Below are positions 1 to 64,000 of a stretch of DNA of 64,000 nucleotides, in pieces. The first letter of the stretch is position 1. Each line of letters begins with the position of its first letter. The position numbers were made by a program, and so were the translations under genes. A model generated the notes under the pieces. That model worked only from the letters and a program-made list of their open reading frames with translations. It had not been told where the DNA came from and did not search any database. This stretch comes from Sphingomonas horti (GTDB taxonomy: Bacteria; Pseudomonadota; Alphaproteobacteria; Sphingomonadales; Sphingomonadaceae), in contig NZ_WQMS01000006.1 in assembly GCF_009753715.1 (NCBI RefSeq), positions 248,001 to 312,000 on the forward strand, written 5' to 3'.

Positions 1-1497
<1,497 letters not shown>

Positions 1498-1608
1498 GAA
1501 AACCTTGGCAAATGAAGCGGGGCACTCGCCGCAGCAGCGCGGGTCGGCGCCATGTAGCGATCGAATCGGCGCTTGACGAGAGGCGGCGATTGGAGTGGCG
1601 CGTGGGCG

Positions 1609-1875
1609 ATGGACCTGGACGCGCTGCTCGAGCATTATTTCGGCCCCGGCGACCTGGAGGCGATGCCGTCCGCTGTCCTCGCTGAGGGGCGCGAGCGGCT
1701 CACCGTCGATTTTGCCAAGGAGCAGGAGCCCGGGCGCAAATTCGCGCTCTGGGTGCTGATGGAGGCGCTGGGCTTCGCGCCGCTGCCAGCCGAGGCGTTC
1801 CCGAAGAATCCGGTCCTGAAGCGCGCCGCCGACGACTACATCACCGCGTCCGAGCAATTGTCGCTCGACGATTGA
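1609..1875 (+). CDS. Small hypothetical protein (88 aa)
   Basis: Not recognised. An 88-residue acidic soluble protein beginning MDLDALLEHYFGPGD, with an amphipathic helical look and no signal peptide or membrane segment. ATG 1609 has a GGAG about 14 bases upstream, further than ideal; a TTG at 1573 would add 12 residues (TRGGDWSGAWA), which look less like coding sequence. It runs divergently from prfC, and its last 40 bases overlap the 3' end of the opposing cyclodeaminase-like gene. Codon use matches its neighbours, so it is probably real. Confidence 0.65.
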   Translation: MDLDALLEHYFGPGDLEAMPSAVLAEGRERLTVDFAKEQEPGRKFALWVLMEALGFAPLPAEAFPKNPVLKRAADDYITASEQLSLDD

Positions 1876-2339
1876 GCGCCGGCCGTCCCGGCGAGATTGG
1901 CACGGACGATCGCTTCGGCACTGTCGATCAGCAGCCGCGCCGCCAGCAAATCGTTGCGCATGATCGGGGCGACGCTCGCTTCCATCTCCGCCACCAGGGC
2001 CCGCGCGTGAAGCGTGCGTGCGAGCAGGTGCTCGCCGATCTCGACCAGCCGCTCCGCGACGCCGGGCTCATGCGCCACCAGGGCCGCGAAGCAGGCCGCG
2101 TCGCCGTCGCCGTCGCGCAGCGCATCCGCCCGGATCTCGCCGAGCCGGGCGTCGGCGGCGGCAAGCGCCTGCCGCTCGGGGTGATGCTTCAGCGTGATCC
2201 GCGCCGCCTTGCTGGCGCAGGCCACGCCCAGGCCCAGCGCGAGCGCGGCCGCGGCCCCCGATCCCGGCGCCGGCGCGTCGGACGCGGTCGCTTCCAGCAC
2301 TTCGGCCACGGATTGCCATGCGATCGACCCGAACAACAT
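1836..2339 (-). CDS. Cyclodeaminase/cyclohydrolase family protein (FTCD_C-like)
   Basis: Helical protein of 167 residues resembling the C-terminal domain of formiminotransferase-cyclodeaminase, a family that acts on formimino- or methenyl-tetrahydrofolate. The visible signature is near the N-terminus: APAPGSGAAAALALGLG, matching the family's P-x-P-G-G-G-S-A-A-A loop with one Gly changed to Ser, followed by a helix-rich region (ARITLKHHPE, LGEIRADALRDGDGDAACFAALV). It is shorter than typical stand-alone members (about 200 residues). The substrate is inferred from family only. It is convergent with and overlaps the small gene ending at 1875. Confidence 0.7.
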   Translation of the reverse strand: MLFGSIAWQSVAEVLEATASDAPAPGSGAAAALALGLGVACASKAARITLKHHPERQALAAADARLGEIRADALRDGDGDAACFAALVAHEPGVAERLVEIGEHLLARTLHARALVAEMEASVAPIMRNDLLAARLLIDSAEAIVRANLAGTAGAQSSSDNCSDAVM

Positions 2340-2397
2340 CGCCTCCGGTTTTCACCACCCGTTTCGACAACGCGCGTGAAGCCGTTCGGGCGCAACG

Positions 2398-3339
2398 CTA
2401 TTCGCAATCCCGCTTGAAGGGCGCGAACGCGACGCCGGGCCGCGGCGTCTCGTCGACCTGCAGCCGGAAGATGTCGGGCCGCGCATAATGGCCGACGGGG
2501 TCGAAATCATAGCGGGCGCGGATGATCTCGCCGGTGTCGATCTCCGCCGCGACCAGGCCGGCCTCGTTCTCCAGCGGTCCGGCGAGCACGTCGCCCAGGG
2601 GACCCACGATCATGCTGCCGCCGCGGATCAGCGGGCGGTCGGCGGGCCAGCCCTCCGCATCGCGGCCGAGCGCGGCGGGGGAGGGCTGGACCTGGCATGC
2701 GCTGACCACGAAGCAGCGGCCTTCGTGCGCGATGTGCCGCATCGACGCGCGCCACACGTCGCGCTCGTCGACCGTCGGCGCGCACCATATCTCGACGCCT
2801 TTCGCGTACAGGGCGGTGCGGAACAGCGGCATGTGGTTTTCCCAGCAGATCGCCGCGCCGATCCGGCCGGCGCGGCTCTCCACCACCGGCATGGTCGATC
2901 CGTCGCCCTGGCCCCAGATCAGCCGTTCGGTGCCGGTCGGCATCAGCTTGCGGTGCTTGGCGACCAGGCCGCGCTCGGGATCGAGGAACAACGCGGTGCA
3001 ATAGAGCGTCGCGCCCGCCCGCTCGATCACCCCGATGACGATGGTGGCACCCGTGCGGCTGCTGAGCCCTGCCAGGGCCGCCACCTCCGGCCCGTCGAGG
3101 TCGACCGCATTGGCGTGATAGGCGGCAAACGCCTCCCGTCCTTCCGGCATGCGATAGCCGAGCCGCGTGCCGAAATCGGAACCCTTGGGATAGCCGCCGA
3201 GCAGCGCTTCCGGCATCACGACCAGCGCCGCCCCGCTGTCGGCGATCCGCTGCTCGAACGACAGGATCGCGTCCAGCGTCGCGGCCTTGCCGTCGGGATG
3301 AGAGCCGATCTGGAGGGCGGCGACGGTGGTTTCGGTCAT
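2398..3339 (-). CDS. Carbon-nitrogen hydrolase, nitrilase type
   Basis: Predicted nitrilase (nitrile to carboxylate plus ammonia) or a close amidase relative, cytoplasmic, 313 residues, normal for aliphatic/aromatic nitrilases. The catalytic triad is visible: Glu44 in [12 protein letters not shown], Lys131 in [16 protein letters not shown] and Cys165 in [13 protein letters not shown]. The CWENHMP and [10 protein letters not shown] contexts are specific to true nitrilases rather than general amidases. ATG 3339 was chosen because AGGA lies about 10 bases upstream and the preceding codons (RGPNAGTLR) are not family sequence. It lies downstream of the HerA-like ATPase on the same strand, separated by a repeat-filled 150-base gap. 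Substrate unknown. Confidence 0.9.
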
Positions 3340-3370
3340 GCGAAGGGTTCCTGCGTTCGGCCCCCGCACG

Positions 3371-3485
3371 CCCGGCTTGCCTGAGCTTGTCGAAGGCCTC
3401 TTCTTCTTCTTCTTCTTCTTCTTCTTCTTCTTCGTTCAGCAGAGGAAAGAAGTGAAGGGCTTCGACAGGCTCAGCCAAGCCGGCA
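3371..3485. repeat. Inverted REP-type repeat enclosing a (TTC)11 microsatellite
   Basis: Two inverted arms of a palindromic intergenic repeat flank the spacer: ctgagcttgtcgaaggcc near 3381-3398 and its near complement ggcttcgacaggctcag near 3457-3473, with the flanks cggcttg/caagccgg extending the pairing. Between them is an uninterrupted TTC trinucleotide run at 3401-3433 (11 units; GAA on the minus strand). It sits between the ATPase gene and the nitrilase gene, both minus strand, so it would be transcribed if they are co-transcribed. Confidence 0.85.
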
Positions 3486-3492
3486 TTTCGCT

Positions 3493-4923
3493 TTAAGCCG
3501 CCCGCCCCGCCTCGGTCGCGGCGCTGGTCCAGCCGAGATGCGGCAGCGCGATCGAGCGGCCGCCGGCCAGGTCGGTGCGGATCACGATCACGCCGCGCTC
3601 CTCCATATGGCCGAGCATCCGCTTGACGCGGCCGATCGACGCGGTGCCGTACAGCCGCGCCAGCTCCGCCTCTTCGGGGCAGGGTGCGCTGTCCCGTGCG
3701 GCCCGTGCGAGTGCCATGAACGGCGCCAGCATTTCCTCGGGCAGCGCGGCGGCGAGGGCCAGCGGCTCCGCCCAGCCGTCTTCCCCGTCGATGCCGGCCA
3801 GCGCGAGCGCGAACAGGCGCCGGAAATCGGCCAGCGGGGGCACCGGCGCGATTCCGGCCATCCGGCAGCCGACCGTGAATTCCTGGTACAGCGCGGGCGC
3901 CGGCTGCCCGCTGAAGCCCCCGGCCAGCCCGGACAGGATCGCCCCGATTCGCGCCGCGCGCTCTCCCTCGTCCAGCGACGGCAGGTCCGGCACCGGCGGC
4001 GGCGTCTCGATCGCGCGGATCAGCTCGGCCGGGCGCGGCGGCGGAGCGGGCGGCGCGACAATCTCGCGCGGCGCCGGCTCCAGGTTCAGCAGCAGATCGG
4101 CGCCCGCATCCGCACCCGGCAGCGGCAGCAGCACCGGCGCCGCGTTGTTTGTCCCCGTCTTCACCGCGCCCACCCGCACCAGCACGGGCCGCCGCGCGAT
4201 CGCCGGGCCGAGGCCCAGGAATTGCCCGCGCTCCAGATCGCGGATCGCTTCGGCCTGGCGGCGTTCCATGCCGAGCAGGTCGGCCGCGCGCAGCATGTCG
4301 ATGTCCAGGAAGGTCCGGCCCATCAGGAAGTTGGACGCCTCGGCCGCGACGTTCTTGGCGAGCTTCGCCAGCCGCTGCGTCGCGATCACGCCGGCCAGGC
4401 CGCGCTTGCGCCCCCGGCACATCAGGTTGGTCATCGCCGACAGCGAGGCCTTCCGCGCGTCGTCCGCCACTTCGCCGGCGGCGGCGGGCGCGAACAATTG
4501 CGCCTCGTCGACGACCACGAGCGCCGGAAACCAATGCTCGCGCGGGGCATCGAACAGCGCGTTCAGGAACACCGCCGCGCACCGCATCTGGTCGTCGATC
4601 TCAAGGCCCTCGAGGCTCAGCACGGCCGACGCGCGGTGCTCGCGAATGCGCGCGCCGATCGTCGCGACTTCGCCCAGCGAATAGGACGCCGCGTCGATTA
4701 CGGTGTGCCCGAACGCGTCGGACAGGGTCACGAAATCGCCCTCGGGATCGATCACCACCTGCTGAACAGTGCCGGCACTGCCTTCCAGCAGCCGCCGCAG
4801 CAGATGCGACTTGCCCGACCCCGAATTGCCCTGGACCAGCAGCCGCGTGGACAGCAGCTCGCCCAGATCCAGCTCGACCGACTGCCCCCGCTCGTTCACT
4901 CCCAGATCGACGCCGACACTCAT
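3493..4923 (-). CDS. HerA/DUF87-type ATP-binding protein
   Basis: P-loop ATPase of 476 residues from the HerA/FtsK-like group. Walker A is GNSGSGKSHLLRRLL near residues 33-47, Walker B is ALVVVDEAQLF near residues 135-145, followed by NLMCRGRKRGLAGVIATQR, a sensor/arginine-finger segment typical of DUF87 helicase-like ATPases. The C-terminal third is proline-rich and then helical, ending in a possible winged-helix-like segment (ASIGRVKRMLGHMEERGVIVI). HerA proteins act on DNA ends with NurA nucleases; no nuclease gene is adjacent, so the partner is unknown. ATG 4923 is preferred over GTG 4941 because the protein then opens MSVGVDLGVNERG. Confidence 0.8.
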   Translation of the reverse strand: MSVGVDLGVNERGQSVELDLGELLSTRLLVQGNSGSGKSHLLRRLLEGSAGTVQQVVIDPEGDFVTLSDAFGHTVIDAASYSLGEVATIGARIREHRASAVLSLEGLEIDDQMRCAAVFLNALFDAPREHWFPALVVVDEAQLFAPAAAGEVADDARKASLSAMTNLMCRGRKRGLAGVIATQRLAKLAKNVAAEASNFLMGRTFLDIDMLRAADLLGMERRQAEAIRDLERGQFLGLGPAIARRPVLVRVGAVKTGTNNAAPVLLPLPGADAGADLLLNLEPAPREIVAPPAPPPRPAELIRAIETPPPVPDLPSLDEGERAARIGAILSGLAGGFSGQPAPALYQEFTVGCRMAGIAPVPPLADFRRLFALALAGIDGEDGWAEPLALAAALPEEMLAPFMALARAARDSAPCPEEAELARLYGTASIGRVKRMLGHMEERGVIVIRTDLAGGRSIALPHLGWTSAATEAGRAA

Positions 4924-5402
4924 CCCCCGCGTTTCGGCCACCGATCCGATTCAGGGCAAGGGCAAGGCGGCAAAAATCTGGGGACAATCGCAACGTGACA
5001 CGCCGGACCAATCATCTCTCCCTTAGGGAGAGGTCGAGTCAGCGCCTGCGCTGACCGGGTGAGGGGTTGGACCTCTCCACGACGTCCTGGCCCCCTCACC
5101 CCGCTCGCGGCGGAGCCGCGAGTCGCCCACTCCCTAGGGAGAGGGGCCGTGATGGGTCGATTGCCGGCGGGACCGCGGCCAGAGAGAAACCGCTGTCCTA
5201 CATCGCGCTGTTCGCAGTATGTTCTCGGCCATGCGAGTCGACCTCCATCCCTGCCGGAACGGTTTGATCGACCCGGTCACTCACAGCCCGCGCATTGATC
5301 GAGCGGATTTTTTCCGCACGCCGAACCTTCCTAACCTTCCGCCCAATTGCGCCCCGGCCCGCGCTGCCCCTATGGTCCCGGGCAAACCGAAAAGGGGATG
5401 TC
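4924..5402. other. 479-base intergenic region, mostly repeat
   Basis: Gap between divergent genes. Its centre (5015-5145) is the large inverted repeat described separately. The remainder (5146-5402) shows no convincing small ORF, tRNA or terminator. A ribosome-binding stretch AAGGGGATG directly precedes the metalloprotease start at 5403. Promoters for both flanking genes presumably lie here, but I cannot place them. Confidence 0.6.
5015..5145. repeat. Large inverted palindromic repeat (BIME-like)
   Basis: The outer ends are near-identical palindromes, ctctcccttagggagagg at 5017-5034 and ctccctagggagagg at 5131-5145. The inner ends gggtgagggg (5058-5067) and cccctcacccc (5092-5102) are complementary. 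The arms also hold small internal hairpins (agcgcctgcgct; ctcgcggcggagccgcgag). The whole 130-base block can fold as one long hairpin, and it resembles mosaic intergenic repeats common in sphingomonads. Confidence 0.8.
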
Positions 5403-7820
5403 ATGACGGGCCGTATCGCCGCGCTGTTGCTTGCCGCCACCATGTTCGCCACGCCCGCGCTGGCGATCGATCCGCCGGCCAAGGTGCTGGAGGGGACGGC
5501 GGCGCAGTCCGGCCTCATCCCGCTGCACGTCGATCGCAAGGCCGGGCGGATCATCGCGACCCTGCCGGCGCCCGACAGCGACGGCGTTTCCGGGCGCTAC
5601 ATCTACACCGCGGCGCTGCAGACCGGCCTCGGCTCGCCGGCTTTGGGGCTCGATTACGCGCTGAACTCGGGGTCGCGGCTGCTGGTGTTCCGCCGCGTCG
5701 GCAAGAAGGTGCTGGCGGAGATCGAGAATCCGCGGTTCCGCGCGGCCGGGGCGGACGCCCATGAGCAGGACGGCGTGCGGCGCTCGTTCGCGACCTCGAC
5801 GATCTGGATGGGCGACGTCGCCGCCGAGCAGCCGGACGGCAGCTTCCTGGTCGACCTGAGCTCGTTCCTCGCGCGCGACGACCTGGGCATCGCCCGCGCG
5901 CTGAAGGAGCAGGACGGCGCCGACTACAAGCTGGTGCCGGAACTGAGCGTCGCCGATCCCAATGCCGCGCGCGACTTCCCCAGGAATGTGGAATTGGCCG
6001 CGCGGCTGACCTTCACCACCGCCAAGCCCGGGCCCGAGGTCGACAATATCGCGCCGGCGACGGGCAATGTCAGCTTCACGGTCCGCCACTCGCTGGTCGC
6101 GCTGCCGGAGCCGGGCTATGTGCCGCGCCGCTTCGACCCGCGCGCGGGCAGCTTCGGGACGCAGGTGGTCGACTTCAACGCGCCGCTGGGCAGCCCGGTC
6201 GTGTACGAGCTGGCGAACCGCTTCCGGCTGGAAAAGACCGATCCGAACGCCGCGCGCTCGCCGGTCAGGCAGCCGATCGTCTTCTACGTCGACAGCGCCG
6301 CGCCGGAGCCGATCCGCACCGCTCTGGTGGAGGGCGTGTCGTGGTGGCGGGAGGCGTTCGACGCGGCCGGCTTCGTCGATGCGTTCAGGGTGGCGGTGCT
6401 GCCCGCCGGCGCCGATCCGCTCGACATCCGCTACAATGTCGTCAACTGGGTCAATCGCGCCAGCCGCGGCTGGTCCTACGGCCAGGCGATCACCGATCCC
6501 CGCACCGGCGAGATCATCAAGGGCAATGTGCTGCTCGGCTCCCTGCGCGTGCGGCAGGACATGATGATCTTCCAGGCCCTGGTCGGCGCCGGGCTGACTG
6601 GGACCGGCGACCCCAACGACCCGATCGCCGCCGCGCTCGCGCGCATCCGCCAGCTCGGCGCGCACGAAGTCGGCCATGCGCTCGGCTTCGCGCACAATTT
6701 CGCCGCCTCGATCGCCGGCCGCTACTCGGTGATGGACTATCCTGCCCCCCGCGTGAAGCTGACCGACGGCAGGATCGACCTTTCCGACGCCTATGGCGCG
6801 GGGGTCGGCCGCTGGGACACATTCGCGGTCCAGTGGCTCTACGGCGCGCGCACCGATGCGGATGCGCAGCCGGTGATGGCGGCGGGGCTGGCCGAGGGCC
6901 TGCGCTTCGTGCCCGACCAGGACGCGCGCGCCGCCGATGCCGCGCACCCGCTCGGCAGCCTGTGGGACGACGGCAGCGATCCGGTCGCGGAGCTCCGCCG
7001 CGTGATGGACGTGCGCCAGGCGGCGGTCGCCCGGTTCGGGCCGGCGGCGCTGAAACCCGGCGATCCGCAATCGCAGCTGCGCCGCGCGTTCGTGCCGATC
7101 TGGCTGCTCCACCGCTATCAGGTCGAAGCGGCGGCGAAGCTGCTCGGCGGCGTCGACTTCAGCTATGCCGTCACCGGCGACGGGCACGCCGAGGCGAAGC
7201 CGGTGTCCGCGGACGACCAGCGCCGCGCCCTCGACGCGCTGCTGGACACGCTCTCGCCCGCCGCGCTGGCGGTCCCGGCCTCGCTTTTGCCGAACCTCTC
7301 GGCCGGCTGGTCGGGCGAGAACGACCGCCAGACCGATATCGAGCTGATGCCGACGGCCGGCGGGCCGGTGTTCGATCCGCTCGCCGCGACCGAGACGGCG
7401 GCGGCGGTGACGCTGACCGACCTGCTCGCGCCGACTCGGCTGAACCGGCTGGAGATCCAGAACCAGGCCGATCCGGCGGTGCCGTCCGCGCACGAAGTGG
7501 TCGACCGGCTGATCGACCGCGCCTTCACTTTCCCCCGCGACGAGCCCGGCGCGGCCGTGCAGCGCCGGATCGCGACCACCGCCGTCCTCTGGCTCGCCCG
7601 CACGCAGCGCGACGGTGCGCTGTCGCCCACGGTGGCGCTGGCGCTGTCGGAGCGGCTCAACCGGCTCGGCACGGGCCTGGCGAAGACGAGCGGCAGCGGC
7701 GTGCAGGCGGACTGGAGCCGCGGCCTCGGCCGGCTGCTGCTTGACCGCGACGCGCTGACTGCGGCCCTTGCGGACAAGCGCCGCCTTCCCAAAGTACCGC
7801 CGGGCATGCCGATCGGATGA
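5403..7820 (+). CDS. Secreted zinc-dependent metalloprotease (DUF5117/DUF4953-type)
   Basis: Large metzincin-like protease of 805 residues. An N-terminal signal peptide (MTGRIAALLLAATMFATPALA) directs export. The zinc site HEVGHALGFAHNF is at residues 421-433 (HExxHxxGxxH), followed by a downstream Met-turn-like SVMDYPAPR. The N-terminal half, with YIYTAALQTGLGSPALGLD and RRFDPRAGSFG, matches the arrangement of DUF5117/DUF5118 proteins, and the C-terminal part corresponds to the DUF4953 region. ATG 5403 is supported by the upstream AAGGGGATG and the signal peptide. It is followed after 7 bases by the quinone oxidoreductase gene, so the two may be co-transcribed. Target proteins unknown. Confidence 0.9.
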   Translation: MTGRIAALLLAATMFATPALAIDPPAKVLEGTAAQSGLIPLHVDRKAGRIIATLPAPDSDGVSGRYIYTAALQTGLGSPALGLDYALNSGSRLLVFRRVGKKVLAEIENPRFRAAGADAHEQDGVRRSFATSTIWMGDVAAEQPDGSFLVDLSSFLARDDLGIARALKEQDGADYKLVPELSVADPNAARDFPRNVELAARLTFTTAKPGPEVDNIAPATGNVSFTVRHSLVALPEPGYVPRRFDPRAGSFGTQVVDFNAPLGSPVVYELANRFRLEKTDPNAARSPVRQPIVFYVDSAAPEPIRTALVEGVSWWREAFDAAGFVDAFRVAVLPAGADPLDIRYNVVNWVNRASRGWSYGQAITDPRTGEIIKGNVLLGSLRVRQDMMIFQALVGAGLTGTGDPNDPIAAALARIRQLGAHEVGHALGFAHNFAASIAGRYSVMDYPAPRVKLTDGRIDLSDAYGAGVGRWDTFAVQWLYGARTDADAQPVMAAGLAEGLRFVPDQDARAADAAHPLGSLWDDGSDPVAELRRVMDVRQAAVARFGPAALKPGDPQSQLRRAFVPIWLLHRYQVEAAAKLLGGVDFSYAVTGDGHAEAKPVSADDQRRALDALLDTLSPAALAVPASLLPNLSAGWSGENDRQTDIELMPTAGGPVFDPLAATETAAAVTLTDLLAPTRLNRLEIQNQADPAVPSAHEVVDRLIDRAFTFPRDEPGAAVQRRIATTAVLWLARTQRDGALSPTVALALSERLNRLGTGLAKTSGSGVQADWSRGLGRLLLDRDALTAALADKRRLPKVPPGMPIG

Positions 7821-7827
7821 GGTGACC

Positions 7828-8802
7828 ATGGCACGGACAGCGCGCATCGAGCGGACCGGTGGTCCGGACGTGATCGAATGGACGGACGTCGAGCTGCCGC
7901 CGCCCGGCCCCGGCGAAGTGCGGATGCGCAACACCGCCGTCGGCCTGAACTATATCGACACCTATCATCGCGGCGGCGTCTATCCGGTCGAGCTGCCCGC
8001 CCCGCTGGGCCTGGAGGCTGCCGGCGTGGTCGAGGCGGTGGGAGAGGGCGTGACCGAATGGAAGCCGGGCGACCGGGTCGGCACCTATGGCCCGCTGCGC
8101 GGCGCCTATGCGACCGAGCGCAACCTGCCTGCCGCCAGCCTGCTGCCGATCCCCGACGACATTCCCGACGAGATCGCCGCCGCCGCGCTGCTGAAGGGCT
8201 GCACCGCCGAGTTCCTGGTCGAGCGTTGCGCGAAGGTGGAGGCGGGCTGGCCGGTGCTGGTCCACGCCGCGGCCGGCGGCGTCGGGCTGATCCTGGTCCA
8301 GTGGCTGAAGGCGGTGGGCGCCCGCGTGATCGGCACCGTCTCGACGGAGGAGAAGGCCGCCGCTGCGCGCCAGGCCGGCGCCGACGAGATCATCCTCTAC
8401 ACGCGCGAGGACACCGCTGCCGGCGTCCGCGCGCTGACCGGCGGCGAGGGTGCGCGCGTCACGTTCGACGGCGTCGGCATGGCGACGTGGGAAGCCTCGC
8501 TCGGCGCGACCGCGCGGCGGGGATTGATCGTCAGCTACGGCAATGCCGGCGGCCCCGTGACCGGCGTCAATCTGGGCGTACTGGCGCAAAGCGGGTCGCT
8601 GTTCGTCAGCCGGCCGACCCTGTTCGACTATTATGCGAAGCCCGATGACCGCCGCGCCGGCGTCGCCCGGCTCTGGGCGATGATCCGCGCGGGAAAGGTC
8701 TCGATCACCATCGGCCAGCGCTATCCGCTCGAACAGGCCGCGCAGGCGCATTGCGATATCGAGGCACGGCGGACCAGCGGCTCGACCGTGCTGCTGCCTT
8801 AG
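7828..8802 (+). CDS. NADPH:quinone oxidoreductase, zeta-crystallin/QOR type
   Basis: Medium-chain dehydrogenase/reductase of 324 residues with a GroES-like N-terminus and Rossmann C-terminus. Seen: GLNYIDTYHRGGVYPVELP, the family signature for zinc-free quinone oxidoreductases; LVHAAAGGVGLILVQWLKA, the NADPH-binding AAxGGVG loop; and SRPTLFDY near the C-terminus, also typical of QOR. It probably performs one-electron quinone reduction with NADPH in the cytoplasm. ATG 7828 follows GAGGTGACC and sits 7 bases after the metalloprotease stop. Confidence 0.92.
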   Translation: MARTARIERTGGPDVIEWTDVELPPPGPGEVRMRNTAVGLNYIDTYHRGGVYPVELPAPLGLEAAGVVEAVGEGVTEWKPGDRVGTYGPLRGAYATERNLPAASLLPIPDDIPDEIAAAALLKGCTAEFLVERCAKVEAGWPVLVHAAAGGVGLILVQWLKAVGARVIGTVSTEEKAAAARQAGADEIILYTREDTAAGVRALTGGEGARVTFDGVGMATWEASLGATARRGLIVSYGNAGGPVTGVNLGVLAQSGSLFVSRPTLFDYYAKPDDRRAGVARLWAMIRAGKVSITIGQRYPLEQAAQAHCDIEARRTSGSTVLLP

Positions 8803-9848
8803 CCTTCGCCGGAAAAGTGGATCGGCGGCGCGATATGGTGGGCGCCGTCCCGCTCCACCCACAGGCCGCGCTCCGCGACGTGCGGCTGGTCGAGCGCCTC
8901 GCGGAAATCGAGCACCGGCGCGAAGGCGACGTCCTGGTCCGCGAACCAACGCGTCCATTCGTCGCGCGTCCGGGACGCGAAGGTCTCGCGCAGGAAGGCG
9001 GTGAGCGGCGCCTGCGCCTCGCCCGCGGCCATGGCGCCGAGCGGGATCAGGTCCGGCCGGCCCAGCGCGGTCAGCAGGTTCGCGACGAACTTCTCCTCGC
9101 GCCCGCCGAGCACGACATGGCGGCCATCGGCGGCGCGATAGATATTGTAGAATGCGGCCCCGCCGAGCGATCGCTGATCCTCCGAGCGCGGGCTGTCGTC
9201 GCCCATGATCGCGCTGCCGGCGGTATGCGCGCACCAGGGCAGCAGGCTGTCGAGCATCGCGATGTCGAGATAGTCGCCGCGCCCGGTCCGCTCGCGCCCG
9301 ATCAGGGCCATCAGCACGCCCGACAATGCCGTCAGCCCGGCGGCAAGATCGGCCGCGGCGACGCCCGGCACCACCGGCTCCCCGCCCGGCGCGTTGTTGA
9401 CCGACAGGAAGCCGGCCCGCGCCTGCACCGCCAGGTCATGCGCCGGATCGCCGGCAAGCGGGCCGTGCTTCCCGAACGCCGAGATCGAACAATAGACGAT
9501 CCGCCGGTTGCGTGCCGCGACCGCGTCATAGCCGAAGCCCAGCCGCTCGATCGCGCCCGGGCGAAAGCTCTCTACGAACACGTCCGCGCGCTCGATCTCG
9601 TCCCACAGCCGCGCCTTGCCCGCGTCCGTCTTCAGATCGAGTGCCACGCACTGCTTGCCGCGATTGAGGTTGCGGAACCAGACCGACTCGCCTGCCTCGA
9701 ACGGTCCCATCGCCCGCGCCGGATCGCCGCCCGGCGGCTCGATCTTCAGCACCTCCGCTCCCTGGTCCGCCATCATCAGGGTCATCATCGGGCCGGGCAG
9801 GAAAAGGGTCAGGTCGACCACCCGCATGCCGGAGAGCTTGCCTTCCAT
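8799..9848 (-). CDS. CaiB/BaiF family (class III) CoA-transferase
   Basis: Transfers CoA between carboxylic acids through an aspartyl-CoA intermediate; 349 residues. Seen: MRVVDLTLFLPGPMMTLMMADQGAEVLKIEPPGGD at the N-terminus; RGKQCVALDLKTDAGKARL; and the catalytic Asp138 in GDPAHDLAVQARAG. ATG 9848 starts 19 bases after the MaoC gene, so the two form a likely operon. The C-terminus overlaps the end of the convergent quinone oxidoreductase by 4 bases. The pairing with a MaoC hydratase suggests metabolism of a branched or dicarboxylic acyl-CoA (mesaconyl/citramalyl type), which is inference. Confidence 0.92.
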   Translation of the reverse strand: MEGKLSGMRVVDLTLFLPGPMMTLMMADQGAEVLKIEPPGGDPARAMGPFEAGESVWFRNLNRGKQCVALDLKTDAGKARLWDEIERADVFVESFRPGAIERLGFGYDAVAARNRRIVYCSISAFGKHGPLAGDPAHDLAVQARAGFLSVNNAPGGEPVVPGVAAADLAAGLTALSGVLMALIGRERTGRGDYLDIAMLDSLLPWCAHTAGSAIMGDDSPRSEDQRSLGGAAFYNIYRAADGRHVVLGGREEKFVANLLTALGRPDLIPLGAMAAGEAQAPLTAFLRETFASRTRDEWTRWFADQDVAFAPVLDFREALDQPHVAERGLWVERDGAHHIAPPIHFSGEG

Positions 9849-9867
9849 CAGCCGCAACGCTCCGCCA

Positions 9868-10377
9868 TCAATCGTCGGCCGGGCCGAAGCCGCGCTTCCA
9901 GACCAGGACCGTGCGGCCGAAGGTGCAGACCACCTCGCCATGCTGGTTCCTGCCGGTGGTGCGGACCGTCACCACGCCTTGCTCGGGCCGGGACTTGCTC
10001 TCCCGCTTCTCCAGCACCTCGCTCTCGGCATAGAGCGTGTCGCCGGGGAATAGCGGGTGGGTCAGGCGGATGTCGGTCCAGCCCAGGTTCGCGACCGCCT
10101 TCTGGCTGACGTCCGACACCGACATGCCGACCATCAGCGCGACCGTGAACGGCGAGCAGACCAGCGGCCGCCCGAACTCGGTCTTCTTCGCATATTCATA
10201 GTCGAAATGGGTCGGGTGCGTGTTCATCGTCAGCAGCGTGAACCACACATTGTCGGCATCGGTGATGGTGCGGCCCGGCCGGTGCTCGTACACGTCGCCG
10301 ACCGTGAAGTCCTCGTAATAGCGACCGAACGTCTCGCGATAGCGGCCCGGCGCCACTTTGATCACACCGTCTCGCAT
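9868..10377 (-). CDS. MaoC family dehydratase
   Basis: Hotdog-fold (R)-specific hydratase of 169 residues. The body shows YYEDFTVGDVYEHRPGRTITDADNVWFTLLTMNTHPTHFD, with the MaoC catalytic Asp and His in DNVWFT and NTHPTHFD, and later TVRTTGRNQHGEVVCTFGRTVLVWKR, typical of mesaconyl-CoA hydratase-like MaoC proteins. ATG 10377 has GGGAG about 6 bases upstream; the longer possible N-terminus (GAGALSLSARTSG) is not family-like. First gene of a likely two-gene unit with the CoA-transferase. Confidence 0.9.
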   Translation of the reverse strand: MRDGVIKVAPGRYRETFGRYYEDFTVGDVYEHRPGRTITDADNVWFTLLTMNTHPTHFDYEYAKKTEFGRPLVCSPFTVALMVGMSVSDVSQKAVANLGWTDIRLTHPLFPGDTLYAESEVLEKRESKSRPEQGVVTVRTTGRNQHGEVVCTFGRTVLVWKRGFGPADD

Positions 10378-10461
10378 CCGCACTCTCCCGCTTGTCCTTG
10401 CCGACAAGCTGAGTGCGCCAGCGCCGCGCATCTGAAAAGCGGCAAGTGCGTCAGCGGGGGA

Positions 10462-10647
10462 TCAACTCGCGTTCCTGAGCGGCGGGATCAGCGCGACCTT
10501 GCGCCCCAACTCCCACAGCTCGCAATGGCTGTGCGAAAAGGATGCGCGAGCGAAGGCGATCGCCGCCTCGTCGTCGTCGGCATCGAAATCGCGCCGATCG
10601 ATGATGTGCCCGCCATCGTCGAGGCAAAAGAGCCTGTATCCTGCCAT
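10462..10647 (-). CDS. Small hypothetical protein (61 aa)
   Basis: Short soluble protein, MAGYRLFCLDDGGHIIDRRD, then an acidic FDADDDEAAIAFAR helix and CELWELGRKVALI. This pattern (YRL.F.D..GHI..R.DF.A.DD..A...A......ELW) recurs in many sphingomonad small proteins as I recall, but its function is unknown. ATG 10647 was chosen because the sequence upstream in frame does not continue the pattern. Confidence 0.75.
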   Translation of the reverse strand: MAGYRLFCLDDGGHIIDRRDFDADDDEAAIAFARASFSHSHCELWELGRKVALIPPLRNAS

Positions 10648-10885
10648 CTGCGCAACCCCCGGATATTCTTGTGAATGGCGGTATAGCCGCGGCCACCCGG
10701 CGAGTCTGTCGTCAACCCGACATTCACCCGCCGGCCTTGCATTTGGGGGACCAGGGCGCATATCTGCTGCGCTCCAGTCGCAAACTGACGGTCTTTGGCG
10801 CTTTGCGGCTCCTTCTTCCTTCTCTCCCTGCCGCTGATGCACGGGCACGCCGGCAGTCGGCGCGTCCTGGACTAAGGAAGACAAT

Positions 10886-11092
10886 ATGATCACCGGCACC
10901 GTCAAATTCTTCAACGCCGACAAGGGCTATGGCTTCATCCAGCCCGAGGACGGCGGCGCCGACGCGTTCGTGCACATTTCGGCCGTCGAGCGCGCCGGCA
11001 TGCGCACGCTCGATCGCGACCAGCGCGTTTCCTATGAGCTGGAGACCGATCGGCGCGGCAAGACCAGCGCCGTCAATCTGCAGAGCGCTTGA
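10886..11092 (+). CDS. Cold-shock protein (single CSD)
   Basis: RNA/ssDNA-binding OB-fold protein of 68 residues. RNP1 is KGYGFIQ and RNP2 is DAFVHIS, in the standard order after MITGTVKFFNADKG. ATG 10886 follows AAGGAAGACAAT. About 238 bases separate it from the preceding divergent gene, leaving room for the long structured 5' leader usual for cold-shock mRNAs, though I could not resolve a fold. A GC-rich hairpin follows the stop. Confidence 0.95.
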   Translation: MITGTVKFFNADKGYGFIQPEDGGADAFVHISAVERAGMRTLDRDQRVSYELETDRRGKTSAVNLQSA

Positions 11093-11099
11093 TTTCAGG

Positions 11100-11130
11100 A
11101 AGGCGGGCCGGCCGGTGCCGCGCCCGCCTT
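11100..11130 (+). terminator. Weak terminator-like hairpin after the cold-shock gene
   Basis: Stem aaggcgggc (11100-11108) pairs with gcccgcctt (11122-11130) around a 13-base loop, 8 bases after the stop. No T-run follows, so termination may be partial and the next small gene may be reached by read-through. Confidence 0.4.
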
Positions 11131-11156
11131 TGGCATTGCGAACCGGAGGTGAGGGA

Positions 11157-11366
11157 ATGACGAGCCAGGCCGCCCAATATCGTGCGCAAGCGCTGGCCGC
11201 GGAAGCGGCGGCGGAAGCCGCGACGCTGGAGAATGTGCGCGAACGCTGCCTGCGTTCGGCCGCCGCCTGGAACGAAATGGCCGCCCGGATCGAGCTGACC
11301 GACCGGCTGCGGGCCGAACGTACCGGCGGCTCGACTTTGGCACAGCCGGTCAAGGTCGACGGCTAA
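11157..11366 (+). CDS. Small Ala-rich helical protein (69 aa)
   Basis: Not recognised as a named family. MTSQAAQYRAQALAAEAAAE continues as a single amphipathic alanine/glutamate helix through RERCLRSAAAWNEMAARIEL. Start ATG 11157 has a strong GGAGGTGAGG 5-14 bases upstream, which makes translation likely. It lies between the cold-shock gene and another small gene on the same strand. Confidence 0.7.
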   Translation: MTSQAAQYRAQALAAEAAAEAATLENVRERCLRSAAAWNEMAARIELTDRLRAERTGGSTLAQPVKVDG

Positions 11367-11436
11367 GCACTTAAATTGCCGCGCCGGCGGACAGAAATCG
11401 TTCCTCATGCGTTACGCTCATGAAAGGAGCGTTGCA

Positions 11437-11619
11437 TTGGACGGGCAAACCACCATCGAGAGAGCATTCATCCTGGCGGAGACCGGCTCGTGCCGGACGG
11501 TCGCCGACATCCGGACGCAGCTGAAAAAGGAACAGCGCGATTCGGTCGACGCGCATCTGGCCGGATCGGTGATCCAGCGCCAGCTCAAGGAGCGGCTGAC
11601 GGCGAAGCTCGCCGGCTGA
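11437..11619 (+). CDS. Small hypothetical protein (60 aa), TTG start
   Basis: Soluble basic protein LDGQTTIERAFILAETG...RTVADIRTQLKKEQRDSVDAHLAGSVIQRQL, probably two helices; function unknown. An ATG at 11407 is in frame but has no Shine-Dalgarno, whereas TTG 11437 has AGGAG at 11425-11429, 7 bases upstream, so I prefer TTG. The body resembles short sphingomonad proteins seen near stress genes, from memory only. Confidence 0.65.
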   Translation: MDGQTTIERAFILAETGSCRTVADIRTQLKKEQRDSVDAHLAGSVIQRQLKERLTAKLAG

Positions 11620-11679
11620 TCCCATGCCCGGCCGCGAAGCCGATTGGCTTTCGCCGCGCGAACGGCCAAGGCATTGCGG

Positions 11680-13347
11680 ATGGCCGACCAGGCATCTTCC
11701 GGGCCTCGAGCGACGATGTCGCCGCTATCCGTTCCGATCTTTCGGGCGGTCTGGGTTTCGAGCATCGTTTCCAACTTCGGCGGGCTGATCCAGTCGGTCG
11801 GCGCGTCGTGGCTGATGATCGCGCTTGGCGCGTCGCCGCAGCTGATTGCGCTGGTCCAGGCATCGACGACGCTGCCGATTATGCTGCTGTCGCTGTTCGC
11901 CGGCGCGATCGCCGACAATCTGGACCGGCGCAAGGTGATGCTGTCGGCCCAGGTCTTCATGCTGCTGGTCTCGGCAATACTGTCGGGGTTCGCCTGGGCG
12001 GGTTGGCTCACGCCCTGGCTGCTGCTTGGCTTCACGTTCCTGATCGGTTGCGGCACCGCGCTGAACGGACCGGCGTGGCAGGCCTCGGTTGGTGACATGG
12101 TGCCGCGCGCGGCGCTGCCGGGCGCCGTCGCGATGAACAGCATGGGCTTCAACATCGCGCGCAGCGTCGGCCCCGCGATCGGCGGCGCGATCGTCGCCGC
12201 GGCCGGCGCCGCCGCGGCGTTCCTGGCCAACGCGGTCAGCTATATCGGGCTGATCGTGGTGCTGGCGCGCTGGCGGCCCCAGCCTGCCGAAGGACGGCTC
12301 CCGCCCGAACCGGTCGGCACCGCGATGGCTGCCGGCGTCCGCTACGTCGTCATGTCGCCAGGCCTGCGCCTGGTGCTGATGCGCTCGCTGGTCTTCGGCC
12401 TGGCCGCAAGTGCGGTGCCGGCGCTGATGCCGTTGGTCGCGCGGGACCTGATCGGCGGCGGGCCGCTGACCTATGGCCTGCTGCTCGGCGGGTTCGGGCT
12501 GGGCGCGATCGGCGGTGCACTGGGGACGACCCGGCTGCGCACGCGCCTCAGGCCGGAAGGCGTGGTGCGCGCCGCCGTGCTGGCGCTGGCGGCGGGCGCC
12601 GCGATCGCGGCGGTCAGCCGGGCCATGCCGCTCACCATCGCCGGGCTGCTGCTGGCCGGCGCAGGCTGGGTGCTCGCCTTGTCGACCTTCAACGTATCGG
12701 TGCAGCTGTCGACGCCGCGCTGGGTCGTCGCCCGCGCACTGGCGCTGTACCAGATGGCTGCGTTCGGGGGGATGGCGGCGGGCAGCTGGCTGTTCGGCAT
12801 CATCGCGGATATCGATGGCGTCGCGACCGCGCTGCTCGCCGCGGCGGCGCTGCAGCTGGTCAGCCTGGTGCTGGGCTTCCTGTTCGTGCTTCCCGACATC
12901 AGCGATCTCGACCTCGACCTGCGCGACTGGCAGGTGCCGGTGACGAACGTGCCGATCCTGCCGCGCAGCGGGCCGATCGTCGTCACGATCGAATACCGGA
13001 TCGAACCGGCCGACCTGCCCCGCTTCCTGGCCGCGATGGATGAGCGCAAGCGCATTCGCCGCCGCGACGGCGCCCGGCATTGGACGCTGCTACGCGACCT
13101 CATGGAGCCCGATCTGTGGATCGAGCGCTATCACGTCGCGACCTGGCTCGATTATGTGCGGCACAACCAGCGCCGCACCCATGCCGACATGGAAAACAGC
13201 CGCGAGCTGCTCGCGCTGCATCAGAGGGACGGCGACCCCGTCGTCCATCGCCGCATCGAGCGCCAGACGCGCCCGCCTGCGATCAACCGCGGCACCCTCG
13301 ACCCCGAAGTGGCGGACCCGCTGACCGATCCCAGCCGGTCGAGCTGA
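11680..13347 (+). CDS. MFS transporter (MFS_3/EntS-like) with C-terminal soluble domain
   Basis: Inner-membrane exporter of 555 residues. The first 400 or so form the transport body: FRAVWVSSIVSNFGGLIQSVGASWLM, the A-motif-like loop GAIADNLDRRKVM, and ALNGPAWQASVGDMVPRAALPGAVAMNSMGFNIARSVGPAIGG, typical of the enterobactin-exporter-like MFS_3 family. The last 140 or so are soluble (VVTIEYRIEPADLPRFLAAMDERKRIRRRDGARHW), a monooxygenase-like tail known in this family. ATG 11680 is preferred; the substrate is unknown. The 3' end overlaps the convergent GNAT gene by 65 bases. Confidence 0.9.
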   Translation: MADQASSGPRATMSPLSVPIFRAVWVSSIVSNFGGLIQSVGASWLMIALGASPQLIALVQASTTLPIMLLSLFAGAIADNLDRRKVMLSAQVFMLLVSAILSGFAWAGWLTPWLLLGFTFLIGCGTALNGPAWQASVGDMVPRAALPGAVAMNSMGFNIARSVGPAIGGAIVAAAGAAAAFLANAVSYIGLIVVLARWRPQPAEGRLPPEPVGTAMAAGVRYVVMSPGLRLVLMRSLVFGLAASAVPALMPLVARDLIGGGPLTYGLLLGGFGLGAIGGALGTTRLRTRLRPEGVVRAAVLALAAGAAIAAVSRAMPLTIAGLLLAGAGWVLALSTFNVSVQLSTPRWVVARALALYQMAAFGGMAAGSWLFGIIADIDGVATALLAAAALQLVSLVLGFLFVLPDISDLDLDLRDWQVPVTNVPILPRSGPIVVTIEYRIEPADLPRFLAAMDERKRIRRRDGARHWTLLRDLMEPDLWIERYHVATWLDYVRHNQRRTHADMENSRELLALHQRDGDPVVHRRIERQTRPPAINRGTLDPEVADPLTDPSRSS

Positions 13348-13900
13348 AGGTCGCGAAAGTCGGCGCCCTGTCAGCGCCGGCAAGATCCTTGCTGACGAGA
13401 ACGAGAGTGGGATCGCCCCGATATGGTTCGGTCTTGAAGCCCATATCCGTCTCGACAGCGAGAGCGCTGCGATTCTCGCGGCTTTCGACCGACTCGATCC
13501 GCTTGATGCCGCGTTCCTTCGCATGGCGCGCCAGGTGGTCTAGCAGGGCCCAGCCGATCCCGCGCGCCTTGTAGTCGGCGCGGAGCGAGATCGCGACTTC
13601 GGCCCTGGTCAACTCCGGATCGGCGGCGAGCATGGCGGTACCGATCAGCCGGTCGCCATCGAAGGCGAGGAAGTTCTCGCTCCGGTCATGGTCGACGGCG
13701 ACGAGATTCTCGAGCTGCGCATCGCCGATCGTGTGCACGGGCGTCAGGAACCGGAACCTGCGATCGTCGGGGGAGACGTGGGTGAAGAATTCGGCAAGAC
13801 GCTGCTTGTCCGCGGGTTCGGCGGACCGTACGCAAAACGTGAAGTCCTTCCATGTCGTCAGGGTCGTGCCCTGCTCCGTCGCGGTCGAAGTGCCGGGCAT
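13283..13900 (-). CDS. GNAT family N-acetyltransferase
   Basis: Predicted acetyl-CoA-dependent acetyltransferase, 205 residues. Seen: FCVRSAEPADKQRLAEFFTHVSPDDRRFRF, then AEVAISLRADYKARGIGWALLDHLARHAKERGIKRIESV with the R/Q-x-x-G-x-G/A acetyl-CoA loop (YKARGIGWALL) and MGFKTEP near the end. It resembles the protein-lysine acetyltransferase-like domains often found beside universal stress proteins. ATG 13900 follows GGGAGGCAGGC. The last residues are encoded antisense to the MFS gene's 3' end. An EcfG-like promoter lies upstream. Confidence 0.88.
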   Translation of the reverse strand: MPGTSTATEQGTTLTTWKDFTFCVRSAEPADKQRLAEFFTHVSPDDRRFRFLTPVHTIGDAQLENLVAVDHDRSENFLAFDGDRLIGTAMLAADPELTRAEVAISLRADYKARGIGWALLDHLARHAKERGIKRIESVESRENRSALAVETDMGFKTEPYRGDPTLVLVSKDLAGADRAPTFATFSSTGWDRSAGPPLRGRGCRG

Positions 13901-13936
13901 GCCTGCCTCCCTTGTCGTGGTGCGTCGATAGAGACG

Positions 13937-13961
13937 AACCAGAAAAGGCGCGCGACGTTCC
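13937..13961 (-). promoter_or_regulatory. Candidate EcfG-type (general stress) promoter for the GNAT gene
   Basis: Reading the minus strand: GGAAC at 13961-13957, 17 bases, then GGTT, one base off the alphaproteobacterial EcfG consensus GGAAC-N16/17-CGTT. It lies 37 bases upstream of the GNAT start. Weaker than the exact matches elsewhere in the window. Confidence 0.4.
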
Positions 13962-14154
13962 ATTCGGTCATGCGATCGGGCGCAGTCGGTAGAAAGCCGA
14001 TAAACAGGATCGCCCGCGCAGGCAGCATTCATTCTCAAGCACGGCCGCGGCGCTGGTTCCGGCACGACCTCCGTAGAGTTGCGGATGGGGAAACACCCCA
14101 ATTGCTGCCGGCCTGGGACGTAGCCATTATGGCTGCGAAACGGAGGTTGGTGCG

Positions 14155-14961
14155 ATGAAAAACGTGCTGCTGCTCGCCCATGACGATGCCGGCCAGGAGG
14201 CACGGCTGCAATGTGCGCTGGACGTCACGCGCGCGATCAACGGGACCCTGACGTGCCTCAATGTCACGCACTTTCCCTTCTTTGGGCAGGAGTTCGTGAC
14301 GACTGCCGGCGACATGATTGCGTTCGCCGACGCGCAGGAACGAGAGGCCCGGAATGCGTCCGAGCTGAGAAGGCGACTGGCGGCCGAAGGGGTCAGCTGG
14401 GAAGTGCTGGAAGCGACCGGCGACTTCGCCGACATGCTGGTCGCGAACGCGGCCATGACGGACCTGATCGTCGTCAGCAAAAGGCTCGCATCGGCCGAGC
14501 AGCCGGACATGATGGCCGTCGCCTCGCGAGCGGCCATGGAGACCCGCGCGCTGGTTATGGTCGTGCCGGAAGATATCGAGCGGCTGGCCCTGGATCGCCC
14601 GGCGCTTGTCGCGTGGGATGGCTCGGCCCCCGGCATGGCGGCGATGCGCGCCGCGATGCCGCTGCTGGCGTTGGCGAAGTCGGTCACGGTCTTTACCGTG
14701 GACGAGGACGACAAGGGACCGTCGGCCGAACATGCCGCCCGCTACCTGTCGCGCAATGGCATCAGGGCCGAGGTGACGCACAAGAAGAGCGACGGGATCT
14801 TCCCGCCCGACGTGCCGATCCGGGCGGCGTGCGACGATCTGCGCGTCGGCTTCTGCGTGATGGGCGCCTATGGCCGTTCGAAACGGATCCAGGACCTGTT
14901 CGGGGGCGTGACGCGGCGGATGCTGGTGAAGACCGGGTGCCCGCTGCTGATCGCCCATTGA
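14155..14961 (+). CDS. Universal stress protein, tandem UspA domains
   Basis: 268 residues with two Usp folds. The N-terminal domain begins MKNVLLLAHDDAGQEARLQ. The C-terminal domain begins near PALVAWDGSAPGMAAM and ends in the nucleotide loop GAYGRSKRIQDLFGGVT, which keeps G-2x-G-9x-G but has Gly in place of the usual final Ser/Thr, so ATP binding is uncertain. A clear GGAGG precedes ATG 14155. The next gene 22 bases downstream is a paralogue, giving a tandem duplicate pair. Confidence 0.93.
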   Translation: MKNVLLLAHDDAGQEARLQCALDVTRAINGTLTCLNVTHFPFFGQEFVTTAGDMIAFADAQEREARNASELRRRLAAEGVSWEVLEATGDFADMLVANAAMTDLIVVSKRLASAEQPDMMAVASRAAMETRALVMVVPEDIERLALDRPALVAWDGSAPGMAAMRAAMPLLALAKSVTVFTVDEDDKGPSAEHAARYLSRNGIRAEVTHKKSDGIFPPDVPIRAACDDLRVGFCVMGAYGRSKRIQDLFGGVTRRMLVKTGCPLLIAH

Positions 14962-14983
14962 GAAAGAGGAAAGGAGATCGGCC

Positions 14984-15784
14984 GTGAAGAATATCCTGCT
15001 GCTGGTGCACGACGATGCTGGTCAAGAGGCACGGTTGCAGGCCGCCCTCGACCTCACGCGCGCCGTTTCGGGGCATCTCGCCTGTGTCGACGCTGTCCAG
15101 ATGCCGGCGATCATCGACAGCTATGGCGGCGCCGGCACGGCCATGCTGCTGGAAGAAGCAAGGAGCCGTGAAGGCGAGAACAAGGCGCGGACGCAGCCGC
15201 GCCTCGTTGCCGAAGGCGTCAGCTGGAGCTGGACGGACTCGATCGGCTCCCTGCCGGAGTGCGTGGCCGATGCCGCCCGCACTGCGGACCTGGTGGTGCT
15301 CAACAGCTGCCTGGACGCTTTCCCGGCCCCCGACATGCGCTACGTCACGACCGAGGTGCTGAAGCGCAGCCGCGCGCTCGTCGTCGCCGTCCCTGACTCC
15401 TGCCGCGGGTTCGACGCAGCGGGCAAGGCGCTGGTTGCCTGGGACGGCTCCGAGCGCGCAATGGCGACCGTCCAGCGCGCAACGCCGCTGCTGTCGCTCG
15501 CGAGCGAGGTCAAATTATACCAGGTCGGCGAGATCGGCGAACGCGACATTCCCGCGGAAGACGCTGCGACCTACCTGTCGCGCCACGGCGTCAACATCGA
15601 TGTCGAAATCGCGCCGCCGGCCGACAGCATCGCGGTTGCGATCCGGATGGAGGCGGAGCGGTTCGGGGCCGCTTACCTGGTGATGGGAGCCTACAGCCAT
15701 GGTCCCGTCCGCGAAGCCCTGTTCGGCGGCGTCACGCGCGCGATGCTGAGCGCCTGCTCGCTCCCCCTCGTGCTCGGACACTGA
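14984..15784 (+). CDS. Universal stress protein, tandem UspA domains (paralogue)
   Basis: 266 residues, same architecture as the gene before it and clearly homologous from the first residues (MKNILLLVHDDAGQEARLQ). The C-terminal nucleotide loop reads GAYSHGPVREALFGGVT, in which the second Gly of the G-2x-G motif is replaced by Ser, so the two copies have drifted differently. Likely co-transcribed with its paralogue (22-base gap, AAAGGAG upstream of ATG 14984; GTG start is excluded by the homology). Confidence 0.92.
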   Translation: MKNILLLVHDDAGQEARLQAALDLTRAVSGHLACVDAVQMPAIIDSYGGAGTAMLLEEARSREGENKARTQPRLVAEGVSWSWTDSIGSLPECVADAARTADLVVLNSCLDAFPAPDMRYVTTEVLKRSRALVVAVPDSCRGFDAAGKALVAWDGSERAMATVQRATPLLSLASEVKLYQVGEIGERDIPAEDAATYLSRHGVNIDVEIAPPADSIAVAIRMEAERFGAAYLVMGAYSHGPVREALFGGVTRAMLSACSLPLVLGH

Positions 15785-15803
15785 GCTCTGTGATCGGTAG
15801 CGT

Positions 15804-17078
15804 GTGACCTTTCTCGAAACCGTCGCCGGCAAGCTCCTCGCTTCGATGGTGATCGGATTGCTGATCGGCGTCGAGCGGGCCTGGCAGTCGCGCGGCGAGC
15901 AGCCCGGTACCCGCGTCGCCGGCATACGCACGTTCGGACTGGTCGCCCTCACCGGCGCCGCTGGCGGGCTGCTGCTGGACGCGCGCCAAACCGTCGCCGG
16001 CAACGTGATCGTGGCGGTCGCGGCGGTGGCGATCGGCATCGGCTATTGGCGCACATCCCGCGAACACGATCAGCGCAGCGCCACCAGCGCGATCGCGGCG
16101 CTGCTGACGCTTGCGCTCGGCATACTCGCCGCCTGCGGATTCGCGGTCGAGGCGGTTGCCTCAGCCTGTATCGCGACGGTGCTGCTTGCCTCGCGCGAGC
16201 AGCTTCACGGCTGGATATCGGGGCTGAGCGAGGCCGACGTGCAGGCGACGGTCCGCTTCGCGCTGATCGTCGCCGCCGTCTGGCCGCTGCTGCCCGATCG
16301 CGCGTTCGGGCCCTACGATGCCTGGAACCTTCGCTATCTGTGGAGCGTGGTGGTGCTCGTCGCCGGCTTTTCCTTTGCCGGCTATGTCGCCAACAAGCGC
16401 TTCGGCCAGGGCGGCGGGACCTTCGCGACGGCAGCTTTGGGCGGCCTCTATTCCTCGACCGCGGTGATCGCGTCGCTATCGATCAAGCTCCGCGGGCAGA
16501 ATCCCGCCCATCGCGTGATCACCGTCGGCATCGCGATTGCCTCCACGGTGATGTTCGCGCGTGTTCTGGTGCTGGCGGCGATCCTCGCGCCTGCCGCGCT
16601 GCCCGGCTTTGCGGCGACGATCGGGCCCGCCGGCATTGTTGCCGCGGCGTATGCGGGCTGGCTGATCCGCAAAGCGTCGGCGGACCGGGAGGAAGCGGCA
16701 AGCGAGGCTGACGGACGCAACCCGATCGAGCTGCTGCCGGCCCTGTTCTTTGCCGCGCTTGTCGCCGCCACCGCGGTTGCCACCCGATGGGCGGAGCAAC
16801 GTTTCGGCGGGATGGGTGTGGGCGCGGTGATCGTCATCAGCGGCAGTTTCGACGTGGACGCGGCGACCGTTACGCTGGGAGGTTTGCCGCCCGGCACTTT
16901 ATCGCCGCACGTGGCGGGCCTGGTGCTCGCCGGACCGGTTCTGATCAATACGCTGTTCAAGGCCATAGTCGTGCTCGTCAATGGCGGCCGACACCGCTGG
17001 AGCGCGGCGATGCCGCTGCTGGCCGCCGCCACGGCCGTCGCTCTCGCGATCACGGCTGGAGCGATAGCCGGCGGCTGA
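15804..17078 (+). CDS. MgtC/SapB-DUF4010 family membrane protein
   Basis: Polytopic inner-membrane protein of 424 residues with about 12 hydrophobic segments. The N-terminal MgtC-like part reads ASMVIGLLIGVERAWQ...GTRVAGIRTFGLVALTGAAGG, with the family's GLLIGxER and RTFxLV motifs. The rest (FGQGGGTFATAALGGLYSSTAVIASLS...) is DUF4010. Role unknown; MgtC relatives are linked to magnesium stress. The start is GTG 15804 with only a weak ribosome site (CGGTAG), 19 bases after the Usp gene, so translation may be coupled to the stress operon. Confidence 0.88.
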   Translation: MTFLETVAGKLLASMVIGLLIGVERAWQSRGEQPGTRVAGIRTFGLVALTGAAGGLLLDARQTVAGNVIVAVAAVAIGIGYWRTSREHDQRSATSAIAALLTLALGILAACGFAVEAVASACIATVLLASREQLHGWISGLSEADVQATVRFALIVAAVWPLLPDRAFGPYDAWNLRYLWSVVVLVAGFSFAGYVANKRFGQGGGTFATAALGGLYSSTAVIASLSIKLRGQNPAHRVITVGIAIASTVMFARVLVLAAILAPAALPGFAATIGPAGIVAAAYAGWLIRKASADREEAASEADGRNPIELLPALFFAALVAATAVATRWAEQRFGGMGVGAVIVISGSFDVDAATVTLGGLPPGTLSPHVAGLVLAGPVLINTLFKAIVVLVNGGRHRWSAAMPLLAAATAVALAITAGAIAGG

Positions 17079-17147
17079 TTATCCTCTCGGGATCAGCTTG
17101 TGCCGCTTGCGGCGGTCCGCAGCGACTGAACGGGGCAGGAACAATTG

Positions 17148-17237
<90 letters not shown>

Positions 17238-17361
17238 GCGAGATGATTGGGGCCCGCGATCGGGCGCCGGTCGAGCGAAGCGGTGCCCCTAGCGGAACGG
17301 GAAGCGGGGCACAAGCGTCTGCTTGGCGCAGGCACTTCGCCTCCCTAAATAGGCTTGGACC

Positions 17362-17733
17362 ATGGACAAGCATTATCCCCTGGCCGACCCCCACGTCACC
17401 GCGCCACCGATCGTGCATGCGCGCTTTTCCGTCGGGCAGATCGTACGCCACCGGCTGTTCGATTTCCGCGGCGTCGTGTTCGACATCGATCCGGTCTTCG
17501 CCAATTCGGAAGAATGGTATCAGGCGATCCCGGAATCGGTCCGCCCTTCGAAGGACCAACCCTTCTACCATTTGCTCGCCGAGAATTCGGACAGCAGCTA
17601 CATCGCCTATGTGAGCCAGCAGAACCTGCTGGCCGATACCGACGCCGCGCCGGTGGATCACCCGGCCATTTCCGGCCTGTTCGAGGACTTTCGCGACGGC
17701 CGCTACCAATTGCGCCGCGAACACCGCCACTGA
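17362..17733 (+). CDS. hspQ: Heat shock protein HspQ
   Basis: Hemimethylated-DNA-binding (YccV-like) fold, 123 residues. Seen: RFSVGQIVRHRLFDFRGVVFDIDPVFANSEEWY and QPFYHLLAENSDSSYIAYVSQQNLLADT, the diagnostic HspQ core. HspQ modulates proteolysis in enterobacteria; its alphaproteobacterial role is less clear. ATG 17362 starts MDKHYPLADPH. Convergent with the Crp/Fnr gene 9 bases away. A partial EcfG-like match (GGAAC-N17-CGTC at 17294-17319) lies upstream but is not convincing. Confidence 0.94.
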   Translation: MDKHYPLADPHVTAPPIVHARFSVGQIVRHRLFDFRGVVFDIDPVFANSEEWYQAIPESVRPSKDQPFYHLLAENSDSSYIAYVSQQNLLADTDAAPVDHPAISGLFEDFRDGRYQLRREHRH

Positions 17734-17742
17734 GCACACACC

Positions 17743-18534
17743 CTAGACCGCGGTCTTCGTGTCCACCACCTTTTGCGGCCGCGCGTCGGGAAGGACGGCG
17801 CGGAAATGGTTCTGCACGCTCTGATAGCATTCGCACGCGCAATGCTCGATCGCGGCGCGGTCCAGGATCACCATCCTGCCGCGGCTGTAGCTGATCAGCC
17901 CGCGTTCCTGCAGCACCCGCGCGACGCCGCTGACGGTCGTGCGCTGCACGCCCAGCATCTCGGCGAGATATTCCTGCGTCAGCGCGATCTCGTCCGAATC
18001 GACGCGGTCGTGCGTGGTCAGCAGCCAGCGGCACAGCCGCGCGTCGATCGCGTGGAGCGCATTGCACGCGACCGACTGCATGGTCTGCGCCAGCAGCGTA
18101 TCGGCATAGCGGCTGAAGAGGTCGCGGATCGCGCCCGACCGTTCCTTCGCGCTTTCAAGTGCCGAGGTGTCCATCTTCAGCGCGGTGCCGCCGATCTGCA
18201 CAACCGCGCGTGCGAAGGCCGGCTTGTTGCCGGCGCTGACGATGCCGCCGATCGCGCCTTCGCGGCCGATCGTCACTGCCTCGACCGCGCGGCCGTCCGC
18301 CATCGTCACGACCAGCGACGCCACCACGCCCGGACCTGGAAAATAGCTGTAGTTGACGTCTTCTCCCGGCTCGAACAGCACGTCGCCGCGCGTCAGCAGC
18401 ACGCTGGACATCGATGATTCCAGGATCGCCCTATCGGTCGGGTTCAGCGACGCGAGCAGCCGATTGCCCGCAAACTGAAGCGCCACGCTCAGAGTGGCGC
18501 CAGCACGGCGGCCATTGTCATTATCGTTACTCAT
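17743..18534 (-). CDS. Crp/Fnr family transcriptional regulator
   Basis: 263 residues: N-terminal cyclic-nucleotide-like sensor (RGDVLFEPGEDVNYSYFPGPGVVASLV), then a C-terminal HTH (LTQEYLAEMLGVQRTTVSGVARVLQERGLISYSRGRMVILDRAAIEHCACECY). The sensor lacks an N-terminal iron-sulfur cysteine cluster, so it is not a classical Fnr. This HTH sequence is typical of the LysM/aromatic-type Crp group common in Sphingomonas and rhizobia. ATG 18534. Ligand and regulon unknown. Confidence 0.92.
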   Translation of the reverse strand: MSNDNDNGRRAGATLSVALQFAGNRLLASLNPTDRAILESSMSSVLLTRGDVLFEPGEDVNYSYFPGPGVVASLVVTMADGRAVEAVTIGREGAIGGIVSAGNKPAFARAVVQIGGTALKMDTSALESAKERSGAIRDLFSRYADTLLAQTMQSVACNALHAIDARLCRWLLTTHDRVDSDEIALTQEYLAEMLGVQRTTVSGVARVLQERGLISYSRGRMVILDRAAIEHCACECYQSVQNHFRAVLPDARPQKVVDTKTAV

Positions 18535-18706
18535 ACGCCCCCCGGCGCGACTGGCCCACAGCGGGCGCAACCGACTTGCGATACGACTATCGCCGTCTGA
18601 CGGGTGCGTCTGTCCGCGAGCCGACATAAGGTGCCACATTCTGTGCCAGCCCGGAACAGAAATGCGGCCTAATGAGAAATTGCGGATGTTTGGCGACGAT
18701 CGGGCG

Positions 18707-19153
18707 TCAGCCGCGCTGGGCTTGCGCGGCGTCACTGGCGAGCCGGTCCGCGCGCTCGTTGTCGGGGTGGCCGGCATGGCCCTTCACCCATGTCCATTCG
18801 ATCCGGTGCGGCTGCGCGGCGGCGACCAGCGCCTGCCACAGGTCGGCATTCTTGACCGGCTTCTTGTCGGCCGTCTTCCAGCCGTTGCGCTGCCAGCCCT
18901 TCAGCCATTTGGTGAGGCCGTCCATCACGTAGCGGCTGTCCGTCGCCAGCTTGACGCGGCACGGACGCTTCAGCGCGTTCAGCGCCTCGATCGCGGCGGT
19001 CAGCTCCATCCGGTTGTTCGTCGTCAGCGTCTCGCCGCCGCTCAGCTCCTTCTCCGTCTCGCCGAAGCGCAGCACGGCGCCCCAGCCGCCCGGGCCCGGA
19101 TTGCCCTTGCACGCGCCATCGGTGGCGATCTCGACTTCGGGAAGCTCATTCAT
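18707..19153 (-). CDS. rnhA: Ribonuclease HI
   Basis: Degrades the RNA strand of RNA:DNA hybrids in the cytoplasm; 148 residues, normal length. The catalytic carboxylates are present: Asp12 ([11 protein letters not shown]), Glu50 (NNRMELTAA), Asp72 (ATDSRYV) and Asp136 (NERADRLA), with His126 in VKGHAG. Its ATG overlaps the thrB stop as ATGA (19150-19153), indicating translational coupling. Confidence 0.97.
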
Positions 19154-20088
19154 GCGGCGGCGTAGTGGTCGAGCCGGCGCAGAAAGGCGAGGGGGTCCTT
19201 GGGCGTGACCAGCGCATCGGCCGGCGTATTGAGCCAGTCCCAGGCTCGCGTCAGCAGGAAGCGCAGGCAGGCACCCCGGGCAAGCGTGGCGAAGGCGGTA
19301 CGCTCTTCCGGCAGCAGCGGATGCGCGGCCTCATAGCTGGCGACCAGCGCGTCGCCGAGCGCCGGGTCGAAGCGGCTGCCGTCCGGCGTGAAGCACCAGG
19401 CGGCGTGCATCACCGCCAGGTCCCAGGCGCGCACTTCGGTGCAGGAGAAGTAAAAATCGATCAGCCCGGTGACGCGGTCCCCCAGCATCAGGACATTGTC
19501 GGGGAACAGATCGGCATGGATGACGCAGCGGGGCAGGGCGGCCGGCCAGTGCGCGTCCAGCCAGGCAAGCTCGTGCGCCACACGCGATCCCAGCCACGGC
19601 GCGATCCGGTCGAGCTGATCGCCGCATTTCTCCGCGAGGGCGTGCCAGCCGGACGGGCCGAGGCTGTTCGGCCGCTCCTGATCGAACTCCCGCAACGCCA
19701 GGTGCATGCGCCCGAGCGCCGTGCCGGCTGCGCGTGCCTGCGCCGCGTTGGGGTGGGCGACGGACAGGCCGGGCATGAACTCGATCAGGCAGGCCGGCCG
19801 TCCAGCGACGCGCTGGATCTGGATTCCGTCCCGGTCCGCGAGCACGCGCGGCACCGGGTTGCCGCTTGCCGCCAGATGATCCAGCAGCGCGATGAAAAAG
19901 GGCAGGTCCGCCTCGTCCACGCGCTTTTCGTACAGGGTCAGGATGAAGCGCCCGCCGGTAGTGTCGACCAGGTAATTGCTGTTCTCGACGCCCTCGGCGA
20001 TGCCCTTGGCCGAAATCAGCGCGCCGATGCCGTAGCGGGCTATCAGCGCCTCGAGTTCGTCGGCGGGAACATGAGTATAGACGGCCAT
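19150..20088 (-). CDS. thrB: Homoserine kinase (APH-fold, ThrB type II)
   Basis: Phosphorylates homoserine in threonine synthesis; 312 residues. It belongs to the aminoglycoside-phosphotransferase-like form used by alphaproteobacteria: [44 protein letters not shown], and the catalytic loop [14 protein letters not shown] followed by [12 protein letters not shown] 20088 starts MAVYTHV. Four-base overlap with rnhA downstream. The ispH gene that often precedes this pair in related genomes is not here; a divergent regulator is. Confidence 0.95.
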
Positions 20089-20182
20089 GGCCCCTGATCG
20101 GGCAGCCGGTGCGAAAAGGAAAGCACCGCAAGAGTCGCGGATCGCATGACGATCCTGTATGGTCGGCCGGAGGAGGGGGCCG

Positions 20183-22252
20183 ATGGCGTCTCGTCTCTGG
20201 GTAGGTGAAGTCGCGCCCCGGATCCTGGTCCGCTGCTGGGGTGATTTCGCGATCGAGGATGGCGCGACCGGCGCCGACCTCAAGCCCCGCGGCCGCAAGG
20301 CGCGGGCGCTGCTCGCCTATCTGGTGCTTCATCCCGGCAAGGCCGTCAGCCGCGAGAAGCTGACCGGTCTGTTTTGGGGCGACCGCGCGGAGGAGCAGGC
20401 GCGGGGCAGCCTCAGGCAGACGCTGTTCGAGCTGCGCGACTTGGCCAATGGCGGCGGCGTGTTGCTGGTCGAACGCGAGAGCGTGGCGCTCGTGCCGGAC
20501 AGGGTCTTGACCGATATCGAGGGAATGCGTGCGCTGCTTGAGGCGGGCGACTTTCAGGCATTGCTCGCCGCGCTTCCCGACCGCGACGAGTTGCTGTTCG
20601 CCAATCTCGACGGAATCGATGCGGGTTTCGACGAATGGCTGCACGTCGAACGGACGCGACAACGGGACCTGCTGGTCACGTTGATCGGGGACGCTTCGGC
20701 CGCAGCGCTCGCCACGGGCCAGGCGCGCAGTGCGCGCGCGTTTCATTCGCGGCTGCTGGAATTCAATCCGGACGACACCAGGCCGGCATCGCCATCATCG
20801 GACTCGCCGCTATCGCCACCCGCATTCACCGCGACAAATGAGCCGCGCAAGTGGCGAGCCGTCGCTGTCGCGGCTGCGGTGTTGCTTGCAACCGGCACGG
20901 TCGGCGGCGCGATGTGGTTGCGCGCCGACGCACCGGTTGCTCCAGTTCCCGATCGCGACGTGCGCGAGCTTTACAATGTGGCGCATCAGATCATCTACCA
21001 GCGCAACGGCGAGCAATTCCCGATGGCGACGCAGCTTCTGCGGCGTGCCCTCGCGCTTGCGCCGAACGATGTGGCTGTCATGGCCGACCTTGCGGCCATC
21101 ATCGCGATGAACAACCGGACTCCCGATGGCCTTGCCGAGGCCGAGCGCCTTGCCCGGCGCGCGATCCAGCTCGATCCGAACTCGGCGACGGCGAATGGCG
21201 TCCTCGGCATGGTGTTGGGCTTTCAGTCGGATGAAGCGCGTGCCGCCGTCAAGAAGGCGGCCCGGCTCAATTCGAACGATCCGCAAATCCAATTCTGGTT
21301 GAGCAACGTGCTTGGGGTCGAAGGAGATTATGTCGGACGGCTGCAGGCGCTCCGCCGGGCAGCGGCGATCGATCCGCTCTGGCATCGTGCCTCGGGCACT
21401 GCCGCGGTGGCGGCCTGGGAACTCGGCTATCCCGATGAAGCCGAGGCCTATGTCGCCCGGCTGCGCGAGCGTGATCCGCGGCTGGCGTTCCTGTGCGGCT
21501 ACTCCGTCGACATGGCGCGGGGGGATTATGCCAGCGTCGTGCGCGATACGGTGGCGGCGCGTCAGCGGCTCACGGAGGCGGATGCCGCGGACTCCAAGCT
21601 CGGAATGGCACTGCTGGTGCTTGGTTACGAGCAGCCGGCGCGGTTGCTGCTGCGCCTGCCCCCTCCATTGTGGCGCATCGTCAGCGGGGCGGGGCCGGCA
21701 CCCGGTGAGTTGGAGCCGCTGCTGATCGCGGCGACCGTGGACGATCCTGCCGCGAGCCTGGCGCTGACTGGTTTGCGCGAAACGCTGAAGGCCGGGCGAG
21801 CCGCTGAAATCGTCGCCGCCTATGACCGGCGCGTCGGCCTTCTGGCGGAGCTTACAGCTGGCAATCCGTCCAATGTCGATCTTATCACCAACGGGCTCCA
21901 GGTTGCGCTCGCCCTTCGCGCGGTGGGGAGAGAGCGGGAAGCTGACGAACTGCTGGTCCGGGCTGATTCCGCCATCCGGCAGAGCTTCAGCCATGGCGCG
22001 GTCCCGAACTGGCTGTATGCAGGGGCGTCCGGCGTGTGGGCGGCGCAGGGGCGGAAAGAGGAAGCGCTTGCGGCGCTGAAAGCCGCGATCGACCGGGGCT
22101 GGCAATATGCGCCGCTGACGCCGCTGCCGGACATGGCGGAAATTCCGTCTTTCGCCGGCCTTCGCGGCGATCCGCGGTTCGAACGGCTCCGGCAGCGTCT
22201 GAAGGACCATATCCAGCGCGAAAGACGCGCAGTCGGGCCCGTTCCGGTTTAG
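20183..22252 (+). CDS. Membrane-bound winged-helix regulator with periplasmic TPR region
   Basis: 689 residues. The N-terminal 100 or so form an OmpR/SARP-type winged helix (RGRKARALLAYLVLHPGKAVSREKLTGLFWGDRAEEQARGSLRQTLFELR), followed by a BTAD-like helical segment to about residue 190. A single membrane helix (VAVAAAVLLATGTVGGAMWL, about 227-246) follows, then a long TPR region (MATQLLRRALALAPNDVAVMADL, AERLARRAIQLDPNSATANGVLG). This one-component CadC/TPR layout suggests a transmembrane sensor of periplasmic or envelope state. ATG 20183 has AGGAGGGGG directly upstream. The adjacent haloperoxidase-like gene is a plausible target (inference). Confidence 0.88.
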   Translation: MASRLWVGEVAPRILVRCWGDFAIEDGATGADLKPRGRKARALLAYLVLHPGKAVSREKLTGLFWGDRAEEQARGSLRQTLFELRDLANGGGVLLVERESVALVPDRVLTDIEGMRALLEAGDFQALLAALPDRDELLFANLDGIDAGFDEWLHVERTRQRDLLVTLIGDASAAALATGQARSARAFHSRLLEFNPDDTRPASPSSDSPLSPPAFTATNEPRKWRAVAVAAAVLLATGTVGGAMWLRADAPVAPVPDRDVRELYNVAHQIIYQRNGEQFPMATQLLRRALALAPNDVAVMADLAAIIAMNNRTPDGLAEAERLARRAIQLDPNSATANGVLGMVLGFQSDEARAAVKKAARLNSNDPQIQFWLSNVLGVEGDYVGRLQALRRAAAIDPLWHRASGTAAVAAWELGYPDEAEAYVARLRERDPRLAFLCGYSVDMARGDYASVVRDTVAARQRLTEADAADSKLGMALLVLGYEQPARLLLRLPPPLWRIVSGAGPAPGELEPLLIAATVDDPAASLALTGLRETLKAGRAAEIVAAYDRRVGLLAELTAGNPSNVDLITNGLQVALALRAVGREREADELLVRADSAIRQSFSHGAVPNWLYAGASGVWAAQGRKEEALAALKAAIDRGWQYAPLTPLPDMAEIPSFAGLRGDPRFERLRQRLKDHIQRERRAVGPVPV

Positions 22253-22386
22253 GACAAAAACGACATAAATGCGCGCAGTCGTTCGATTTAACGCCTGTCT
22301 AACGCTGATCTGACGGCGGTCCGACTCTCGCTCGGCATCTTCCCGAATCGCGGCTCATCGCAGCCCGTGATCAGGGGAGTTGAACA

Positions 22387-23703
22387 ATGAAGAAGAGCGT
22401 AAAGACTGTGTTGGCACTGGCGACGGCGCTGGCTTGGGCCGGCCCGAGCGGCGCCGCGATCACCGTCAATGACGACCCCGTGCTGTTCTGGAACGACCTT
22501 GCCGTGAAGACCTTCGGCGGCAACCCGCTGACCCAGTCGCGGGCGGTCGCGATGGTCAATACCGCGATGTACGATGCGGTGAACCGGACCTACAATGGCG
22601 CCGGCAACTACTACAACCAGGGCGTGGCCGCACCGGGCGGCAATGTTCGCGCAGCCGCCTCGGTGGCGGCACACGATGTGCTGGTCGCGGTCGACCCGAC
22701 GCATGCGGGGACTTACGACATGGCACTGGCGTCGAGCCTCGGCCTGGTCGGCGCAGGCACCGCCAAGGAGAATGGCAAAGCGACCGGCGCCGCCTATGCG
22801 GCCGCCATGCTCGCCAATCGGCAGAATGACGGCTCGACGGCGGTGGTGCCCTATACGCCCGGCATGCTGCCCGGCCAGTGGCGCCCGACGCCGCCGAACA
22901 ATGCGCCGGCTGCGGCGCCGCAATGGGCTGATGTGAATCCGTTCCTGATGGCCGCCAACGATCAGTTCCGGGCCGGCCCGCCACCGGCGCTGTCGAGCGC
23001 GGAATATGCTGCGGCTTATAACGAGGTGAAGGAGATTGGGGCACTCAACAGCATGACGCGCACGGCCGACCAGACCGCGAGCGCGCTGTTCTGGGACACG
23101 TCGAACGGCATGACGTGGATCCGGATCGGGGTCGACGTGATCGCCGACGATCACTTGTCGACACTTCAGAACGCCCGGGTGATGGCCAAGCTGTCGACCG
23201 CCATCGCGGACTCGTTCATCTCGGTCTGGGACACGAAGTACGAGTATAATTTCTGGCGGCCGATCACCGCCATTCGAGAGGGCGACACCGACGGCAATGC
23301 CGATACCGAGGCCGATGCGGGCTGGACTCCCCTGTTCGGGACGCCGAACCACCCCAGCTATGCTTCGGCGCACTCGATCCAGTCCGGAGCGGCCGCGGCG
23401 GTGCTGCTCGATCTGGTCGCGGACCAGGCCTTCTGCAACACGATCGGTCCGGACATGCGGTGCTTCAGCGGCATCGCGCAGGCGGCGCAGGACGCCGCCG
23501 ACAGCCGGCTATGGGGCGGCATCCACTGGCGCTTCGATAATGAGGCCGGGCTTGCCGCCGGCGACGCGATCGGCCGCTGGACGCTCGCGCAGAGCGCCTT
23601 CAACGGCGTTCCCGAACCGGCAAGCTGGGCGCTGATGATCGCCGGCTTCGGCCTCGCCGGCACGGCGCTGCGGCGGCGGCCAGTGCGCGTCGCTTACGCT
23701 TGA
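22387..23703 (+). CDS. Vanadium-dependent haloperoxidase-like secreted protein with PEPxxWA sorting tail
   Basis: 438 residues. A signal peptide ends at about 23 (AGPSGAA). PAP2/vanadium-haloperoxidase residues are in order: KYEYNFWRPITAIR (Lys and Arg), HPSYASAHSIQSG (Ser-Ala-His instead of Ser-Gly-His) and SRLWGGIHWRFDNEAG (Arg and His). The C-terminus from residue 409, PEPASWALMIAGFGLAGTALRRR, is a PEP-CTERM-type exosortase signal in the sphingomonad PEPxxWA form, implying surface anchoring or processing. GGGGAGTTGAACA precedes the ATG. Substrate and halide preference cannot be read from sequence. Confidence 0.9.
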   Translation: MKKSVKTVLALATALAWAGPSGAAITVNDDPVLFWNDLAVKTFGGNPLTQSRAVAMVNTAMYDAVNRTYNGAGNYYNQGVAAPGGNVRAAASVAAHDVLVAVDPTHAGTYDMALASSLGLVGAGTAKENGKATGAAYAAAMLANRQNDGSTAVVPYTPGMLPGQWRPTPPNNAPAAAPQWADVNPFLMAANDQFRAGPPPALSSAEYAAAYNEVKEIGALNSMTRTADQTASALFWDTSNGMTWIRIGVDVIADDHLSTLQNARVMAKLSTAIADSFISVWDTKYEYNFWRPITAIREGDTDGNADTEADAGWTPLFGTPNHPSYASAHSIQSGAAAAVLLDLVADQAFCNTIGPDMRCFSGIAQAAQDAADSRLWGGIHWRFDNEAGLAAGDAIGRWTLAQSAFNGVPEPASWALMIAGFGLAGTALRRRPVRVAYA

Positions 23704-23705
23704 CG

Positions 23706-23740
23706 TGAAAAGGGGCGGCCCGTCGCCGGACCGCCCCTTC
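23706..23740. terminator. Bidirectional terminator between haloperoxidase gene and rplL
   Basis: Stem aaggggcgg (23710-23718) with ccgcccctt (23731-23739). On the minus strand it ends in CCCCTTTT, making a good terminator for rplL; on the plus strand it is followed by ctcctttg, weaker. A second small palindrome (aagcttcgtgaagctt, 23748-23763) sits beside it. Confidence 0.75.
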
Positions 23741-23761
23741 TCCTTTGAAGCTTCGTGAAGC

Positions 23762-24145
23762 TTACTTGAGTTCCACCGTAGCGCCGGCTTCCTCGAGCTG
23801 CTTCTTGATCTTCTCGGCCTCGTCCTTGTTCACGCCTTCCTTGACGGCCTTCGGCGCGCCCTCGACCAGGGCCTTCGCCTCGGTCAGGCCGAGGTTGGTG
23901 ATCGCACGGACTTCCTTGATCACGTTGATCTTCTTGCCGCCATCGCCCGTCAGGATCACGTCGAACTCGGTCTTCTCTTCGGCGGCAGCGGCGCCACCGG
24001 CAGCGCCACCGGCGGCCGGAGCCGCAACCGCCACCGCAGCGGCGGCCGAGACGCCCCACTTCTCTTCGAGCATCTTGGACAGGTCGGCCGCTTCCAGAAC
24101 GGTCAGCGACGAAAGCTGGTCAACGAGGGACTGAAGGTCTGCCAT
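23762..24145 (-). CDS. rplL: 50S ribosomal protein L7/L12
   Basis: Stalk protein, 127 residues. N-terminal dimerisation helix [33 protein letters not shown], Ala-rich hinge, and C-terminal domain [49 protein letters not shown], all canonical. It lies 83 bases downstream of rplJ with a large perfect palindrome in the gap. Confidence 0.98.
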
Positions 24146-24163
24146 TTTATAACTCCATCATCT

Positions 24164-24221
24164 GTGTGCTCCGGCGAAGGCCGGAGCTTTGTTCACCACT
24201 CCGGCCTTCGCCGGAGCACAC
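24164..24221. repeat. Perfect inverted repeat (REP-type) in the rplJ-rplL gap
   Basis: Arms of 23 bases, fully complementary, at 24164-24186 and 24199-24221 with a 12-base loop. Each arm is itself a hairpin (ctccggc-gaag-gccggag). A diverged copy of the same family is at 57951-58006. It fills most of the 83-base spacer and will be in the rplJ-rplL transcript. Confidence 0.92.
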
Positions 24222-24228
24222 CGTGCAC

Positions 24229-24744
24229 TTAAGCGTCTTCTTTGGCGGCGTAGGCGCCGAACACGCGGGCAAGCTGCGCGGCGGGCGCCTGGGCGATCTG
24301 CGCCAGCTTCGTCGCGGGCGCCTGAACAAGGCCCACGATTTTGGCGCGCAGTTCGTCAAGCGACGGCAGCGAAGCGAGCGCGGTGACACCCGCCGGATCC
24401 AGGGCAGTCTCGCCCATCGCCCCGCCGACGATCTCGAACTTGTCGGTCGTCTTGGCGAAGTCCACGGCCACCTTGGCGGCCGCGACCGGGTCGTTGGAAT
24501 AGGCGAGGCCGGTCGGCCCGGCCAGCATCGTGCCGATGCTGGCATAGGGCGTTCCCTGGATCGCGATCTTCGCCAGGCGGTTCTTCGCTACCTGGTAGCT
24601 GGCGCCGGCTTCGCGCATCTTGTTCCGCAGGTCCGTCGACTGCTTGACGGTCATGCCCTTGTTCAGGGTCACGACCACCACGCCGGTTGCGGCAAAGGTG
24701 TTGCTCAGCTCTTCGACCAGCTCTGACTTTTGAGCTCGATCCAT
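24229..24744 (-). CDS. rplJ: 50S ribosomal protein L10
   Basis: Anchors L7/L12 to the 23S rRNA; 171 residues, normal length. Seen: [61 protein letters not shown] and the alanine-rich C-terminal helix that binds L12 ([20 protein letters not shown]). ATG 24744 has AAGGAG 7 bases upstream. rplA and rplK lie a few kb away on the same strand, rather than directly upstream. Confidence 0.97.
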
Positions 24745-25054
24745 GCCATTCTCCTTTGTGGCGCGCGGAAACGTTCCGTGCGCCGGCTCACTTGTCCGAG
24801 GGGAATGGTTGCGCGGCTTTTGCGGCTCGGCCAAAGGCGGAGCGGCAGACCCGAAATCTCTTCCCCGTCTCGGCTGGAGATTAAGCCCTTCGCCTTCGCT
24901 CAGGACACCAGCTGTCTCGGACGGCAACGACCTGGGGCAGGCCCCATGTCGAAGCGGGCGCGTATAGCGATTTTCGCGAGAGGGTCAAGGGAACGGCTGG
25001 CCTTCCATGCTCGTTCGGCGCTAACAGCGTAACGACCAGAACAAGGGAAGAGAT
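24745..25054 (-). promoter_or_regulatory. rplJ 5' leader, probable L10-autoregulatory region
   Basis: A 300-base gap with no ORF I trust. On the minus strand, AATCTC (24882-24877) and GAGATT (24860-24855) can close a stem around ccgagacgggga, which resembles the L10-binding leader used for autogenous control in many bacteria. The fold is by eye only. The left part belongs to rplJ, while the right end (24990-25054) carries the divergent SOUL promoter. Confidence 0.45.
24990..25015 (+). promoter_or_regulatory. Candidate EcfG-type promoter for the SOUL gene
   Basis: Exact match to GGAAC-N17-CGTT: GGAAC at 24990-24994 and CGTT at 25012-25015, 39 bases before the SOUL start and correctly oriented. 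Confidence 0.6.
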
Positions 25055-26008
25055 ATGGCCGACACGCCCGCTCCGGAAAAGCCGAAACGCACCCGCGCCG
25101 TCAAGCCGGCGTCCGCCAAGTCCGAGACGCCCGCCAAGGCGAAGCCGGCGCGCGCGCCCAAGGCGAAGGCCGCGAGCGCCGCCAAGGCCGAAGGCGCGGC
25201 CAAGCCCGCTCCGAAGCGTCAGTCGCGACCGCCCGCGGTCGAGAAGAAGAGCGCGGGCAAGCCCAAGGCGGCGGCGCGCAAGCCAGCCGCGCCGAAGCCG
25301 GCCGAAGGAGCCAGGCCGTCAGCGCCGGCCAAGGCGGCGGCGGCCGTGCCGCCGGCCGTGGAAAAGGCGGTCGAGACCGTCAAGCGCGCGGTCGCCGACG
25401 TCCCGCCGCGCACCGGCCTGTTCGCGGCGCTCGGCACCGCGGCGGTGGTGGCCGGCGCCTTCTTCGTCTGGCGCGCGTCCCGGGCGGAGGAGCCGCGCTA
25501 CCAGACCATCGAATCTGACAATACGATCGAGGTCCGCAAATATCCCGCGATCGTGACGGCTGGGACCGAGCACCGCGGCGAGCGCCAGGCTGCCCTGAAC
25601 GAGGGTTTCCGCACGCTCGCCGACTATCTGTTCGCCCGGTCCCGCGAGGGCGCCAAGCTGCCGATGACCGCGCCGGTGCTTTCGGACACGGATGGCGACG
25701 GCAGCTGGCGCACCCGTTTCGTGATGCCGACCGGCAAGGCGCGCGCGGAGCTGCCCAAGCCGCCATCCGGTGTCGAACTGATCGCGGAGCCGGCGCAGCG
25801 CATCGCCGTGATCCGCTTCTCCGGCCGGGCGGACGATGCAACGCTTTCGGCGAAGGAAGGGGCGCTGCGTTCCTGGCTGCAGCTGCGCGGCCTGCCGAGC
25901 GAAGGCAAGGCGGTGCACGCCTATTACAACGCACCATTCCTTCCCGGTCCGATGCGGCGCAACGAAGTCATGATCGTGCTCAGCGATGAAGGCGGCACGG
26001 GGGCGTAA
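25055..26008 (+). CDS. SOUL heme-binding family protein with Lys/Ala/Pro-rich N-terminus
   Basis: 317 residues. The first 120 or so are a basic, disordered AKP-rich stretch (PKRTRAVKPASAKSETPAKAK) with the look of a histone-H1-like tail. A single hydrophobic segment FAALGTAAVVAGAFFVW follows near residues 126-142. The C-terminal 170 form the SOUL domain: EPRYQTIESDNTIEVRKYPAIVTA, GAKLPMTAPVL and YYNAPFLPGPMRRNEVMIVL, typical of heme-binding SOUL proteins. Probably a membrane-anchored, stress-induced protein; ligand binding is inferred. AAGGGAAGAGAT precedes ATG 25055. Confidence 0.9.
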   Translation: MADTPAPEKPKRTRAVKPASAKSETPAKAKPARAPKAKAASAAKAEGAAKPAPKRQSRPPAVEKKSAGKPKAAARKPAAPKPAEGARPSAPAKAAAAVPPAVEKAVETVKRAVADVPPRTGLFAALGTAAVVAGAFFVWRASRAEEPRYQTIESDNTIEVRKYPAIVTAGTEHRGERQAALNEGFRTLADYLFARSREGAKLPMTAPVLSDTDGDGSWRTRFVMPTGKARAELPKPPSGVELIAEPAQRIAVIRFSGRADDATLSAKEGALRSWLQLRGLPSEGKAVHAYYNAPFLPGPMRRNEVMIVLSDEGGTGA

Positions 26009-26030
26009 GGGCGCCCCGGACATGCTATAA

Positions 26031-26079
26031 CGAGTCGCGGTCCTCCAGGGCACATAGAACCGAGTCGCAGTCCTCCAGG
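26031..26079. repeat. Short direct repeat upstream of the HEMCE gene
   Basis: The 19-base motif cgagtcgcrgtcctccagg occurs at 26031-26049 and 26061-26079, one mismatch, period 30 bases. It lies between the SOUL stop and the next start; it could be a paired binding site or a replication slippage product. Confidence 0.7.
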
Positions 26080-26099
26080 CCAAGGGAAGGAGAGATGCG

Positions 26100-26945
26100 A
26101 TGGAACCCCTCGTCAAGCATGTGGCATTGGTGTCCGAATCCCGGCAGGTCGGCACGGGAGAAGTGATGATGGTCGCGGCGGCGCTGCAGAAGCAGGCCTC
26201 GCGCGACCTTTCCGGCATCTGGCAGATCGGCGCCACCGTCGACGCCTTCGAGCATCTTGAAGACGTGCCGGTCGATTACTGGCCGATGATCATTCGCGAC
26301 GATATCGGCTACAGCGCCGCCGGCATCCATCTGGACCAGAGTGGCCAGCCCTTCGCGCTGATCTCGGCCGATCCAGACCGCGACGTATGGTCGCTGACCT
26401 CCAGCCACGAGATGTGCGAAATGCTGGTCGATCCGTTCGGCAATCGCGTCATTGCCGGCGACTCGATCAAAGCCGATCAGGGGCGCGTCACCTATCTGGT
26501 CGAGGTCTGCGATCCGTCCGAAGCCTCCAATTACGCTTATTCGGTCAACGGCGTGCTGGTGTCGGATTTCTACACGCCCAACTTCTTCGATCCTGTGGCC
26601 GCCCCGGGCGTTCGTTATTCCTACACCGGCGCGATCAAGACGCCGCGCTCGATCCTGCCGGGCGGCTATATCTCATGGCATGATCTGGAAACCGACATCT
26701 GGTGGCAGCAGACCTGGTTCGGGGGCAGCCAGCCGCAATTCCGCAGCCTCGGCAAGCTGACGGGCGGCCGGAGCATTCGCAGCCAGATCGACCGGATCAC
26801 GTCAGAGGATACGGCAATGGCGGTCAGCGCCGGGCGCGCGACGTCCGAGTTCGGGGGCATGGCGGCGCCGAGCGCCAGGTCGACTCTCGCCGCACGCGCG
26901 CAATCGCTGCACAGTCAGATCAACGAGCTGATCGCAGCGGCCTGA
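26100..26945 (+). CDS. Uncharacterised protein with HEMCE motif
   Basis: 281 residues, no signal peptide or membrane segment; not recognised as a named family. It contains SSHEMCEMLVDPFGNRV (His103, Glu104, Glu107, Asp111), VTYLVEVCDPSE, and VNGVLVSDFYTPNFFDPVAAPG. The HExxE-type motif in an SHE..EM..DP setting suggests a metal site, possibly a non-canonical metallopeptidase, but that is inference. The tail ARAQSLHSQINELIAAA is a short helix also present in the next gene. Start ATG 26100 has AAGGAGAG 7 bases upstream. Confidence 0.72.
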   Translation: MEPLVKHVALVSESRQVGTGEVMMVAAALQKQASRDLSGIWQIGATVDAFEHLEDVPVDYWPMIIRDDIGYSAAGIHLDQSGQPFALISADPDRDVWSLTSSHEMCEMLVDPFGNRVIAGDSIKADQGRVTYLVEVCDPSEASNYAYSVNGVLVSDFYTPNFFDPVAAPGVRYSYTGAIKTPRSILPGGYISWHDLETDIWWQQTWFGGSQPQFRSLGKLTGGRSIRSQIDRITSEDTAMAVSAGRATSEFGGMAAPSARSTLAARAQSLHSQINELIAAA

Positions 26946-26962
26946 CGGAACTGGAGCGCGCC

Positions 26963-27175
26963 ATGCCGGGTTCAGACGACGGGTCGACTGAAGAGAATGA
27001 AGGTCTCGACATGGCGCAATCCAGCCCCGCAGCGGCAAGCAAGGCGCGCGCCCGCGCGCTCCACGCCCAGATCGAATCGATCAAGCGCGAACATTCGGCG
27101 CCTCTTCCAGCGCCCGGAAAGGAAAGCCCGCGCGACTTTATCGCGCGGCGGATGGCGCAGTTGAGCGAGGAGTAG
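26963..27175 (+). CDS. Small helical protein (70 aa) sharing a C-terminal motif with its neighbour
   Basis: MPGSDDGSTEENEG...SKARARALHAQIESIKREHSAPL...PRDFIARRMAQLSEE. The segment ARARALHAQIESI parallels the upstream protein's tail (ARAQSLHSQINEL), suggesting a shared partner or a common origin. ATG 26963 has GGAG 7 bases upstream; an internal ATG at 27011 is also possible. It sits 17 bases after the HEMCE gene, so the two are probably co-transcribed. Function unknown. Confidence 0.65.
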   Translation: MPGSDDGSTEENEGLDMAQSSPAAASKARARALHAQIESIKREHSAPLPAPGKESPRDFIARRMAQLSEE

Positions 27176-27181
27176 GCCGGC

Positions 27182-27430
27182 TCACTTGCCGGACTGGCTG
27201 CCCATCGAGCTCGTGCGCTCGATCTCGTCACGATTGGCGTCCGAAATCCTCTGCCACTGCTTGGCGGTCATGCAGACTTTCTTGCCCTTGATCAGCGAGC
27301 CCGTCTCGACCTCGCGGCGGCAGATCTTCTTCTCTTCCGGCTGTTGCGGCGCGGCCGACGGAGTCGTCGGCGTCGCGGCAGCGTCCGGCGCGGTCGCGAG
27401 AAGAAGTCCAGTCACAATTCCAAGCAACAT
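27182..27430 (-). CDS. Small exported protein (82 aa) with Cys pair
   Basis: N-terminal signal-like segment MLLGIVTGLLLATAPDAAA, a short Pro/Thr linker, then KKICRREVETGSLIKGKKVCMTAKQWQRISDANRDEIER. The two cysteines could form a disulfide in the periplasm. I recall similar CRREVETGSLI...VCMT.. proteins across sphingomonads, but their role is unknown. GGAGG precedes ATG 27430. Convergent with the previous small gene. Confidence 0.75.
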   Translation of the reverse strand: MLLGIVTGLLLATAPDAAATPTTPSAAPQQPEEKKICRREVETGSLIKGKKVCMTAKQWQRISDANRDEIERTSSMGSQSGK

Positions 27431-27536
27431 AGATTAGCCTCCCTTGCTGACTCGCTTGCTAGCAGCGTGTCGCGCAGCGCTCAAATTCCCGCGACGAAAC
27501 CATCGCCGCGGTCGACGAAACGCTTCGGCCGCTAAA

Positions 27537-27570
27537 GGGAAAAGGCCGGAGCGCAAACCCCGGCCTTTGT
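27537..27570 (-). terminator. Rho-independent terminator after rplA
   Basis: Stem aaaggccgg (27541-27549) with ccggccttt (27560-27568). On the minus strand it ends GGCCTTTTCCCTTT, placed about 25 bases after the rplA stop. Confidence 0.8.
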
Positions 27571-27592
27571 CCGTTCGTCTCCGGCGGCCGCC

Positions 27593-28285
27593 TCAGACAG
27601 TCGCGACTTCCGCCACGTCCACCTTGATGCCCGGGCCCATCGAGGAGCTGAGCGCGACCTTCTTGACGTACTTGCCTTTGGCACCCGACGGTTTGGCCTT
27701 GACCACCGCGTCGACAAGCGCGTCGAAGTTCGCGCGCAGGTCCTCGGCCGGGAAAGACGCCTTGCCGATGCCGGAATGGATGATACCGGCCTTTTCGACG
27801 CGGTATTCGACCTGGCCGCCCTTGGCGTCCTTGACCGCCTGGCCGACGTTCATCGTGACCGTGCCGAGCTTCGGGTTCGGCATCAGGCCCTTCGGGCCCA
27901 GCACCTTACCGAGGCGGCCGACCAGACCCATCATGTCGGGCGTGGCGATGCAGCGATCGAAATCGATATTGCCGCCCTGCACGGTTTCCAGCAGGTCCTC
28001 CGCGCCGACGATGTCGGCCCCGGCCTCGCGCGCCTCGTCGGCCTTCGCACCCTTGGCGAAGACGGCCACGCGGACGGTCTTGCCGGTGCCCTTGGGCAGA
28101 GTGACCACGCCGCGGACCATCTGGTCGGCATGGCGCGGATCGACGCCCAGGTTCAGCGCGACTTCGATCGTCTCGTCGAACTTGGCGGTCGCATATTGCT
28201 TGGCGAGGGCGATCGCCTCGTCGACGCCGTAGAGCTTCTCGGCGTCGACGGCCCAGCTCTTCTGCTTCTTGGTCAGCTTCGCCAT
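27593..28285 (-). CDS. rplA: 50S ribosomal protein L1
   Basis: rRNA-binding protein and probable translational repressor of the L11 operon; 230 residues. Canonical [69 protein letters not shown] and [15 protein letters not shown]. It follows rplK by 4 bases on the minus strand and is ended by a clear terminator. Confidence 0.98.
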
Positions 28286-28289
28286 GGTC

Positions 28290-28721
28290 TTAACCCTCCA
28301 CCACTTCGAGGCCCATGGCGCGGGCGGAGCCTTCGATGATCTTCGTTGCAGCCTCGATATTGTTCGCGTTCAGGTCCTTCATCTTGACCTGCGCGATCTC
28401 GGCCAGCTGCGAGCGCTTGATGCGGCCCGCCGAGGTCTTGCCCGGCTCTTTGGAGCCCGACTTCAGGTTCGCCGCCTTCTTCAGAAGGAAGGTGGCCGGC
28501 GGCGTCTTGGTCTCGAACGAGAAGCTGCGATCGGCATAGACGGTGATGACCGTCGGGATCGGCGCGCCCTTTTCCAGGTCGTTCGTGGCGGCGTTGAACG
28601 CCTTGCAGAACTCCATGATGTTGACGCCGCGCTGACCCAGCGCCGGGCCGATCGGCGGCGACGGATTGGCGGCGCCGGCGGGCACCTGCAGCTTGATATA
28701 GCCGGTAATCTTCTTTGCCAT
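28290..28721 (-). CDS. rplK: 50S ribosomal protein L11
   Basis: 143 residues: [46 protein letters not shown], with the proline-rich thiostrepton-site segment, and C-terminal RNA-binding [36 protein letters not shown] 28721 has AAGAGAG upstream. In most bacteria nusG directly precedes it; here nusG is 3.1 kb away with unrelated genes between. Confidence 0.98.
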
Positions 28722-28943
28722 GTCACTCTCTTTCAAGTCGAGCGGTACAGACGGACGCGCAAGCACGCCCTCCCGCAATGTTCCAGAGCTGTCGCTTGGA
28801 AGCGCGGGCCCTTAGCCGAAAATCGGGCGGAAGGGAACAGCTTCCTTCGCAGCGCGATCGATCGCTGATCCGCAGTCGCCCGGCTGTGGCCTAACAGCCT
28901 AGGGTTGCGAACGATTGTTCTTCGCCCGTATCAACCGCGCCCC

Positions 28944-30179
28944 ATGGCCCTTTTTCCCCGCTTCGAACACCGCGCGGTGCCGATCGCGCTCGCGGCGGTC
29001 ACTATCGACGTGATCGGGTTCGGCATCGTGATGCCGGTGCTGCCGACGCTGATCACGGATCTGGGCCGCGTCGACCTGGCCGCGGCGACGCGGATCGCCG
29101 GGTGGATGCTGGCCGTGTTCGCGGTCACGCAGTTCCTGGCCGGGCCGGTGCTCGGCAACCTTGGAGACCGCTACGGCCGGCGACCCGTGCTGATCGCGGC
29201 GATGACGGCGTTCGCGGTCGATTATGCGCTGATGGCGGTCGCGCCGACGATCGCCTGGCTGTTCCTGGGGCGCGCGATTGCCGGCATCACCGGCGCCACC
29301 TTCGGCCCGGTCGGCGCGGTGATCGCGGACGTGACCCCGCCCGAGCGGCGCGCCACCAATTTCGGCTATCTGGGCGCGGCGTTCGGCATCGGCTTCATCG
29401 TCGGACCGGCGCTGGGTGGACTCGTCGCGACCTTCGGGCCGCGCGCGCCGTTCTGGCTCGCATGCGCGCTGGCCGTCGCCAACGCCGTCGCGATGTACTT
29501 CCTGCTGCCGGAGACGCTTGCCGCCGAGAACCGCCGGCCGTTCGCGCTGCGCGACGCGCATGTGATCGGCGCGTTCAAGCCGCTGTTCGCAGCCGGCAAC
29601 GCGACGCCGCTGCTGGTCGCCTGGTTCCTGTGGCAGCTGGGCGGGGTAGTCTATCCGACCACTTGGGCGTTCTGGGCCAAATTGCGCTTCGACTGGACCG
29701 ACGCGCAGATCGGCTGGAGCCTGGCCTGGGTCGGTTTCCTCCAGCTGCTGGTGCAATTGTTCCTGACCGATCGCGTCATCAGGCGGACGGGGGAGCGCGG
29801 GGCCGCGATCATCGGTCTGGCCTGTGGGGCTGCGACGCTGGTCATCTATGCGTTCGTCACCCAGGGCTGGCAGGTCTATGCCTTTTTCCTGATCGGCTGC
29901 CTCGGCGCGCTGGCATGGCCGGCGCTGAACGGCATCCTGTCGCGGATGGTCGATGCAAGCCGGCAAGGGGCACTGCAGGGCGGCATCGGCAGCATGAATT
30001 CGGTCGCGGCGGTGCTGGGGCCGCTGATCGCGTCGCAAAGCCTGGCCTGGGGCGCGCGCCACTCGTTCGATGGCGCCGCCTTCATCGTTGCCGGCACGCT
30101 GATCGGCGCGGCCACGGCGATCGTGCTGCTGGGCGTGCCGCGCCTGCACTATGCCGCCGCCGGCGAAGCAATCCGATAG
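28944..30179 (+). CDS. MFS transporter, TetA/DHA1-like
   Basis: Twelve-helix inner-membrane exporter, 411 residues. Motif A is GNLGDRYGRRPVLIA, motif C-like GAAFGIGFIVGPALGG, and the N-terminal AAVTIDVIGFGIVMPVLPTLI is typical of the tetracycline-efflux (TetA) subfamily. Chromosomal sphingomonad members of this group are common and need not confer resistance; the substrate is unknown. ATG 28944 has no visible Shine-Dalgarno; TTG 28905 would add 13 residues that do not look like part of the family. Divergent from rplK. Confidence 0.9.
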   Translation: MALFPRFEHRAVPIALAAVTIDVIGFGIVMPVLPTLITDLGRVDLAAATRIAGWMLAVFAVTQFLAGPVLGNLGDRYGRRPVLIAAMTAFAVDYALMAVAPTIAWLFLGRAIAGITGATFGPVGAVIADVTPPERRATNFGYLGAAFGIGFIVGPALGGLVATFGPRAPFWLACALAVANAVAMYFLLPETLAAENRRPFALRDAHVIGAFKPLFAAGNATPLLVAWFLWQLGGVVYPTTWAFWAKLRFDWTDAQIGWSLAWVGFLQLLVQLFLTDRVIRRTGERGAAIIGLACGAATLVIYAFVTQGWQVYAFFLIGCLGALAWPALNGILSRMVDASRQGALQGGIGSMNSVAAVLGPLIASQSLAWGARHSFDGAAFIVAGTLIGAATAIVLLGVPRLHYAAAGEAIR

Positions 30180-30210
30180 CCGGGACCGGACTGCTCCGCC
30201 GCGCCGATCC

Positions 30211-30483
30211 TCAGTCGAACAGCTCGGCCAGGAACGACTTGCGCTTGTAATGATGCTTGTCGCGGTAGTCGCCGCGCTCGTGGCGCGGGATTCCGGTGAC
30301 CACCGAGGCCGGGGTCTGCGCCGGCGCGCTCCGCTCGATGATCTTGTCGATCTCGCCGCGATCGAGCCAAACGCCGCGGCAGGCCGGGCAATAGTCGATC
30401 TCGATCCCTTGCCGGTCAGACATGACAAGCACCGTCCCGTCGACCGGGCAGGTCATCGACGCCATCTGCTGGGGGGTGCGCAT
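30211..30483 (-). CDS. Zinc-ribbon (zf-TFIIB) domain protein
   Basis: 90 residues. CPVDGTVLVMSDRQGIEIDYCPACRGVWLDRGEIDKIIE has the Cys4 zinc ribbon (C-P-x-D, C-P-x-C) and the WLDRGEL-type ending of the TFIIB-type family. The C-terminal HHYKRKSFLAELFD is basic, then hydrophobic. Role unknown; it probably binds zinc and nucleic acid or protein. GGGAGG precedes ATG 30483. It lies 4 bases after the DUF465 gene, so the two form a unit. Confidence 0.88.
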   Translation of the reverse strand: MRTPQQMASMTCPVDGTVLVMSDRQGIEIDYCPACRGVWLDRGEIDKIIERSAPAQTPASVVTGIPRHERGDYRDKHHYKRKSFLAELFD

Positions 30484-30486
30484 CGC

Positions 30487-30660
30487 TCAGGCCCTCCCGC
30501 CGCTCAGGCGGCGGCCGGCGAGCCGGTCCTTGATCGCCAGCCGCAGCTTCTTCAGCCGCAAAAGCCGAATGCTGTCGGGGAAGCGCCGCTTGAGCTCTCG
30601 CCGGATCTCGTCGTCCAGCTTCCTGTGGGTGAGGGTCAGTCGGTAAATGAAAGCGTTCAT
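30487..30660 (-). CDS. DUF465/YdcH family small protein
   Basis: 57 residues. MNAFIYRLTLTHRKLDDEIRRELKRRFPDSIRLLRLKKLRLAIKDRL matches the YdcH (DUF465) pattern of a short basic coiled coil (H..LD..I..E......D...L..LKK..L..KD.L). ATG 30660 has AAAGAGG upstream. Co-transcribed with the zinc-ribbon gene. A copy of the conserved leader element lies about 88 bases upstream. Confidence 0.85.
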   Translation of the reverse strand: MNAFIYRLTLTHRKLDDEIRRELKRRFPDSIRLLRLKKLRLAIKDRLAGRRLSGGRA

Positions 30661-30747
30661 AGCCTCTTTCCAATCGATAAGGATCGATCGGGAGCGCCGC
30701 GAGGCAGGAGGGGCGAAACATCGCAACCTGCATCGGGAGCTATTCCC

Positions 30748-30833
30748 GATGCGGTCCGACATCACGGCCGTTCATCGAACGGCCGCCAGAGGGGCCCGGT
30801 CCGCAGTCTCAATTTATGACCGGGCCCCGAAGA
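30748..30833 (-). promoter_or_regulatory. Copy A of a conserved structured leader element (candidate cis-RNA)
   Basis: On the minus strand this segment holds: an 11-base hairpin (GGGGCCCGGTC with GACCGGGCCCC, loop containing TAAAT), then CTCTGGC, a second hairpin (nine pairs, loop at about 30772-30774), and GTGATGTCGGACCGCATC. The core 30748-30803 is shared with copy B upstream of terC (19 identical bases at one side, 16 at the other), and the middle hairpin shows a G-C to A-T compensatory change between copies. It sits after the terC stop and in the leader of the DUF465/zinc-ribbon unit. Confidence 0.6.
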
Positions 30834-30834
30834 T

Positions 30835-31647
30835 TCAACCCTGGGGAAAGTGCGTAGGAGGTTCGGCGGCCGCCGCCAGCGCCGCCCGCTTGTTGCGGGA
30901 CCAGATGTTCAGCGCCTCGACCGCGGCGGAGAAGGCCATGGCCGTGTAGATATAGCCCTTCGGCACATGCACGCCGAAGCCGTCTGCGATCAGCACGGCG
31001 CCGATCATCAGCAGGAACCCGAGCGCCAGCATCACCACCGTCGGGTTGCGGTTGATGAAGTTCGCCATCGGCTCGGCCGCGAACAGCATCACCAGCACCG
31101 CGCACACCACCGCGACCACCATGACCGGAAGATGCTCGGTCATGCCGACCGCGGTCAGGATCGAATCGACGGAAAAGACGAGGTCCAGCACCAGGATCTG
31201 CACGATCGCGGCACCGAACGAGAGGCCGGCGCGGGCGACGTCGAACACGTCGTCGTTCGGCCGCGGATCGGCATTATGGTGGATTTCCTTGGTCGCCTTC
31301 CACACCAGGAACAGGCCGCCGACGATCAGGATCAGGTCCCGCCACGAGAATTGGGTCTCGAAGCTCGGCTCGCCATAGGCGCTGGGGGAGCCCTGCAGGC
31401 CCAGGTCGAAGACCGGCGCGGTCAGGCCGACCAGCCAGCTGATCGCGGACAGCAGCGCCAGGCGCATGAACAGCGCCAGGCCGATGCCCAGCCGCCGCGC
31501 CTTTCTGCGCTGGTGCTCCGGCAGCTTGTTGGTCAGGATGGAGATGAAGATCAGGTTGTCGATGCCGAGCACGACTTCCATGACCACGAGCGCGGTCAGC
31601 GCGGCCCATACGCTGGGGTCGCTGAACAGGGCAATCAATCCGTCCAT
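30835..31647 (-). CDS. TerC family integral membrane protein
   Basis: 270 residues, seven or more hydrophobic segments: [37 protein letters not shown] with the conserved acidic residues in [11 protein letters not shown], and later [14 protein letters not shown], the second TerC acidic motif. TerC proteins are linked to tellurite resistance and to manganese export with metal-loading of exoenzymes. ATG 31647 has AGAGGAG 11 bases upstream. A candidate regulatory RNA overlaps this leader. Confidence 0.92.
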
Positions 31648-31669
31648 CGGTTTAGGCGCTCCTCTGAGA

Positions 31670-31745
31670 GATGCGGTCCGACATCACGACCGTCATGGTC
31701 GCCAGAGGGGCCCGGCCCGCGCCCGCCATTTACGTGGCGGCGCGG
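31670..31745 (-). promoter_or_regulatory. Copy B of the structured leader element, terC 5' leader
   Basis: The core is 31670-31719, in the same orientation as copy A. Elements on the minus strand: hairpin GCCA-CGTAAA-TGGC with flanking GC pairs, GGGCCCCTCTGGC, hairpin CGACC-loop-GGTCG, and GTGATGTCGGACCGCATC. The CCTCTG (31708-31703) is complementary to CAGAGG (31666-31661) that forms the terC ribosome-binding site, so the element could switch the site between free and sequestered states. Structure read by eye; ligand unknown. Confidence 0.6.
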
Positions 31746-31799
31746 ACGGCTTCAAGGGTGGAAAAAGGGCGAGGGCGGCGGCCGCCGGCCCTCAGGCCG

Positions 31800-32339
31800 T
31801 CACTTCGCGCGTTCGACCTGCTCGAACTCCAGCTCGACCGGCGTCGCGCGGCCGAAGATCGACACGCTGACCTTGACGCGGCTGCGGTCGAAATCGAGCT
31901 CCTCGACGACCCCATTGAAGCTGGCGAACGGTCCGTCCAGCACCTTCACCTGGTCGCCGATCTCGTAATCGACCTTGACCTTGGCCTTGGGCGCGGCGGA
32001 CGCGGCCTCTTCCTTGGTGCTCAGGATGCGCGCGGCCTCGGCCTCGCTGATCGGCTGCGGCTTGTTGTTGGTGCCAAGGAAGCCGGTGACCTTCGGCGTG
32101 TTCTTGACGAGGTGATAAACGTCGTCGTTCATCTCGAGCTTGGCGAGGACGTAGCCGGGGAAGAATTTCCGTTCCGACTGCACCTTCTTGCCGCGGCGGA
32201 CTTCGGTGACGGTCTCGGTCGGCACCTCGACATGCTCGACCAGCCGCTCGAGTCCCATGCGGGTCGCCTCGGCCATGATCGCGTCGCGGACCTTGTTCTC
32301 GAAACCGGAATAGGCGTGGATGATGTACCAGCGGGACAT
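31800..32339 (-). CDS. nusG: Transcription termination/antitermination factor NusG
   Basis: 179 residues: NGN domain MSRWYIIHAYSGFENKVRDAI...FFPGYVLAKLEMNDDVYHLVKNTPKVTGFLG and KOW domain IGDQVKVLDGPFASFNGVVEELDFDRSRVKVSVSIFGRATPVELEF. It couples RNA polymerase to Rho and ribosomes. ATG 32339; secE lies 20 bases upstream. Confidence 0.97.
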   Translation of the reverse strand: MSRWYIIHAYSGFENKVRDAIMAEATRMGLERLVEHVEVPTETVTEVRRGKKVQSERKFFPGYVLAKLEMNDDVYHLVKNTPKVTGFLGTNNKPQPISEAEAARILSTKEEAASAAPKAKVKVDYEIGDQVKVLDGPFASFNGVVEELDFDRSRVKVSVSIFGRATPVELEFEQVERAK

Positions 32340-32359
32340 GGGGTGCGCTTCCTGAAAGG

Positions 32360-32557
32360 TTAGCCGGCGAAGGTCAGCAGCGAATGGACGATCGCGCTGA
32401 ACAGGGAATCGATGCCGAAGAAGAAGATGCCGAGCATCGCGGTCATGATGATCACCATCAGCGAGGTCATCATCGTCTCGCGGCTGCTCGGCCAGACGAC
32501 CTTCGCGGTCTCTGCGCGGACCTGCTGCACGAACTGGGGAATGTCGCCGATCTTCAT
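32360..32557 (-). CDS. secE: Preprotein translocase subunit SecE
   Basis: Single-span subunit of the SecYEG channel, 65 residues: FVQQVRAETAKVVWPSSRETMMTSLMVIIMTAMLGIFFFGIDSLFSAIVH with the conserved KVxWPSRxET amphipathic helix before the membrane helix. ATG 32557 or a GTG at 32563 could be the start; no strong Shine-Dalgarno separates them. It forms a unit with nusG. Confidence 0.95.
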   Translation of the reverse strand: MKIGDIPQFVQQVRAETAKVVWPSSRETMMTSLMVIIMTAMLGIFFFGIDSLFSAIVHSLLTFAG

Positions 32558-32723
32558 CGCCACTGTGTCTCGTCCCGTCTTCGGGGTGAACGCCCCCGTC
32601 CGGGCCGGCGCCCGAGGGATGCTTCACCGATGTAGTGAGATTGAGCCGCGCTATAAAGTGGGCCGCGCGGCGAAGCAAGCCGGGCGCTTGCGCATCCGCA
32701 AGGGCGCGGCTACATCGCCCGCC

Positions 32724-32746
32724 GGCCCGGGCTCGAAGCTCGGGCC
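32724..32746 (+). other. GC-rich hairpin 5' to tRNA-Trp
   Basis: ggcccgggct pairs with agctcgggcc around cga (one G-T pair), ending 6 bases before the tRNA. It could be a processing or pausing structure; no T-run follows. Confidence 0.4.
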
Positions 32747-32752
32747 GGGCCT

Positions 32753-32828
32753 AGGAGTGTAGCTCAGTTGGTAGAGCATCGGTCTCCAAAACCGAGGGCC
32801 GGGGGTTCGAGTCCCTCCACTCCTGCCA
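32753..32828 (+). tRNA. tRNA-Trp (anticodon CCA)
   Basis: 76 bases including encoded CCA. Acceptor AGGAGTG/CACTCCT, discriminator G, anticodon stem CGGT/ACCG with loop CTCCAAA, T-arm GGGGGTTCGAGTCCCTC. It is divergent from secE; in many bacteria it is on the same strand as secE-nusG. Confidence 0.97.
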
Positions 32829-32851
32829 TCCCGCTTCCCGCACAGGGTTGA

Positions 32852-34810
32852 TCAGGCCGCGGCCGCGCTCCTGGCGCCGCCGGTGAACAGCGCGCGGGCA
32901 TCCGCCGCGCTCATCGGCCGGCCGAACAGATAACCCTGAACCTTGCGGCAGCCGAGCTTGCGGATCATCGCCAGCTCGTCCTCCGTCTCGACGCCCTCGG
33001 CCGTGGTCGACATGCCGAGACTGTCGGCAAGCGCCACCACGGCGCGGATGATCGCGACATTCTCGGGCGTGTTGCTCGCCGCCCCCTGGACGAAGCTGCG
33101 ATCGATCTTGATGGTCGAGAATTTGGTACGGCTCAGATAGCCGAGCGACGAATAGCCGGTGCCGAAATCGTCGAGCGACAACTTGATGCCGAGCGCCATC
33201 AGCTCACGCAGCACGGCGACCGCGTGCGGCGCCTCGTTCATGAACACCGATTCGGTGACCTCCAGCTCCAGACGGCTGGGCGCGAGTCCGGTTTCCTGCA
33301 GCACGGCGGCCACGGTCTTTGCGAAATTGCGGTTGTGCAGCTGCTCGAACGAGACATTGACGGCGACCCGTACGGTCGACGGCCAATGGGTCGCTTCCTG
33401 GCAGGCCGTGCGCAGCACCCATTCGCCGATCGGGCCGATCAGCCGCGCCTGCTCGGCCAGCGGCACGAATTTGGCCGGCGAGACGTTGCCCAGCTGCGGA
33501 TTGGTCCAGCGCAGCAGCGCCTCGAATCCTTCGATCGCGCCGGTCTCGCCGGTCACGACCGGCTGGTAATTGAGGTGAAGCTCGCCGTTTGAGAGCGCGC
33601 GGCGCAGGGCGATCTCCATCACCCGGCGCTCCTCGGCATCGACGTGGAGCTGCGGCTCATAGGCCTGAACGGTGGCTCCGCCCAGGTCCTTCGCGCGGAA
33701 CAGCGCCAGGTTGGCGGAGCGGAGCAGCACCTCCGACGTCCCGCCATCGCGCGGGCCGATCGCGACCCCTGCGCTCGCGCCGACGAACAACGTGTGCTGG
33801 TCGATATCGTAGGGCAGCGACAGCTCTTCGACGATGCGCTGGGCCAGCTTCTCCAGCCGCGCCTGGTCCGATCCGTCGTTGAAGACGATGCCGAACTCGT
33901 CGCCGCCGAGCCGCCCGCACAGGTCGTTAGGCCCGAGCAGCGCCTGCAGCCGCTCGGCGGCGCGGCCGAGCAGAATATCGCCGACGGCGTGGCCGAGCGT
34001 GTCGTTGACGTTCTTGAAGCGATCGAGGCCGACGATCATCAGCCCGCAGCGGCTGCGCCACTGCTCGGCATGGGCAAGCGCGTCGCCGACGACTTCGGAG
34101 ACGTGCAGGCGGTTGGGCAGACCCGTCAGCGTGTCGTAGCGCGCCATCCGGTTGATCTTGTCGGCCGAGTGGCGCTCCGCGGTCACGTCGGTGCCGGTGC
34201 CGCGGAAGCCGGCAAAGCCGCCGCGCTCGTCCTGGATCGGGGCGCCGCCCAGCTCCCACCACAAAGTCTCGCCGCCGATGCTGACGGGCAGGATCAGCTC
34301 CTTGAAGGATTCGCGATACTTGATCTTGTCGGCCAGCGTGCGCAGCGCCGCCGGGAAATTTCCGGTCTCCCACGTCTCGCCGGCAAGGATCTGGAGGAAG
34401 GAACGGCCTTCCAGTGCGCCGGCGTCGGCGCCCAGCGCCAGCGCCAGGCGCGGCGACACGCCGGTCAGGTTCTTGGCGGTGTCGATCTGCCACGACCAGT
34501 CCGCATCGCTATAGTCGTGTTCGAGCAGCTTGACGCGCGGCCCGTTCATCGCGTCGGCAAGCACGCGCGATGGGTGCGTGCCGGTCGAAAGCGCTCGGAC
34601 GTTGGCGAGGCAGCGCGCGACCAGGATCGCGTCGAAGGCGATCGTCGCCACCAGCAGCATCAGCAGCGGCCAGCCGAGCGACAGGCCGCGCAACGCGACC
34701 AGCGACAGCAGCCCCAGCGGCAGCGCCGAGGCGAGCAGGATGGTCGTCGCCAGCGTCCGCACGAAACTATGCGGGATCGCGTCTGAGGGTTGGGGCCGGA
34801 GTCGCTTCAC
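32852..34810 (-). CDS. Membrane-anchored PAS-GGDEF-EAL cyclic-di-GMP enzyme
   Basis: 652 residues. Two N-terminal hydrophobic segments (ATTILLASALPLGLLSLVALRGL; LLMLLVATIAFDAILVA), a PAS-like region (DADWSWQIDTAKNLTGVSPRLA ... ELGGAPIQDERGGFAGFRGTGTDVT), a GGDEF domain with intact GRLGGDEFGIVF, and an EAL domain with EGFEALLRW, DDFGTGYSSLGYLSRTKFSTIKIDRSF and AEGVETEDE. Both catalytic motifs look intact, so either or both activities are possible. The start is GTG 34810. Confidence 0.95.
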   Translation of the reverse strand: MKRLRPQPSDAIPHSFVRTLATTILLASALPLGLLSLVALRGLSLGWPLLMLLVATIAFDAILVARCLANVRALSTGTHPSRVLADAMNGPRVKLLEHDYSDADWSWQIDTAKNLTGVSPRLALALGADAGALEGRSFLQILAGETWETGNFPAALRTLADKIKYRESFKELILPVSIGGETLWWELGGAPIQDERGGFAGFRGTGTDVTAERHSADKINRMARYDTLTGLPNRLHVSEVVGDALAHAEQWRSRCGLMIVGLDRFKNVNDTLGHAVGDILLGRAAERLQALLGPNDLCGRLGGDEFGIVFNDGSDQARLEKLAQRIVEELSLPYDIDQHTLFVGASAGVAIGPRDGGTSEVLLRSANLALFRAKDLGGATVQAYEPQLHVDAEERRVMEIALRRALSNGELHLNYQPVVTGETGAIEGFEALLRWTNPQLGNVSPAKFVPLAEQARLIGPIGEWVLRTACQEATHWPSTVRVAVNVSFEQLHNRNFAKTVAAVLQETGLAPSRLELEVTESVFMNEAPHAVAVLRELMALGIKLSLDDFGTGYSSLGYLSRTKFSTIKIDRSFVQGAASNTPENVAIIRAVVALADSLGMSTTAEGVETEDELAMIRKLGCRKVQGYLFGRPMSAADARALFTGGARSAAAA

Positions 34811-34871
34811 GCGCCCGGAATTAAACTCCTGTTCGTTAGCAAGCCGTAAGCGCGCCGTTCAGGTTGGGCGC

Positions 34872-36641
34872 TCAGGCCGCGAGCGGCTGGATTTCGCCCG
34901 ATAGGTACAGGTTGCGCGCCTTGGCCCGGCTCAGCTTGCCTGAACTGGTGCGCGGCAGCGTGCGCGGCGGCACCAGTTCCACCACGCAATTCATGCCCGT
35001 GATGCTGCGCACCTTCTCGCGGATCGCGTCGCGCAGCCGGGCGCGTTCCTCGGGATCGGAGGTGCGGCACTGGACCAGCACGGCGGGCGTCTCCTCGCCG
35101 CCGGGCGTCGTGATCGCGAAGGCTGCGATGTCGCCCGCCTTGAACCCCGGCAATTGCTCCACCGCCCATTCGATGTCCTGCGGCCAGTGGTTCTTGCCGT
35201 TGATGATGATCATGTCCTTGGCGCGGCCGACCACGTAGAGATAGCCGCCGGACAGATAGCCCATGTCGCCGGTGTCCAGCCAGCCATCGACCAGGCACGC
35301 CGCGGTCGCCTCGGGATCGCGGAAATAGCCGGCCATCACCGACGGCCCCTTGCACCAGATTTTGCCGATCGCGCGCTCCGGCAGGGCCGTGTCGTTCTCG
35401 TCGCGGATCTCGACGGTCATGTCCTTGGCGGGCCTGCCGCAATTGACGACGGCGCGGAACCGCTGCGGCCCGTCATTGGCGGCGATGCCGCCGGCCAGCT
35501 CGGTCTCCTCGACCAATTCGACCTCGATTCCCTCGCCCGGCGGCATGATCGTCACCGCCAGCGTCGCTTCGGCGAGGCCGTAGCTCGGCAGGAAGGCGCT
35601 GGCCTGGAAGCCGGCGTCGGCGAAGGCGTCGACGAACGACTGCATCACGTCCGGGCGGATCATGTCGGCGCCGTTGCCGGCGATCCGCCAGCGCGACAGG
35701 TCGAACCGGTCGGACGCGCGGGTCTGGCTCGACATGCGCCTGGCGCAGATGTCGTAGCCGAAGGTCGGAGAATAGCTGATCGAAGTCCCCGGGTTGCGGC
35801 TGATCAGGTCCAGCCAAGCAAGCGGACGGCGGGCGAAATCCTCGGTCTTCAGATAGTCGACCGAGACCTGGTTCGCGACCGGCGACAGCATGCAGCCCAC
35901 CAGCCCCATGTCATGGTACCAGGGCAGCCAGGAAATGCAGCGGTCGCTGTCCTCAAGCTGCATCCCGTGCGAATGGGCGGACAGGTTGTTCAAGAGCGCG
36001 TGGTGGGTGACGGCGACACCATGCGGGAAGCGGGTCGAGCCGCTCGAATATTGCAGATAGGCGATATCGTCGGGCTTGGCCGTCGGCAGCACGGCCCGCG
36101 GCGCCGCCGCCTGCGCGAACGACTCCCACGAGATCGCCGAGATTCCGGCCTGGCGCGCGGCCTCCTCGGCCATGCTCGCCAGTTCCTCGGGGAAGATCAG
36201 CATCACCGGGTCGCAGCTCTGCAGCTGGACCTTCAGCTGGTCGACATAGGCGGAAGCGCCGCCGAACGAGGTCGGCAGCGGCAGCGGCACCGGCCAGGCG
36301 CCGGCATAGACCGCACCGAAGAACAAGGAGGCGAATTCCGGCCCCGTCTCCGCGATCAGCGCGATCCGGTCGCCGGGCGCAATGCCGCGACCGATCAGCC
36401 GATAGGCATGGGCCAGCGCGTCGTGGCGCAACTCGGCAAAGGGATAAGCGCGGGCGAGCGCGCCGCGGGGATCGCAGAAATTGAATCCGCGCGCACCCTT
36501 GGCGGCATAGTCGAGCGCTTCGGTCAGCGTCGCGAAGTCGGACAGACGGCGCGGCAGCGCGTCGTCCGTCGGCGTGGCGTTCTGGTGCGTCATTTCGTTC
36601 GCGTACGACCCTGATTTACGTGCAACGGGCGCTTGCATCAT
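34872..36641 (-). CDS. Fatty-acyl-AMP ligase (FAAL)
   Basis: Activates fatty acids as acyl-adenylates, normally for transfer to an acyl carrier protein; 589 residues. Seen: DIAYLQYSSGSTRFPHGVAVTHHALLNNL (P-loop equivalent), WLPWYHDMGLVGCMLSPV, PSYGLAEATLAVT and DGWLDTGDMGYLSGGYLYVVGRAKDMIIINGKNHWPQDIE, all characteristic of FadD32-like FAALs rather than acyl-CoA ligases. No carrier protein or PKS is adjacent. ATG 36641 has AAGGG 9 bases upstream; a downstream ATG (36593) lacks one. Confidence 0.93.
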   Translation of the reverse strand: MMQAPVARKSGSYANEMTHQNATPTDDALPRRLSDFATLTEALDYAAKGARGFNFCDPRGALARAYPFAELRHDALAHAYRLIGRGIAPGDRIALIAETGPEFASLFFGAVYAGAWPVPLPLPTSFGGASAYVDQLKVQLQSCDPVMLIFPEELASMAEEAARQAGISAISWESFAQAAAPRAVLPTAKPDDIAYLQYSSGSTRFPHGVAVTHHALLNNLSAHSHGMQLEDSDRCISWLPWYHDMGLVGCMLSPVANQVSVDYLKTEDFARRPLAWLDLISRNPGTSISYSPTFGYDICARRMSSQTRASDRFDLSRWRIAGNGADMIRPDVMQSFVDAFADAGFQASAFLPSYGLAEATLAVTIMPPGEGIEVELVEETELAGGIAANDGPQRFRAVVNCGRPAKDMTVEIRDENDTALPERAIGKIWCKGPSVMAGYFRDPEATAACLVDGWLDTGDMGYLSGGYLYVVGRAKDMIIINGKNHWPQDIEWAVEQLPGFKAGDIAAFAITTPGGEETPAVLVQCRTSDPEERARLRDAIREKVRSITGMNCVVELVPPRTLPRTSSGKLSRAKARNLYLSGEIQPLAA

Positions 36642-36748
36642 CGCGAGTAGCCCTTTTCTCTTGCCTCAGCCCCCCTTGCCGTTCGACACAACGCGCATGA
36701 GGCTCTGCGATCGTTGCTCTTTATTCGCTGGCGCGGTCAAAATCGGAC

Positions 36749-37312
36749 GTGAGTGTGGCACAATCGTGGCGTAGCCGACGGACCGATCCGGACGCAAGAC
36801 GCGCGCCTCCGCTCGATCGCGCGGGTCTGGAGCGGGCGGCGCTGCGCTATGTCGAGCGCTACGCGACCACGCGCGCCAAGCTCGCGGCGTATTTGAAACG
36901 CAAGCTGAAGGAGCGCGGCTGGGGCGGGGACGATGCCGCGCCGGTCGAGGAGCTGGTCGCGAAGCTCGCAGGCCTCGGCTATGTCGATGATGCCGGTTTC
37001 GCCGCGGCCCGCGCGACCGGGCTGACGCGGCGGGGCTATGGTCTGCGCAGGGTCGCGCAATCGCTGAAGGCGGCGGGTATCGCGGAGGAGGATTACGCCG
37101 AGGCCGAAGCGGCGGCGCGCGCGCAGGCCTGGCAGGCCGCTCTGGTCTTCGCGCGGCGGCGGAAGTTCGGGCCGTTCGCATCGGAAATGCCCGACCGCAC
37201 GGCGCGGGAAAAAGCATTGGGGGCGATGTTGCGCGCTGGCCACGAACTCGCGATCGCACGCCGCATTCTGGCATGCGAACCCGGCTATGTCCCGGAATTG
37301 GACCAAGGTTAA
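36749..37312 (+). CDS. recX: RecA regulatory protein RecX
   Basis: 187 residues, three-helix repeats: LERAALRYVERYATTRAKLAAYLKRKLKERGW, VEELVAKLAGLGYVDDAGFAAARATGLTRRGYGLRRVAQSLKAAGI, and a C-terminal third ARRRKFGPFASEMPDRTAREKALGAMLRAGHELAIARRIL. RecX restrains RecA filaments. The start is GTG 36749. recA is not in the window. Followed by a double cold-shock protein gene 76 bases downstream. Confidence 0.9.
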   Translation: MSVAQSWRSRRTDPDARRAPPLDRAGLERAALRYVERYATTRAKLAAYLKRKLKERGWGGDDAAPVEELVAKLAGLGYVDDAGFAAARATGLTRRGYGLRRVAQSLKAAGIAEEDYAEAEAAARAQAWQAALVFARRRKFGPFASEMPDRTAREKALGAMLRAGHELAIARRILACEPGYVPELDQG

Positions 37313-37388
37313 CACATGATGAATCTTTGTTTCGATTCTGCGTCAGTTTCCGCTATGCTGAGTCCACGCACTTTGGGGGTTAAGTCGC

Positions 37389-37985
37389 GTGACGATGGAG
37401 ACGATTGCAGCATCGGTTCTCGATGCGCCCGCCGAGCGTGGTTGGGCAGGCGATGCGCTGTCTGGCCAAGTTCATGAACTTGAGCGACATTGTGGAACCG
37501 TAAAGTGGTTCGACGCGACCCGCGGCTTCGGCTTCGTGGTCGCCGACGGCGATGCCGGCGACGTGCTGATTCACTTTTCGGTGCTGCGCGACCATGGCCG
37601 CCGCAGCCTTCCCGAAGGCGCCCGAGTCGAATGCCTGGCGGTCCGCCGCGAACGCGGCCTGCAGGCGCGGCGGCTGCTGAGCTTCGACCTCACCACCGCG
37701 ACCGGACCCGACCTCGACCTGCTGACGGCACCGCGCGACCGGGTCGACCCGCTGGAACTCGCCGAGAGCGCCGGCGCGCCGGAGCCGGTCCGGGTCAAGT
37801 GGTTCAACCGGCTGAAGGGCTATGGCTTCCTGATCCGCGATGCGGACAGCGCCGACGTATTCGTGCACATGGAAACGTTCCGGCGCGCCGGCATCCTCGA
37901 GATCCAGCCCGACCTGCCGCTGACCGCCCGCATCGCCGAGGGACGCAAGGGGCCGTTGGCGGTAATGGTCACGCCGCGAAGCTAG
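37389..37985 (+). CDS. Tandem cold-shock-domain protein
   Basis: 198 residues with two CSDs. CSD1: GTVKWFDATRGFGFVVADGDAGDVLIHFS. CSD2: VRVKWFNRLKGYGFLIRDADSADVFVHMET. The linker is acidic. This double form is typical of alphaproteobacteria (Caulobacter CspC/CspD-like). GTG 37389 (GGGGGTT upstream) or ATG 37395 could be the start. It likely binds RNA or ssDNA. Confidence 0.93.
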   Translation: MTMETIAASVLDAPAERGWAGDALSGQVHELERHCGTVKWFDATRGFGFVVADGDAGDVLIHFSVLRDHGRRSLPEGARVECLAVRRERGLQARRLLSFDLTTATGPDLDLLTAPRDRVDPLELAESAGAPEPVRVKWFNRLKGYGFLIRDADSADVFVHMETFRRAGILEIQPDLPLTARIAEGRKGPLAVMVTPRS

Positions 37986-38026
37986 GGCCTTCCTTCCGTC
38001 CGCGGTGGCCGCTAAACGCTCCGGCC

Positions 38027-38428
38027 ATGGGACTATTGTCTTCGGCATTCACATGGTGGAACGGCGCCACCTGGGGCACCGCGCTCTACACACGCCTGAA
38101 GGGCGGCAAGGTGGGCGAGGACGACTGGGGGAACGTCTATTTCGAGGCGAAGAAGCCCGATTCCTACGGCGTGCGCCGGCGCTGGGTGATCTACAAGGGC
38201 TCGAACGACGCCAGCCGCGTGCCGCCCGAATGGCATAGCTGGCTGCACGGCCAGGCTGCCGACGTGCCTGACAAGGCGCTGCCGCCGGCGCGGCCGTGGC
38301 AGAAGCCGCCGATTCCCAATCTGACCGGCACCCACCAGGCCTATCGTCCGCCGGGCGCGCTTGAGGCAGGCGGACTGCGCCCCGCCTCGACCGGCGATTA
38401 TGAGGCGTGGAGCCCCGACCAGGCATGA
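38027..38428 (+). CDS. NDUFA12-like complex I accessory subunit
   Basis: 133 residues: FTWWNGATWGTALYTRLKGGKVGEDDWGNVYFEAKKPDSYGVRRRWVIYKGSNDASRVPPEWHSWLHGQ, the NDUFA12/B17.2 signature of alphaproteobacterial and mitochondrial NADH:ubiquinone oxidoreductase. Peripheral arm accessory subunit. Its stop overlaps the next start (ATGA at 38425-38428), so the DUF2155 protein is translationally coupled. Confidence 0.95.
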   Translation: MGLLSSAFTWWNGATWGTALYTRLKGGKVGEDDWGNVYFEAKKPDSYGVRRRWVIYKGSNDASRVPPEWHSWLHGQAADVPDKALPPARPWQKPPIPNLTGTHQAYRPPGALEAGGLRPASTGDYEAWSPDQA

Positions 38429-39078
38429 ACCGGTGGGCGATCGCCGGCGGGGCTGCGCTGCTGATGGCGATCGGCGGCGCCGCGATCGCGTTGCAGGACG
38501 AAACGACTGCGCCCGCCTCCACCGACGCGGCCAAGGCTGCGGCCACGCCCGCCGCATCGGACAAATCCGCGCCGGCGCCGACGCCGAGCTCGGCCCCGCT
38601 GCCGGTCAAGGCGACGCCGATGAACCAGCGCGTCGCCGTGCTCGGCCTGCTCAACAAGCGCAACGGCGTGTCGCGCGATTTGACGTTGAAGCCCGGCCAG
38701 GCGGTCCGCGTCGACGACGTGATCGTGCGCCTGCGCGCCTGCGAGACCACCGCGCCGTGGGAGGAGCAGAAGCTGACCGGCGCATTTGTCCAGGTCGACG
38801 TCCAGGGGTTCGACAAGAAATGGCGGCGCGTCTTTTCGGGCTGGCTCTACAAGGAATCGCCGTCGCTGAACGTCGTCGAGCACCCGATCTACGATGTCTG
38901 GCCCAAGAGCTGCACGATGACCTGGCCGGAAATCGGGCCGGACACGGTGCGCGTGTCGTCCGGGTCGGCGCCCTCTGGCAGCGCGCCGGCCAGGCGATCG
39001 AGCGCGCCCCAGTCGGAAGCGACGCCCGAGCCCGCGCCTGCGCCGAGCCCCAGCGCTTCCCCCAGCAATCCTACATAG
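38425..39078 (+). CDS. DUF2155 domain-containing exported protein
   Basis: 217 residues. A signal/anchor [22 protein letters not shown], an Ala/Pro linker, then the DUF2155 core [41 protein letters not shown]...[31 protein letters not shown]. The C-terminal tail ([20 protein letters not shown]...) is low complexity. The last 190 bases are antisense to the end of aat. It commonly sits between the NDUFA12 gene and aat; role unknown. Confidence 0.9.
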
Positions 39079-39620
39079 GTGTCCCGCGACACCTCGATCG
39101 CGCCCAGCGACGCGAGATGGTCGGTCAGGAACTGACAGTCGAGCAGCCGGTAGCCGCCGATCTTCAGCCGCGCGACCAGGTGCGCCAATGCGACTTTCGA
39201 CGCGTCACGGGCGCGCGAGAACATGCTTTCGCCGAAAAAAGCCCCGCCCAGGCTGACGCCGTAGAGGCCGCCCACCAGCGCGCCGTCCTGCCAGCTTTCG
39301 ACCGAATGGGCGTGGCCGCGCAGGTGCAGCTCGTTGCAGGCCTGCTCGATCTGCGCGTTGATCCAGGTGCCCTGCGCGCCCTGGCGCGCCTCTGCGCAGG
39401 CCGCGATCACCCGGGCGAAGACCTGGTCCGCGGTGACGGCGAAGCGGTCGGAGCGGACCACCTTCGCCAGCGAGCGCGACAGGTGGAAGCGATCGAGCGG
39501 CAGGATGCCGCGCATCGCCGGCTCGACCCAATACACGTCGCGGGCGCGCCGGCTGTCCGCCATCGGGAATATCCCGGCTGCGTAGGCGCGCAGCAACAGG
39601 TTGGTATCGAGGGGCCGCAT
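38889..39620 (-). CDS. aat: Leucyl/phenylalanyl-tRNA-protein transferase
   Basis: N-degron enzyme that adds Leu or Phe to N-terminal Arg/Lys for ClpAP; 243 residues. Seen: [57 protein letters not shown]-like segment [68 protein letters not shown] and [16 protein letters not shown]. The C-terminus is encoded antisense to the DUF2155 tail. ATG 39620. Confidence 0.96.
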
Positions 39621-39741
39621 CGACGCGATATTTGCGCCGGCGCCGCCCGGGTCAACATGCTGGCGCCGATCCCATTCATGCTCCCGCAAACCGAAATGGG
39701 CTGCTAAGGGCTGGCCGCTCCCCCTCTCACCCGGGATTCTT

Positions 39742-40089
39742 GTGCAGCGTATTCTCCAAGTCGCGTTCTGGCTCGCCGTTGTCATGACCCTGTATTTGTG
39801 CCTGCGGCACGTCGATGTTGTCATGCCGATTTCGGACAAGAAGCAGCATGCCTTCACCTTCGGTGCGCTCACTTTGCTGGCCGCGGCGGCCTATCCGTAC
39901 CGCAACGTGTTCGTCGAGGCGTTCGCGCTGTCCGGCTTCGGCGCGCTGATCGAGTTCATTCAGCCCTATTTCGGGCGCGACAAGGACGTGAAGGACTGGA
40001 TCGCGGACACGATTGGCATCCTGGTCGCGCTGGCGATTGCGGCGATCGCCCGCAAGCTTCTGATGCGGGAGCGGAACTCCACGCTTTGA
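39742..40089 (+). CDS. VanZ-like small membrane protein
   Basis: 115 residues, four hydrophobic segments: [54 protein letters not shown] and [18 protein letters not shown]. The pattern D-K-x-x-H...F..L......E..Q...R...D...N/DTIG is the VanZ-like signature. Start GTG 39742 (CGGGATTCTT upstream) reads [12 protein letters not shown]. Role unknown. Confidence 0.8.
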
Positions 40090-40098
40090 TCCCTCGTT
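40073..40098 (+). promoter_or_regulatory. Candidate EcfG-type promoter for the glyco-operon
   Basis: Exact GGAAC-N17-CGTT (GGAAC 40073-40077, CGTT 40095-40098), oriented toward and 25 bases before the first gene of the six-gene operon. It overlaps the end of the VanZ-like gene. Confidence 0.6.
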
Positions 40099-40122
40099 GG
40101 GAGGCGAAAGGGACGCCACCCG

Positions 40123-41193
40123 ATGAAGCTCGCGATTTTCGGCCTGACCGTCAGCTCGTCCTGGGGAAACGGCCACGCGACGCTGTGGCGCGGCCTGATC
40201 CGGGCGCTGGCCGCGGACGGGCACGAGGTGCTGTTCTACGAACGCGACGTCCCCTGGTATGCGGGCCATCGCGACCTGACCGAGCTCCCGGGCGCGACCC
40301 TGGTCATCTATAGGGACTGGCAGGACATCGCCGCCCGAGCTGCGGACTTTCTCGACGCCGATGCGCTGTTCGTCACGTCCTATTGTCCGGACGCGGTCGC
40401 GGCGAGCCGGCTGGCGGCGGAGCGGGGCAGGGGCCTCCGCGTCTTCTACGACCTCGACACGCCGGTGACGCTCGGGCGGCTCGCGGCGGACGAGGAGGTA
40501 GACTATCTGCCGCCCGAGGGACTGGGCGGGTTCGACCTGGTGCTGAGCTATACCGGCGGGTCCGCGCTGGACGCGCTGGAGCGGGAGCTGGGTGCGCGCC
40601 GGGCGGTGCCGCTGTACGGCCATGTCGACCCGGACGTGCACCGGCCGGTCGAGCGGCAAGCCATGTTCGGCGGCGATCTCAGTTATCTCGGCACGTTCGC
40701 TGAGGACCGGCAGGCGCTGGTCGAGCGGCTGTTTCTCGGGCCGGCGCGGCGGCGGCCCGACATGCGCTTCGTGCTCGGCGGCTCCGGCTATCCGCAGGAC
40801 TTTCCCTGGACGGACAATATCTGGTTCATGCGCCACGTCGCGCCGCCCGACCATCCGGCCTTCTTCTGCTCCAGCCGCGCGACGCTGAACGTCACCCGCC
40901 GCGACATGGCCGCAATGGGATGGTGTCCCTCCGGCCGGCTCTTCGAGGCGGCGGCGTGCGGAGTGCCGATCCTGTCGGACCGCTGGCCGGGGCTCGAAGC
41001 CTTCTTCACGCCGGACGAGGACATCCTATTGGTGTCGCAGCCGGAACACGTGCTCGCCGCGCTCGATCGCGACGATGCGGAACTGCGCCGCATCGCCGCG
41101 CGGGCGCGGGAGCGAACGCTTGCCGAGCACAGCTCCGCGGAACGTGCGCGGGAGCTGGTCGCCCTGCTCGAAACCGCGCGGGAATATGCCTGA
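40123..41193 (+). CDS. CgeB-type glycosyltransferase
   Basis: 356 residues of the GT-B CgeB family: MKLAIFGLTVSSSWGNGHATLWRGLIRALAADGHEVLFYERD, SYTGGSALDALERELGARRAVPLYGHVDPDVHRPV, DLSYLGTFAEDRQALVERL, and the acceptor/donor loop SRATLNVTRRDMAAMGWCPSGRLFEAAACGVPILSDRWPGLEAFFTPDED. CgeB proteins modify surface or spore glycans in Bacillus; the substrate here is unknown. First gene of an overlapping operon; its TGA overlaps the next ATG by one base. Confidence 0.88.
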   Translation: MKLAIFGLTVSSSWGNGHATLWRGLIRALAADGHEVLFYERDVPWYAGHRDLTELPGATLVIYRDWQDIAARAADFLDADALFVTSYCPDAVAASRLAAERGRGLRVFYDLDTPVTLGRLAADEEVDYLPPEGLGGFDLVLSYTGGSALDALERELGARRAVPLYGHVDPDVHRPVERQAMFGGDLSYLGTFAEDRQALVERLFLGPARRRPDMRFVLGGSGYPQDFPWTDNIWFMRHVAPPDHPAFFCSSRATLNVTRRDMAAMGWCPSGRLFEAAACGVPILSDRWPGLEAFFTPDEDILLVSQPEHVLAALDRDDAELRRIAARARERTLAEHSSAERARELVALLETAREYA

Positions 41194-41942
41194 TGTGGGG
41201 AATCATTCCCGCCGCCGGCAATGGAACGCGAATCCAGCCGCTCGCCTTTTCCAAGGAACTGCTGCCGGTCGGCAGCCGGATCGACTCGAACGGCGTGGAG
41301 CGGCCCAGGGCGGTCAGCGAATATCTGATCGAGCGGATGGTGAAGGGCGGAGCGACCAAGATCTGCTTCGTCATCTCGCCCAGCAAGTCGGACATCGTCA
41401 GCTATTATGGCGGCGGCATCGGCCACGTGGACACCGCGTTTGTCGTCCAGCCGCAGGCGGCCGGGCTATGCGATGCGCTGTTCCGCGCCTGCCCGATCGC
41501 CGCGCCGGACGAGCCGGTGCTGATCGGTCTGCCCGATACGATCTGGTTCCCGGAGGACGGGCTGGCCAGGCTGCCGGACGAAGGCCTCTCCTTTCTCTGC
41601 TTCCCGGTCGAGCGCCCTGAGCTGTTCGACGCGGTCGTGATGGACGATGACGGCGCGGTCGAGGAAATCCAGGTCAAACAGCAAGGCGCCCGTTCCAATT
41701 GGGTATGGGGCGCGTTCAAGATGCCCGGGCAGGTCTTTCACGATCTCTATCGCCTGTGGTGCGAGCCGGGGCGGGGCGACGAATATATGGGCACGCTCGT
41801 CAACGCGTGGCTGGCGCGCGGCAACCGGGCCACGGCCGTGAAGGCGGGCGAAAGCTATGTCGATGTCGGAACGCTGGGCGGCTATCGCAGTGCGATCCAA
41901 TTGCTCGCCCGGACCGGCGCTCCGGCCGTTCGTGCCGCATGA
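41193..41942 (+). CDS. Sugar-phosphate nucleotidyltransferase
   Basis: 249 residues: WGIIPAAGNGTRIQPLAFSKELLPVG is the NTP-transferase signature (AAGxGTR, with K in SKELLPV). It then has GLCDALFRACPIAAPDEPVLIGLPDTIWFPEDG, and near the end GESYVDVGTLGGYRSAIQLL. It likely makes an NDP-sugar for the adjacent glycosyltransferases. No sugar-modifying dehydratase or epimerase is present in the operon. Overlaps the next gene if that starts at 41932. Confidence 0.88.
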   Translation: MWGIIPAAGNGTRIQPLAFSKELLPVGSRIDSNGVERPRAVSEYLIERMVKGGATKICFVISPSKSDIVSYYGGGIGHVDTAFVVQPQAAGLCDALFRACPIAAPDEPVLIGLPDTIWFPEDGLARLPDEGLSFLCFPVERPELFDAVVMDDDGAVEEIQVKQQGARSNWVWGAFKMPGQVFHDLYRLWCEPGRGDEYMGTLVNAWLARGNRATAVKAGESYVDVGTLGGYRSAIQLLARTGAPAVRAA

Positions 41943-42684
41943 CCTTGCCGCGCGGCTGGCATCGGGCGAGCGGATCGAGGAACCGGTCGCGATCGTGGTC
42001 GCGCACCCCGACGACGAGAGTCTGTGGCTTGGAACCGCGCTGAAGCGGCTGGCGCGCGCCACTCTGATCCACCTGACCGACGGTGCGCCCACCGACATGC
42101 GCGACGCGACGCGGCTCGGCTTCCGGAGCCGCGGCGACTATGCCGCCCGGCGCGCCGGCGAGCTGGACGCGGCACTCGGGACATTGGCGGCGACGCCGCG
42201 CCGCATCGCCTATGATTTCGCCGACCAGAGCCTCGCGTACGGCCTGCCCGAGCTGATCGCGCGGCTGCGCGCCGACCTTGCCGGCATGCGCGCGGTGCTC
42301 ACCCATCCATATGAGGGCGGGCATCCGGACCATGACTCCGCCGCCTTTGCGGTGTGCCGGGCGTTCGGCGGCGAGATCGTCGAGTTCGCCTGTTACCACC
42401 TTGCCGGCGGCGAACGGGCATGGGGCATCTTTTGGCCGGACGCGGATGCGCCGGAGCTAGTTCGCGCGCTCGATCGCGACGAGCAGGCGCTGGTCGGCCT
42501 GGCGATCGACGCGCACGCGAGCCAGCGCGCGGTGACCGGCTGCTGGCGACCGGCGGAGGAGCGATGGCGCCGGGCGCCGCGCTATGACTTTGCCGCGTTG
42601 CCGCCGCCAGGCGCGGCGCTCTATGACAGTTTCGGTTGGGCGATCACGTCCCGCGGATGGCGGGAGCTGGCGGCGCGATGCTGA
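41932..42684 (+). CDS. PIG-L family deacetylase
   Basis: 250 residues. The zinc motif is at the start: VAIVVAHPDDESLWLGTALKR (AHPDDE at about residues 24-29) with HPYEGGHPDHDSAA later. This family removes acetyl groups from N-acetylglucosamine-type sugars (MshB, BshB, LpxC-unrelated). GTG 41932 was chosen because it begins just before the domain and overlaps the upstream stop by only 11 bases; ATG 41857 would add 25 residues read through the neighbour's 3' end. Its stop overlaps the next start. Confidence 0.88.
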   Translation: MPHDLAARLASGERIEEPVAIVVAHPDDESLWLGTALKRLARATLIHLTDGAPTDMRDATRLGFRSRGDYAARRAGELDAALGTLAATPRRIAYDFADQSLAYGLPELIARLRADLAGMRAVLTHPYEGGHPDHDSAAFAVCRAFGGEIVEFACYHLAGGERAWGIFWPDADAPELVRALDRDEQALVGLAIDAHASQRAVTGCWRPAEERWRRAPRYDFAALPPPGAALYDSFGWAITSRGWRELAARC

Positions 42685-43697
42685 CCGTGTTGAGTATCGG
42701 CTACCCGTTCGCTCCGGTCACCGCGGACCCGGCGGGCGGGGCGGAGCAGATTCTGGCGCATGTCGATCGTGCGCTGGTCGCGGCGGGTCACCGATCGATC
42801 GTAGTCGCCCCTCAAGGATCCCATGTCGCGGGCGAGCTGCGCACGATCCCGGCGGTCGATGGAGAGATCGATGCTGCGGCAAGAACCCGGGTGCACGGCG
42901 CGGTGCGCGACCGCATCGCCGACGAACTGAGGGGCGCGCCGATCGACGTGATCCACTATCACGGGCTGGATTTCGGCGTCTATTTCGCCGCGGCCGCGCT
43001 GCCTCAGCTCGCCACCTTGCACCTGCCGATCGCCTGGTATGCGGAGGCCGCGCTCCGCTCGGGTGCGCGCCTGCTGCCGGTATCGCGGGACGAGGCGGCG
43101 CGTGCGCCGGCAGGGCTGACGCTGCTGCCGCCGATCGAGAACGGGGTCGATCTCGACCGCTACCGACCGGCGCGCAGCAAGTCCGATTATGCGCTCGCGC
43201 TCGGCCGCGTCGCGCCGATCAAGGGGTTTCACGACGCGATTGCCGCGACCAGGAGGGCCGGCGTGCGGCTGCTGATGGCTGGGCGGCTTTATCCCTATCC
43301 GGAGCATCGCCGCTATTTCGCGGCGCAGGTCGCGCCCGCGCTTGACGACTGGCATCGTTGGATCGGGGCAGTCGCCGGCCACGCCAAGGCGCAGCTGATC
43401 GCCGGCGCGCGCTGCCTGCTGGTCCCTTCGACGGCCCCGGAAACCAGCTCTCTCGTCGCGATGGAAGCGCTGGCCAGCGGTACGCCGGTGATCGCCTATC
43501 GCTCCGGGGCGTTGCCGGAGGTGGTCGAGGACGGCGTCACCGGCTTCATCGTCGACGACGCGGACTCGATGGGCGATGCGATCGCGCGGGTCGATACGAT
43601 CGACCCCGCCGCCTGTCGTGCCGCGGCGGAGGCGCGCTTTTCGGCAGCGCGGATGACCGCCGAGTATCTGCGCCTCTACGAACGGCTGGCGGCATGA
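42678..43697 (+). CDS. GT4-family glycosyltransferase
   Basis: 339 residues: MLTVLSIGYPFAPVTADPAGGAEQILAHVDRALVAAGHRSIVVAP, FHGLD-like IHYHGLDFGVYFAA, ENGVDLDRYRP, DYALALGRVAPIKGFHDAIAATRRAGVRLLMAG and the donor site PSTAPETSSLVAMEALASGTPVIAYRSGALPEVVEDGVTGFIVDD. GT-B fold retaining enzyme. ATG 42678 overlaps the PIG-L stop by 7 bases, and its own stop overlaps the methyltransferase ATG (ATGA). Confidence 0.92.
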   Translation: MLTVLSIGYPFAPVTADPAGGAEQILAHVDRALVAAGHRSIVVAPQGSHVAGELRTIPAVDGEIDAAARTRVHGAVRDRIADELRGAPIDVIHYHGLDFGVYFAAAALPQLATLHLPIAWYAEAALRSGARLLPVSRDEAARAPAGLTLLPPIENGVDLDRYRPARSKSDYALALGRVAPIKGFHDAIAATRRAGVRLLMAGRLYPYPEHRRYFAAQVAPALDDWHRWIGAVAGHAKAQLIAGARCLLVPSTAPETSSLVAMEALASGTPVIAYRSGALPEVVEDGVTGFIVDDADSMGDAIARVDTIDPAACRAAAEARFSAARMTAEYLRLYERLAA

Positions 43698-44440
43698 CGT
43701 CGCCGCAGATCGCGCTGGTGCGGATGCTGCTGGAAGGCGCCGAGCTGCCCGAGACCGGCCCGGTCGCCGCGCTCGCCCGAGCCCATCCGGCGCGCATTGC
43801 GAAGGCGCGCGCGCTGATCGCCGGCGGCCTCGACCCGCCCGGCAGCGCCGAAGCCGCACGCGCGCTGTTCGATCGGCTGGCAGTCGAGGCGCCGGAGGCA
43901 GGCGTCGCGCTCTATTCGCTCGGTGATCCGGCACTGCTCGAGGAGGCCACGGCCGAGCTGGTCGCCATGGTCCAGCGCTGGCATCCGCTCGACGGGCAGG
44001 ACGTGCTCGATTTCGGCTGCGGCATCGGGCGCGTCGCGCGGGCGATGACGGCGCGCGGCGCCAGAGTGGTCGGCCTCGACGTCTCGCCGGCGATGATTGC
44101 CGAGGCGCGAAGGCGCGGCGGCGACGTGCGTTACCTGATCGGCAGGGGACGCGGGCTCGATGGCGTCGCCGATGCGAGCGTCGACCTGATGCTGGCCGCC
44201 GACAGCTTTCCCTATCTGGTCGCCGCCGGACTGTTGGACGCGCATGTCGCCGAAGCGGCGCGGGCGCTCCGCCCCGGCGGCTCGCTGATCGTGTTCAACT
44301 GGTCCTATCGCGGCGACCTGGCGGCGGACACGGCGGAGGCGGCGCTGCTGGCGAATGCGCACGGGTTCGACCTGCTCCGCTCGGCCGAGCGACCGTTCGC
44401 GATCTGGGATGCGGCCGGTTTCCAGCTGGTGCGGCGATGA
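43694..44440 (+). CDS. SAM-dependent class I methyltransferase
   Basis: 248 residues. A helical N-terminal region of about 95 residues with no clear family, then DVLDFGCGIGRVARAM (residues 103-118, SAM motif I), RVVGLDVSPAMIAEARRR (motif II) and VAEAARALRPGGSLIVFNWSY. Probable O- or N-methylation of the operon's product. It shares ATGA overlaps with both neighbours. Confidence 0.88.
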   Translation: MTSPQIALVRMLLEGAELPETGPVAALARAHPARIAKARALIAGGLDPPGSAEAARALFDRLAVEAPEAGVALYSLGDPALLEEATAELVAMVQRWHPLDGQDVLDFGCGIGRVARAMTARGARVVGLDVSPAMIAEARRRGGDVRYLIGRGRGLDGVADASVDLMLAADSFPYLVAAGLLDAHVAEAARALRPGGSLIVFNWSYRGDLAADTAEAALLANAHGFDLLRSAERPFAIWDAAGFQLVRR

Positions 44441-45363
44441 CGCTGGGGGACGATGCGTGGGCGCTGTGGCGGAGCGATCCTCGCGCGACGCCGTTCCAGT
44501 CGCCGGCCTGGCTCAATGCCTGGGCCACGCATCTGGGCGGGCAGCAGGTTCACGTCATCGAAGTGCCCGGTCGCGCGCTCCTGCCGCTTTTCCTGTGGGA
44601 CGATCGGGGCACGCGCAAGCTGGTGCCCGCCGGCGCCGGGCACAGCGACTATTGCGACATGATCGGTGATCCGGACGCGGTGCCGGCCCTGCTGGACGCC
44701 GCTGCCGACGCACCGATCGCGTGGGACGAGCTCGTGCTGCCGGACCTGCGTCCCGATTCGCCGCTGCTGCGCCCGCCGCCGCCCGGCTGGATTGCCACGG
44801 ACGAACCGCACGAAATCTGTCCGGTGCTCGCGCTGCCGATGGGCAAATCGCTACGCGAGCTGCTCTCGAAAACGCAGCGGCGGAAGCTGGCGCATGACCG
44901 CCACCGTGCCGACGATCTTTCGGACCTCTCCGTGTCGCTCGCGACGGCAGCGGAGGTGCCGGACGCGGTCGAGGCCATGATTGCGCTGCATACGGCGCAA
45001 TGGAATGCGGCGGGCGAACGGGGGATGCTGGCGGATCCGCGCGTCCGGGCGTTTCACCACGCGGCGGCGCCCGCACTTGCGGAAGCGGGCCTGCTGCGCA
45101 TGGCGGTCATACGTCACGCGGGGCGCATCGTTGCGGCGCTGCTCGGCTTTCGCGATGCGGAGCGCTTCCATTCCTATATCGGCGGGATCGACCTGTCGGT
45201 TCCGAGGCAGAGCTTTGGTACGCTCGCCTTCGCCTGCCTGATCGAGACCGCGATCGCGGAAGGCGCGCGGGAGTTCCATTTCCTGCGCGGCGAAGAGCCG
45301 TACAAATATAGCTGGGACGCGGTGCCGGTCCGGACGATGCGGCGAACGCTGCGGCGCTGTTAG
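44437..45363 (+). CDS. FemAB/CelD-like GNAT acyltransferase
   Basis: 308 residues. Double-GNAT (BioF2/acetyltransf_6) type: FQSPAWLNAWATHLGG near the N-terminus, SKTQRRKLAHDRHRADDLSDLSVS, VIRHAGRIVAALLGFRDAERFHSYIGGIDLSVPRQSFGTLAFACLIETAIAEGAREFHFLRGEEPYKYSW. Probably transfers an acyl or aminoacyl group in the last step of the operon's pathway. No membrane segment. Starts with ATGA overlap; convergent with the PilZ gene (4 bases). Confidence 0.88.
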   Translation: MTLGDDAWALWRSDPRATPFQSPAWLNAWATHLGGQQVHVIEVPGRALLPLFLWDDRGTRKLVPAGAGHSDYCDMIGDPDAVPALLDAAADAPIAWDELVLPDLRPDSPLLRPPPPGWIATDEPHEICPVLALPMGKSLRELLSKTQRRKLAHDRHRADDLSDLSVSLATAAEVPDAVEAMIALHTAQWNAAGERGMLADPRVRAFHHAAAPALAEAGLLRMAVIRHAGRIVAALLGFRDAERFHSYIGGIDLSVPRQSFGTLAFACLIETAIAEGAREFHFLRGEEPYKYSWDAVPVRTMRRTLRRC

Positions 45364-45980
45364 GCGCGCGGCGCCTGGTCGAGCCAGAGCTGGAAGGCGC
45401 GCCAAGGCAGCGGCTTGTCGAATCGGATGCCGGAGACGTCGCCGCGGGACCAGCGAAGCTCTGCGTTGGTGGCGCCGATCCCATCGATCGAGGCGACGAT
45501 CGGCTCACCACGCTTGAGCGGCTGCTCGGGACGGCAGCTGAGGCCGCCGATCGCGATGTCGATGATGTCGCCGGCCACCGCATCGCCGTCGCGGCCAATC
45601 AGCCTGACGGTGCCGCGACGCACGAAGCGCGGCGCTCGCGGCCGGACGCGCAGCAGCGTGCCGCGCTCCTCGCGGAGCATCTGCTCGACGTTCACCGGCG
45701 CGTCGAATTCGATGCCGGCGCCAATGCCCTTGGCCCAGCGCACGACGCCGGTCATCTGCTTGTCGGAACGAAGTTCGACGTTAACCTGCTGGCCGACCGC
45801 CGGCGGATGCAGGCATTCGAACATCAGCCCGCCCGCGGACAGGTTGCGGACGACGCAGAGCTGGTCGATGCCGTCCCAGACGGTGCGGCCGACCCGCAGC
45901 ACGGAAATGTGGCGAGGCCCGACGCGGCGGTCGTCGAAATCGTCTTCCTGCGGGAAGGGGTGGGCAAAGGCGGCAGTCAC
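45360..45980 (-). CDS. PilZ-domain protein (two PilZ folds)
   Basis: 206 residues. Domain 1 has RRVGPRH (RxxxR) and NLSAGGLMFEC (NxSxxG), the c-di-GMP binding motifs. Domain 2 has RRGTVRLIGRDGDAVAGDIIDIAIGGLSCRP, in which Ser of the DxSxxG motif is Ala, so it may not bind. Likely effector for signals from cyclic-di-GMP enzymes such as the GGDEF-EAL protein 11 kb away. ATG 45980. Confidence 0.9.
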   Translation of the reverse strand: MTAAFAHPFPQEDDFDDRRVGPRHISVLRVGRTVWDGIDQLCVVRNLSAGGLMFECLHPPAVGQQVNVELRSDKQMTGVVRWAKGIGAGIEFDAPVNVEQMLREERGTLLRVRPRAPRFVRRGTVRLIGRDGDAVAGDIIDIAIGGLSCRPEQPLKRGEPIVASIDGIGATNAELRWSRGDVSGIRFDKPLPWRAFQLWLDQAPRA

Positions 45981-46047
45981 AGCGGAGTCGCTAGGCCGAA
46001 TCGCTTAAAAATCCGCTTAATCGCCGGGCAGTAATCATGCCGGGTCC

Positions 46048-46072
46048 GGAACTGTCCCTCGCCGCTCGCGTT
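46048..46072 (+). promoter_or_regulatory. Candidate EcfG-type promoter for tamA-tamB
   Basis: Exact GGAAC-N16-CGTT (GGAAC 46048-46052, CGTT 46069-46072). A transcript from here would start near 46080 and include AAAAGGGG, the ribosome site for TTG 46095. Confidence 0.55.
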
Positions 46073-46094
46073 GCCCCGCGAAAAGGGGTTTCGG

Positions 46095-48131
46095 TTGAAG
46101 GCGATCTGGATTGTCGCGGCGGTGATGGCGTGGGCGCCGGGAGGAGCGGCGCGCGCGCAGCCGCAGCTGCAGCAAGCGCCGCCGCCCGATGCCGCGATCG
46201 TGCCCGATGCCGAGTTCGAGGCGGCGCTGCCCAAGGTGGGCGACGATTTGAAGGCTCCGCTGGCGCCACTCCAGTCGTTCGACACCCCTGCGCCACCGCC
46301 CCCCGACCCGGCGCTCAGTGAGCCGCTGCCCCCGCTCGCCACCTTCGACGTGACGACGCCGACCGAGCCGGCCAAGGCGGAAGCGGTCGAGAATGCCGCC
46401 ACGGTGCGATACCGCGTCGTCGTGGAAGGCCTCGACCAAGTCGGTCTCGAAGGACGGTTCCGCTCCCTGTCGGCGCTGGACAAGGGCGACGGCCAGGCCG
46501 CGAACGGCGCAGTGGTGACGGCGCGCGCGCGCGAGGACGAGCGGCTTGCGGCGACGATCCTCCATTCCGAGGGCTATTACGACGCGGTCGTCACGTCGTC
46601 TGTCGCACCGGTGCCGGACCAGCCGAACAGCGTCACCGCGACCATCAGCGCCGTGCCGGGGCCGCGCTACGCGTTCGGCGCGATCGCGATCACCGGCCCG
46701 GCGACGGTGCCGCCCGGCATTGCGCGCGAGGCGCTGAAGCTGAAGTCCGGCGATCCGATCATCGCCGCAGATGTCGAGGCAGCCGAGGCGAACGTGCGGC
46801 TGCGCCTGCCGCAGCAGGGCTATCCGTTCGTCGATCTGGGCGAGCGCGACGTGCTGCTCGATCCGGCGACGCATCTGGGAGACTATACGCTGCCGGTCGA
46901 TCCCGGCGCGCGCAGCAGTTTCGGCGGGTTCCGAACAGAAGGCGATCTCGCCTTCGACGCTGGGCATGTGGCCGTGTTGTCGCGGTTCCGGCGCGGCGAA
47001 CTGTACGACAGCCGCAAGGTCGACGATCTGCGCGAGGCGATGGTCGCGACCGGGCTGTTCTCCAGCGTCGCGGTCGAGCCGATCGCAACCGGCGAGCCGG
47101 GGCCGGACGGCACCGAGCTGGTGGACCTGCGCGTGATCCAGCAGGCGGGGCCGCCGCGCACGCTCGCCGCGCAGGCCGGCTATGCGACCGGGCAGGGCTT
47201 CACGCTCAGAGGTAGCTGGACCCACCGCAATCTGTTCCCGCCGGAAGGCGCGCTGATCGTCGCCGGCGTCGCGGGCACGCAGGAGCAGGGCGCGTCGGTG
47301 ACGTTCCGGCGCTCGAACGCGGGCAAACGCGACCGCACGGTGAACCTGGCGCTCAGCGCCTCGCACCAGGATTACAAGGCGTTCGAGGCCTATACCGCGT
47401 CCCTGATCGGCAGCATCGCGCGCCAGTCGACGCCGATCTGGCAGAAGGTCTGGACCTGGAGCTACGGGTTCGAGCTGGTCACGACCGACGAGAAGCGGGC
47501 CGACCCCACCCGCCGGCGCGACGACGGCACCTATTTCATCGCCGCGCTGCCGGCCCAGATCGGCTATGACCGGTCGAACAACCTGCTCGACCCGACCAAG
47601 GGCTTCCGCCTTGCGGCGCGGGTCAGTCCCGAAGTGTCGCAGCGCGCGAAGGGCGCGTTCGACCAATATGTCCGCGCTCAAGTGGACGGCAGCGTCTATT
47701 ATCCGGCCAGCGACAGCCTGACGATCGCCGCGCGGGTGCGGCTGGGCTCGATCGTCGGCGCAGCCCGCGACCGGATCGCGCCGTCGCGGCGGCTCTATGC
47801 CGGCGGTGGTGGCTCGGTGCGCGGCTTCGGCTATCAGGAGCTCGGTCCGCGCGACGCGAACAACGATCCGCTGGGCGGGCGCAGCCTGAACGAGTTCGCG
47901 GTGGAGGCGCGCTATCGCTTCGGCAATTACGGCATCGTGCCGTTCATCGACGCCGGGCAGGTCTATCAGAGCAGTACGCCCAAGTTCAGCGACATGCGCT
48001 TTGGAGTCGGCATCGGCGGGCGGCTCTACACCAATTTCGGGCCGATCCGCGTCGACATCGCGACGCCGCTCGACCGCCGCAAAGGCGAGGCGCGCTTCAC
48101 TGCCTATGTCTCGATCGGGCAGGCCTTCTGA
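46095..48131 (+). CDS. tamA: Translocation and assembly module protein TamA
   Basis: Outer-membrane Omp85-family barrel, 678 residues. A signal peptide (LKAIWIVAAVMAWAPGGAARA), a Pro-rich lead, POTRA-type domains (VRYRVVVEGLDQVGLEGRFRSLS; YAFGAIAITGPATVPPGIAREALKLKSGDPI; FRRGELYDSRKVDDLREAMVATGLF), then the barrel with LYAGGGGSVRGFGYQELGPRD, the G-x-x-x-x-R-G-F/Y signature, and a terminal Phe. The start TTG 46095 has AAAAGGGG 7 bases upstream; a TTG at 46071 lacks one. Its stop overlaps the tamB ATG (TGATG). Confidence 0.93.
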   Translation: MKAIWIVAAVMAWAPGGAARAQPQLQQAPPPDAAIVPDAEFEAALPKVGDDLKAPLAPLQSFDTPAPPPPDPALSEPLPPLATFDVTTPTEPAKAEAVENAATVRYRVVVEGLDQVGLEGRFRSLSALDKGDGQAANGAVVTARAREDERLAATILHSEGYYDAVVTSSVAPVPDQPNSVTATISAVPGPRYAFGAIAITGPATVPPGIAREALKLKSGDPIIAADVEAAEANVRLRLPQQGYPFVDLGERDVLLDPATHLGDYTLPVDPGARSSFGGFRTEGDLAFDAGHVAVLSRFRRGELYDSRKVDDLREAMVATGLFSSVAVEPIATGEPGPDGTELVDLRVIQQAGPPRTLAAQAGYATGQGFTLRGSWTHRNLFPPEGALIVAGVAGTQEQGASVTFRRSNAGKRDRTVNLALSASHQDYKAFEAYTASLIGSIARQSTPIWQKVWTWSYGFELVTTDEKRADPTRRRDDGTYFIAALPAQIGYDRSNNLLDPTKGFRLAARVSPEVSQRAKGAFDQYVRAQVDGSVYYPASDSLTIAARVRLGSIVGAARDRIAPSRRLYAGGGGSVRGFGYQELGPRDANNDPLGGRSLNEFAVEARYRFGNYGIVPFIDAGQVYQSSTPKFSDMRFGVGIGGRLYTNFGPIRVDIATPLDRRKGEARFTAYVSIGQAF

Positions 48132-51100
48132 TGACCGCGCGGCGGATCGCGATCTGGGCGGGCGGCATCGTCGCCGGGCTTCTGCTGGTGCTCGCGGTCG
48201 TGCTGGTCGGGTTGAACACCGATCCGGGCCGCCGCTTCATCGCCGACCGGGCCGCGGGTTTCACAACCGCATCGGGGCTACGTTTTCAGGTCGGCCGGAT
48301 CGAGGGTTCGATCTACGGCAAGATGGTGCTGCGCGACGTGCGGGTCAGCGACACCAAAGGCGTGTTCGCGACGGCGCCACGCATCGCGATCGACTGGCGG
48401 CCCTTCGCCTATCTCGGCAACCATATCGATATCCGATCGGCGGCCGCGCCGCTGATCACCCTTTGGCGGATGCCGGCGCTGAAGCCGGTGCCGAGCCAGC
48501 CGAACGCGCCGATCCTGCCGGACATCGACATCGATATCGGCCGGCTGAAGGTCGACCGGCTGGTGCTGCAGCCGCCGGTCTCGGGTGAGCGCCGCATCGT
48601 CACGGTCCAAGGCAGCGTGAAGATCGCAGACCGCCGCGCGCAGGTCCGCGCCGACGCGGCGGTGCTGGGCGGTGGCGACCGGCTGAAGCTGGTGTTGGAC
48701 GCCGTCCCCGACGACAACCGGCTGGCGATCGAGGCGCGGCTGGATGCCCCGGCCGGCGGCGTAATCGCCCGCACGGCCGGGCTCACGGTACCGCTACAGG
48801 CGCAGATCGGCGGTACGGGCAGCTGGCAGGCATGGAGGGGGCGGCTGACGGCAACGCTTGGCGGCCAGTCGCTCGCCGACCTGGCGCTGACCGCGCGCAA
48901 CGGCACCTTCGCGCTCAAGGGGCCGGCCCATCCCGGCCTGGTCGTGCCCGCCGCCGCGCGCATCACGGCGCCGGCGCTGGAGGTCGACCTGACCGCCGCG
49001 CTGGACAAGCGCATCGCCAACACGAAGCTGGCGCTCCGCTCCGACGCGCTGGCGGTCGACGCGGCCGGCGAAGTGGACCTGGCACACAGCCGGTTCGGCG
49101 CGTTCCGCGTCGACGCGCGGCTGATCCGCCCGGCCTCGATCGCCCCGAACCTCAGCGGCCGTGACGTCCGGCTGCAGATGATCCTTGACGGGCCGTTTGC
49201 GCGGCCTGCCGTCGACTACCGGCTGAGCGCGGCCGCGATCGGCTTCAACAACACCGTCGTCGAGCGGCTGTTCGCGCAAGGACGGGCGCGCGTGAACAGC
49301 GATCGCATCCTGATCCCGGTTTCAGCGCGGGCGGCGCGGGTGACCGGGCTCAGCGCCAGTGTCGGCGGGCTGCTCACAAACGTGACGATTAACGGCCAAC
49401 TCGCGATCAGCGGCGACACGATCCTGTCCGACAACCTTCGCATCCGGTCGCCGCAGATAGACGCTACCGCAGTGGTCGTCGCCGACTTGTCGAGCGGCAC
49501 CTACCGCGCCGGGCTGAAAGGCCGCGTCAATAACTACCTGGTGCAGGGCGTCGGCATCATCGGGCTCACGACCGACGTGAACCTGGTGACGACGCCCAAG
49601 GGTTTCGCGCTGACGGGGCGGTTCGCCGCGGAGACGGTGCGGATCGACAATGGCAGCGTCCGCAACCTGCTCGGCGGGCACACGATCGTCACCGGTCGGC
49701 TGGCCTATGGCGATGGCGGCGTGGTGCGGATCACGCGGCTGCGGCTCGCCGCGCCGAAGCTGAAGATCAGCGACGGCGGCGGCACCTATCGCCCGGACGG
49801 CCGCATCGATTTCCGGGCGACGGGCGTGTCGGACCAATATGGCCCGCTGACCGTGTTCGTCACCGGCACCACCGCGCGCCCGCAGATCCGCATCCGCGCG
49901 TCGCGACCGAACATCGGCGTGCCGCTGACCGATGTCGACGCGCAGATCCGCTCGACCGGCAACGGCTATGCGATCACCGCGACGGGCGGCTCGCCCTATG
50001 GTCCGTTCTCGGCCGACCTGTTCGTCGCTACGGGCGGCGGCGGACCGCTGGCGGTCGATATCCGCCGCGCGCATTTTGCCGGCATCGACTTCAAGGGACG
50101 GGTGACGCAGACCCGCGCCGGGCCGTTCGCGGGCCAGCTGAGCCTTGCCGGCTCCGGCTTTACCGGCACCGTGCGCCTGGGCGCGCAGGGCAGCGTGCAA
50201 ACGGCGCAGGTCTCCGCCCGCGCGGTCGAGGCGACGATCCCGGCCGAGCCGCCGATCCGGATCGGCCGCGCCACCGTCGAGGCGCGACTGGTGCTTTACG
50301 CATCGGCGCCGCTGGTCGTCGCGGACATTCAGGCAGCCGGAGTCCGCCAGGGCCAGATGGTCGTGCAGACCGCGCGCGCCCGTATCAACTACCAGGGTGG
50401 GCGCGGCACTGCCGAGCTGGCCGCGAAGGGCCGCAGCGGCGCGAGCTTCGAGGTCGCGGCCAGAGCCGACCTGTCGCCGGGCCTGTACCGCGTCGCGGCG
50501 CGAGGCACCGTCAACAGCATCGCCTTCCACCTTGCCCGGCCGGCGGTGATCCGGGCCGAGGGTGGCGGTTATGCGCTGGAGCCGGCGACCATCGTGCTGC
50601 CGCAGGGCGAGGTGCGGCTGACCGGCCGCTACGGCCCGGGCGTGGAGCTGCGTGCCCGGTTCGACGGTCTCGACCTGTCGGTGCTGAACGCCTTTGCGGC
50701 GGGCGCCGGGGTCGGCGGCAAGGCCACCGGCAGCCTCGACTTCGCGCAAACGGGGAGCGCCTTCCCGCGCGCCGACCTGCGTCTCGCGGTCGACAATTTC
50801 ACGCGCTCGGGCGCAGCGGCGGTGTCGGAGCCGGTCGACATCGCGCTGCTCGGCACGCTCAGGCCCGAGGGCGGCGCTCTGAGCGCGGTGATCCGTCGCG
50901 GCGGCCAGGCGATCGGGCGGCTGCAGGCGCGGCTCCAGCCCGTCGCCGCGGGAGCGAGCTGGACCAGCCGACTGTTCGCGGCCCCGCTGTCCGGCGGCAT
51001 CCGCTACAACGGCCCGGCAAGCGTGCTCTGGTCGCTGACCGGCATCGCCGACCAGCAGCTGAGCGGCCCGATCGGCGTCGCCGCCGACTTCTCGGGCCGG

Positions 51101-52273
51101 CTCGACCAGCCGCAGCTGACCGGCGTGATCCGCGCCAACGCGCTCGGCTACACCAACGAGACCTATGGCACCCGCATCCGCAACATCCGCCTTTCCGGCC
51201 GCTTCACCAACGACCGGCTGGAGATCAGCGAGTTCACAGGCCAAGCCGGCGAGGGGACAATCTCTGCGCGCGGCTCGGTCGGCCTGTCCTCGGCCGCGGG
51301 CTATCCGATCGACGTCAGCGCAACGCTGGACCATGCACGGCTCGCCCGCTCCGACGCGCTGGGCGCCACCGCAACCGGCACCCTCCGGCTGACCAACAGC
51401 AAGGCGGCCGGCGCGACGATCGCCGGCGACCTTCGGCTGCCCGAGGTCCGCTACCAGATCGTCCGCCAGGGCGCGGCCGAGGTCGCGGTGCTGGAAGGGG
51501 TCCGCCGCAAGGGCGCGCCGCCGCCTTCTACCGAGCCCGACGAGCCGCCGCCGTTGCCGGGCCTGTTCAAGCTCGACCTTAGGTTGCGGGCCGACAACCA
51601 GATCTTCGTCTCCGGCATGGGCCTCGAATCCGAATGGGCGGCGGACCTGCGCGTGGCCGGCACCAGCGCGGCGCCACGCCTGGTCGGACGGCTGGACGTG
51701 GTGCGCGGCACCTACAGCTTCGCCGGCCGCCGTTTCGACCTCGACAACAGCAGCCACATCAATTTCGAGGGCGGCACCAATCCGGCGCTCGATATCCGCG
51801 CCACCGGCGACGTGTCGGGCACCGAGATCACGATCGTGATCGGCGGCCGCGCGCAGAACCCGCAGATCAGCTTCAGCTCGACGCCGCAGCTGCCGCAGGA
51901 CGAGCTTTTGTCGCGCGCATTGTTCGGTGAATCGATCTCCAGCATCTCGGCGATCCAGGCAGTGCAGCTTGCCGCGGCGCTGAACAGCTTGCGCGGCTCG
52001 GGCGGCGGCCTCAACCCGCTCGGCAAGCTGCGTTCCGTCGCGGGCATCGACCGGCTGCGCATCCTGGGTGCCGACGAGACCACCGGCCGCGGCACTGCGG
52101 TCGCCGCCGGTACCTACATCTCCAACCGCATCTATGTGGAGATCATCACCGACGCGCGCGGCTTCACCGCCACCCAGATCAACATTGCGCTGTCGAAGGC
52201 GCTCAGCATCCTGTCGCAGACCAGCTCCTTCTCGGGAACCAGCGTGGAGCTCAGGTACCGGAAGGACTATTGA
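48131..52273 (+). CDS. tamB: Translocation and assembly module protein TamB
   Basis: AsmA-like lipid-transfer/assembly protein of 1380 residues. An N-terminal membrane anchor (IWAGGIVAGLLLVLAVVLVGLNTDPGRRFIADRAAGF), then a long beta-rich groove-like repeat region, and a C-terminal DUF490 domain (GTYSFAGRRFDLDNSSHINFEGGTNPALDIRATGDVSGTEITIVIGGRAQNPQISFSSTPQLPQDELLSRALFG) ending FSGTSVELRYRKDY. It overlaps the tamA stop by one base, so the two are coupled. Probably in phospholipid or barrel traffic to the outer membrane. Confidence 0.95.
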   Translation: MTARRIAIWAGGIVAGLLLVLAVVLVGLNTDPGRRFIADRAAGFTTASGLRFQVGRIEGSIYGKMVLRDVRVSDTKGVFATAPRIAIDWRPFAYLGNHIDIRSAAAPLITLWRMPALKPVPSQPNAPILPDIDIDIGRLKVDRLVLQPPVSGERRIVTVQGSVKIADRRAQVRADAAVLGGGDRLKLVLDAVPDDNRLAIEARLDAPAGGVIARTAGLTVPLQAQIGGTGSWQAWRGRLTATLGGQSLADLALTARNGTFALKGPAHPGLVVPAAARITAPALEVDLTAALDKRIANTKLALRSDALAVDAAGEVDLAHSRFGAFRVDARLIRPASIAPNLSGRDVRLQMILDGPFARPAVDYRLSAAAIGFNNTVVERLFAQGRARVNSDRILIPVSARAARVTGLSASVGGLLTNVTINGQLAISGDTILSDNLRIRSPQIDATAVVVADLSSGTYRAGLKGRVNNYLVQGVGIIGLTTDVNLVTTPKGFALTGRFAAETVRIDNGSVRNLLGGHTIVTGRLAYGDGGVVRITRLRLAAPKLKISDGGGTYRPDGRIDFRATGVSDQYGPLTVFVTGTTARPQIRIRASRPNIGVPLTDVDAQIRSTGNGYAITATGGSPYGPFSADLFVATGGGGPLAVDIRRAHFAGIDFKGRVTQTRAGPFAGQLSLAGSGFTGTVRLGAQGSVQTAQVSARAVEATIPAEPPIRIGRATVEARLVLYASAPLVVADIQAAGVRQGQMVVQTARARINYQGGRGTAELAAKGRSGASFEVAARADLSPGLYRVAARGTVNSIAFHLARPAVIRAEGGGYALEPATIVLPQGEVRLTGRYGPGVELRARFDGLDLSVLNAFAAGAGVGGKATGSLDFAQTGSAFPRADLRLAVDNFTRSGAAAVSEPVDIALLGTLRPEGGALSAVIRRGGQAIGRLQARLQPVAAGASWTSRLFAAPLSGGIRYNGPASVLWSLTGIADQQLSGPIGVAADFSGRLDQPQLTGVIRANALGYTNETYGTRIRNIRLSGRFTNDRLEISEFTGQAGEGTISARGSVGLSSAAGYPIDVSATLDHARLARSDALGATATGTLRLTNSKAAGATIAGDLRLPEVRYQIVRQGAAEVAVLEGVRRKGAPPPSTEPDEPPPLPGLFKLDLRLRADNQIFVSGMGLESEWAADLRVAGTSAAPRLVGRLDVVRGTYSFAGRRFDLDNSSHINFEGGTNPALDIRATGDVSGTEITIVIGGRAQNPQISFSSTPQLPQDELLSRALFGESISSISAIQAVQLAAALNSLRGSGGGLNPLGKLRSVAGIDRLRILGADETTGRGTAVAAGTYISNRIYVEIITDARGFTATQINIALSKALSILSQTSSFSGTSVELRYRKDY

Positions 52274-52291
52274 CCCGTTACGTCGGGACGC

Positions 52292-53362
52292 TCAGCGGCG
52301 CCACCGCCAGACGCCGTCGCGCTCCTCGCGGCCGGCCCGGCCGCGGCGTTCCAGCCAGCGCAAATGCGCGAGCGTCTCGCCGGTCGCCATGCCGAGCAAT
52401 TTGTCGTCGATCGTGCGCGCGAACATCACGCCGAAACAGTCGACCGCGCGGCGCGGCGCCTCGGCCAGCCGGTCCTCGAGCCGGGCGAGCTGCTTCTCGT
52501 GGCCCTCAACCAGCGCATCCAGCCGCGCATGGAGGCCGGTGAAGGGTGAGCCGTGGGCGGGCAGCACCAGCAGGTCGCCCGGCAGCTCGGCGCGAAAGCG
52601 GGCGAGGCTGTCCAGCCATTCGCCGAGCGGATCGCCGTCCGGTTCCAGCGTGGTCAGCGAGACGTTGGAGCTGATCCGCGGCAGTACCTGGTCGCCCGCG
52701 ATCATCACGCGGCGCGCCGGATCGACCAGGCAGAGATGCTCGGGCGAATGGCCGCTGCCGACGATCGTGTCGAACGCGCCCAATCGGTCGCCCGCCTGCA
52801 CCCGTACATAGCCGTCAGGCAGTTTGTGGACCGCGCGGGCGAACATGCTCCAGCCGCGCGCCGTGGCGGCGGCGATCTGCTCGCCCGACCAGCCGGCGCC
52901 GCGCCACATCGCGACCACGTCCTCAGGCGGCTCCGGCCGAGCGTCGGCGACGAGCAGCCGCGCGGTCAGATATTCGCCGCGCGTCATCCACAGCCGCACG
53001 CCGAACTTGCGCGTCAGCCAGCCCGCGAGGCCGAGATGGTCGGGGTGCATGTGCGTGACGATCACGCGCGTGACCGTGCGCCCGGCCAGCGGGCCGGCGA
53101 AGATCGCACGCCAGGCGTCCTTGCACGCATCGCGCGGCAGGCCGGTGTCGACGATCGCGACCCCGCCGTCTTCCTCGACGGTCCAGACGTTGATGTGCCT
53201 GAGCGCCCCCGGCACCGGCAGCCGCGCCCAGTGCACGCCCGGCGCCACCTCGATCAGCTCGCCAGGTTCCGGCGCCCGCTCGCCGAACGGGTAGTGCAGG
53301 CCCTTGTGGCTAGTCGGGCTGGCGTGGTGATCCGCCAGCGTTGCGTCCGGCGTGCGGCTCAC
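52292..53362 (-). CDS. Metallo-beta-lactamase-fold hydrolase
   Basis: 356 residues. HMHPDHLGLAGWL is the metal motif (HxHxDH), with IVGSGHSPEHLCLVD and LPAHGSPF supplying further ligands. The N-terminus ...LHYPFGERAPEPGELIEVAPGVHWARLPVPGALRHINVWTVEED and the helical C-terminal part fit hydroxyacylglutathione hydrolase-like/MBL proteins with an HTH-like tail. The start is GTG 53362, overlapping the TrcR-like gene's TGA as GTGA. Substrate unknown. Confidence 0.88.
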   Translation of the reverse strand: MSRTPDATLADHHASPTSHKGLHYPFGERAPEPGELIEVAPGVHWARLPVPGALRHINVWTVEEDGGVAIVDTGLPRDACKDAWRAIFAGPLAGRTVTRVIVTHMHPDHLGLAGWLTRKFGVRLWMTRGEYLTARLLVADARPEPPEDVVAMWRGAGWSGEQIAAATARGWSMFARAVHKLPDGYVRVQAGDRLGAFDTIVGSGHSPEHLCLVDPARRVMIAGDQVLPRISSNVSLTTLEPDGDPLGEWLDSLARFRAELPGDLLVLPAHGSPFTGLHARLDALVEGHEKQLARLEDRLAEAPRRAVDCFGVMFARTIDDKLLGMATGETLAHLRWLERRGRAGREERDGVWRWRR

Positions 53363-54042
53363 CCGTGCTTGAACGGGTCGGCAAAGGCCGGGTGGTCGGG
53401 CGCCTGCAGCTCGCCGGCGGCGGCCGCATCGGCCTCGCGCACCGCGCGCTCGCGTTCGGCGCGCAGTTCCTCGATAAGTGCCTCGCGGTCGCCTTCGAAG
53501 CGCGTGTCGGTCGGCGCCTCGATCCCGGCCGCCTTGGCCGCCTTCGCCACCGCCGCGTCGAGCTCGCGCTGCGAGCACAGGCCCAGGGTCACCGGGTCCT
53601 TCGGCGTGATGTTGGCGATGTTCCAGTGGCTGCGGTCGCGGATCGCGGCGATCGTGGTCCGGGTCGTGCCGATCAGCTTGCCGATCGCGCCGTCGGAGAC
53701 TTCGGGATGGTTGCGGATGATCCAGGCAATGCCGTCCGGCTTGTCCTGGCGCTTGGAGACCGGCGTGTAGCGCGGCCCCTTGGTGCGGCGGACCTGCTCA
53801 GGGCCCTTGCTGATCTGGAGGCGATAATTCGGGTCCTTCTGCCCCTTTTCGATCTCGTCCATCGACAGGTCGTGCGCGCGGACGGGATCGCGGCCGGTCA
53901 GCTTGGTCGCGGCGGCATCGTCGGCGATCGCCTGGACCTCCAGCACGTGCAGGCCGCAGAAATCGGCGATCTGCTGGAACGAAAGCGACGTGTTGTCGAC
54001 CAGCCACGAAGCGGTCGCGTGCGGCATAAGCGGCTGAGCCAA
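53359..54042 (-). CDS. DUF1013 protein (TrcR-like cell-cycle regulator)
   Basis: 227 residues: AQPLMPHATASWLVDNTSLSFQQIADFCGLHVLEVQAIAD, DNPNYR-like QKDPNYRLQISKGPEQVRRTKGPRYTPVSKRQDKPDGIAWIIRNHPEVSDGAIGKLIGTTRTTIAAIRDRSHWNIANITPKDPVTLGLCSQRELD. It contains two HTH-like segments and belongs to the alphaproteobacterial DUF1013 family annotated as cell-cycle regulator TrcR. TTG 54042 has GGAGG 5 bases upstream; GTG/ATG candidates further up lack one. Coupled to the MBL gene. Confidence 0.93.
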   Translation of the reverse strand: MAQPLMPHATASWLVDNTSLSFQQIADFCGLHVLEVQAIADDAAATKLTGRDPVRAHDLSMDEIEKGQKDPNYRLQISKGPEQVRRTKGPRYTPVSKRQDKPDGIAWIIRNHPEVSDGAIGKLIGTTRTTIAAIRDRSHWNIANITPKDPVTLGLCSQRELDAAVAKAAKAAGIEAPTDTRFEGDREALIEELRAERERAVREADAAAAGELQAPDHPAFADPFKHG

Positions 54043-54129
54043 GGGAACCTCCAGAAACAAATAGGGCCGCCCCTTCCCGGAGCGGCCGAACATCGCGCCG
54101 ATCTAGGCGCGGCAGCCGCGTGAAGCAAG

Positions 54130-54205
54130 TGGTGCCGAGTGTCCGACTCGAACGGACGACCTACCGCTTACAAGGCGGTTGCTCTACCAGCTGAGCTAAC
54201 CCGGC
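54130..54205 (-). tRNA. tRNA-Thr (anticodon TGT)
   Basis: 76 bases with encoded CCA. Acceptor GCCGGGT/ACTCGGC (one G-U), anticodon stem ACCGC/GCGGT with loop CTTGTAA, T-arm GTCCGTTCGAGTCGGAC. About 87 bases upstream of the trcR-like start. Confidence 0.97.
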
Positions 54206-54374
54206 ATCGAAATTCGCCCATGCGTCATCGCGCAAGCGGCGTCCAGCCTCCTGTCCGATTTCGGTCACAACCGTCCGGCCGCGCACGGGACGTTGTTTCG
54301 TCAGTGCTGCAAGATCAGTGGTTTAGCTCCTGCACGCTTATTGCATCGGCGCTCCTGTAATGGGGAGAGCCTGC

Positions 54375-55406
54375 ATGAACCACCGCCTTGTCCTGAGCCT
54401 TGCCGCAGCCCTTGCGGCGCTGCCGTCCTTCGCCTGCGCGCAGATGCCGGGCCGGATCGAATGGTCGATCGACCATGGCGAGCGGCGCGACGACGGCAAG
54501 GTGCAGTTCACGCTGATGGTCCGCGAGGGTCGCAGCCAGAACATCCACAGCCATCCGGTCGCCCTCGACAGCCTCGCCGGGCTGACCGCCGAGCAGCTGC
54601 GCGGACGGCGCGGACCGGTGCGCTTTGCCGTGAAGGAGGACGCCGGCACGCTGGACTGCAGCGGTACCGCCGGGTCGGGAGAAGGCGAGGGCGCGTGCAG
54701 TTTTGCCGGCAATCCGGAGTTCGTCGGCGCTCTGGAGCGGCAGGGCTTCGGTCATGCCGACGACCGGCAATTACTCTCGCTGACGATGATGGACGTCGGC
54801 CTGCCGATGTTCGCGGAAATTGCGCGCCAGGGCTATCGGGGCGCCAGCGTGGGCGATGTGATCCGCCTGCGCGAGCATGGTGTCGGGCTGGAGATGCTGC
54901 GCGAGGTGAGCGCGCTTGGCTACAAACTACCGACGCTCGGCGCGCTCGCCGACATGCGCGATCACGGCGTCACCACCGACTATATCCGCGCGGTGATGGC
55001 GAACAGGCTCGGCAAGCTCAGCCCTCAGGAGTTGATCGACCTGCGCGATCACGGCGTGATGCCCGACTATGTCGCCGAGGTGCGGCGCAACGGCTTCCCG
55101 GATGCCGGCGTGCGCGAGCTGATCGACATGCGGGATCACGGCGTCAGCGCTGCCTTCGTGCGCGAACTGGCGGCCAGCGGCCGGCGCTTTTCGGCGGACG
55201 ACGTCGTGCGGATGCGCGACCACGGGCTGAGCGCCGGTTTCGTCGGCGAGCTGCGTGAGGTCGGCTATGGCGACCTCAGCGTCGACGAGATGATCCGCCT
55301 GCGCGACAATGGCGTGTCGCTCGCCTCGATCCGCCGCGCCAACGCCCAAGGCGGCCGCTACAGCCCGGACGAGCTGATCCGCATGCGCAACGAGGGGCGG
55401 ATTTAG
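54375..55406 (+). CDS. Secreted helical-repeat protein (28-29-residue repeats)
   Basis: 343 residues with signal peptide MNHRLVLSLAAALAALPSFACA. The N-terminal 130 or so are beta-rich (RIEWSIDHGERRDDGKVQFTLMVREG...). From about residue 150 there are seven or so degenerate 28-29-residue repeats, each containing LRDHGV followed by a hydrophobic pair and a Gly (RDHGVMPDYVAEVRRNG, RDHGVSAAFVRELAASG, RDNGVSLASIRRANAQG). The repeats resemble those found C-terminal to M56/BlaR1-like proteins. ATG 54375 has GGGGAGA 7 bases upstream. Function unknown, probably protein binding. Confidence 0.82.
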   Translation: MNHRLVLSLAAALAALPSFACAQMPGRIEWSIDHGERRDDGKVQFTLMVREGRSQNIHSHPVALDSLAGLTAEQLRGRRGPVRFAVKEDAGTLDCSGTAGSGEGEGACSFAGNPEFVGALERQGFGHADDRQLLSLTMMDVGLPMFAEIARQGYRGASVGDVIRLREHGVGLEMLREVSALGYKLPTLGALADMRDHGVTTDYIRAVMANRLGKLSPQELIDLRDHGVMPDYVAEVRRNGFPDAGVRELIDMRDHGVSAAFVRELAASGRRFSADDVVRMRDHGLSAGFVGELREVGYGDLSVDEMIRLRDNGVSLASIRRANAQGGRYSPDELIRMRNEGRI

Positions 55407-56266
55407 CGCACGCCAAACGTCCAGCCTTCCGTGCGGGCGAGCTCGGGCGTGAGCTTGGCCGGCGACCAGAGCGCGCGATCGTGCGCGACCGCGCGCAGCC
55501 AGGCGGCGGCAAGGAGCGCGTCGGTCGCGTGGTCGTCGTAGCGCCCGAGCGGCGCATGTGCGCGGCTGCCGAGCGCGGCTAGGGCGCGATCGAGCGTTTG
55601 CGGATCGCGGATCTTGGTGCGGCCGCGCGGCAGGCCGGCTGCGGTGGCGGCGATGCTGGTGTAGATTTCGATCACGACCGGCCCGCGCTCCGGCACCGGA
55701 TCATAGGGCCAGATCGGCAGCTTGCCGCCGATTCGGTGGAACAGCCGCATGCCGGTCAGGCTGGATTTTCCCACCTGCGCCGCGCCGACCAGATTGAAGT
55801 TGCTGTACGGGTTGCACAGCCCCTGCTCGCGGCTGGCATCCTCGACGACGCGGAAGCGGCCGGCACCGGGCGGAAACAGGTCGCCGCAGCGGCCGCCATG
55901 GCGGCGGAAGTGCCGGCTGGCTTCCGGATGATCGACAAAGCGGTTGGCGCCGAGGTGCGGCTCGTCGCTTGCGATATCCTCGACCAGCGCCCAGAGCCCG
56001 CGCACATCGGCCGGGCTGCGCGCCCAGCCGGGGAAGAAGGCGCCCTTGTCCGCAAAGGCGAGCGACGGCGACAGGTCGAGGCCAATAAGCCAGTCGCCCT
56101 CCAGCGCCAGCATCCAGTCCAGCACCTCCCGGCGCGACCAGATATGGCCGGGGCGGACAAGCTCGGGTGCGTCCTCCCCCGCTACGCAGGTCGCGAGCGC
56201 GATTCCCTTCTGCCGCGCGCCCGCGGCGCCGGACCAGTCGATCGCGGCGAAGCGATCAAACTTCAT
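55403..56266 (-). CDS. Predicted RNase H-like (DUF429-like) protein
   Basis: 287 residues. FAAIDWSGAAGARQKGIALA is the N-terminal strand with an acidic residue of the RNase H-like fold, LIGLDLSPSLAFAD is the second, and GRYDDHATDALLAAAWLRAV near the C-terminus supplies a further Asp pair, the pattern of DUF429-like predicted nucleases. Substrate unknown. ATG 56266; the 3' end overlaps the convergent repeat-protein gene by 4 bases. Confidence 0.72.
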   Translation of the reverse strand: MKFDRFAAIDWSGAAGARQKGIALATCVAGEDAPELVRPGHIWSRREVLDWMLALEGDWLIGLDLSPSLAFADKGAFFPGWARSPADVRGLWALVEDIASDEPHLGANRFVDHPEASRHFRRHGGRCGDLFPPGAGRFRVVEDASREQGLCNPYSNFNLVGAAQVGKSSLTGMRLFHRIGGKLPIWPYDPVPERGPVVIEIYTSIAATAAGLPRGRTKIRDPQTLDRALAALGSRAHAPLGRYDDHATDALLAAAWLRAVAHDRALWSPAKLTPELARTEGWTFGVR

Positions 56267-56278
56267 ACGGCACCGGCT

Positions 56279-56620
56279 TCACGGCCGCTCCCCGAACGCC
56301 TCCCGCTGCGGCTTTTTCAGCCGGTCCCACCAGGCGCGAATGATGACGGTTTCGATGCGCTCGCGATCGGCGCTGTCGAAGCGGACCAGGATGGCGGGCC
56401 AGCCACGATAATGGGCGGTTTCCCAGAACGTGTCCGGGTCGGTTTCCATCAGCAGCTCCTTTTCGGGGAGCGGCGATGAAATCGCGAAGCTGCCCGCCTC
56501 GCGGCCGGGATAGACGAACGCCTTGCCGTTCACCTTGACCGCCGGACGGCCATAGCTGGTCGACAGCTCCGTATCCGGCAGCGCCAGCACGAACGCCACG
56601 ACCTCGTCCCAGCTCCTCAC
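56279..56620 (-). CDS. MmcQ/YjbR family protein
   Basis: 113 residues: WDEVVAFVLALPDTELSTSYGRPAVKVNGKAFVYPGREAGSFAISSPLPEKELLMETDPDTFWETAHYRGWPAILVRFDSADRERIETVIIRAWWDRLKK, a compact YjbR fold with the usual P.....GWPA.LVR...A....... .W pattern. Some members bind DNA. GTG 56620 overlaps the upstream serine hydrolase stop as GTGA, so it is translationally coupled to it. Confidence 0.85.
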   Translation of the reverse strand: MRSWDEVVAFVLALPDTELSTSYGRPAVKVNGKAFVYPGREAGSFAISSPLPEKELLMETDPDTFWETAHYRGWPAILVRFDSADRERIETVIIRAWWDRLKKPQREAFGERP

Positions 56621-58026
56621 CTGAGCGCCGCCGCCACGTCGGCGGAGAATTTGGCAATGTCGAAGCGCGCCCCGACCGGGTCCTCGCCGCGCCGGACGAT
56701 GACGAGCCGCTCGGACGGGATCACCATGATGTACTGGCCGCGATTGCCCTGGGCGGCGTAGCTGCCCTCGGGCAGGCCCTGCTTTGGCCCGAACAGCCAC
56801 ATCGTCGCGCCATAGCCGGGCCCTTCCTCCGGCTGCGGGCCGGACGGCGTGGTCATATATTTGACCCAGCCTTCGGGCAGGATGCGCTCGCCCTGCCAGA
56901 CGCCGTCGTTCAGCCACAGCAGCCCCAGCCGCGCCAGATCGCGGGCAGTCGACCAGACCTGTGACGACAGGATGAAATTGCCCTGCCAGTCGGTCTCGGC
57001 GACGGTGTGCGTCATGCCGATCTTGTCAAACAGCTCGGTGCGCGGAAACGCCAGGTAACGCGCATCGTCGTTCAGCGCGGCGCGAAGCGAGCGGATCGCT
57101 AGCAGGATGTCGTTGTTCGCATAGCGGAAGCGGGTGCCGGGCTTCGCCTCCAGCGGCCAATGCGTTGTTTCCTGAGTGACCGTCGTCGCGCCCATGTATA
57201 GTGCGTCGGTCCGGTTGCCTGCGGTGTCACTGTGCAATCCGCTCGCCATGCGGAGGAGATTGTCGAGCGTGATCGAACGGCGAGGATCGTCGTACGGGTG
57301 AACGCGCCATTCACGAACAGGCGCCGGGCTGTGGACCTGAAGCAGGTTCTTGCGGCTGGCAACGCCCAGCAGCGTGCCGGAAATGCTCTTGGCGACGGAC
57401 CAGGTTCGGTTGGAGGTATAGGGGCTGAAGCCGGTCGCATAGCGTTCGGCGATGATCTGCCCGTCCTGAACAACGACGACGCCGACGGTGCGCGCTTCTT
57501 CTCCGTACGCGGGGCCGAACGCTCCTGCGGCGACTGATGCTGCTGGTCCGGTCGAGGGATTTATGCCCCCGTCGCCCGCCGGCCAGCGTCGGGAGTCGGG
57601 ACCCGCAACGTTGACGGCCGGATACTCCGCGGCTTCCGACATTTCGAGCTGGCCGATCGGCTGCGTCTCACATCCGCGCCCGTGCCGCCATTCGGATCGG
57701 CGCGGGGGCAGCGCCGGGTCGAAGGCAACGGTCACCTGGCGCGTCCGGTAATCAATGCCCGCACTGAGCGTCGGCACGATCGCAGCATATTCTGCATAGA
57801 TCCCTGTCAGCTCCAGCGCTTCGACCTGCGCCTGGGTGCGGCCGGCGTTGAAGATGCCGGAGCAGAGGAACGCCGCCTTGTAGCCCGCTGCGAGCGCGCG
57901 CTGATAGGTCGTCGGTTCGGCGGCGTGGGCGGGGGTGGCGAGGCTCAGCAGTGCTCCAGCGAAGGCCGGAGCCCAGCGTCCAAGGCTCCGGCTTTCGCCG
58001 GAGCACGCTTCAGCCCTTTTTCCCAC
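56617..58026 (-). CDS. Exported serine hydrolase (class C beta-lactamase fold)
   Basis: 469 residues. Seen: RTWSVAKSISGTLLGVA with the SxxK nucleophile (Ser in SVAK), RYANNDILL with the Y-x-N motif, and a C-terminal YAAQGNRGQYIMVIPSERLVIVRRGED, as in 6-aminohexanoate-hydrolase/esterase-like relatives. The N-terminus MGKRAEACSGESRSLGRWAPAFAGALLSLATPAHA is a signal peptide encoded by a palindromic repeat (57951-58006). GTG 58026 has CCTCC (GGAGG) 9 bases upstream; there is no other usable start before the hydrophobic core. Substrate unknown. Confidence 0.85.
   Translation of the reverse strand: MGKRAEACSGESRSLGRWAPAFAGALLSLATPAHAAEPTTYQRALAAGYKAAFLCSGIFNAGRTQAQVEALELTGIYAEYAAIVPTLSAGIDYRTRQVTVAFDPALPPRRSEWRHGRGCETQPIGQLEMSEAAEYPAVNVAGPDSRRWPAGDGGINPSTGPAASVAAGAFGPAYGEEARTVGVVVVQDGQIIAERYATGFSPYTSNRTWSVAKSISGTLLGVASRKNLLQVHSPAPVREWRVHPYDDPRRSITLDNLLRMASGLHSDTAGNRTDALYMGATTVTQETTHWPLEAKPGTRFRYANNDILLAIRSLRAALNDDARYLAFPRTELFDKIGMTHTVAETDWQGNFILSSQVWSTARDLARLGLLWLNDGVWQGERILPEGWVKYMTTPSGPQPEEGPGYGATMWLFGPKQGLPEGSYAAQGNRGQYIMVIPSERLVIVRRGEDPVGARFDIAKFSADVAAALR
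57951..58006. repeat. REP-type palindrome forming the serine hydrolase signal peptide
   Basis: Arms gtgctccagcgaaggccgga (from 57951) and ctccggctttcgccggagca (from 57986), imperfectly complementary, of the same family as the perfect repeat in the rplJ-rplL gap. It lies just after the rarA stop (58010) and inside the N-terminal coding region of the hydrolase. Confidence 0.8.
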
Positions 58027-59305
58027 GCCGCAATTCCTCCCAATAGGCCAGCCGCTCCGCGATGCGCTTTTCGAAGCCGCGGTCGGTCGGTTCGTAATAG
58101 GTCTGGGGCTTCATCGCCTCGGGCCAGTAATTGCCGCCCGAAAACCCCTCGTCGGTATCGTGGTCGTAGGCATAGCCCTTGCCATAGCCGAGCTGCTTCA
58201 TCAGCCGGGTCGGGGCGTTGACGATGTTCATCGGCGGCATCAGCGATCCGGTGTCCTTCGCGCTCCGCCACGCCGCCTTCTGCGCCTTGTAGGCCGCATT
58301 CGATTTGGGCGCGATCGCGAGATACAGGCACGCCTGCACGATCGCGAGCTCGCCTTCCGGGCTGCCGAGGAAATCGTAGGTGTCCTTGGCGGCGAGGCAC
58401 TGGACCAGCGCCTGCGGGTCGGCGAGGCCGATATCCTCCACCGCGGTGCGGACGAGCCGGCGGAGCAGGTAGAGCGGCTCCTCCCCCGCCACCAACATCC
58501 GCGCGAGGTAGTAGAGCGCCGCCTGCGGGTCCGATCCGCGGATGCTTTTGTGGAGCGCCGAGATCAGGTTGTAATGACCTTCGCGGTCCTTGTCGTAGAC
58601 GGCGACGCGGCGATGGAGCAGCGCCGACAGGCCGGCGGGATCGAGCGGGCCGTCGAGCTCGACCGAGAACAGGGTCTCCGCCTGGTTGAGCAGGAAGCGC
58701 CCGTCGCCGTCGGCGCTCGCCACCAGCGCGTCGCGCGCGTTGGGCGTCAGCGGCAGCGGGCGGCCTTCGGCTTCCTCGGCGCGGTCGAGCAAGGTGCACA
58801 GCGCCTTGGCGTCGAGGCGGTGGAGAATCAGCACCTGCGCGCGGCTGAGGAGCGCCGCGTTCAGTTCGAAGCTGGGGTTTTCGGTGGTCGCGCCGACCAG
58901 CGTGACGGTGCCGTCCTCGACATAAGGCAGGAAGCCGTCCTGCTGGGCGCGGTTGAAGCGGTGGATCTCGTCCACGAACAGCAAAGTGCGCTGGCCGGCG
59001 GCGGCATGATCGCGCGCGGTCGCGAACACCTTGCGCAGATCGGCGACGCCCGAGAAGACGGCGGAGATCGCCTCGAACCGCAGGCCGACCGCGTCGGCGA
59101 GCAGGCGCGCGATCGTGGTCTTTCCGGTGCCCGGTGGGCCCCAGAGAATCATCGATGACAGCCGCCCCGCCGCGACCATGCGGCCAATCGCGCCGTCGGG
59201 ACCTGTGAGATGTTCCTGCCCGACGACGTCCTCGAGCCGGCGCGGGCGGAGCCGGTCGGCGAGGGGCGCCGATTCGGCCGGATCGGGAGCGAAGAGGTCG
59301 GGCAC
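58010..59305 (-). CDS. rarA: Replication-associated recombination protein A
   Basis: AAA+ ATPase of the RarA/MgsA/WRNIP1 family, 431 residues. Seen: RLRPRRLEDVVGQEHLTGPDGAIGRMVAAGRLSSMILWGPPGTGKTTIARLLA (Walker A), RTLLFVDEIHRFNRAQQDGFLPYVEDGTVTLVGATTENPSFELNAALLSRAQV, then the family's C-terminal half. It acts at stalled forks. The start is GTG 59305. A palindromic repeat lies directly upstream (59327-59411). Confidence 0.96.
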   Translation of the reverse strand: MPDLFAPDPAESAPLADRLRPRRLEDVVGQEHLTGPDGAIGRMVAAGRLSSMILWGPPGTGKTTIARLLADAVGLRFEAISAVFSGVADLRKVFATARDHAAAGQRTLLFVDEIHRFNRAQQDGFLPYVEDGTVTLVGATTENPSFELNAALLSRAQVLILHRLDAKALCTLLDRAEEAEGRPLPLTPNARDALVASADGDGRFLLNQAETLFSVELDGPLDPAGLSALLHRRVAVYDKDREGHYNLISALHKSIRGSDPQAALYYLARMLVAGEEPLYLLRRLVRTAVEDIGLADPQALVQCLAAKDTYDFLGSPEGELAIVQACLYLAIAPKSNAAYKAQKAAWRSAKDTGSLMPPMNIVNAPTRLMKQLGYGKGYAYDHDTDEGFSGGNYWPEAMKPQTYYEPTDRGFEKRIAERLAYWEELRRGKKG

Positions 59306-59326
59306 CAGCCAGTCCGTAACCCCTTC

Positions 59327-59411
59327 GTCACCCCCGCGAAAGCGGGGGTTCCGCTGCCCTTGTATCGCTGAGGAATGGAAGAAGCGGGATTCCCGCCCTC
59401 GCCGAAGTGAC
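59327..59411. repeat. REP-type repeat upstream of rarA
   Basis: Hairpin acccccgc-gaaa-gcgggggt at 59330-59349 and a second GC palindrome gcgggattcccgc at about 59384-59396. The outer ends gtcac (59327-59331) and gtgac (59406-59410) are complementary, so the whole block is one inverted unit. Confidence 0.75.
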
Positions 59412-59417
59412 GAGAAG

Positions 59418-59446
59418 TTGCGGCCCGCCCTTATAAGATATATCTT
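59418..59446 (+). promoter_or_regulatory. padR promoter with overlapping palindromic operator
   Basis: Possible -35 TTGCGG (59418-59423), 17-base spacer, -10 TATCTT (59441-59446). The perfect 12-base palindrome AAGATATATCTT (59435-59446) covers the -10, the arrangement expected for an autorepressing PadR protein. Confidence 0.55.
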
Positions 59447-59478
59447 GATGCTACAGAACTGATCTGGAGCGAGTCGAT

Positions 59479-60042
59479 ATGTTCTTTACGTTCGAGCGCG
59501 GCTGCGGGCCGCGGCCCGGCAGCTGGCGGCGCGGGCCGTTCGAGTTTCGCTGGGAAGTGGGCGGCCGTCACGGCGGCGGCCGTCGGCGGCGGATGTTCGA
59601 CGGGGAGGAGCTGCGGCTGGTGTTGCTGAAGCTGATCGCCGACCAGCCGCGCCATGGCTATGATCTGATCCGCGACATCGAGGAGCGCACCGGCGGCGCC
59701 TATGCGCCGAGCGCGGGCGTGATCTACCCGACGCTCACCATGCTTGACGACATGGGGCTGATCGAGGCGGTGTCCGAAGGGTCGCGCAAGGAATATGCGG
59801 CGACCGAGGCGGGCCGAGAACACCTGGCCGAGCGCGCGGACGAAGTGGCGGCGCTGTTCGAGCGGCTGGAGGCGCTGGGCGAGGAGCGGTCGCGGGTCGA
59901 TCGCGCGCCGATCCGCCGCGCCACCGCCAACCTGTTCAGCGCGATCCAGCACCGCCTGTCGCGCGACGACATGGCGCCGGACCTGCTGCACAAGGCAGTC
60001 TCGATCATCGACGAGGCGGCGCAGAAGATCGAGCGGCTTTAG
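59479..60042 (+). CDS. PadR family transcriptional regulator
   Basis: 187 residues. After an unusual Gly/Arg-rich N-terminal 38 residues, the PadR winged helix reads [68 protein letters not shown], followed by a C-terminal dimerisation helix. The palindrome AAGATATATCTT just upstream suggests autoregulation. ATG 59479 (GGAGCGAGTCGAT upstream). Confidence 0.93.
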
Positions 60043-60233
60043 GCGGCCGCGGAATCCGGAGAGGTCGCCTGGGCGTCGTCGTCGGGCGCAGCCTCGGCCG
60101 CGCCCGTGATTGCCCGGGACGTGGCGACTCGCTGCGCTGCCTCCCCGATCAGCCGGTCGTTCTCGGCGATGTGATCCCGCAGCAATTGCTGCCTGCGCTT
60201 CACCTCGCCGACGGAAACGTCGTCGTCATGCAT
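60039..60233 (-). CDS. Small acidic helical protein (64 aa)
   Basis: [53 protein letters not shown]; a single amphipathic helix with an acidic, Ala-rich tail. Function unknown. The start ATG 60233 gives the compact form. It overlaps the convergent padR stop by 4 bases. An exact EcfG-type promoter match lies 33 bases upstream, so it may be a general-stress gene. Confidence 0.7.
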
Positions 60234-60265
60234 CAGCCTAACCTGGATTACCCCTGGGGCGGAGC

Positions 60266-60290
60266 AACGGCGAAGTTCGTATACGGTTCC
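60266..60290 (-). promoter_or_regulatory. Candidate EcfG-type promoter for the small gene at 60.2 kb
   Basis: On the minus strand GGAAC (60290-60286), 16 bases, CGTT (60269-60266): exact consensus, correctly oriented, 32 bases from the ATG. Confidence 0.6.
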
Positions 60291-60452
60291 GGAAAATGCG
60301 ACGAACCGATGATGTGCCCGGCCGATCGCTTTTGGGACAGCGTTCAGGAAATTTTCACGCGCATCGAACAAAAGGCTTTGCTATCAAGAGGTCCGGCCGG
60401 GGGGCCGAACAGTTCGAATCATAAGGGCGGGGGGAAGAGCCAGGAGCCGTCC

Positions 60453-63400
60453 TTGAACGTACATAACCCGCGCGAGTTCGCCGAACGGCGTCAGCTCGTC
60501 AGTGCGCTCCGCAGCTTGAGGCGGGGCGATTTTACCGTCCGCCTGCCCGAGGACGATCCCGATTTCGACAGCGAGATCGCGACTTTGTTCAACGAAGTGG
60601 TCGGGATGAACCAGGATATCACGGCCGAGTTCGAGCGGCTCTCCGCCGTGGTCGGCAAGGAAGGCAAGATCACGCAGCGCGCGCGGGTGCGCGGTGCGAC
60701 CGGCGGCTGGGAAACCAAGCTGCGCGCGGTCAACGAGCTGATCGACGACATGGTCCAGCCGACCGCCGAAGTCAGCCGCGTCATCGGCGCGGTGGCCAAA
60801 GGCGACCTTTCGCAGGCAATGGCGGTCGAGATCGACGGGCGGCCGCTCCGCGGCGAATTCCTCCGCATCGGCAAGGTCGTGAACACGATGGTCGAGCAGC
60901 TCGCCTCGTTCACGGCGGAAGTGACGCGCGTGGCGCGCGAGGTCGGTACCGAGGGCAAGCTGGGCGGCCAGGCGAACGTGAAGGGCGTCGCCGGCACCTG
61001 GAAGGACCTGACCGACAACGTCAACGCGATGGCGACGAACCTGACCGCGCAGGTCCGCAACATCGCCGAAGTGACGACCGCCGTCGCCTCGGGCGACCTG
61101 TCGAAGAAGATCACCGTCGACGTGAAGGGCGAGATCCTGGAGCTGAAGAACACCATCAACACGATGGTGGACCAGCTGAACTCGTTCGCCTCCGAAGTGA
61201 CGCGCGTTGCGCGCGAAGTGGGTACCGAAGGCAAATTGGGCGGCCAGGCGCGGGTGGAAGGTGTCGCCGGGACCTGGGCCGATCTGACCGACAACGTGAA
61301 CCTGATGGCCGACAACCTGACCGGCCAGGTCCGCAACATCGCCGAAGTGACGACCGCCGTCGCCTCGGGCGACTTGTCCAAGAAGATCACCGTCGACGTG
61401 AAGGGCGAAATCCTCGAGCTGAAGAACACCATCAACACGATGGTGGACCAGCTGAACGGCTTCGCATCCGAAGTGACGCGCGTGGCGCGCGAGGTCGGCA
61501 CCGAAGGCAAATTGGGCGGGCAGGCGCAGGTGCCCGGCGTCGGCGGCACCTGGAAGGACCTGACCGACAACGTGAACCTGATGGCCGACAACCTGACCGG
61601 CCAGGTCCGCAACATCGCCGAGGTCACCACCGCGGTGGCGCTGGGCGATCTGTCCAAGAAGATCACGGTCGACGTGAAGGGCGAGATCCTTGAGCTGAAG
61701 AACACCATCAACGTGATGGTGGACCAGTTGAACGGCTTCGCCAGCGAAGTGACGCGCGTGGCGCGCGAGGTCGGCACGGAAGGGAAGCTCGGCGGTCAGG
61801 CGAACGTGCCGGGCGTCGCCGGCACCTGGAAGGACCTGACCGACAACGTCAACCTGATGGCCGACAATCTGACCGGTCAGGTCCGCAACATCGCCGAGGT
61901 GACGACGGCGGTGGCGCGCGGCGACCTGTCGAAGAAGATCACGGTCGAGGTGCGCGGCGAAATCCTCGCGCTCAAGGACACCATCAACGTGATGGTGGAC
62001 CAGCTGAACGGCTTCGCATCCGAAGTGACGCGCGTGGCGCGCGAAGTGGGTTCGGAAGGCAAGCTTGGCGGTCAGGCGCGGGTGGAAGGCGTCGCCGGCA
62101 CCTGGGCCGACCTGACCGACAGCGTGAACCTGATGGCCGGCAACCTGACCGCACAGGTCCGCAACATCGCCGACGTGACGACCGCGGTTGCGCGCGGCGA
62201 CTTGTCGAAGAAGATCACCGTCGACGTGAAGGGCGAGATCCTGGAGCTGAAGGACACCATCAACGTGATGGTGGACCAGCTGAACTCCTTCGCGTCCGAA
62301 GTGACCCGCGTGGCGCGCGAGGTCGGCACCGAAGGCCGGCTGGGCGGGCAGGCGCAGGTGCCCGGCGTCGGCGGCACGTGGAAGGACCTGACCGACAACG
62401 TCAACGCGATGGCGGCGAACCTGACCGGCCAGGTCCGCAACATCGCCGAGGTCACCACCGCGGTGGCGCTGGGCGATCTGTCCAAGAAGATCACGGTCGA
62501 CGTGAAGGGCGAGATCCTTGAGCTGAAGAACACCATCAACGTGATGGTGGACCAGTTGAACGGCTTCGCCAGCGAAGTGACGCGCGTGGCGCGCGAGGTC
62601 GGCACGGAAGGGAAGCTCGGCGGTCAGGCGAACGTGCCGGGCGTCGCCGGCACCTGGAAGGACCTGACCGACAACGTCAACCTGATGGCCGACAATCTGA
62701 CCGGTCAGGTCCGCAACATCGCCGAGGTGACGACGGCGGTGGCGCGCGGCGACCTGTCGAAGAAGATCACGGTCGAGGTGCGCGGCGAAATCCTCGCGCT
62801 CAAGGACACCATCAACGTGATGGTGGACCAGCTGAACGGCTTCGCATCCGAAGTGACGCGCGTGGCGCGCGAAGTGGGTTCGGAAGGCAAGCTTGGCGGT
62901 CAGGCGCGGGTGGAAGGCGTCGCCGGCACCTGGGCCGACCTGACCGACAGCGTGAACCTGATGGCCGGCAACCTGACCGCACAGGTCCGCAACATCGCCG
63001 ACGTGACGACCGCGGTTGCGCGCGGCGACTTGTCGAAGAAGATCACCGTCGACGTGAAGGGCGAGATCCTGGAGCTGAAGGACACCATCAACGTGATGGT
63101 GGACCAGCTGAACTCCTTCGCGTCCGAAGTGACCCGCGTGGCGCGCGAGGTCGGCACCGAAGGCCGGCTGGGCGGGCAGGCGCAGGTGCCCGGCGTCGGC
63201 GGCACGTGGAAGGACCTGACCGACAACGTCAACGCGATGGCGGCGAACCTGACCGGCCAGGTCCGCAACATCGCCGAGGTGACGACCGCGGTGGCGCTGG
63301 GCGATCTGTCCAAGAAGATCACCGTCGACGTGAAGGGCGAGATCTTGGAGCTGAAGAACACCATCAACACGATGGTGGACCAGCTGAACTCGTTCGCGTC

Positions 63401-64000
63401 GGAAGTGACGCGCGTGGCGCGCGAGGTCGGCACCGAGGGCAAATTGGGCGGGCAGGCGCAGGTGCCGGGCGTCGCCGGCACCTGGAAGGACCTGACCGAC
63501 AACGTCAACCTGATGGCCGAGAACCTGACCGGCCAGGTCCGCAACATTGCCGACGTGACCACGGCCGTGGCGCGCGGCGATCTTTCCAAGAAGATCACCG
63601 TCGACGTGAAGGGCGAGATCCTCGCGCTCAAGGACACGATCAACGTGATGGTGGACCAGCTGAACGGGTTCGCCAGCGAAGTGACGCGCGTGGCGCGCGA
63701 GGTCGGCACCGACGGCAAATTGGGCGGCCAGGCCAACGTGCCCGGCGTCGGCGGCACCTGGAAGGACCTGACCGACAACGTCAACCTGATGGCGAACAAC
63801 CTGACCAACCAGGTGCGCGGCATCGCCGATGTCGTCACCGCGGTGGCGCAGGGGAACCTGAAGCGCAAGCTGACGCTGGACGCGAAGGGCGAGATCGCCG
63901 CGCTCGCCGAGACGATCAACTTCATGATCGAGACTTTGTCGACCTTCGGCGACCAAGTGACCAACATGGCCCGCGAGGTCGGCATCGAAGGGCGGCTGGG
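60453..64000 (+). CDS. Multi-HAMP signalling protein (hybrid kinase-type), truncated by window edge
   Basis: The plus-strand frame is open from ATG 60312 to base 64000 (no stop). TTG 60453 is chosen for its AGGAG 6 bases upstream. The N-terminal part ([44 protein letters not shown]) is HAMP-like, then from about 60957 come 11 copies of a 92-residue HAMP unit ([74 protein letters not shown]). No membrane segment. In this family (Nik1-like) a histidine kinase and receiver domains normally follow; they would lie beyond the window. Confidence 0.9.
60957..63990 (+). repeat. Eleven tandem 276-base HAMP-coding repeats
   Basis: Unit length 276 bases (92 codons), recognisable by gacctgaccgac at about 61006, 61282, 61558, 61834, 62110, 62386, 62662, 62938, 63214, 63490 and 63766. 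Within it, bases 61590-62452 appear identical to 62418-63280 (offset 828 = 3 units), as far as I could compare by eye. Confidence 0.85.

What the first reader, a model, noticed from the sequence alone, without database searches (positions are those of the whole stretch)
30748..31745. Duplicated structured leader element upstream of terC and of the DUF465/zinc-ribbon unit: candidate new cis-regulatory RNA
Two copies of one element lie about 0.92 kb apart in the same orientation, each in the 5' leader of a minus-strand gene set. Shared: gatgcggtccgacatcacg on one side and cgccagaggggcccgg on the other, with a hairpin between them whose loop differs but whose stem keeps pairing through a compensatory change (third pair G-C in copy A, A-T in copy B). 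A second hairpin with TAAAT in its loop follows in both. In copy B the conserved CCTCTG can pair with the CAGAGG of the terC ribosome site. TerC proteins are tied to manganese and tellurite, and the other controlled gene is a zinc ribbon, so metal sensing is a natural guess. It does not show the GGGGAGUAG and GAGACCUU loops of the yybP-ykoY manganese riboswitch. An alternative is a simple recombination duplication around terC.
Basis: partly seen in the sequence, partly recalled or inferred. Interest (0 to 1): 0.72.

Follow-up and report, generated by a model that had tools for sequence, protein, structure and literature searches.

The report
Two terC RNA leaders, wider regulon
The repeated element is a known kind of regulatory RNA (terC RNA) at the start of two neighbouring bacterial messages; its relatives also precede genes for proton, sodium and carbon-dioxide balance, which hints that it senses pH or ion stress rather than being a new RNA or a simple manganese sensor.

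Summary
Both copies match Rfam RF03067, "terC RNA" (66.4 and 59.4 bits; cut-off 39.9). I collected 245 relatives, mostly alphaproteobacterial, plus 120 named sites. The RNA has covarying stems P1 and P2 and a nearly invariant core CCGGGCCCCUCUG...GAUGUCGG. It lies just 5' of a sense gene (227 of 245), and a promoter-like signal lies just before P1, so "TAAAT" is probably a -10 box. The copies are not each other's nearest relatives.

Beyond the Rfam model: (1) in the window's family the 3' strand of P1 has a covarying downstream partner (copy A has it), a riboswitch-like alternative; copy B can cover its ribosome site with the conserved CCUCUG. (2) Targets besides terC: DUF465, alpha- and beta-carbonic anhydrase, NhaA, Bax1-I, TerB, and single cases such as the ATP-synthase inhibitor zeta. 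(3) 25 of 52 terC-RNA genomes of the class also carry the Mn riboswitch; in 22 of 24 loci read it precedes UPF0016-like or MntP genes, which do not follow terC RNA. This fits pH or ion stress better than Mn. The ligand is untested.

The parts
30747..30807 (-). Copy A of terC RNA (P1, P2, conserved internal loop), leader of DUF465 and zinc-ribbon genes
   Evidence: RF03067, 66.4 bits against cut-off 39.9
31669..31723 (-). Copy B of terC RNA, leader of terC
   Evidence: RF03067, 59.4 bits against cut-off 39.9
30730..30752 (-). Anti-P1 hairpin of copy A, GCAUCGGGA-AUAGC-UCCCGAUGC; its left arm contains part of the 3' strand of P1
   Evidence: sequence; in the predicted minimum-energy fold; partner in 73 of 86 GCAUCG-type sites, next pair covaries
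30662..30697 (-). Hairpin that overlaps the putative ribosome site AAAGAGG (30663-30669) of DUF465
   Evidence: predicted in both folds of copy A; long leaders of the window's family are unusually structured there
31659..31666 (-). Putative terC ribosome site CAGAGGAG, complementary to loop CCUCUG of copy B (31703-31708)
   Evidence: sequence; predicted minimum-energy fold
31703..31708 (-). CCUCUG of the conserved loop in copy B, possible anti-ribosome-site
30811..30838 (-). Putative promoter of copy A: TTGAAT (30838-30833), 16 bases, TAAATT (30816-30811); overlaps the end of terC
   Evidence: sequence and position-specific signal at relatives; not found by the strict scan
31727..31755 (-). 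Putative promoter of copy B: TTGAAG (31755-31750), 17 bases, TAAATG (31732-31727)
   Evidence: sequence and position-specific signal at relatives; not found by the strict scan
30835..31647 (-). terC (YgdQ/YkoY-like type, judged by eye), downstream of copy B
   Evidence: Pfam TerC, E 2.3e-49
30487..30660 (-). DUF465 gene, downstream of copy A
   Evidence: Pfam DUF465, E 1.5e-8 (reference 30487-30663 used)
30211..30483 (-). zinc-ribbon gene, second gene after copy A
   Evidence: Pfam Zn_ribbon_TFIIB, E 1.5e-17

Best explanation
Two copies of the known terC RNA each form the 5' end of their own transcript, one for terC (copy B) and one for DUF465 and the zinc ribbon (copy A). The RNA has a stem P1, a hairpin P2 and a nearly invariant internal loop, and works like a riboswitch. 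When P1 forms, the ribosome site is freed. When P1 is not held, copy A folds the 3' strand of P1 into a downstream anti-P1 hairpin, and copy B uses the conserved CCUCUG loop to cover the terC ribosome site CAGAGG. The targets point to a signal of pH or ion imbalance, most likely alkaline pH, possibly bicarbonate or a cation. Shown: family, position, covariation, the alternative pairing partners. Inferred: transcript starts, translational switching, its direction, and the signal.
For: Family membership. Covariation over 337 distinct sequences from 365 sites: P2 pair 5 is paired in 302 of 336 against a shuffled mean of 137, P1 outer pair 2 in 305 of 337 against 209; CCGGGCCCCUCUG exact in 316 of 337, GAUGUCGG in 325 of 337. 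Placement: a regulon-type coding sequence within 450 bases 3' in 227 of 245 sites, against 6 of 245 divergent on the 5' side (all from three divergent element pairs) and 3 of 245 sense on the 5' side (the families were defined from 3' genes, so only the direction is informative). Promoter-like signal at fixed distance: a two-box pattern in 46 of 361 against a shuffled mean of 3.75, maximum 7. Anti-P1 helix: 53 of 99 sites of the window's family beat their shuffles (about 4 expected); partner in 73 of 86 sites with a GCAUCG-type strand against a shuffled mean of 5.6, maximum 13, and 10 of 86 for the same pattern 60-91 bases away; next pair GC 42, AU 15, GU 5, mismatch 1 of 63. Copy A is close to bistable, -74.4 against -72.8 kcal/mol with P1 forced; copy B -38.1 with the ribosome site covered against -30.3. 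Long leaders of the window's family are more structured before the start codon than other genes (mean z -1.42, n 74, against -0.30, n 175). Targets. Separate Mn riboswitch before UPF0016 or MntP.
Against: No expression or binding data. Loop-to-ribosome-site pairing is not general: 13 of 15 Pseudomonas-group sites, but 6 of 57 other short leaders against 11 of 181 background genes, p = 0.2, and 4 of 130 long leaders. The anti-P1 helix is weaker outside the window's family (23 of 144, about 6 expected), and copy B lacks it. With P1 forced, copy A still keeps the hairpin over its ribosome site, so how P1 frees it is not explained. Long leaders outside the family are hardly more structured than background (z -0.46, n 50). 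The copy B element alone is not more stable than its shuffles (z 0.42). The strict promoter scan found none. TerC proteins are tied to Mn, and the E. coli alx riboswitch answers to Mn and to alkaline shock (PMC9603457, abstract), so pH and Mn are hard to separate.
Confidence: 0.5

Rival explanations
1. A Mn2+ (or other divalent metal) riboswitch, an alphaproteobacterial counterpart of yybP-ykoY.
For: TerC is the commonest target (120 of 227 sites); Na/Ca-exchanger and Ca-type P-ATPase genes also occur; TerC/Alx are linked to Mn export or metal delivery (PMC10550928, passages; PMC13274385, abstract); the own genome and the four other genomes of its family listed have no RF00080 match.
Against: 25 of 52 terC-RNA genomes of the class sample also have RF00080 at E 0.001 (7.6 expected if independent; 17 of 52 over the family cut-off). 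Of 24 of these 25 loci read, RF00080 precedes an UPF0016-like gene in 16 and MntP in 6; one has a cation-efflux gene and one looks like an exchanger (one UPF0016 member Pfam-tested). None of the terC-RNA target families followed RF00080 in the 20 loci tested. No UPF0016 gene was found within 1.5 kb 3' of 365 terC-RNA sites; MntP gave one match, antisense and 1.2 kb away (L167). Odds lowered from 0.22 to 0.17.
Confidence: 0.17
2. A leader bound by a regulatory protein or by another ligand, for example in envelope stress, with no direct ion or pH sensing.
For: Targets also include Bax1-I, Tim44-like, YegS, TerB and Usp genes, and single YdjM and DUF533 cases; I recall relatives of some as envelope-stress genes in E. 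coli.
Against: The conserved internal loop inside a covarying stem with a competing helix looks like an aptamer with an expression platform; a protein site is not excluded.
Confidence: 0.22
3. The inverted repeats are DNA operator sites for a transcription factor.
For: The element lies next to a promoter-like signal and GCATCG...CGATGC is an inverted repeat.
Against: Strand-specific placement (227 of 245 against 6 of 245), variable spacing between the anchors (12-61 bases), compensatory changes and G-U pairs fit RNA.
Confidence: 0.06
4. A mobile repeat or a recent recombination duplication around terC.
For: Two near-identical cores about 0.92 kb apart; the 60 bases upstream of the copies are more alike than usual (67 per cent, medians 35 and 37; ranks 4 and 6).
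Against: As elements they rank 41st and 35th to each other among 244; downstream flanks 52 per cent against medians of 48 and 47; only two copies in the genome; copies elsewhere sit in leaders.
Confidence: 0.03

Closest known systems
terC RNA, Rfam RF03067 (I recall it from Weinberg et al. 2017, which is not held)
   Same: Both copies match positions 1-59 of 59 above the gathering score; same core, P1 and P2; copy B is upstream of terC.
   Different: The 59-position model covers the element only; the anti-P1 helix and adjoining promoter-like signal lie outside it. Whether the original paper listed the targets beyond terC I could not check.
yybP-ykoY Mn2+ riboswitch, Rfam RF00080 (includes E. 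coli alx and mntP)
   Same: Controls TerC-family genes in other bacteria; the alx riboswitch answers to alkaline shock too (PMC9603457, abstract).
   Different: No match in the window or own genome; occurs separately in 25 of 52 terC-RNA genomes of the class sample, before other genes.
alx pH-responsive RNA element of E. coli
   Same: Works-like candidate: alternative folds of a TerC-family leader that govern translation (PMC3874183, abstract start in the search listing only).
   Different: RF03067 was the only cis-regulatory family matched in the window; no direct comparison with the alx leader was made.

Membership tests
terC RNA (RF03067) | covariance-model score at or above the gathering score of 39.9 bits | tested here: met
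   66.4 and 59.4 bits, positions 1-59 of 59
terC RNA (RF03067) | conserved core CCGGGCCCCUCUG ... GAUGUCGG with P1 and P2 | tested here: met
   both copies exact; family-wide counts
terC RNA (RF03067) | 5' of a protein gene in the same orientation | tested here: met
   21 bases between copy B and the terC start, 86 between copy A and the DUF465 start
terC RNA (RF03067) | experimentally shown regulation or ligand | not testable with these tools
   no such report seen in the listings
yybP-ykoY Mn riboswitch (RF00080) | covariance-model match | tested here: not met
   no match in the window at gathering score, in 30400-32000 at E up to 1, or in the own genome
ligand-binding riboswitch (class of mechanism) | mutually exclusive helices linking the sensor domain to gene expression | tested here: inconclusive
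   strong in the window's family (53 of 99), weaker elsewhere (23 of 144); no experiment
ligand-binding riboswitch (class of mechanism) | direct binding of a ligand or proton by the RNA | not testable with these tools
   needs in-line probing or calorimetry

The most novel reading that the evidence does not exclude
terC RNA is a widespread alkaline-pH (or bicarbonate) riboswitch of Alphaproteobacteria and Pseudomonas that co-ordinates TerC/Alx, NhaA, exported carbonic anhydrases, the ATP-synthase inhibitor zeta and Ca/H-type transporters as one ion- and proton-balance regulon, separate from the Mn riboswitch that runs the UPF0016 and MntP exporters in the same genomes.
Probability: 0.3. Interest if true: 0.82.

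Novelty: new member of a known kind. Interest (0 to 1): 0.5.

Why it matters
The two copies are new members of a described RNA family for which I found no reported ligand. The value lies in the survey: the target list, the separate Mn riboswitch in the same genomes and the competing helix give this RNA a short list of testable signals (pH, bicarbonate, Na/Li, Mn, Ca). If pH were confirmed it would be a proton-balance regulon run by an RNA across a large bacterial class, and it would give the DUF465 and zinc-ribbon genes a physiological context.

Tried and rejected
New RNA family: rejected by RF03067. Upstream TAAAT hairpin as a conserved part: rejected. Loop-to-ribosome-site pairing as the general mechanism: rejected. 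Over all sites 24 of 202 against 15 of 181 have 6 or more complementary bases, p = 0.16; at 7 or more 15 against 6, p = 0.06; at 8 or more 8 against 1, p = 0.027. A narrower scoring gave 23 of 202 against 11 of 181, p = 0.049, and 15 against 4 at 7 or more, p = 0.015; the signal came from the Pseudomonas group, whose 15 sites are close relatives, so their p-value is overstated. A first test of the downstream helix that began 11 bases after the element missed most of it (21 of 99 and 15 of 144 at p 0.05 or less); one search replaced it. Local duplication: not supported. Literature on this RNA's ligand: none seen; the library is partial and most listings were dominated by telomerase TERC or unrelated papers. 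The 2017 motif paper, the E. coli envelope-stress roles and the TerC subtype names are from memory.

Rows dropped or limits: could not parse 1 of 365 sites (L242) and merged identical sequences to 337. Searches used 243 of 245 sites. One search used 202 of 245 sites with a callable start. One search used 74 long leaders of the window's family and 50 others out of those 202. One search used 361 distinct upstream stretches and a simple letter shuffle. In one search the family named for a site is the one with most reference hits, which favours TerC, the largest cluster. First-gene families are clusters with one or two Pfam-tested representatives; 18 of 245 sites fell outside clusters of three or more. 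The single targets YdjM (L156) and CitMHS (L162) start some 250-435 bases or more from the element and are doubtful. Searches searched up to 1.5 kb; 343 of 365 sites have at least 1 kb.

Full report
What is there. On the minus strand two copies of one element lie about 0.92 kb apart: A (30807..30747) between terC and DUF465, and B (31723..31669) 21 bases before terC. A whole-window Rfam scan names both as RF03067, terC RNA, cis-regulatory: 66.4 and 59.4 bits against a gathering score of 39.9 (alignments). They are the only matches in the 3,350,026-base assembly. Downstream genes by Pfam: TerC, DUF465 and Zn_ribbon_TFIIB.

Distribution. RF03067 was found in 76 of 196 genomes of the order (101 matches by my sum of its rows), 52 of 385 of the class and 64 of 398 of the phylum; these samples overlap. 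The nine matching genomes outside the class all belong to one family, f199; the named sample contains several Pseudomonas records, so I take f199 to be Pseudomonas-like. The named sample also holds one Arenimonas MAG (L249) and one record labelled Bacillus subtilis (L352). I collected 245 sites (101 from the order search, 144 from the class and phylum searches) and 120 sites from 119 named stretches.

Structure. Over 337 distinct sequences the core CCGGGCCCCUCUG is exact in 316 and GAUGUCGG in 325. P2 pairs 1 to 7 and the outer P1 pairs 2 to 5 are paired more often than in any of 200 shuffles, most with several pair types. The P1 position next to CCGG is mostly U-A or a purine facing A and does not covary (118 of 337 paired, 114 after shuffling), nor do outer pairs 6 and 7. 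Shuffling does not remove relatedness, so the counts support the fold but are not independent events.

Placement. A regulon-type coding sequence lies within 450 bases 3' of the element in 227 of 245 sites. On the 5' side it does in 6 of 245 (divergent; these are the three divergent element pairs L112, L121, L160) and 3 of 245 (sense: the terC before copy A, the ZnR/DUF465 unit of L035, and L025). A second genome carries RNA-DUF465-ZnR-RNA-TerC in tandem (L011/L035). So neighbouring units can each carry their own copy. Upstream base composition shows a TTG-A-rich signal at -40 to -36 and an A/T-rich one at -18 to -13 from CCGG; a two-box pattern occurs in 46 of 361 against 3.75 after shuffling. 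TAAATT and TAAATG of the two window copies begin at -17. A strict consensus scan of the window stretch finds nothing, so the promoters rest on position and on the family signal.

Switch anatomy. In the window's family (f1, which I take to be Sphingomonadaceae) the 3' strand of P1 (GCAUCG) is followed by a partner CGAUGC or CGGUGC: 53 of 99 sites beat shuffles where about 4 would; outside it 23 of 144 where about 6 would. Among 86 sites of all groups with such a strand, 73 have the partner nearby (shuffled mean 5.6, maximum 13; 10 of 86 for the same pattern farther downstream), 62 of the 73 in the window's family; the next pair is GC 42, AU 15, GU 5 and mismatch 1 of 63. Copy A has it (30752-30730). 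Its fold with the anti-P1 helix (-74.4 kcal/mol) and the fold with P1 forced (-72.8) are nearly equal, and both keep a hairpin over the ribosome site. Long leaders of the family are unusually structured before the start codon. Copy B lacks the anti-P1 partner; its predicted fold covers CAGAGG with CCUCUG, -38.1 against -30.3 with P1 forced. In the Pseudomonas group 13 of 15 ribosome sites have 6 or more bases complementary to the loop; in other short leaders 6 of 57, not above background. The element therefore seems to be joined to different output devices in different lineages.

Regulon. In the 101 sites of the order search, DUF465 is the adjacent gene in 45 (my count), in many followed by an Alx-type TerC. 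Alpha-carbonic anhydrase follows in 15 and beta-carbonic anhydrase in 4. NhaA is found in 12, 10 of them behind DUF465. Over 245 sites the nearby family with most hits within 450 bases is TerC 120, DUF465 33, alpha-CA 15, ZnR 15, TerB 7, an unnamed lipoprotein 7, DUF4112 7, YegS 5, beta-CA 4, NhaA 3, Bax1-I 3, Na/Ca exchanger 3, Usp 3, Tim44 2. Single cases: ATP-synthase inhibitor zeta (L154), Ca-type P-ATPase (L181), DUF533 (L166), and the more distant YdjM (L156) and CitMHS (L162). The named sample repeats the pattern, with TerC most frequent and 10 of 120 unassigned.

Signal. The Mn riboswitch RF00080 occurs in 56 of 385 class genomes (42 over its cut-off), and in 25 of the 52 with terC RNA (7.6 expected if independent; 17 of 52 over the cut-off; lineage could explain the excess). 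I read the gene behind it in 24 of those 25 genomes: UPF0016-like in 16, MntP in 6, a cation-efflux gene in 1 and an exchanger-like gene in 1 (3 plus 1, 20; Pfam for the seven others, and for one UPF0016 member). In the 20 loci tested none of the terC-RNA target families, TerC included, follows RF00080. Conversely no UPF0016 gene was found 3' of 365 terC-RNA sites, and MntP only once, on the opposite strand about 1.2 kb away (L167). In the order sample MntP occurs in 16 of 196 genomes (13 over cut-off); by coordinates none lies near a terC RNA. Where both RNAs coexist they thus divide the genes, which argues for a signal other than plain Mn. Against it, none of the five genomes of the window's family listed, the window's own included, shows RF00080, so there the argument is indirect. 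The E. coli mntP and alx riboswitches link Mn with alkaline pH (PMC9603457, abstract), and Vibrio terC lies behind an Mn riboswitch (PMC13274385, abstract).

Conclusion. Identity as terC RNA is close to certain and cis-regulation very likely. Switching by mutually exclusive pairing is likely for copy A's lineage and plausible for copy B. pH or ion imbalance as the signal is the best-supported guess, at about 0.4 by itself. Literature searches gave no report of a ligand; a review of orphan riboswitches does not contain the word terC (PMC7266159, term search and passages).

Noticed in passing
window 60918-63860: Tandem array of 10.7 copies of a 276-base unit, 86 per cent matches; from memory the encoded unit resembles HAMP repeats of poly-HAMP sensor kinases.
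   Followed up: no
window 27593-32563: terC, DUF465, zinc-ribbon and a transporter gene lie between secE-nusG and rplK-rplA (genes named by eye); TerC proteins are reported to interact with SecYEG (PMC12096827, abstract start in search listing), so the neighbourhood may not be accidental.
   Followed up: no
L006, L042 (TerC) and L010 (NhaA), among other order-search sites: DUF465 is the first gene of units that continue with either Alx-type TerC or NhaA, which suggests a shared accessory role for this small protein.
   Followed up: partly
L112, L121, L160: Divergent pairs of terC RNAs back to back, one before a TerC gene and one before a DUF4112 gene.
   Followed up: partly
L036, L041, L055, L057, L061, L079, L096: A lipoprotein-like family (AWGEGIVAIGQ) behind terC RNA; the one member scanned (L041) had no Pfam match.
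   Followed up: partly
L352: A record titled Bacillus subtilis carries the element in the named sample; probably a mislabelled or contaminated assembly.
   Followed up: no
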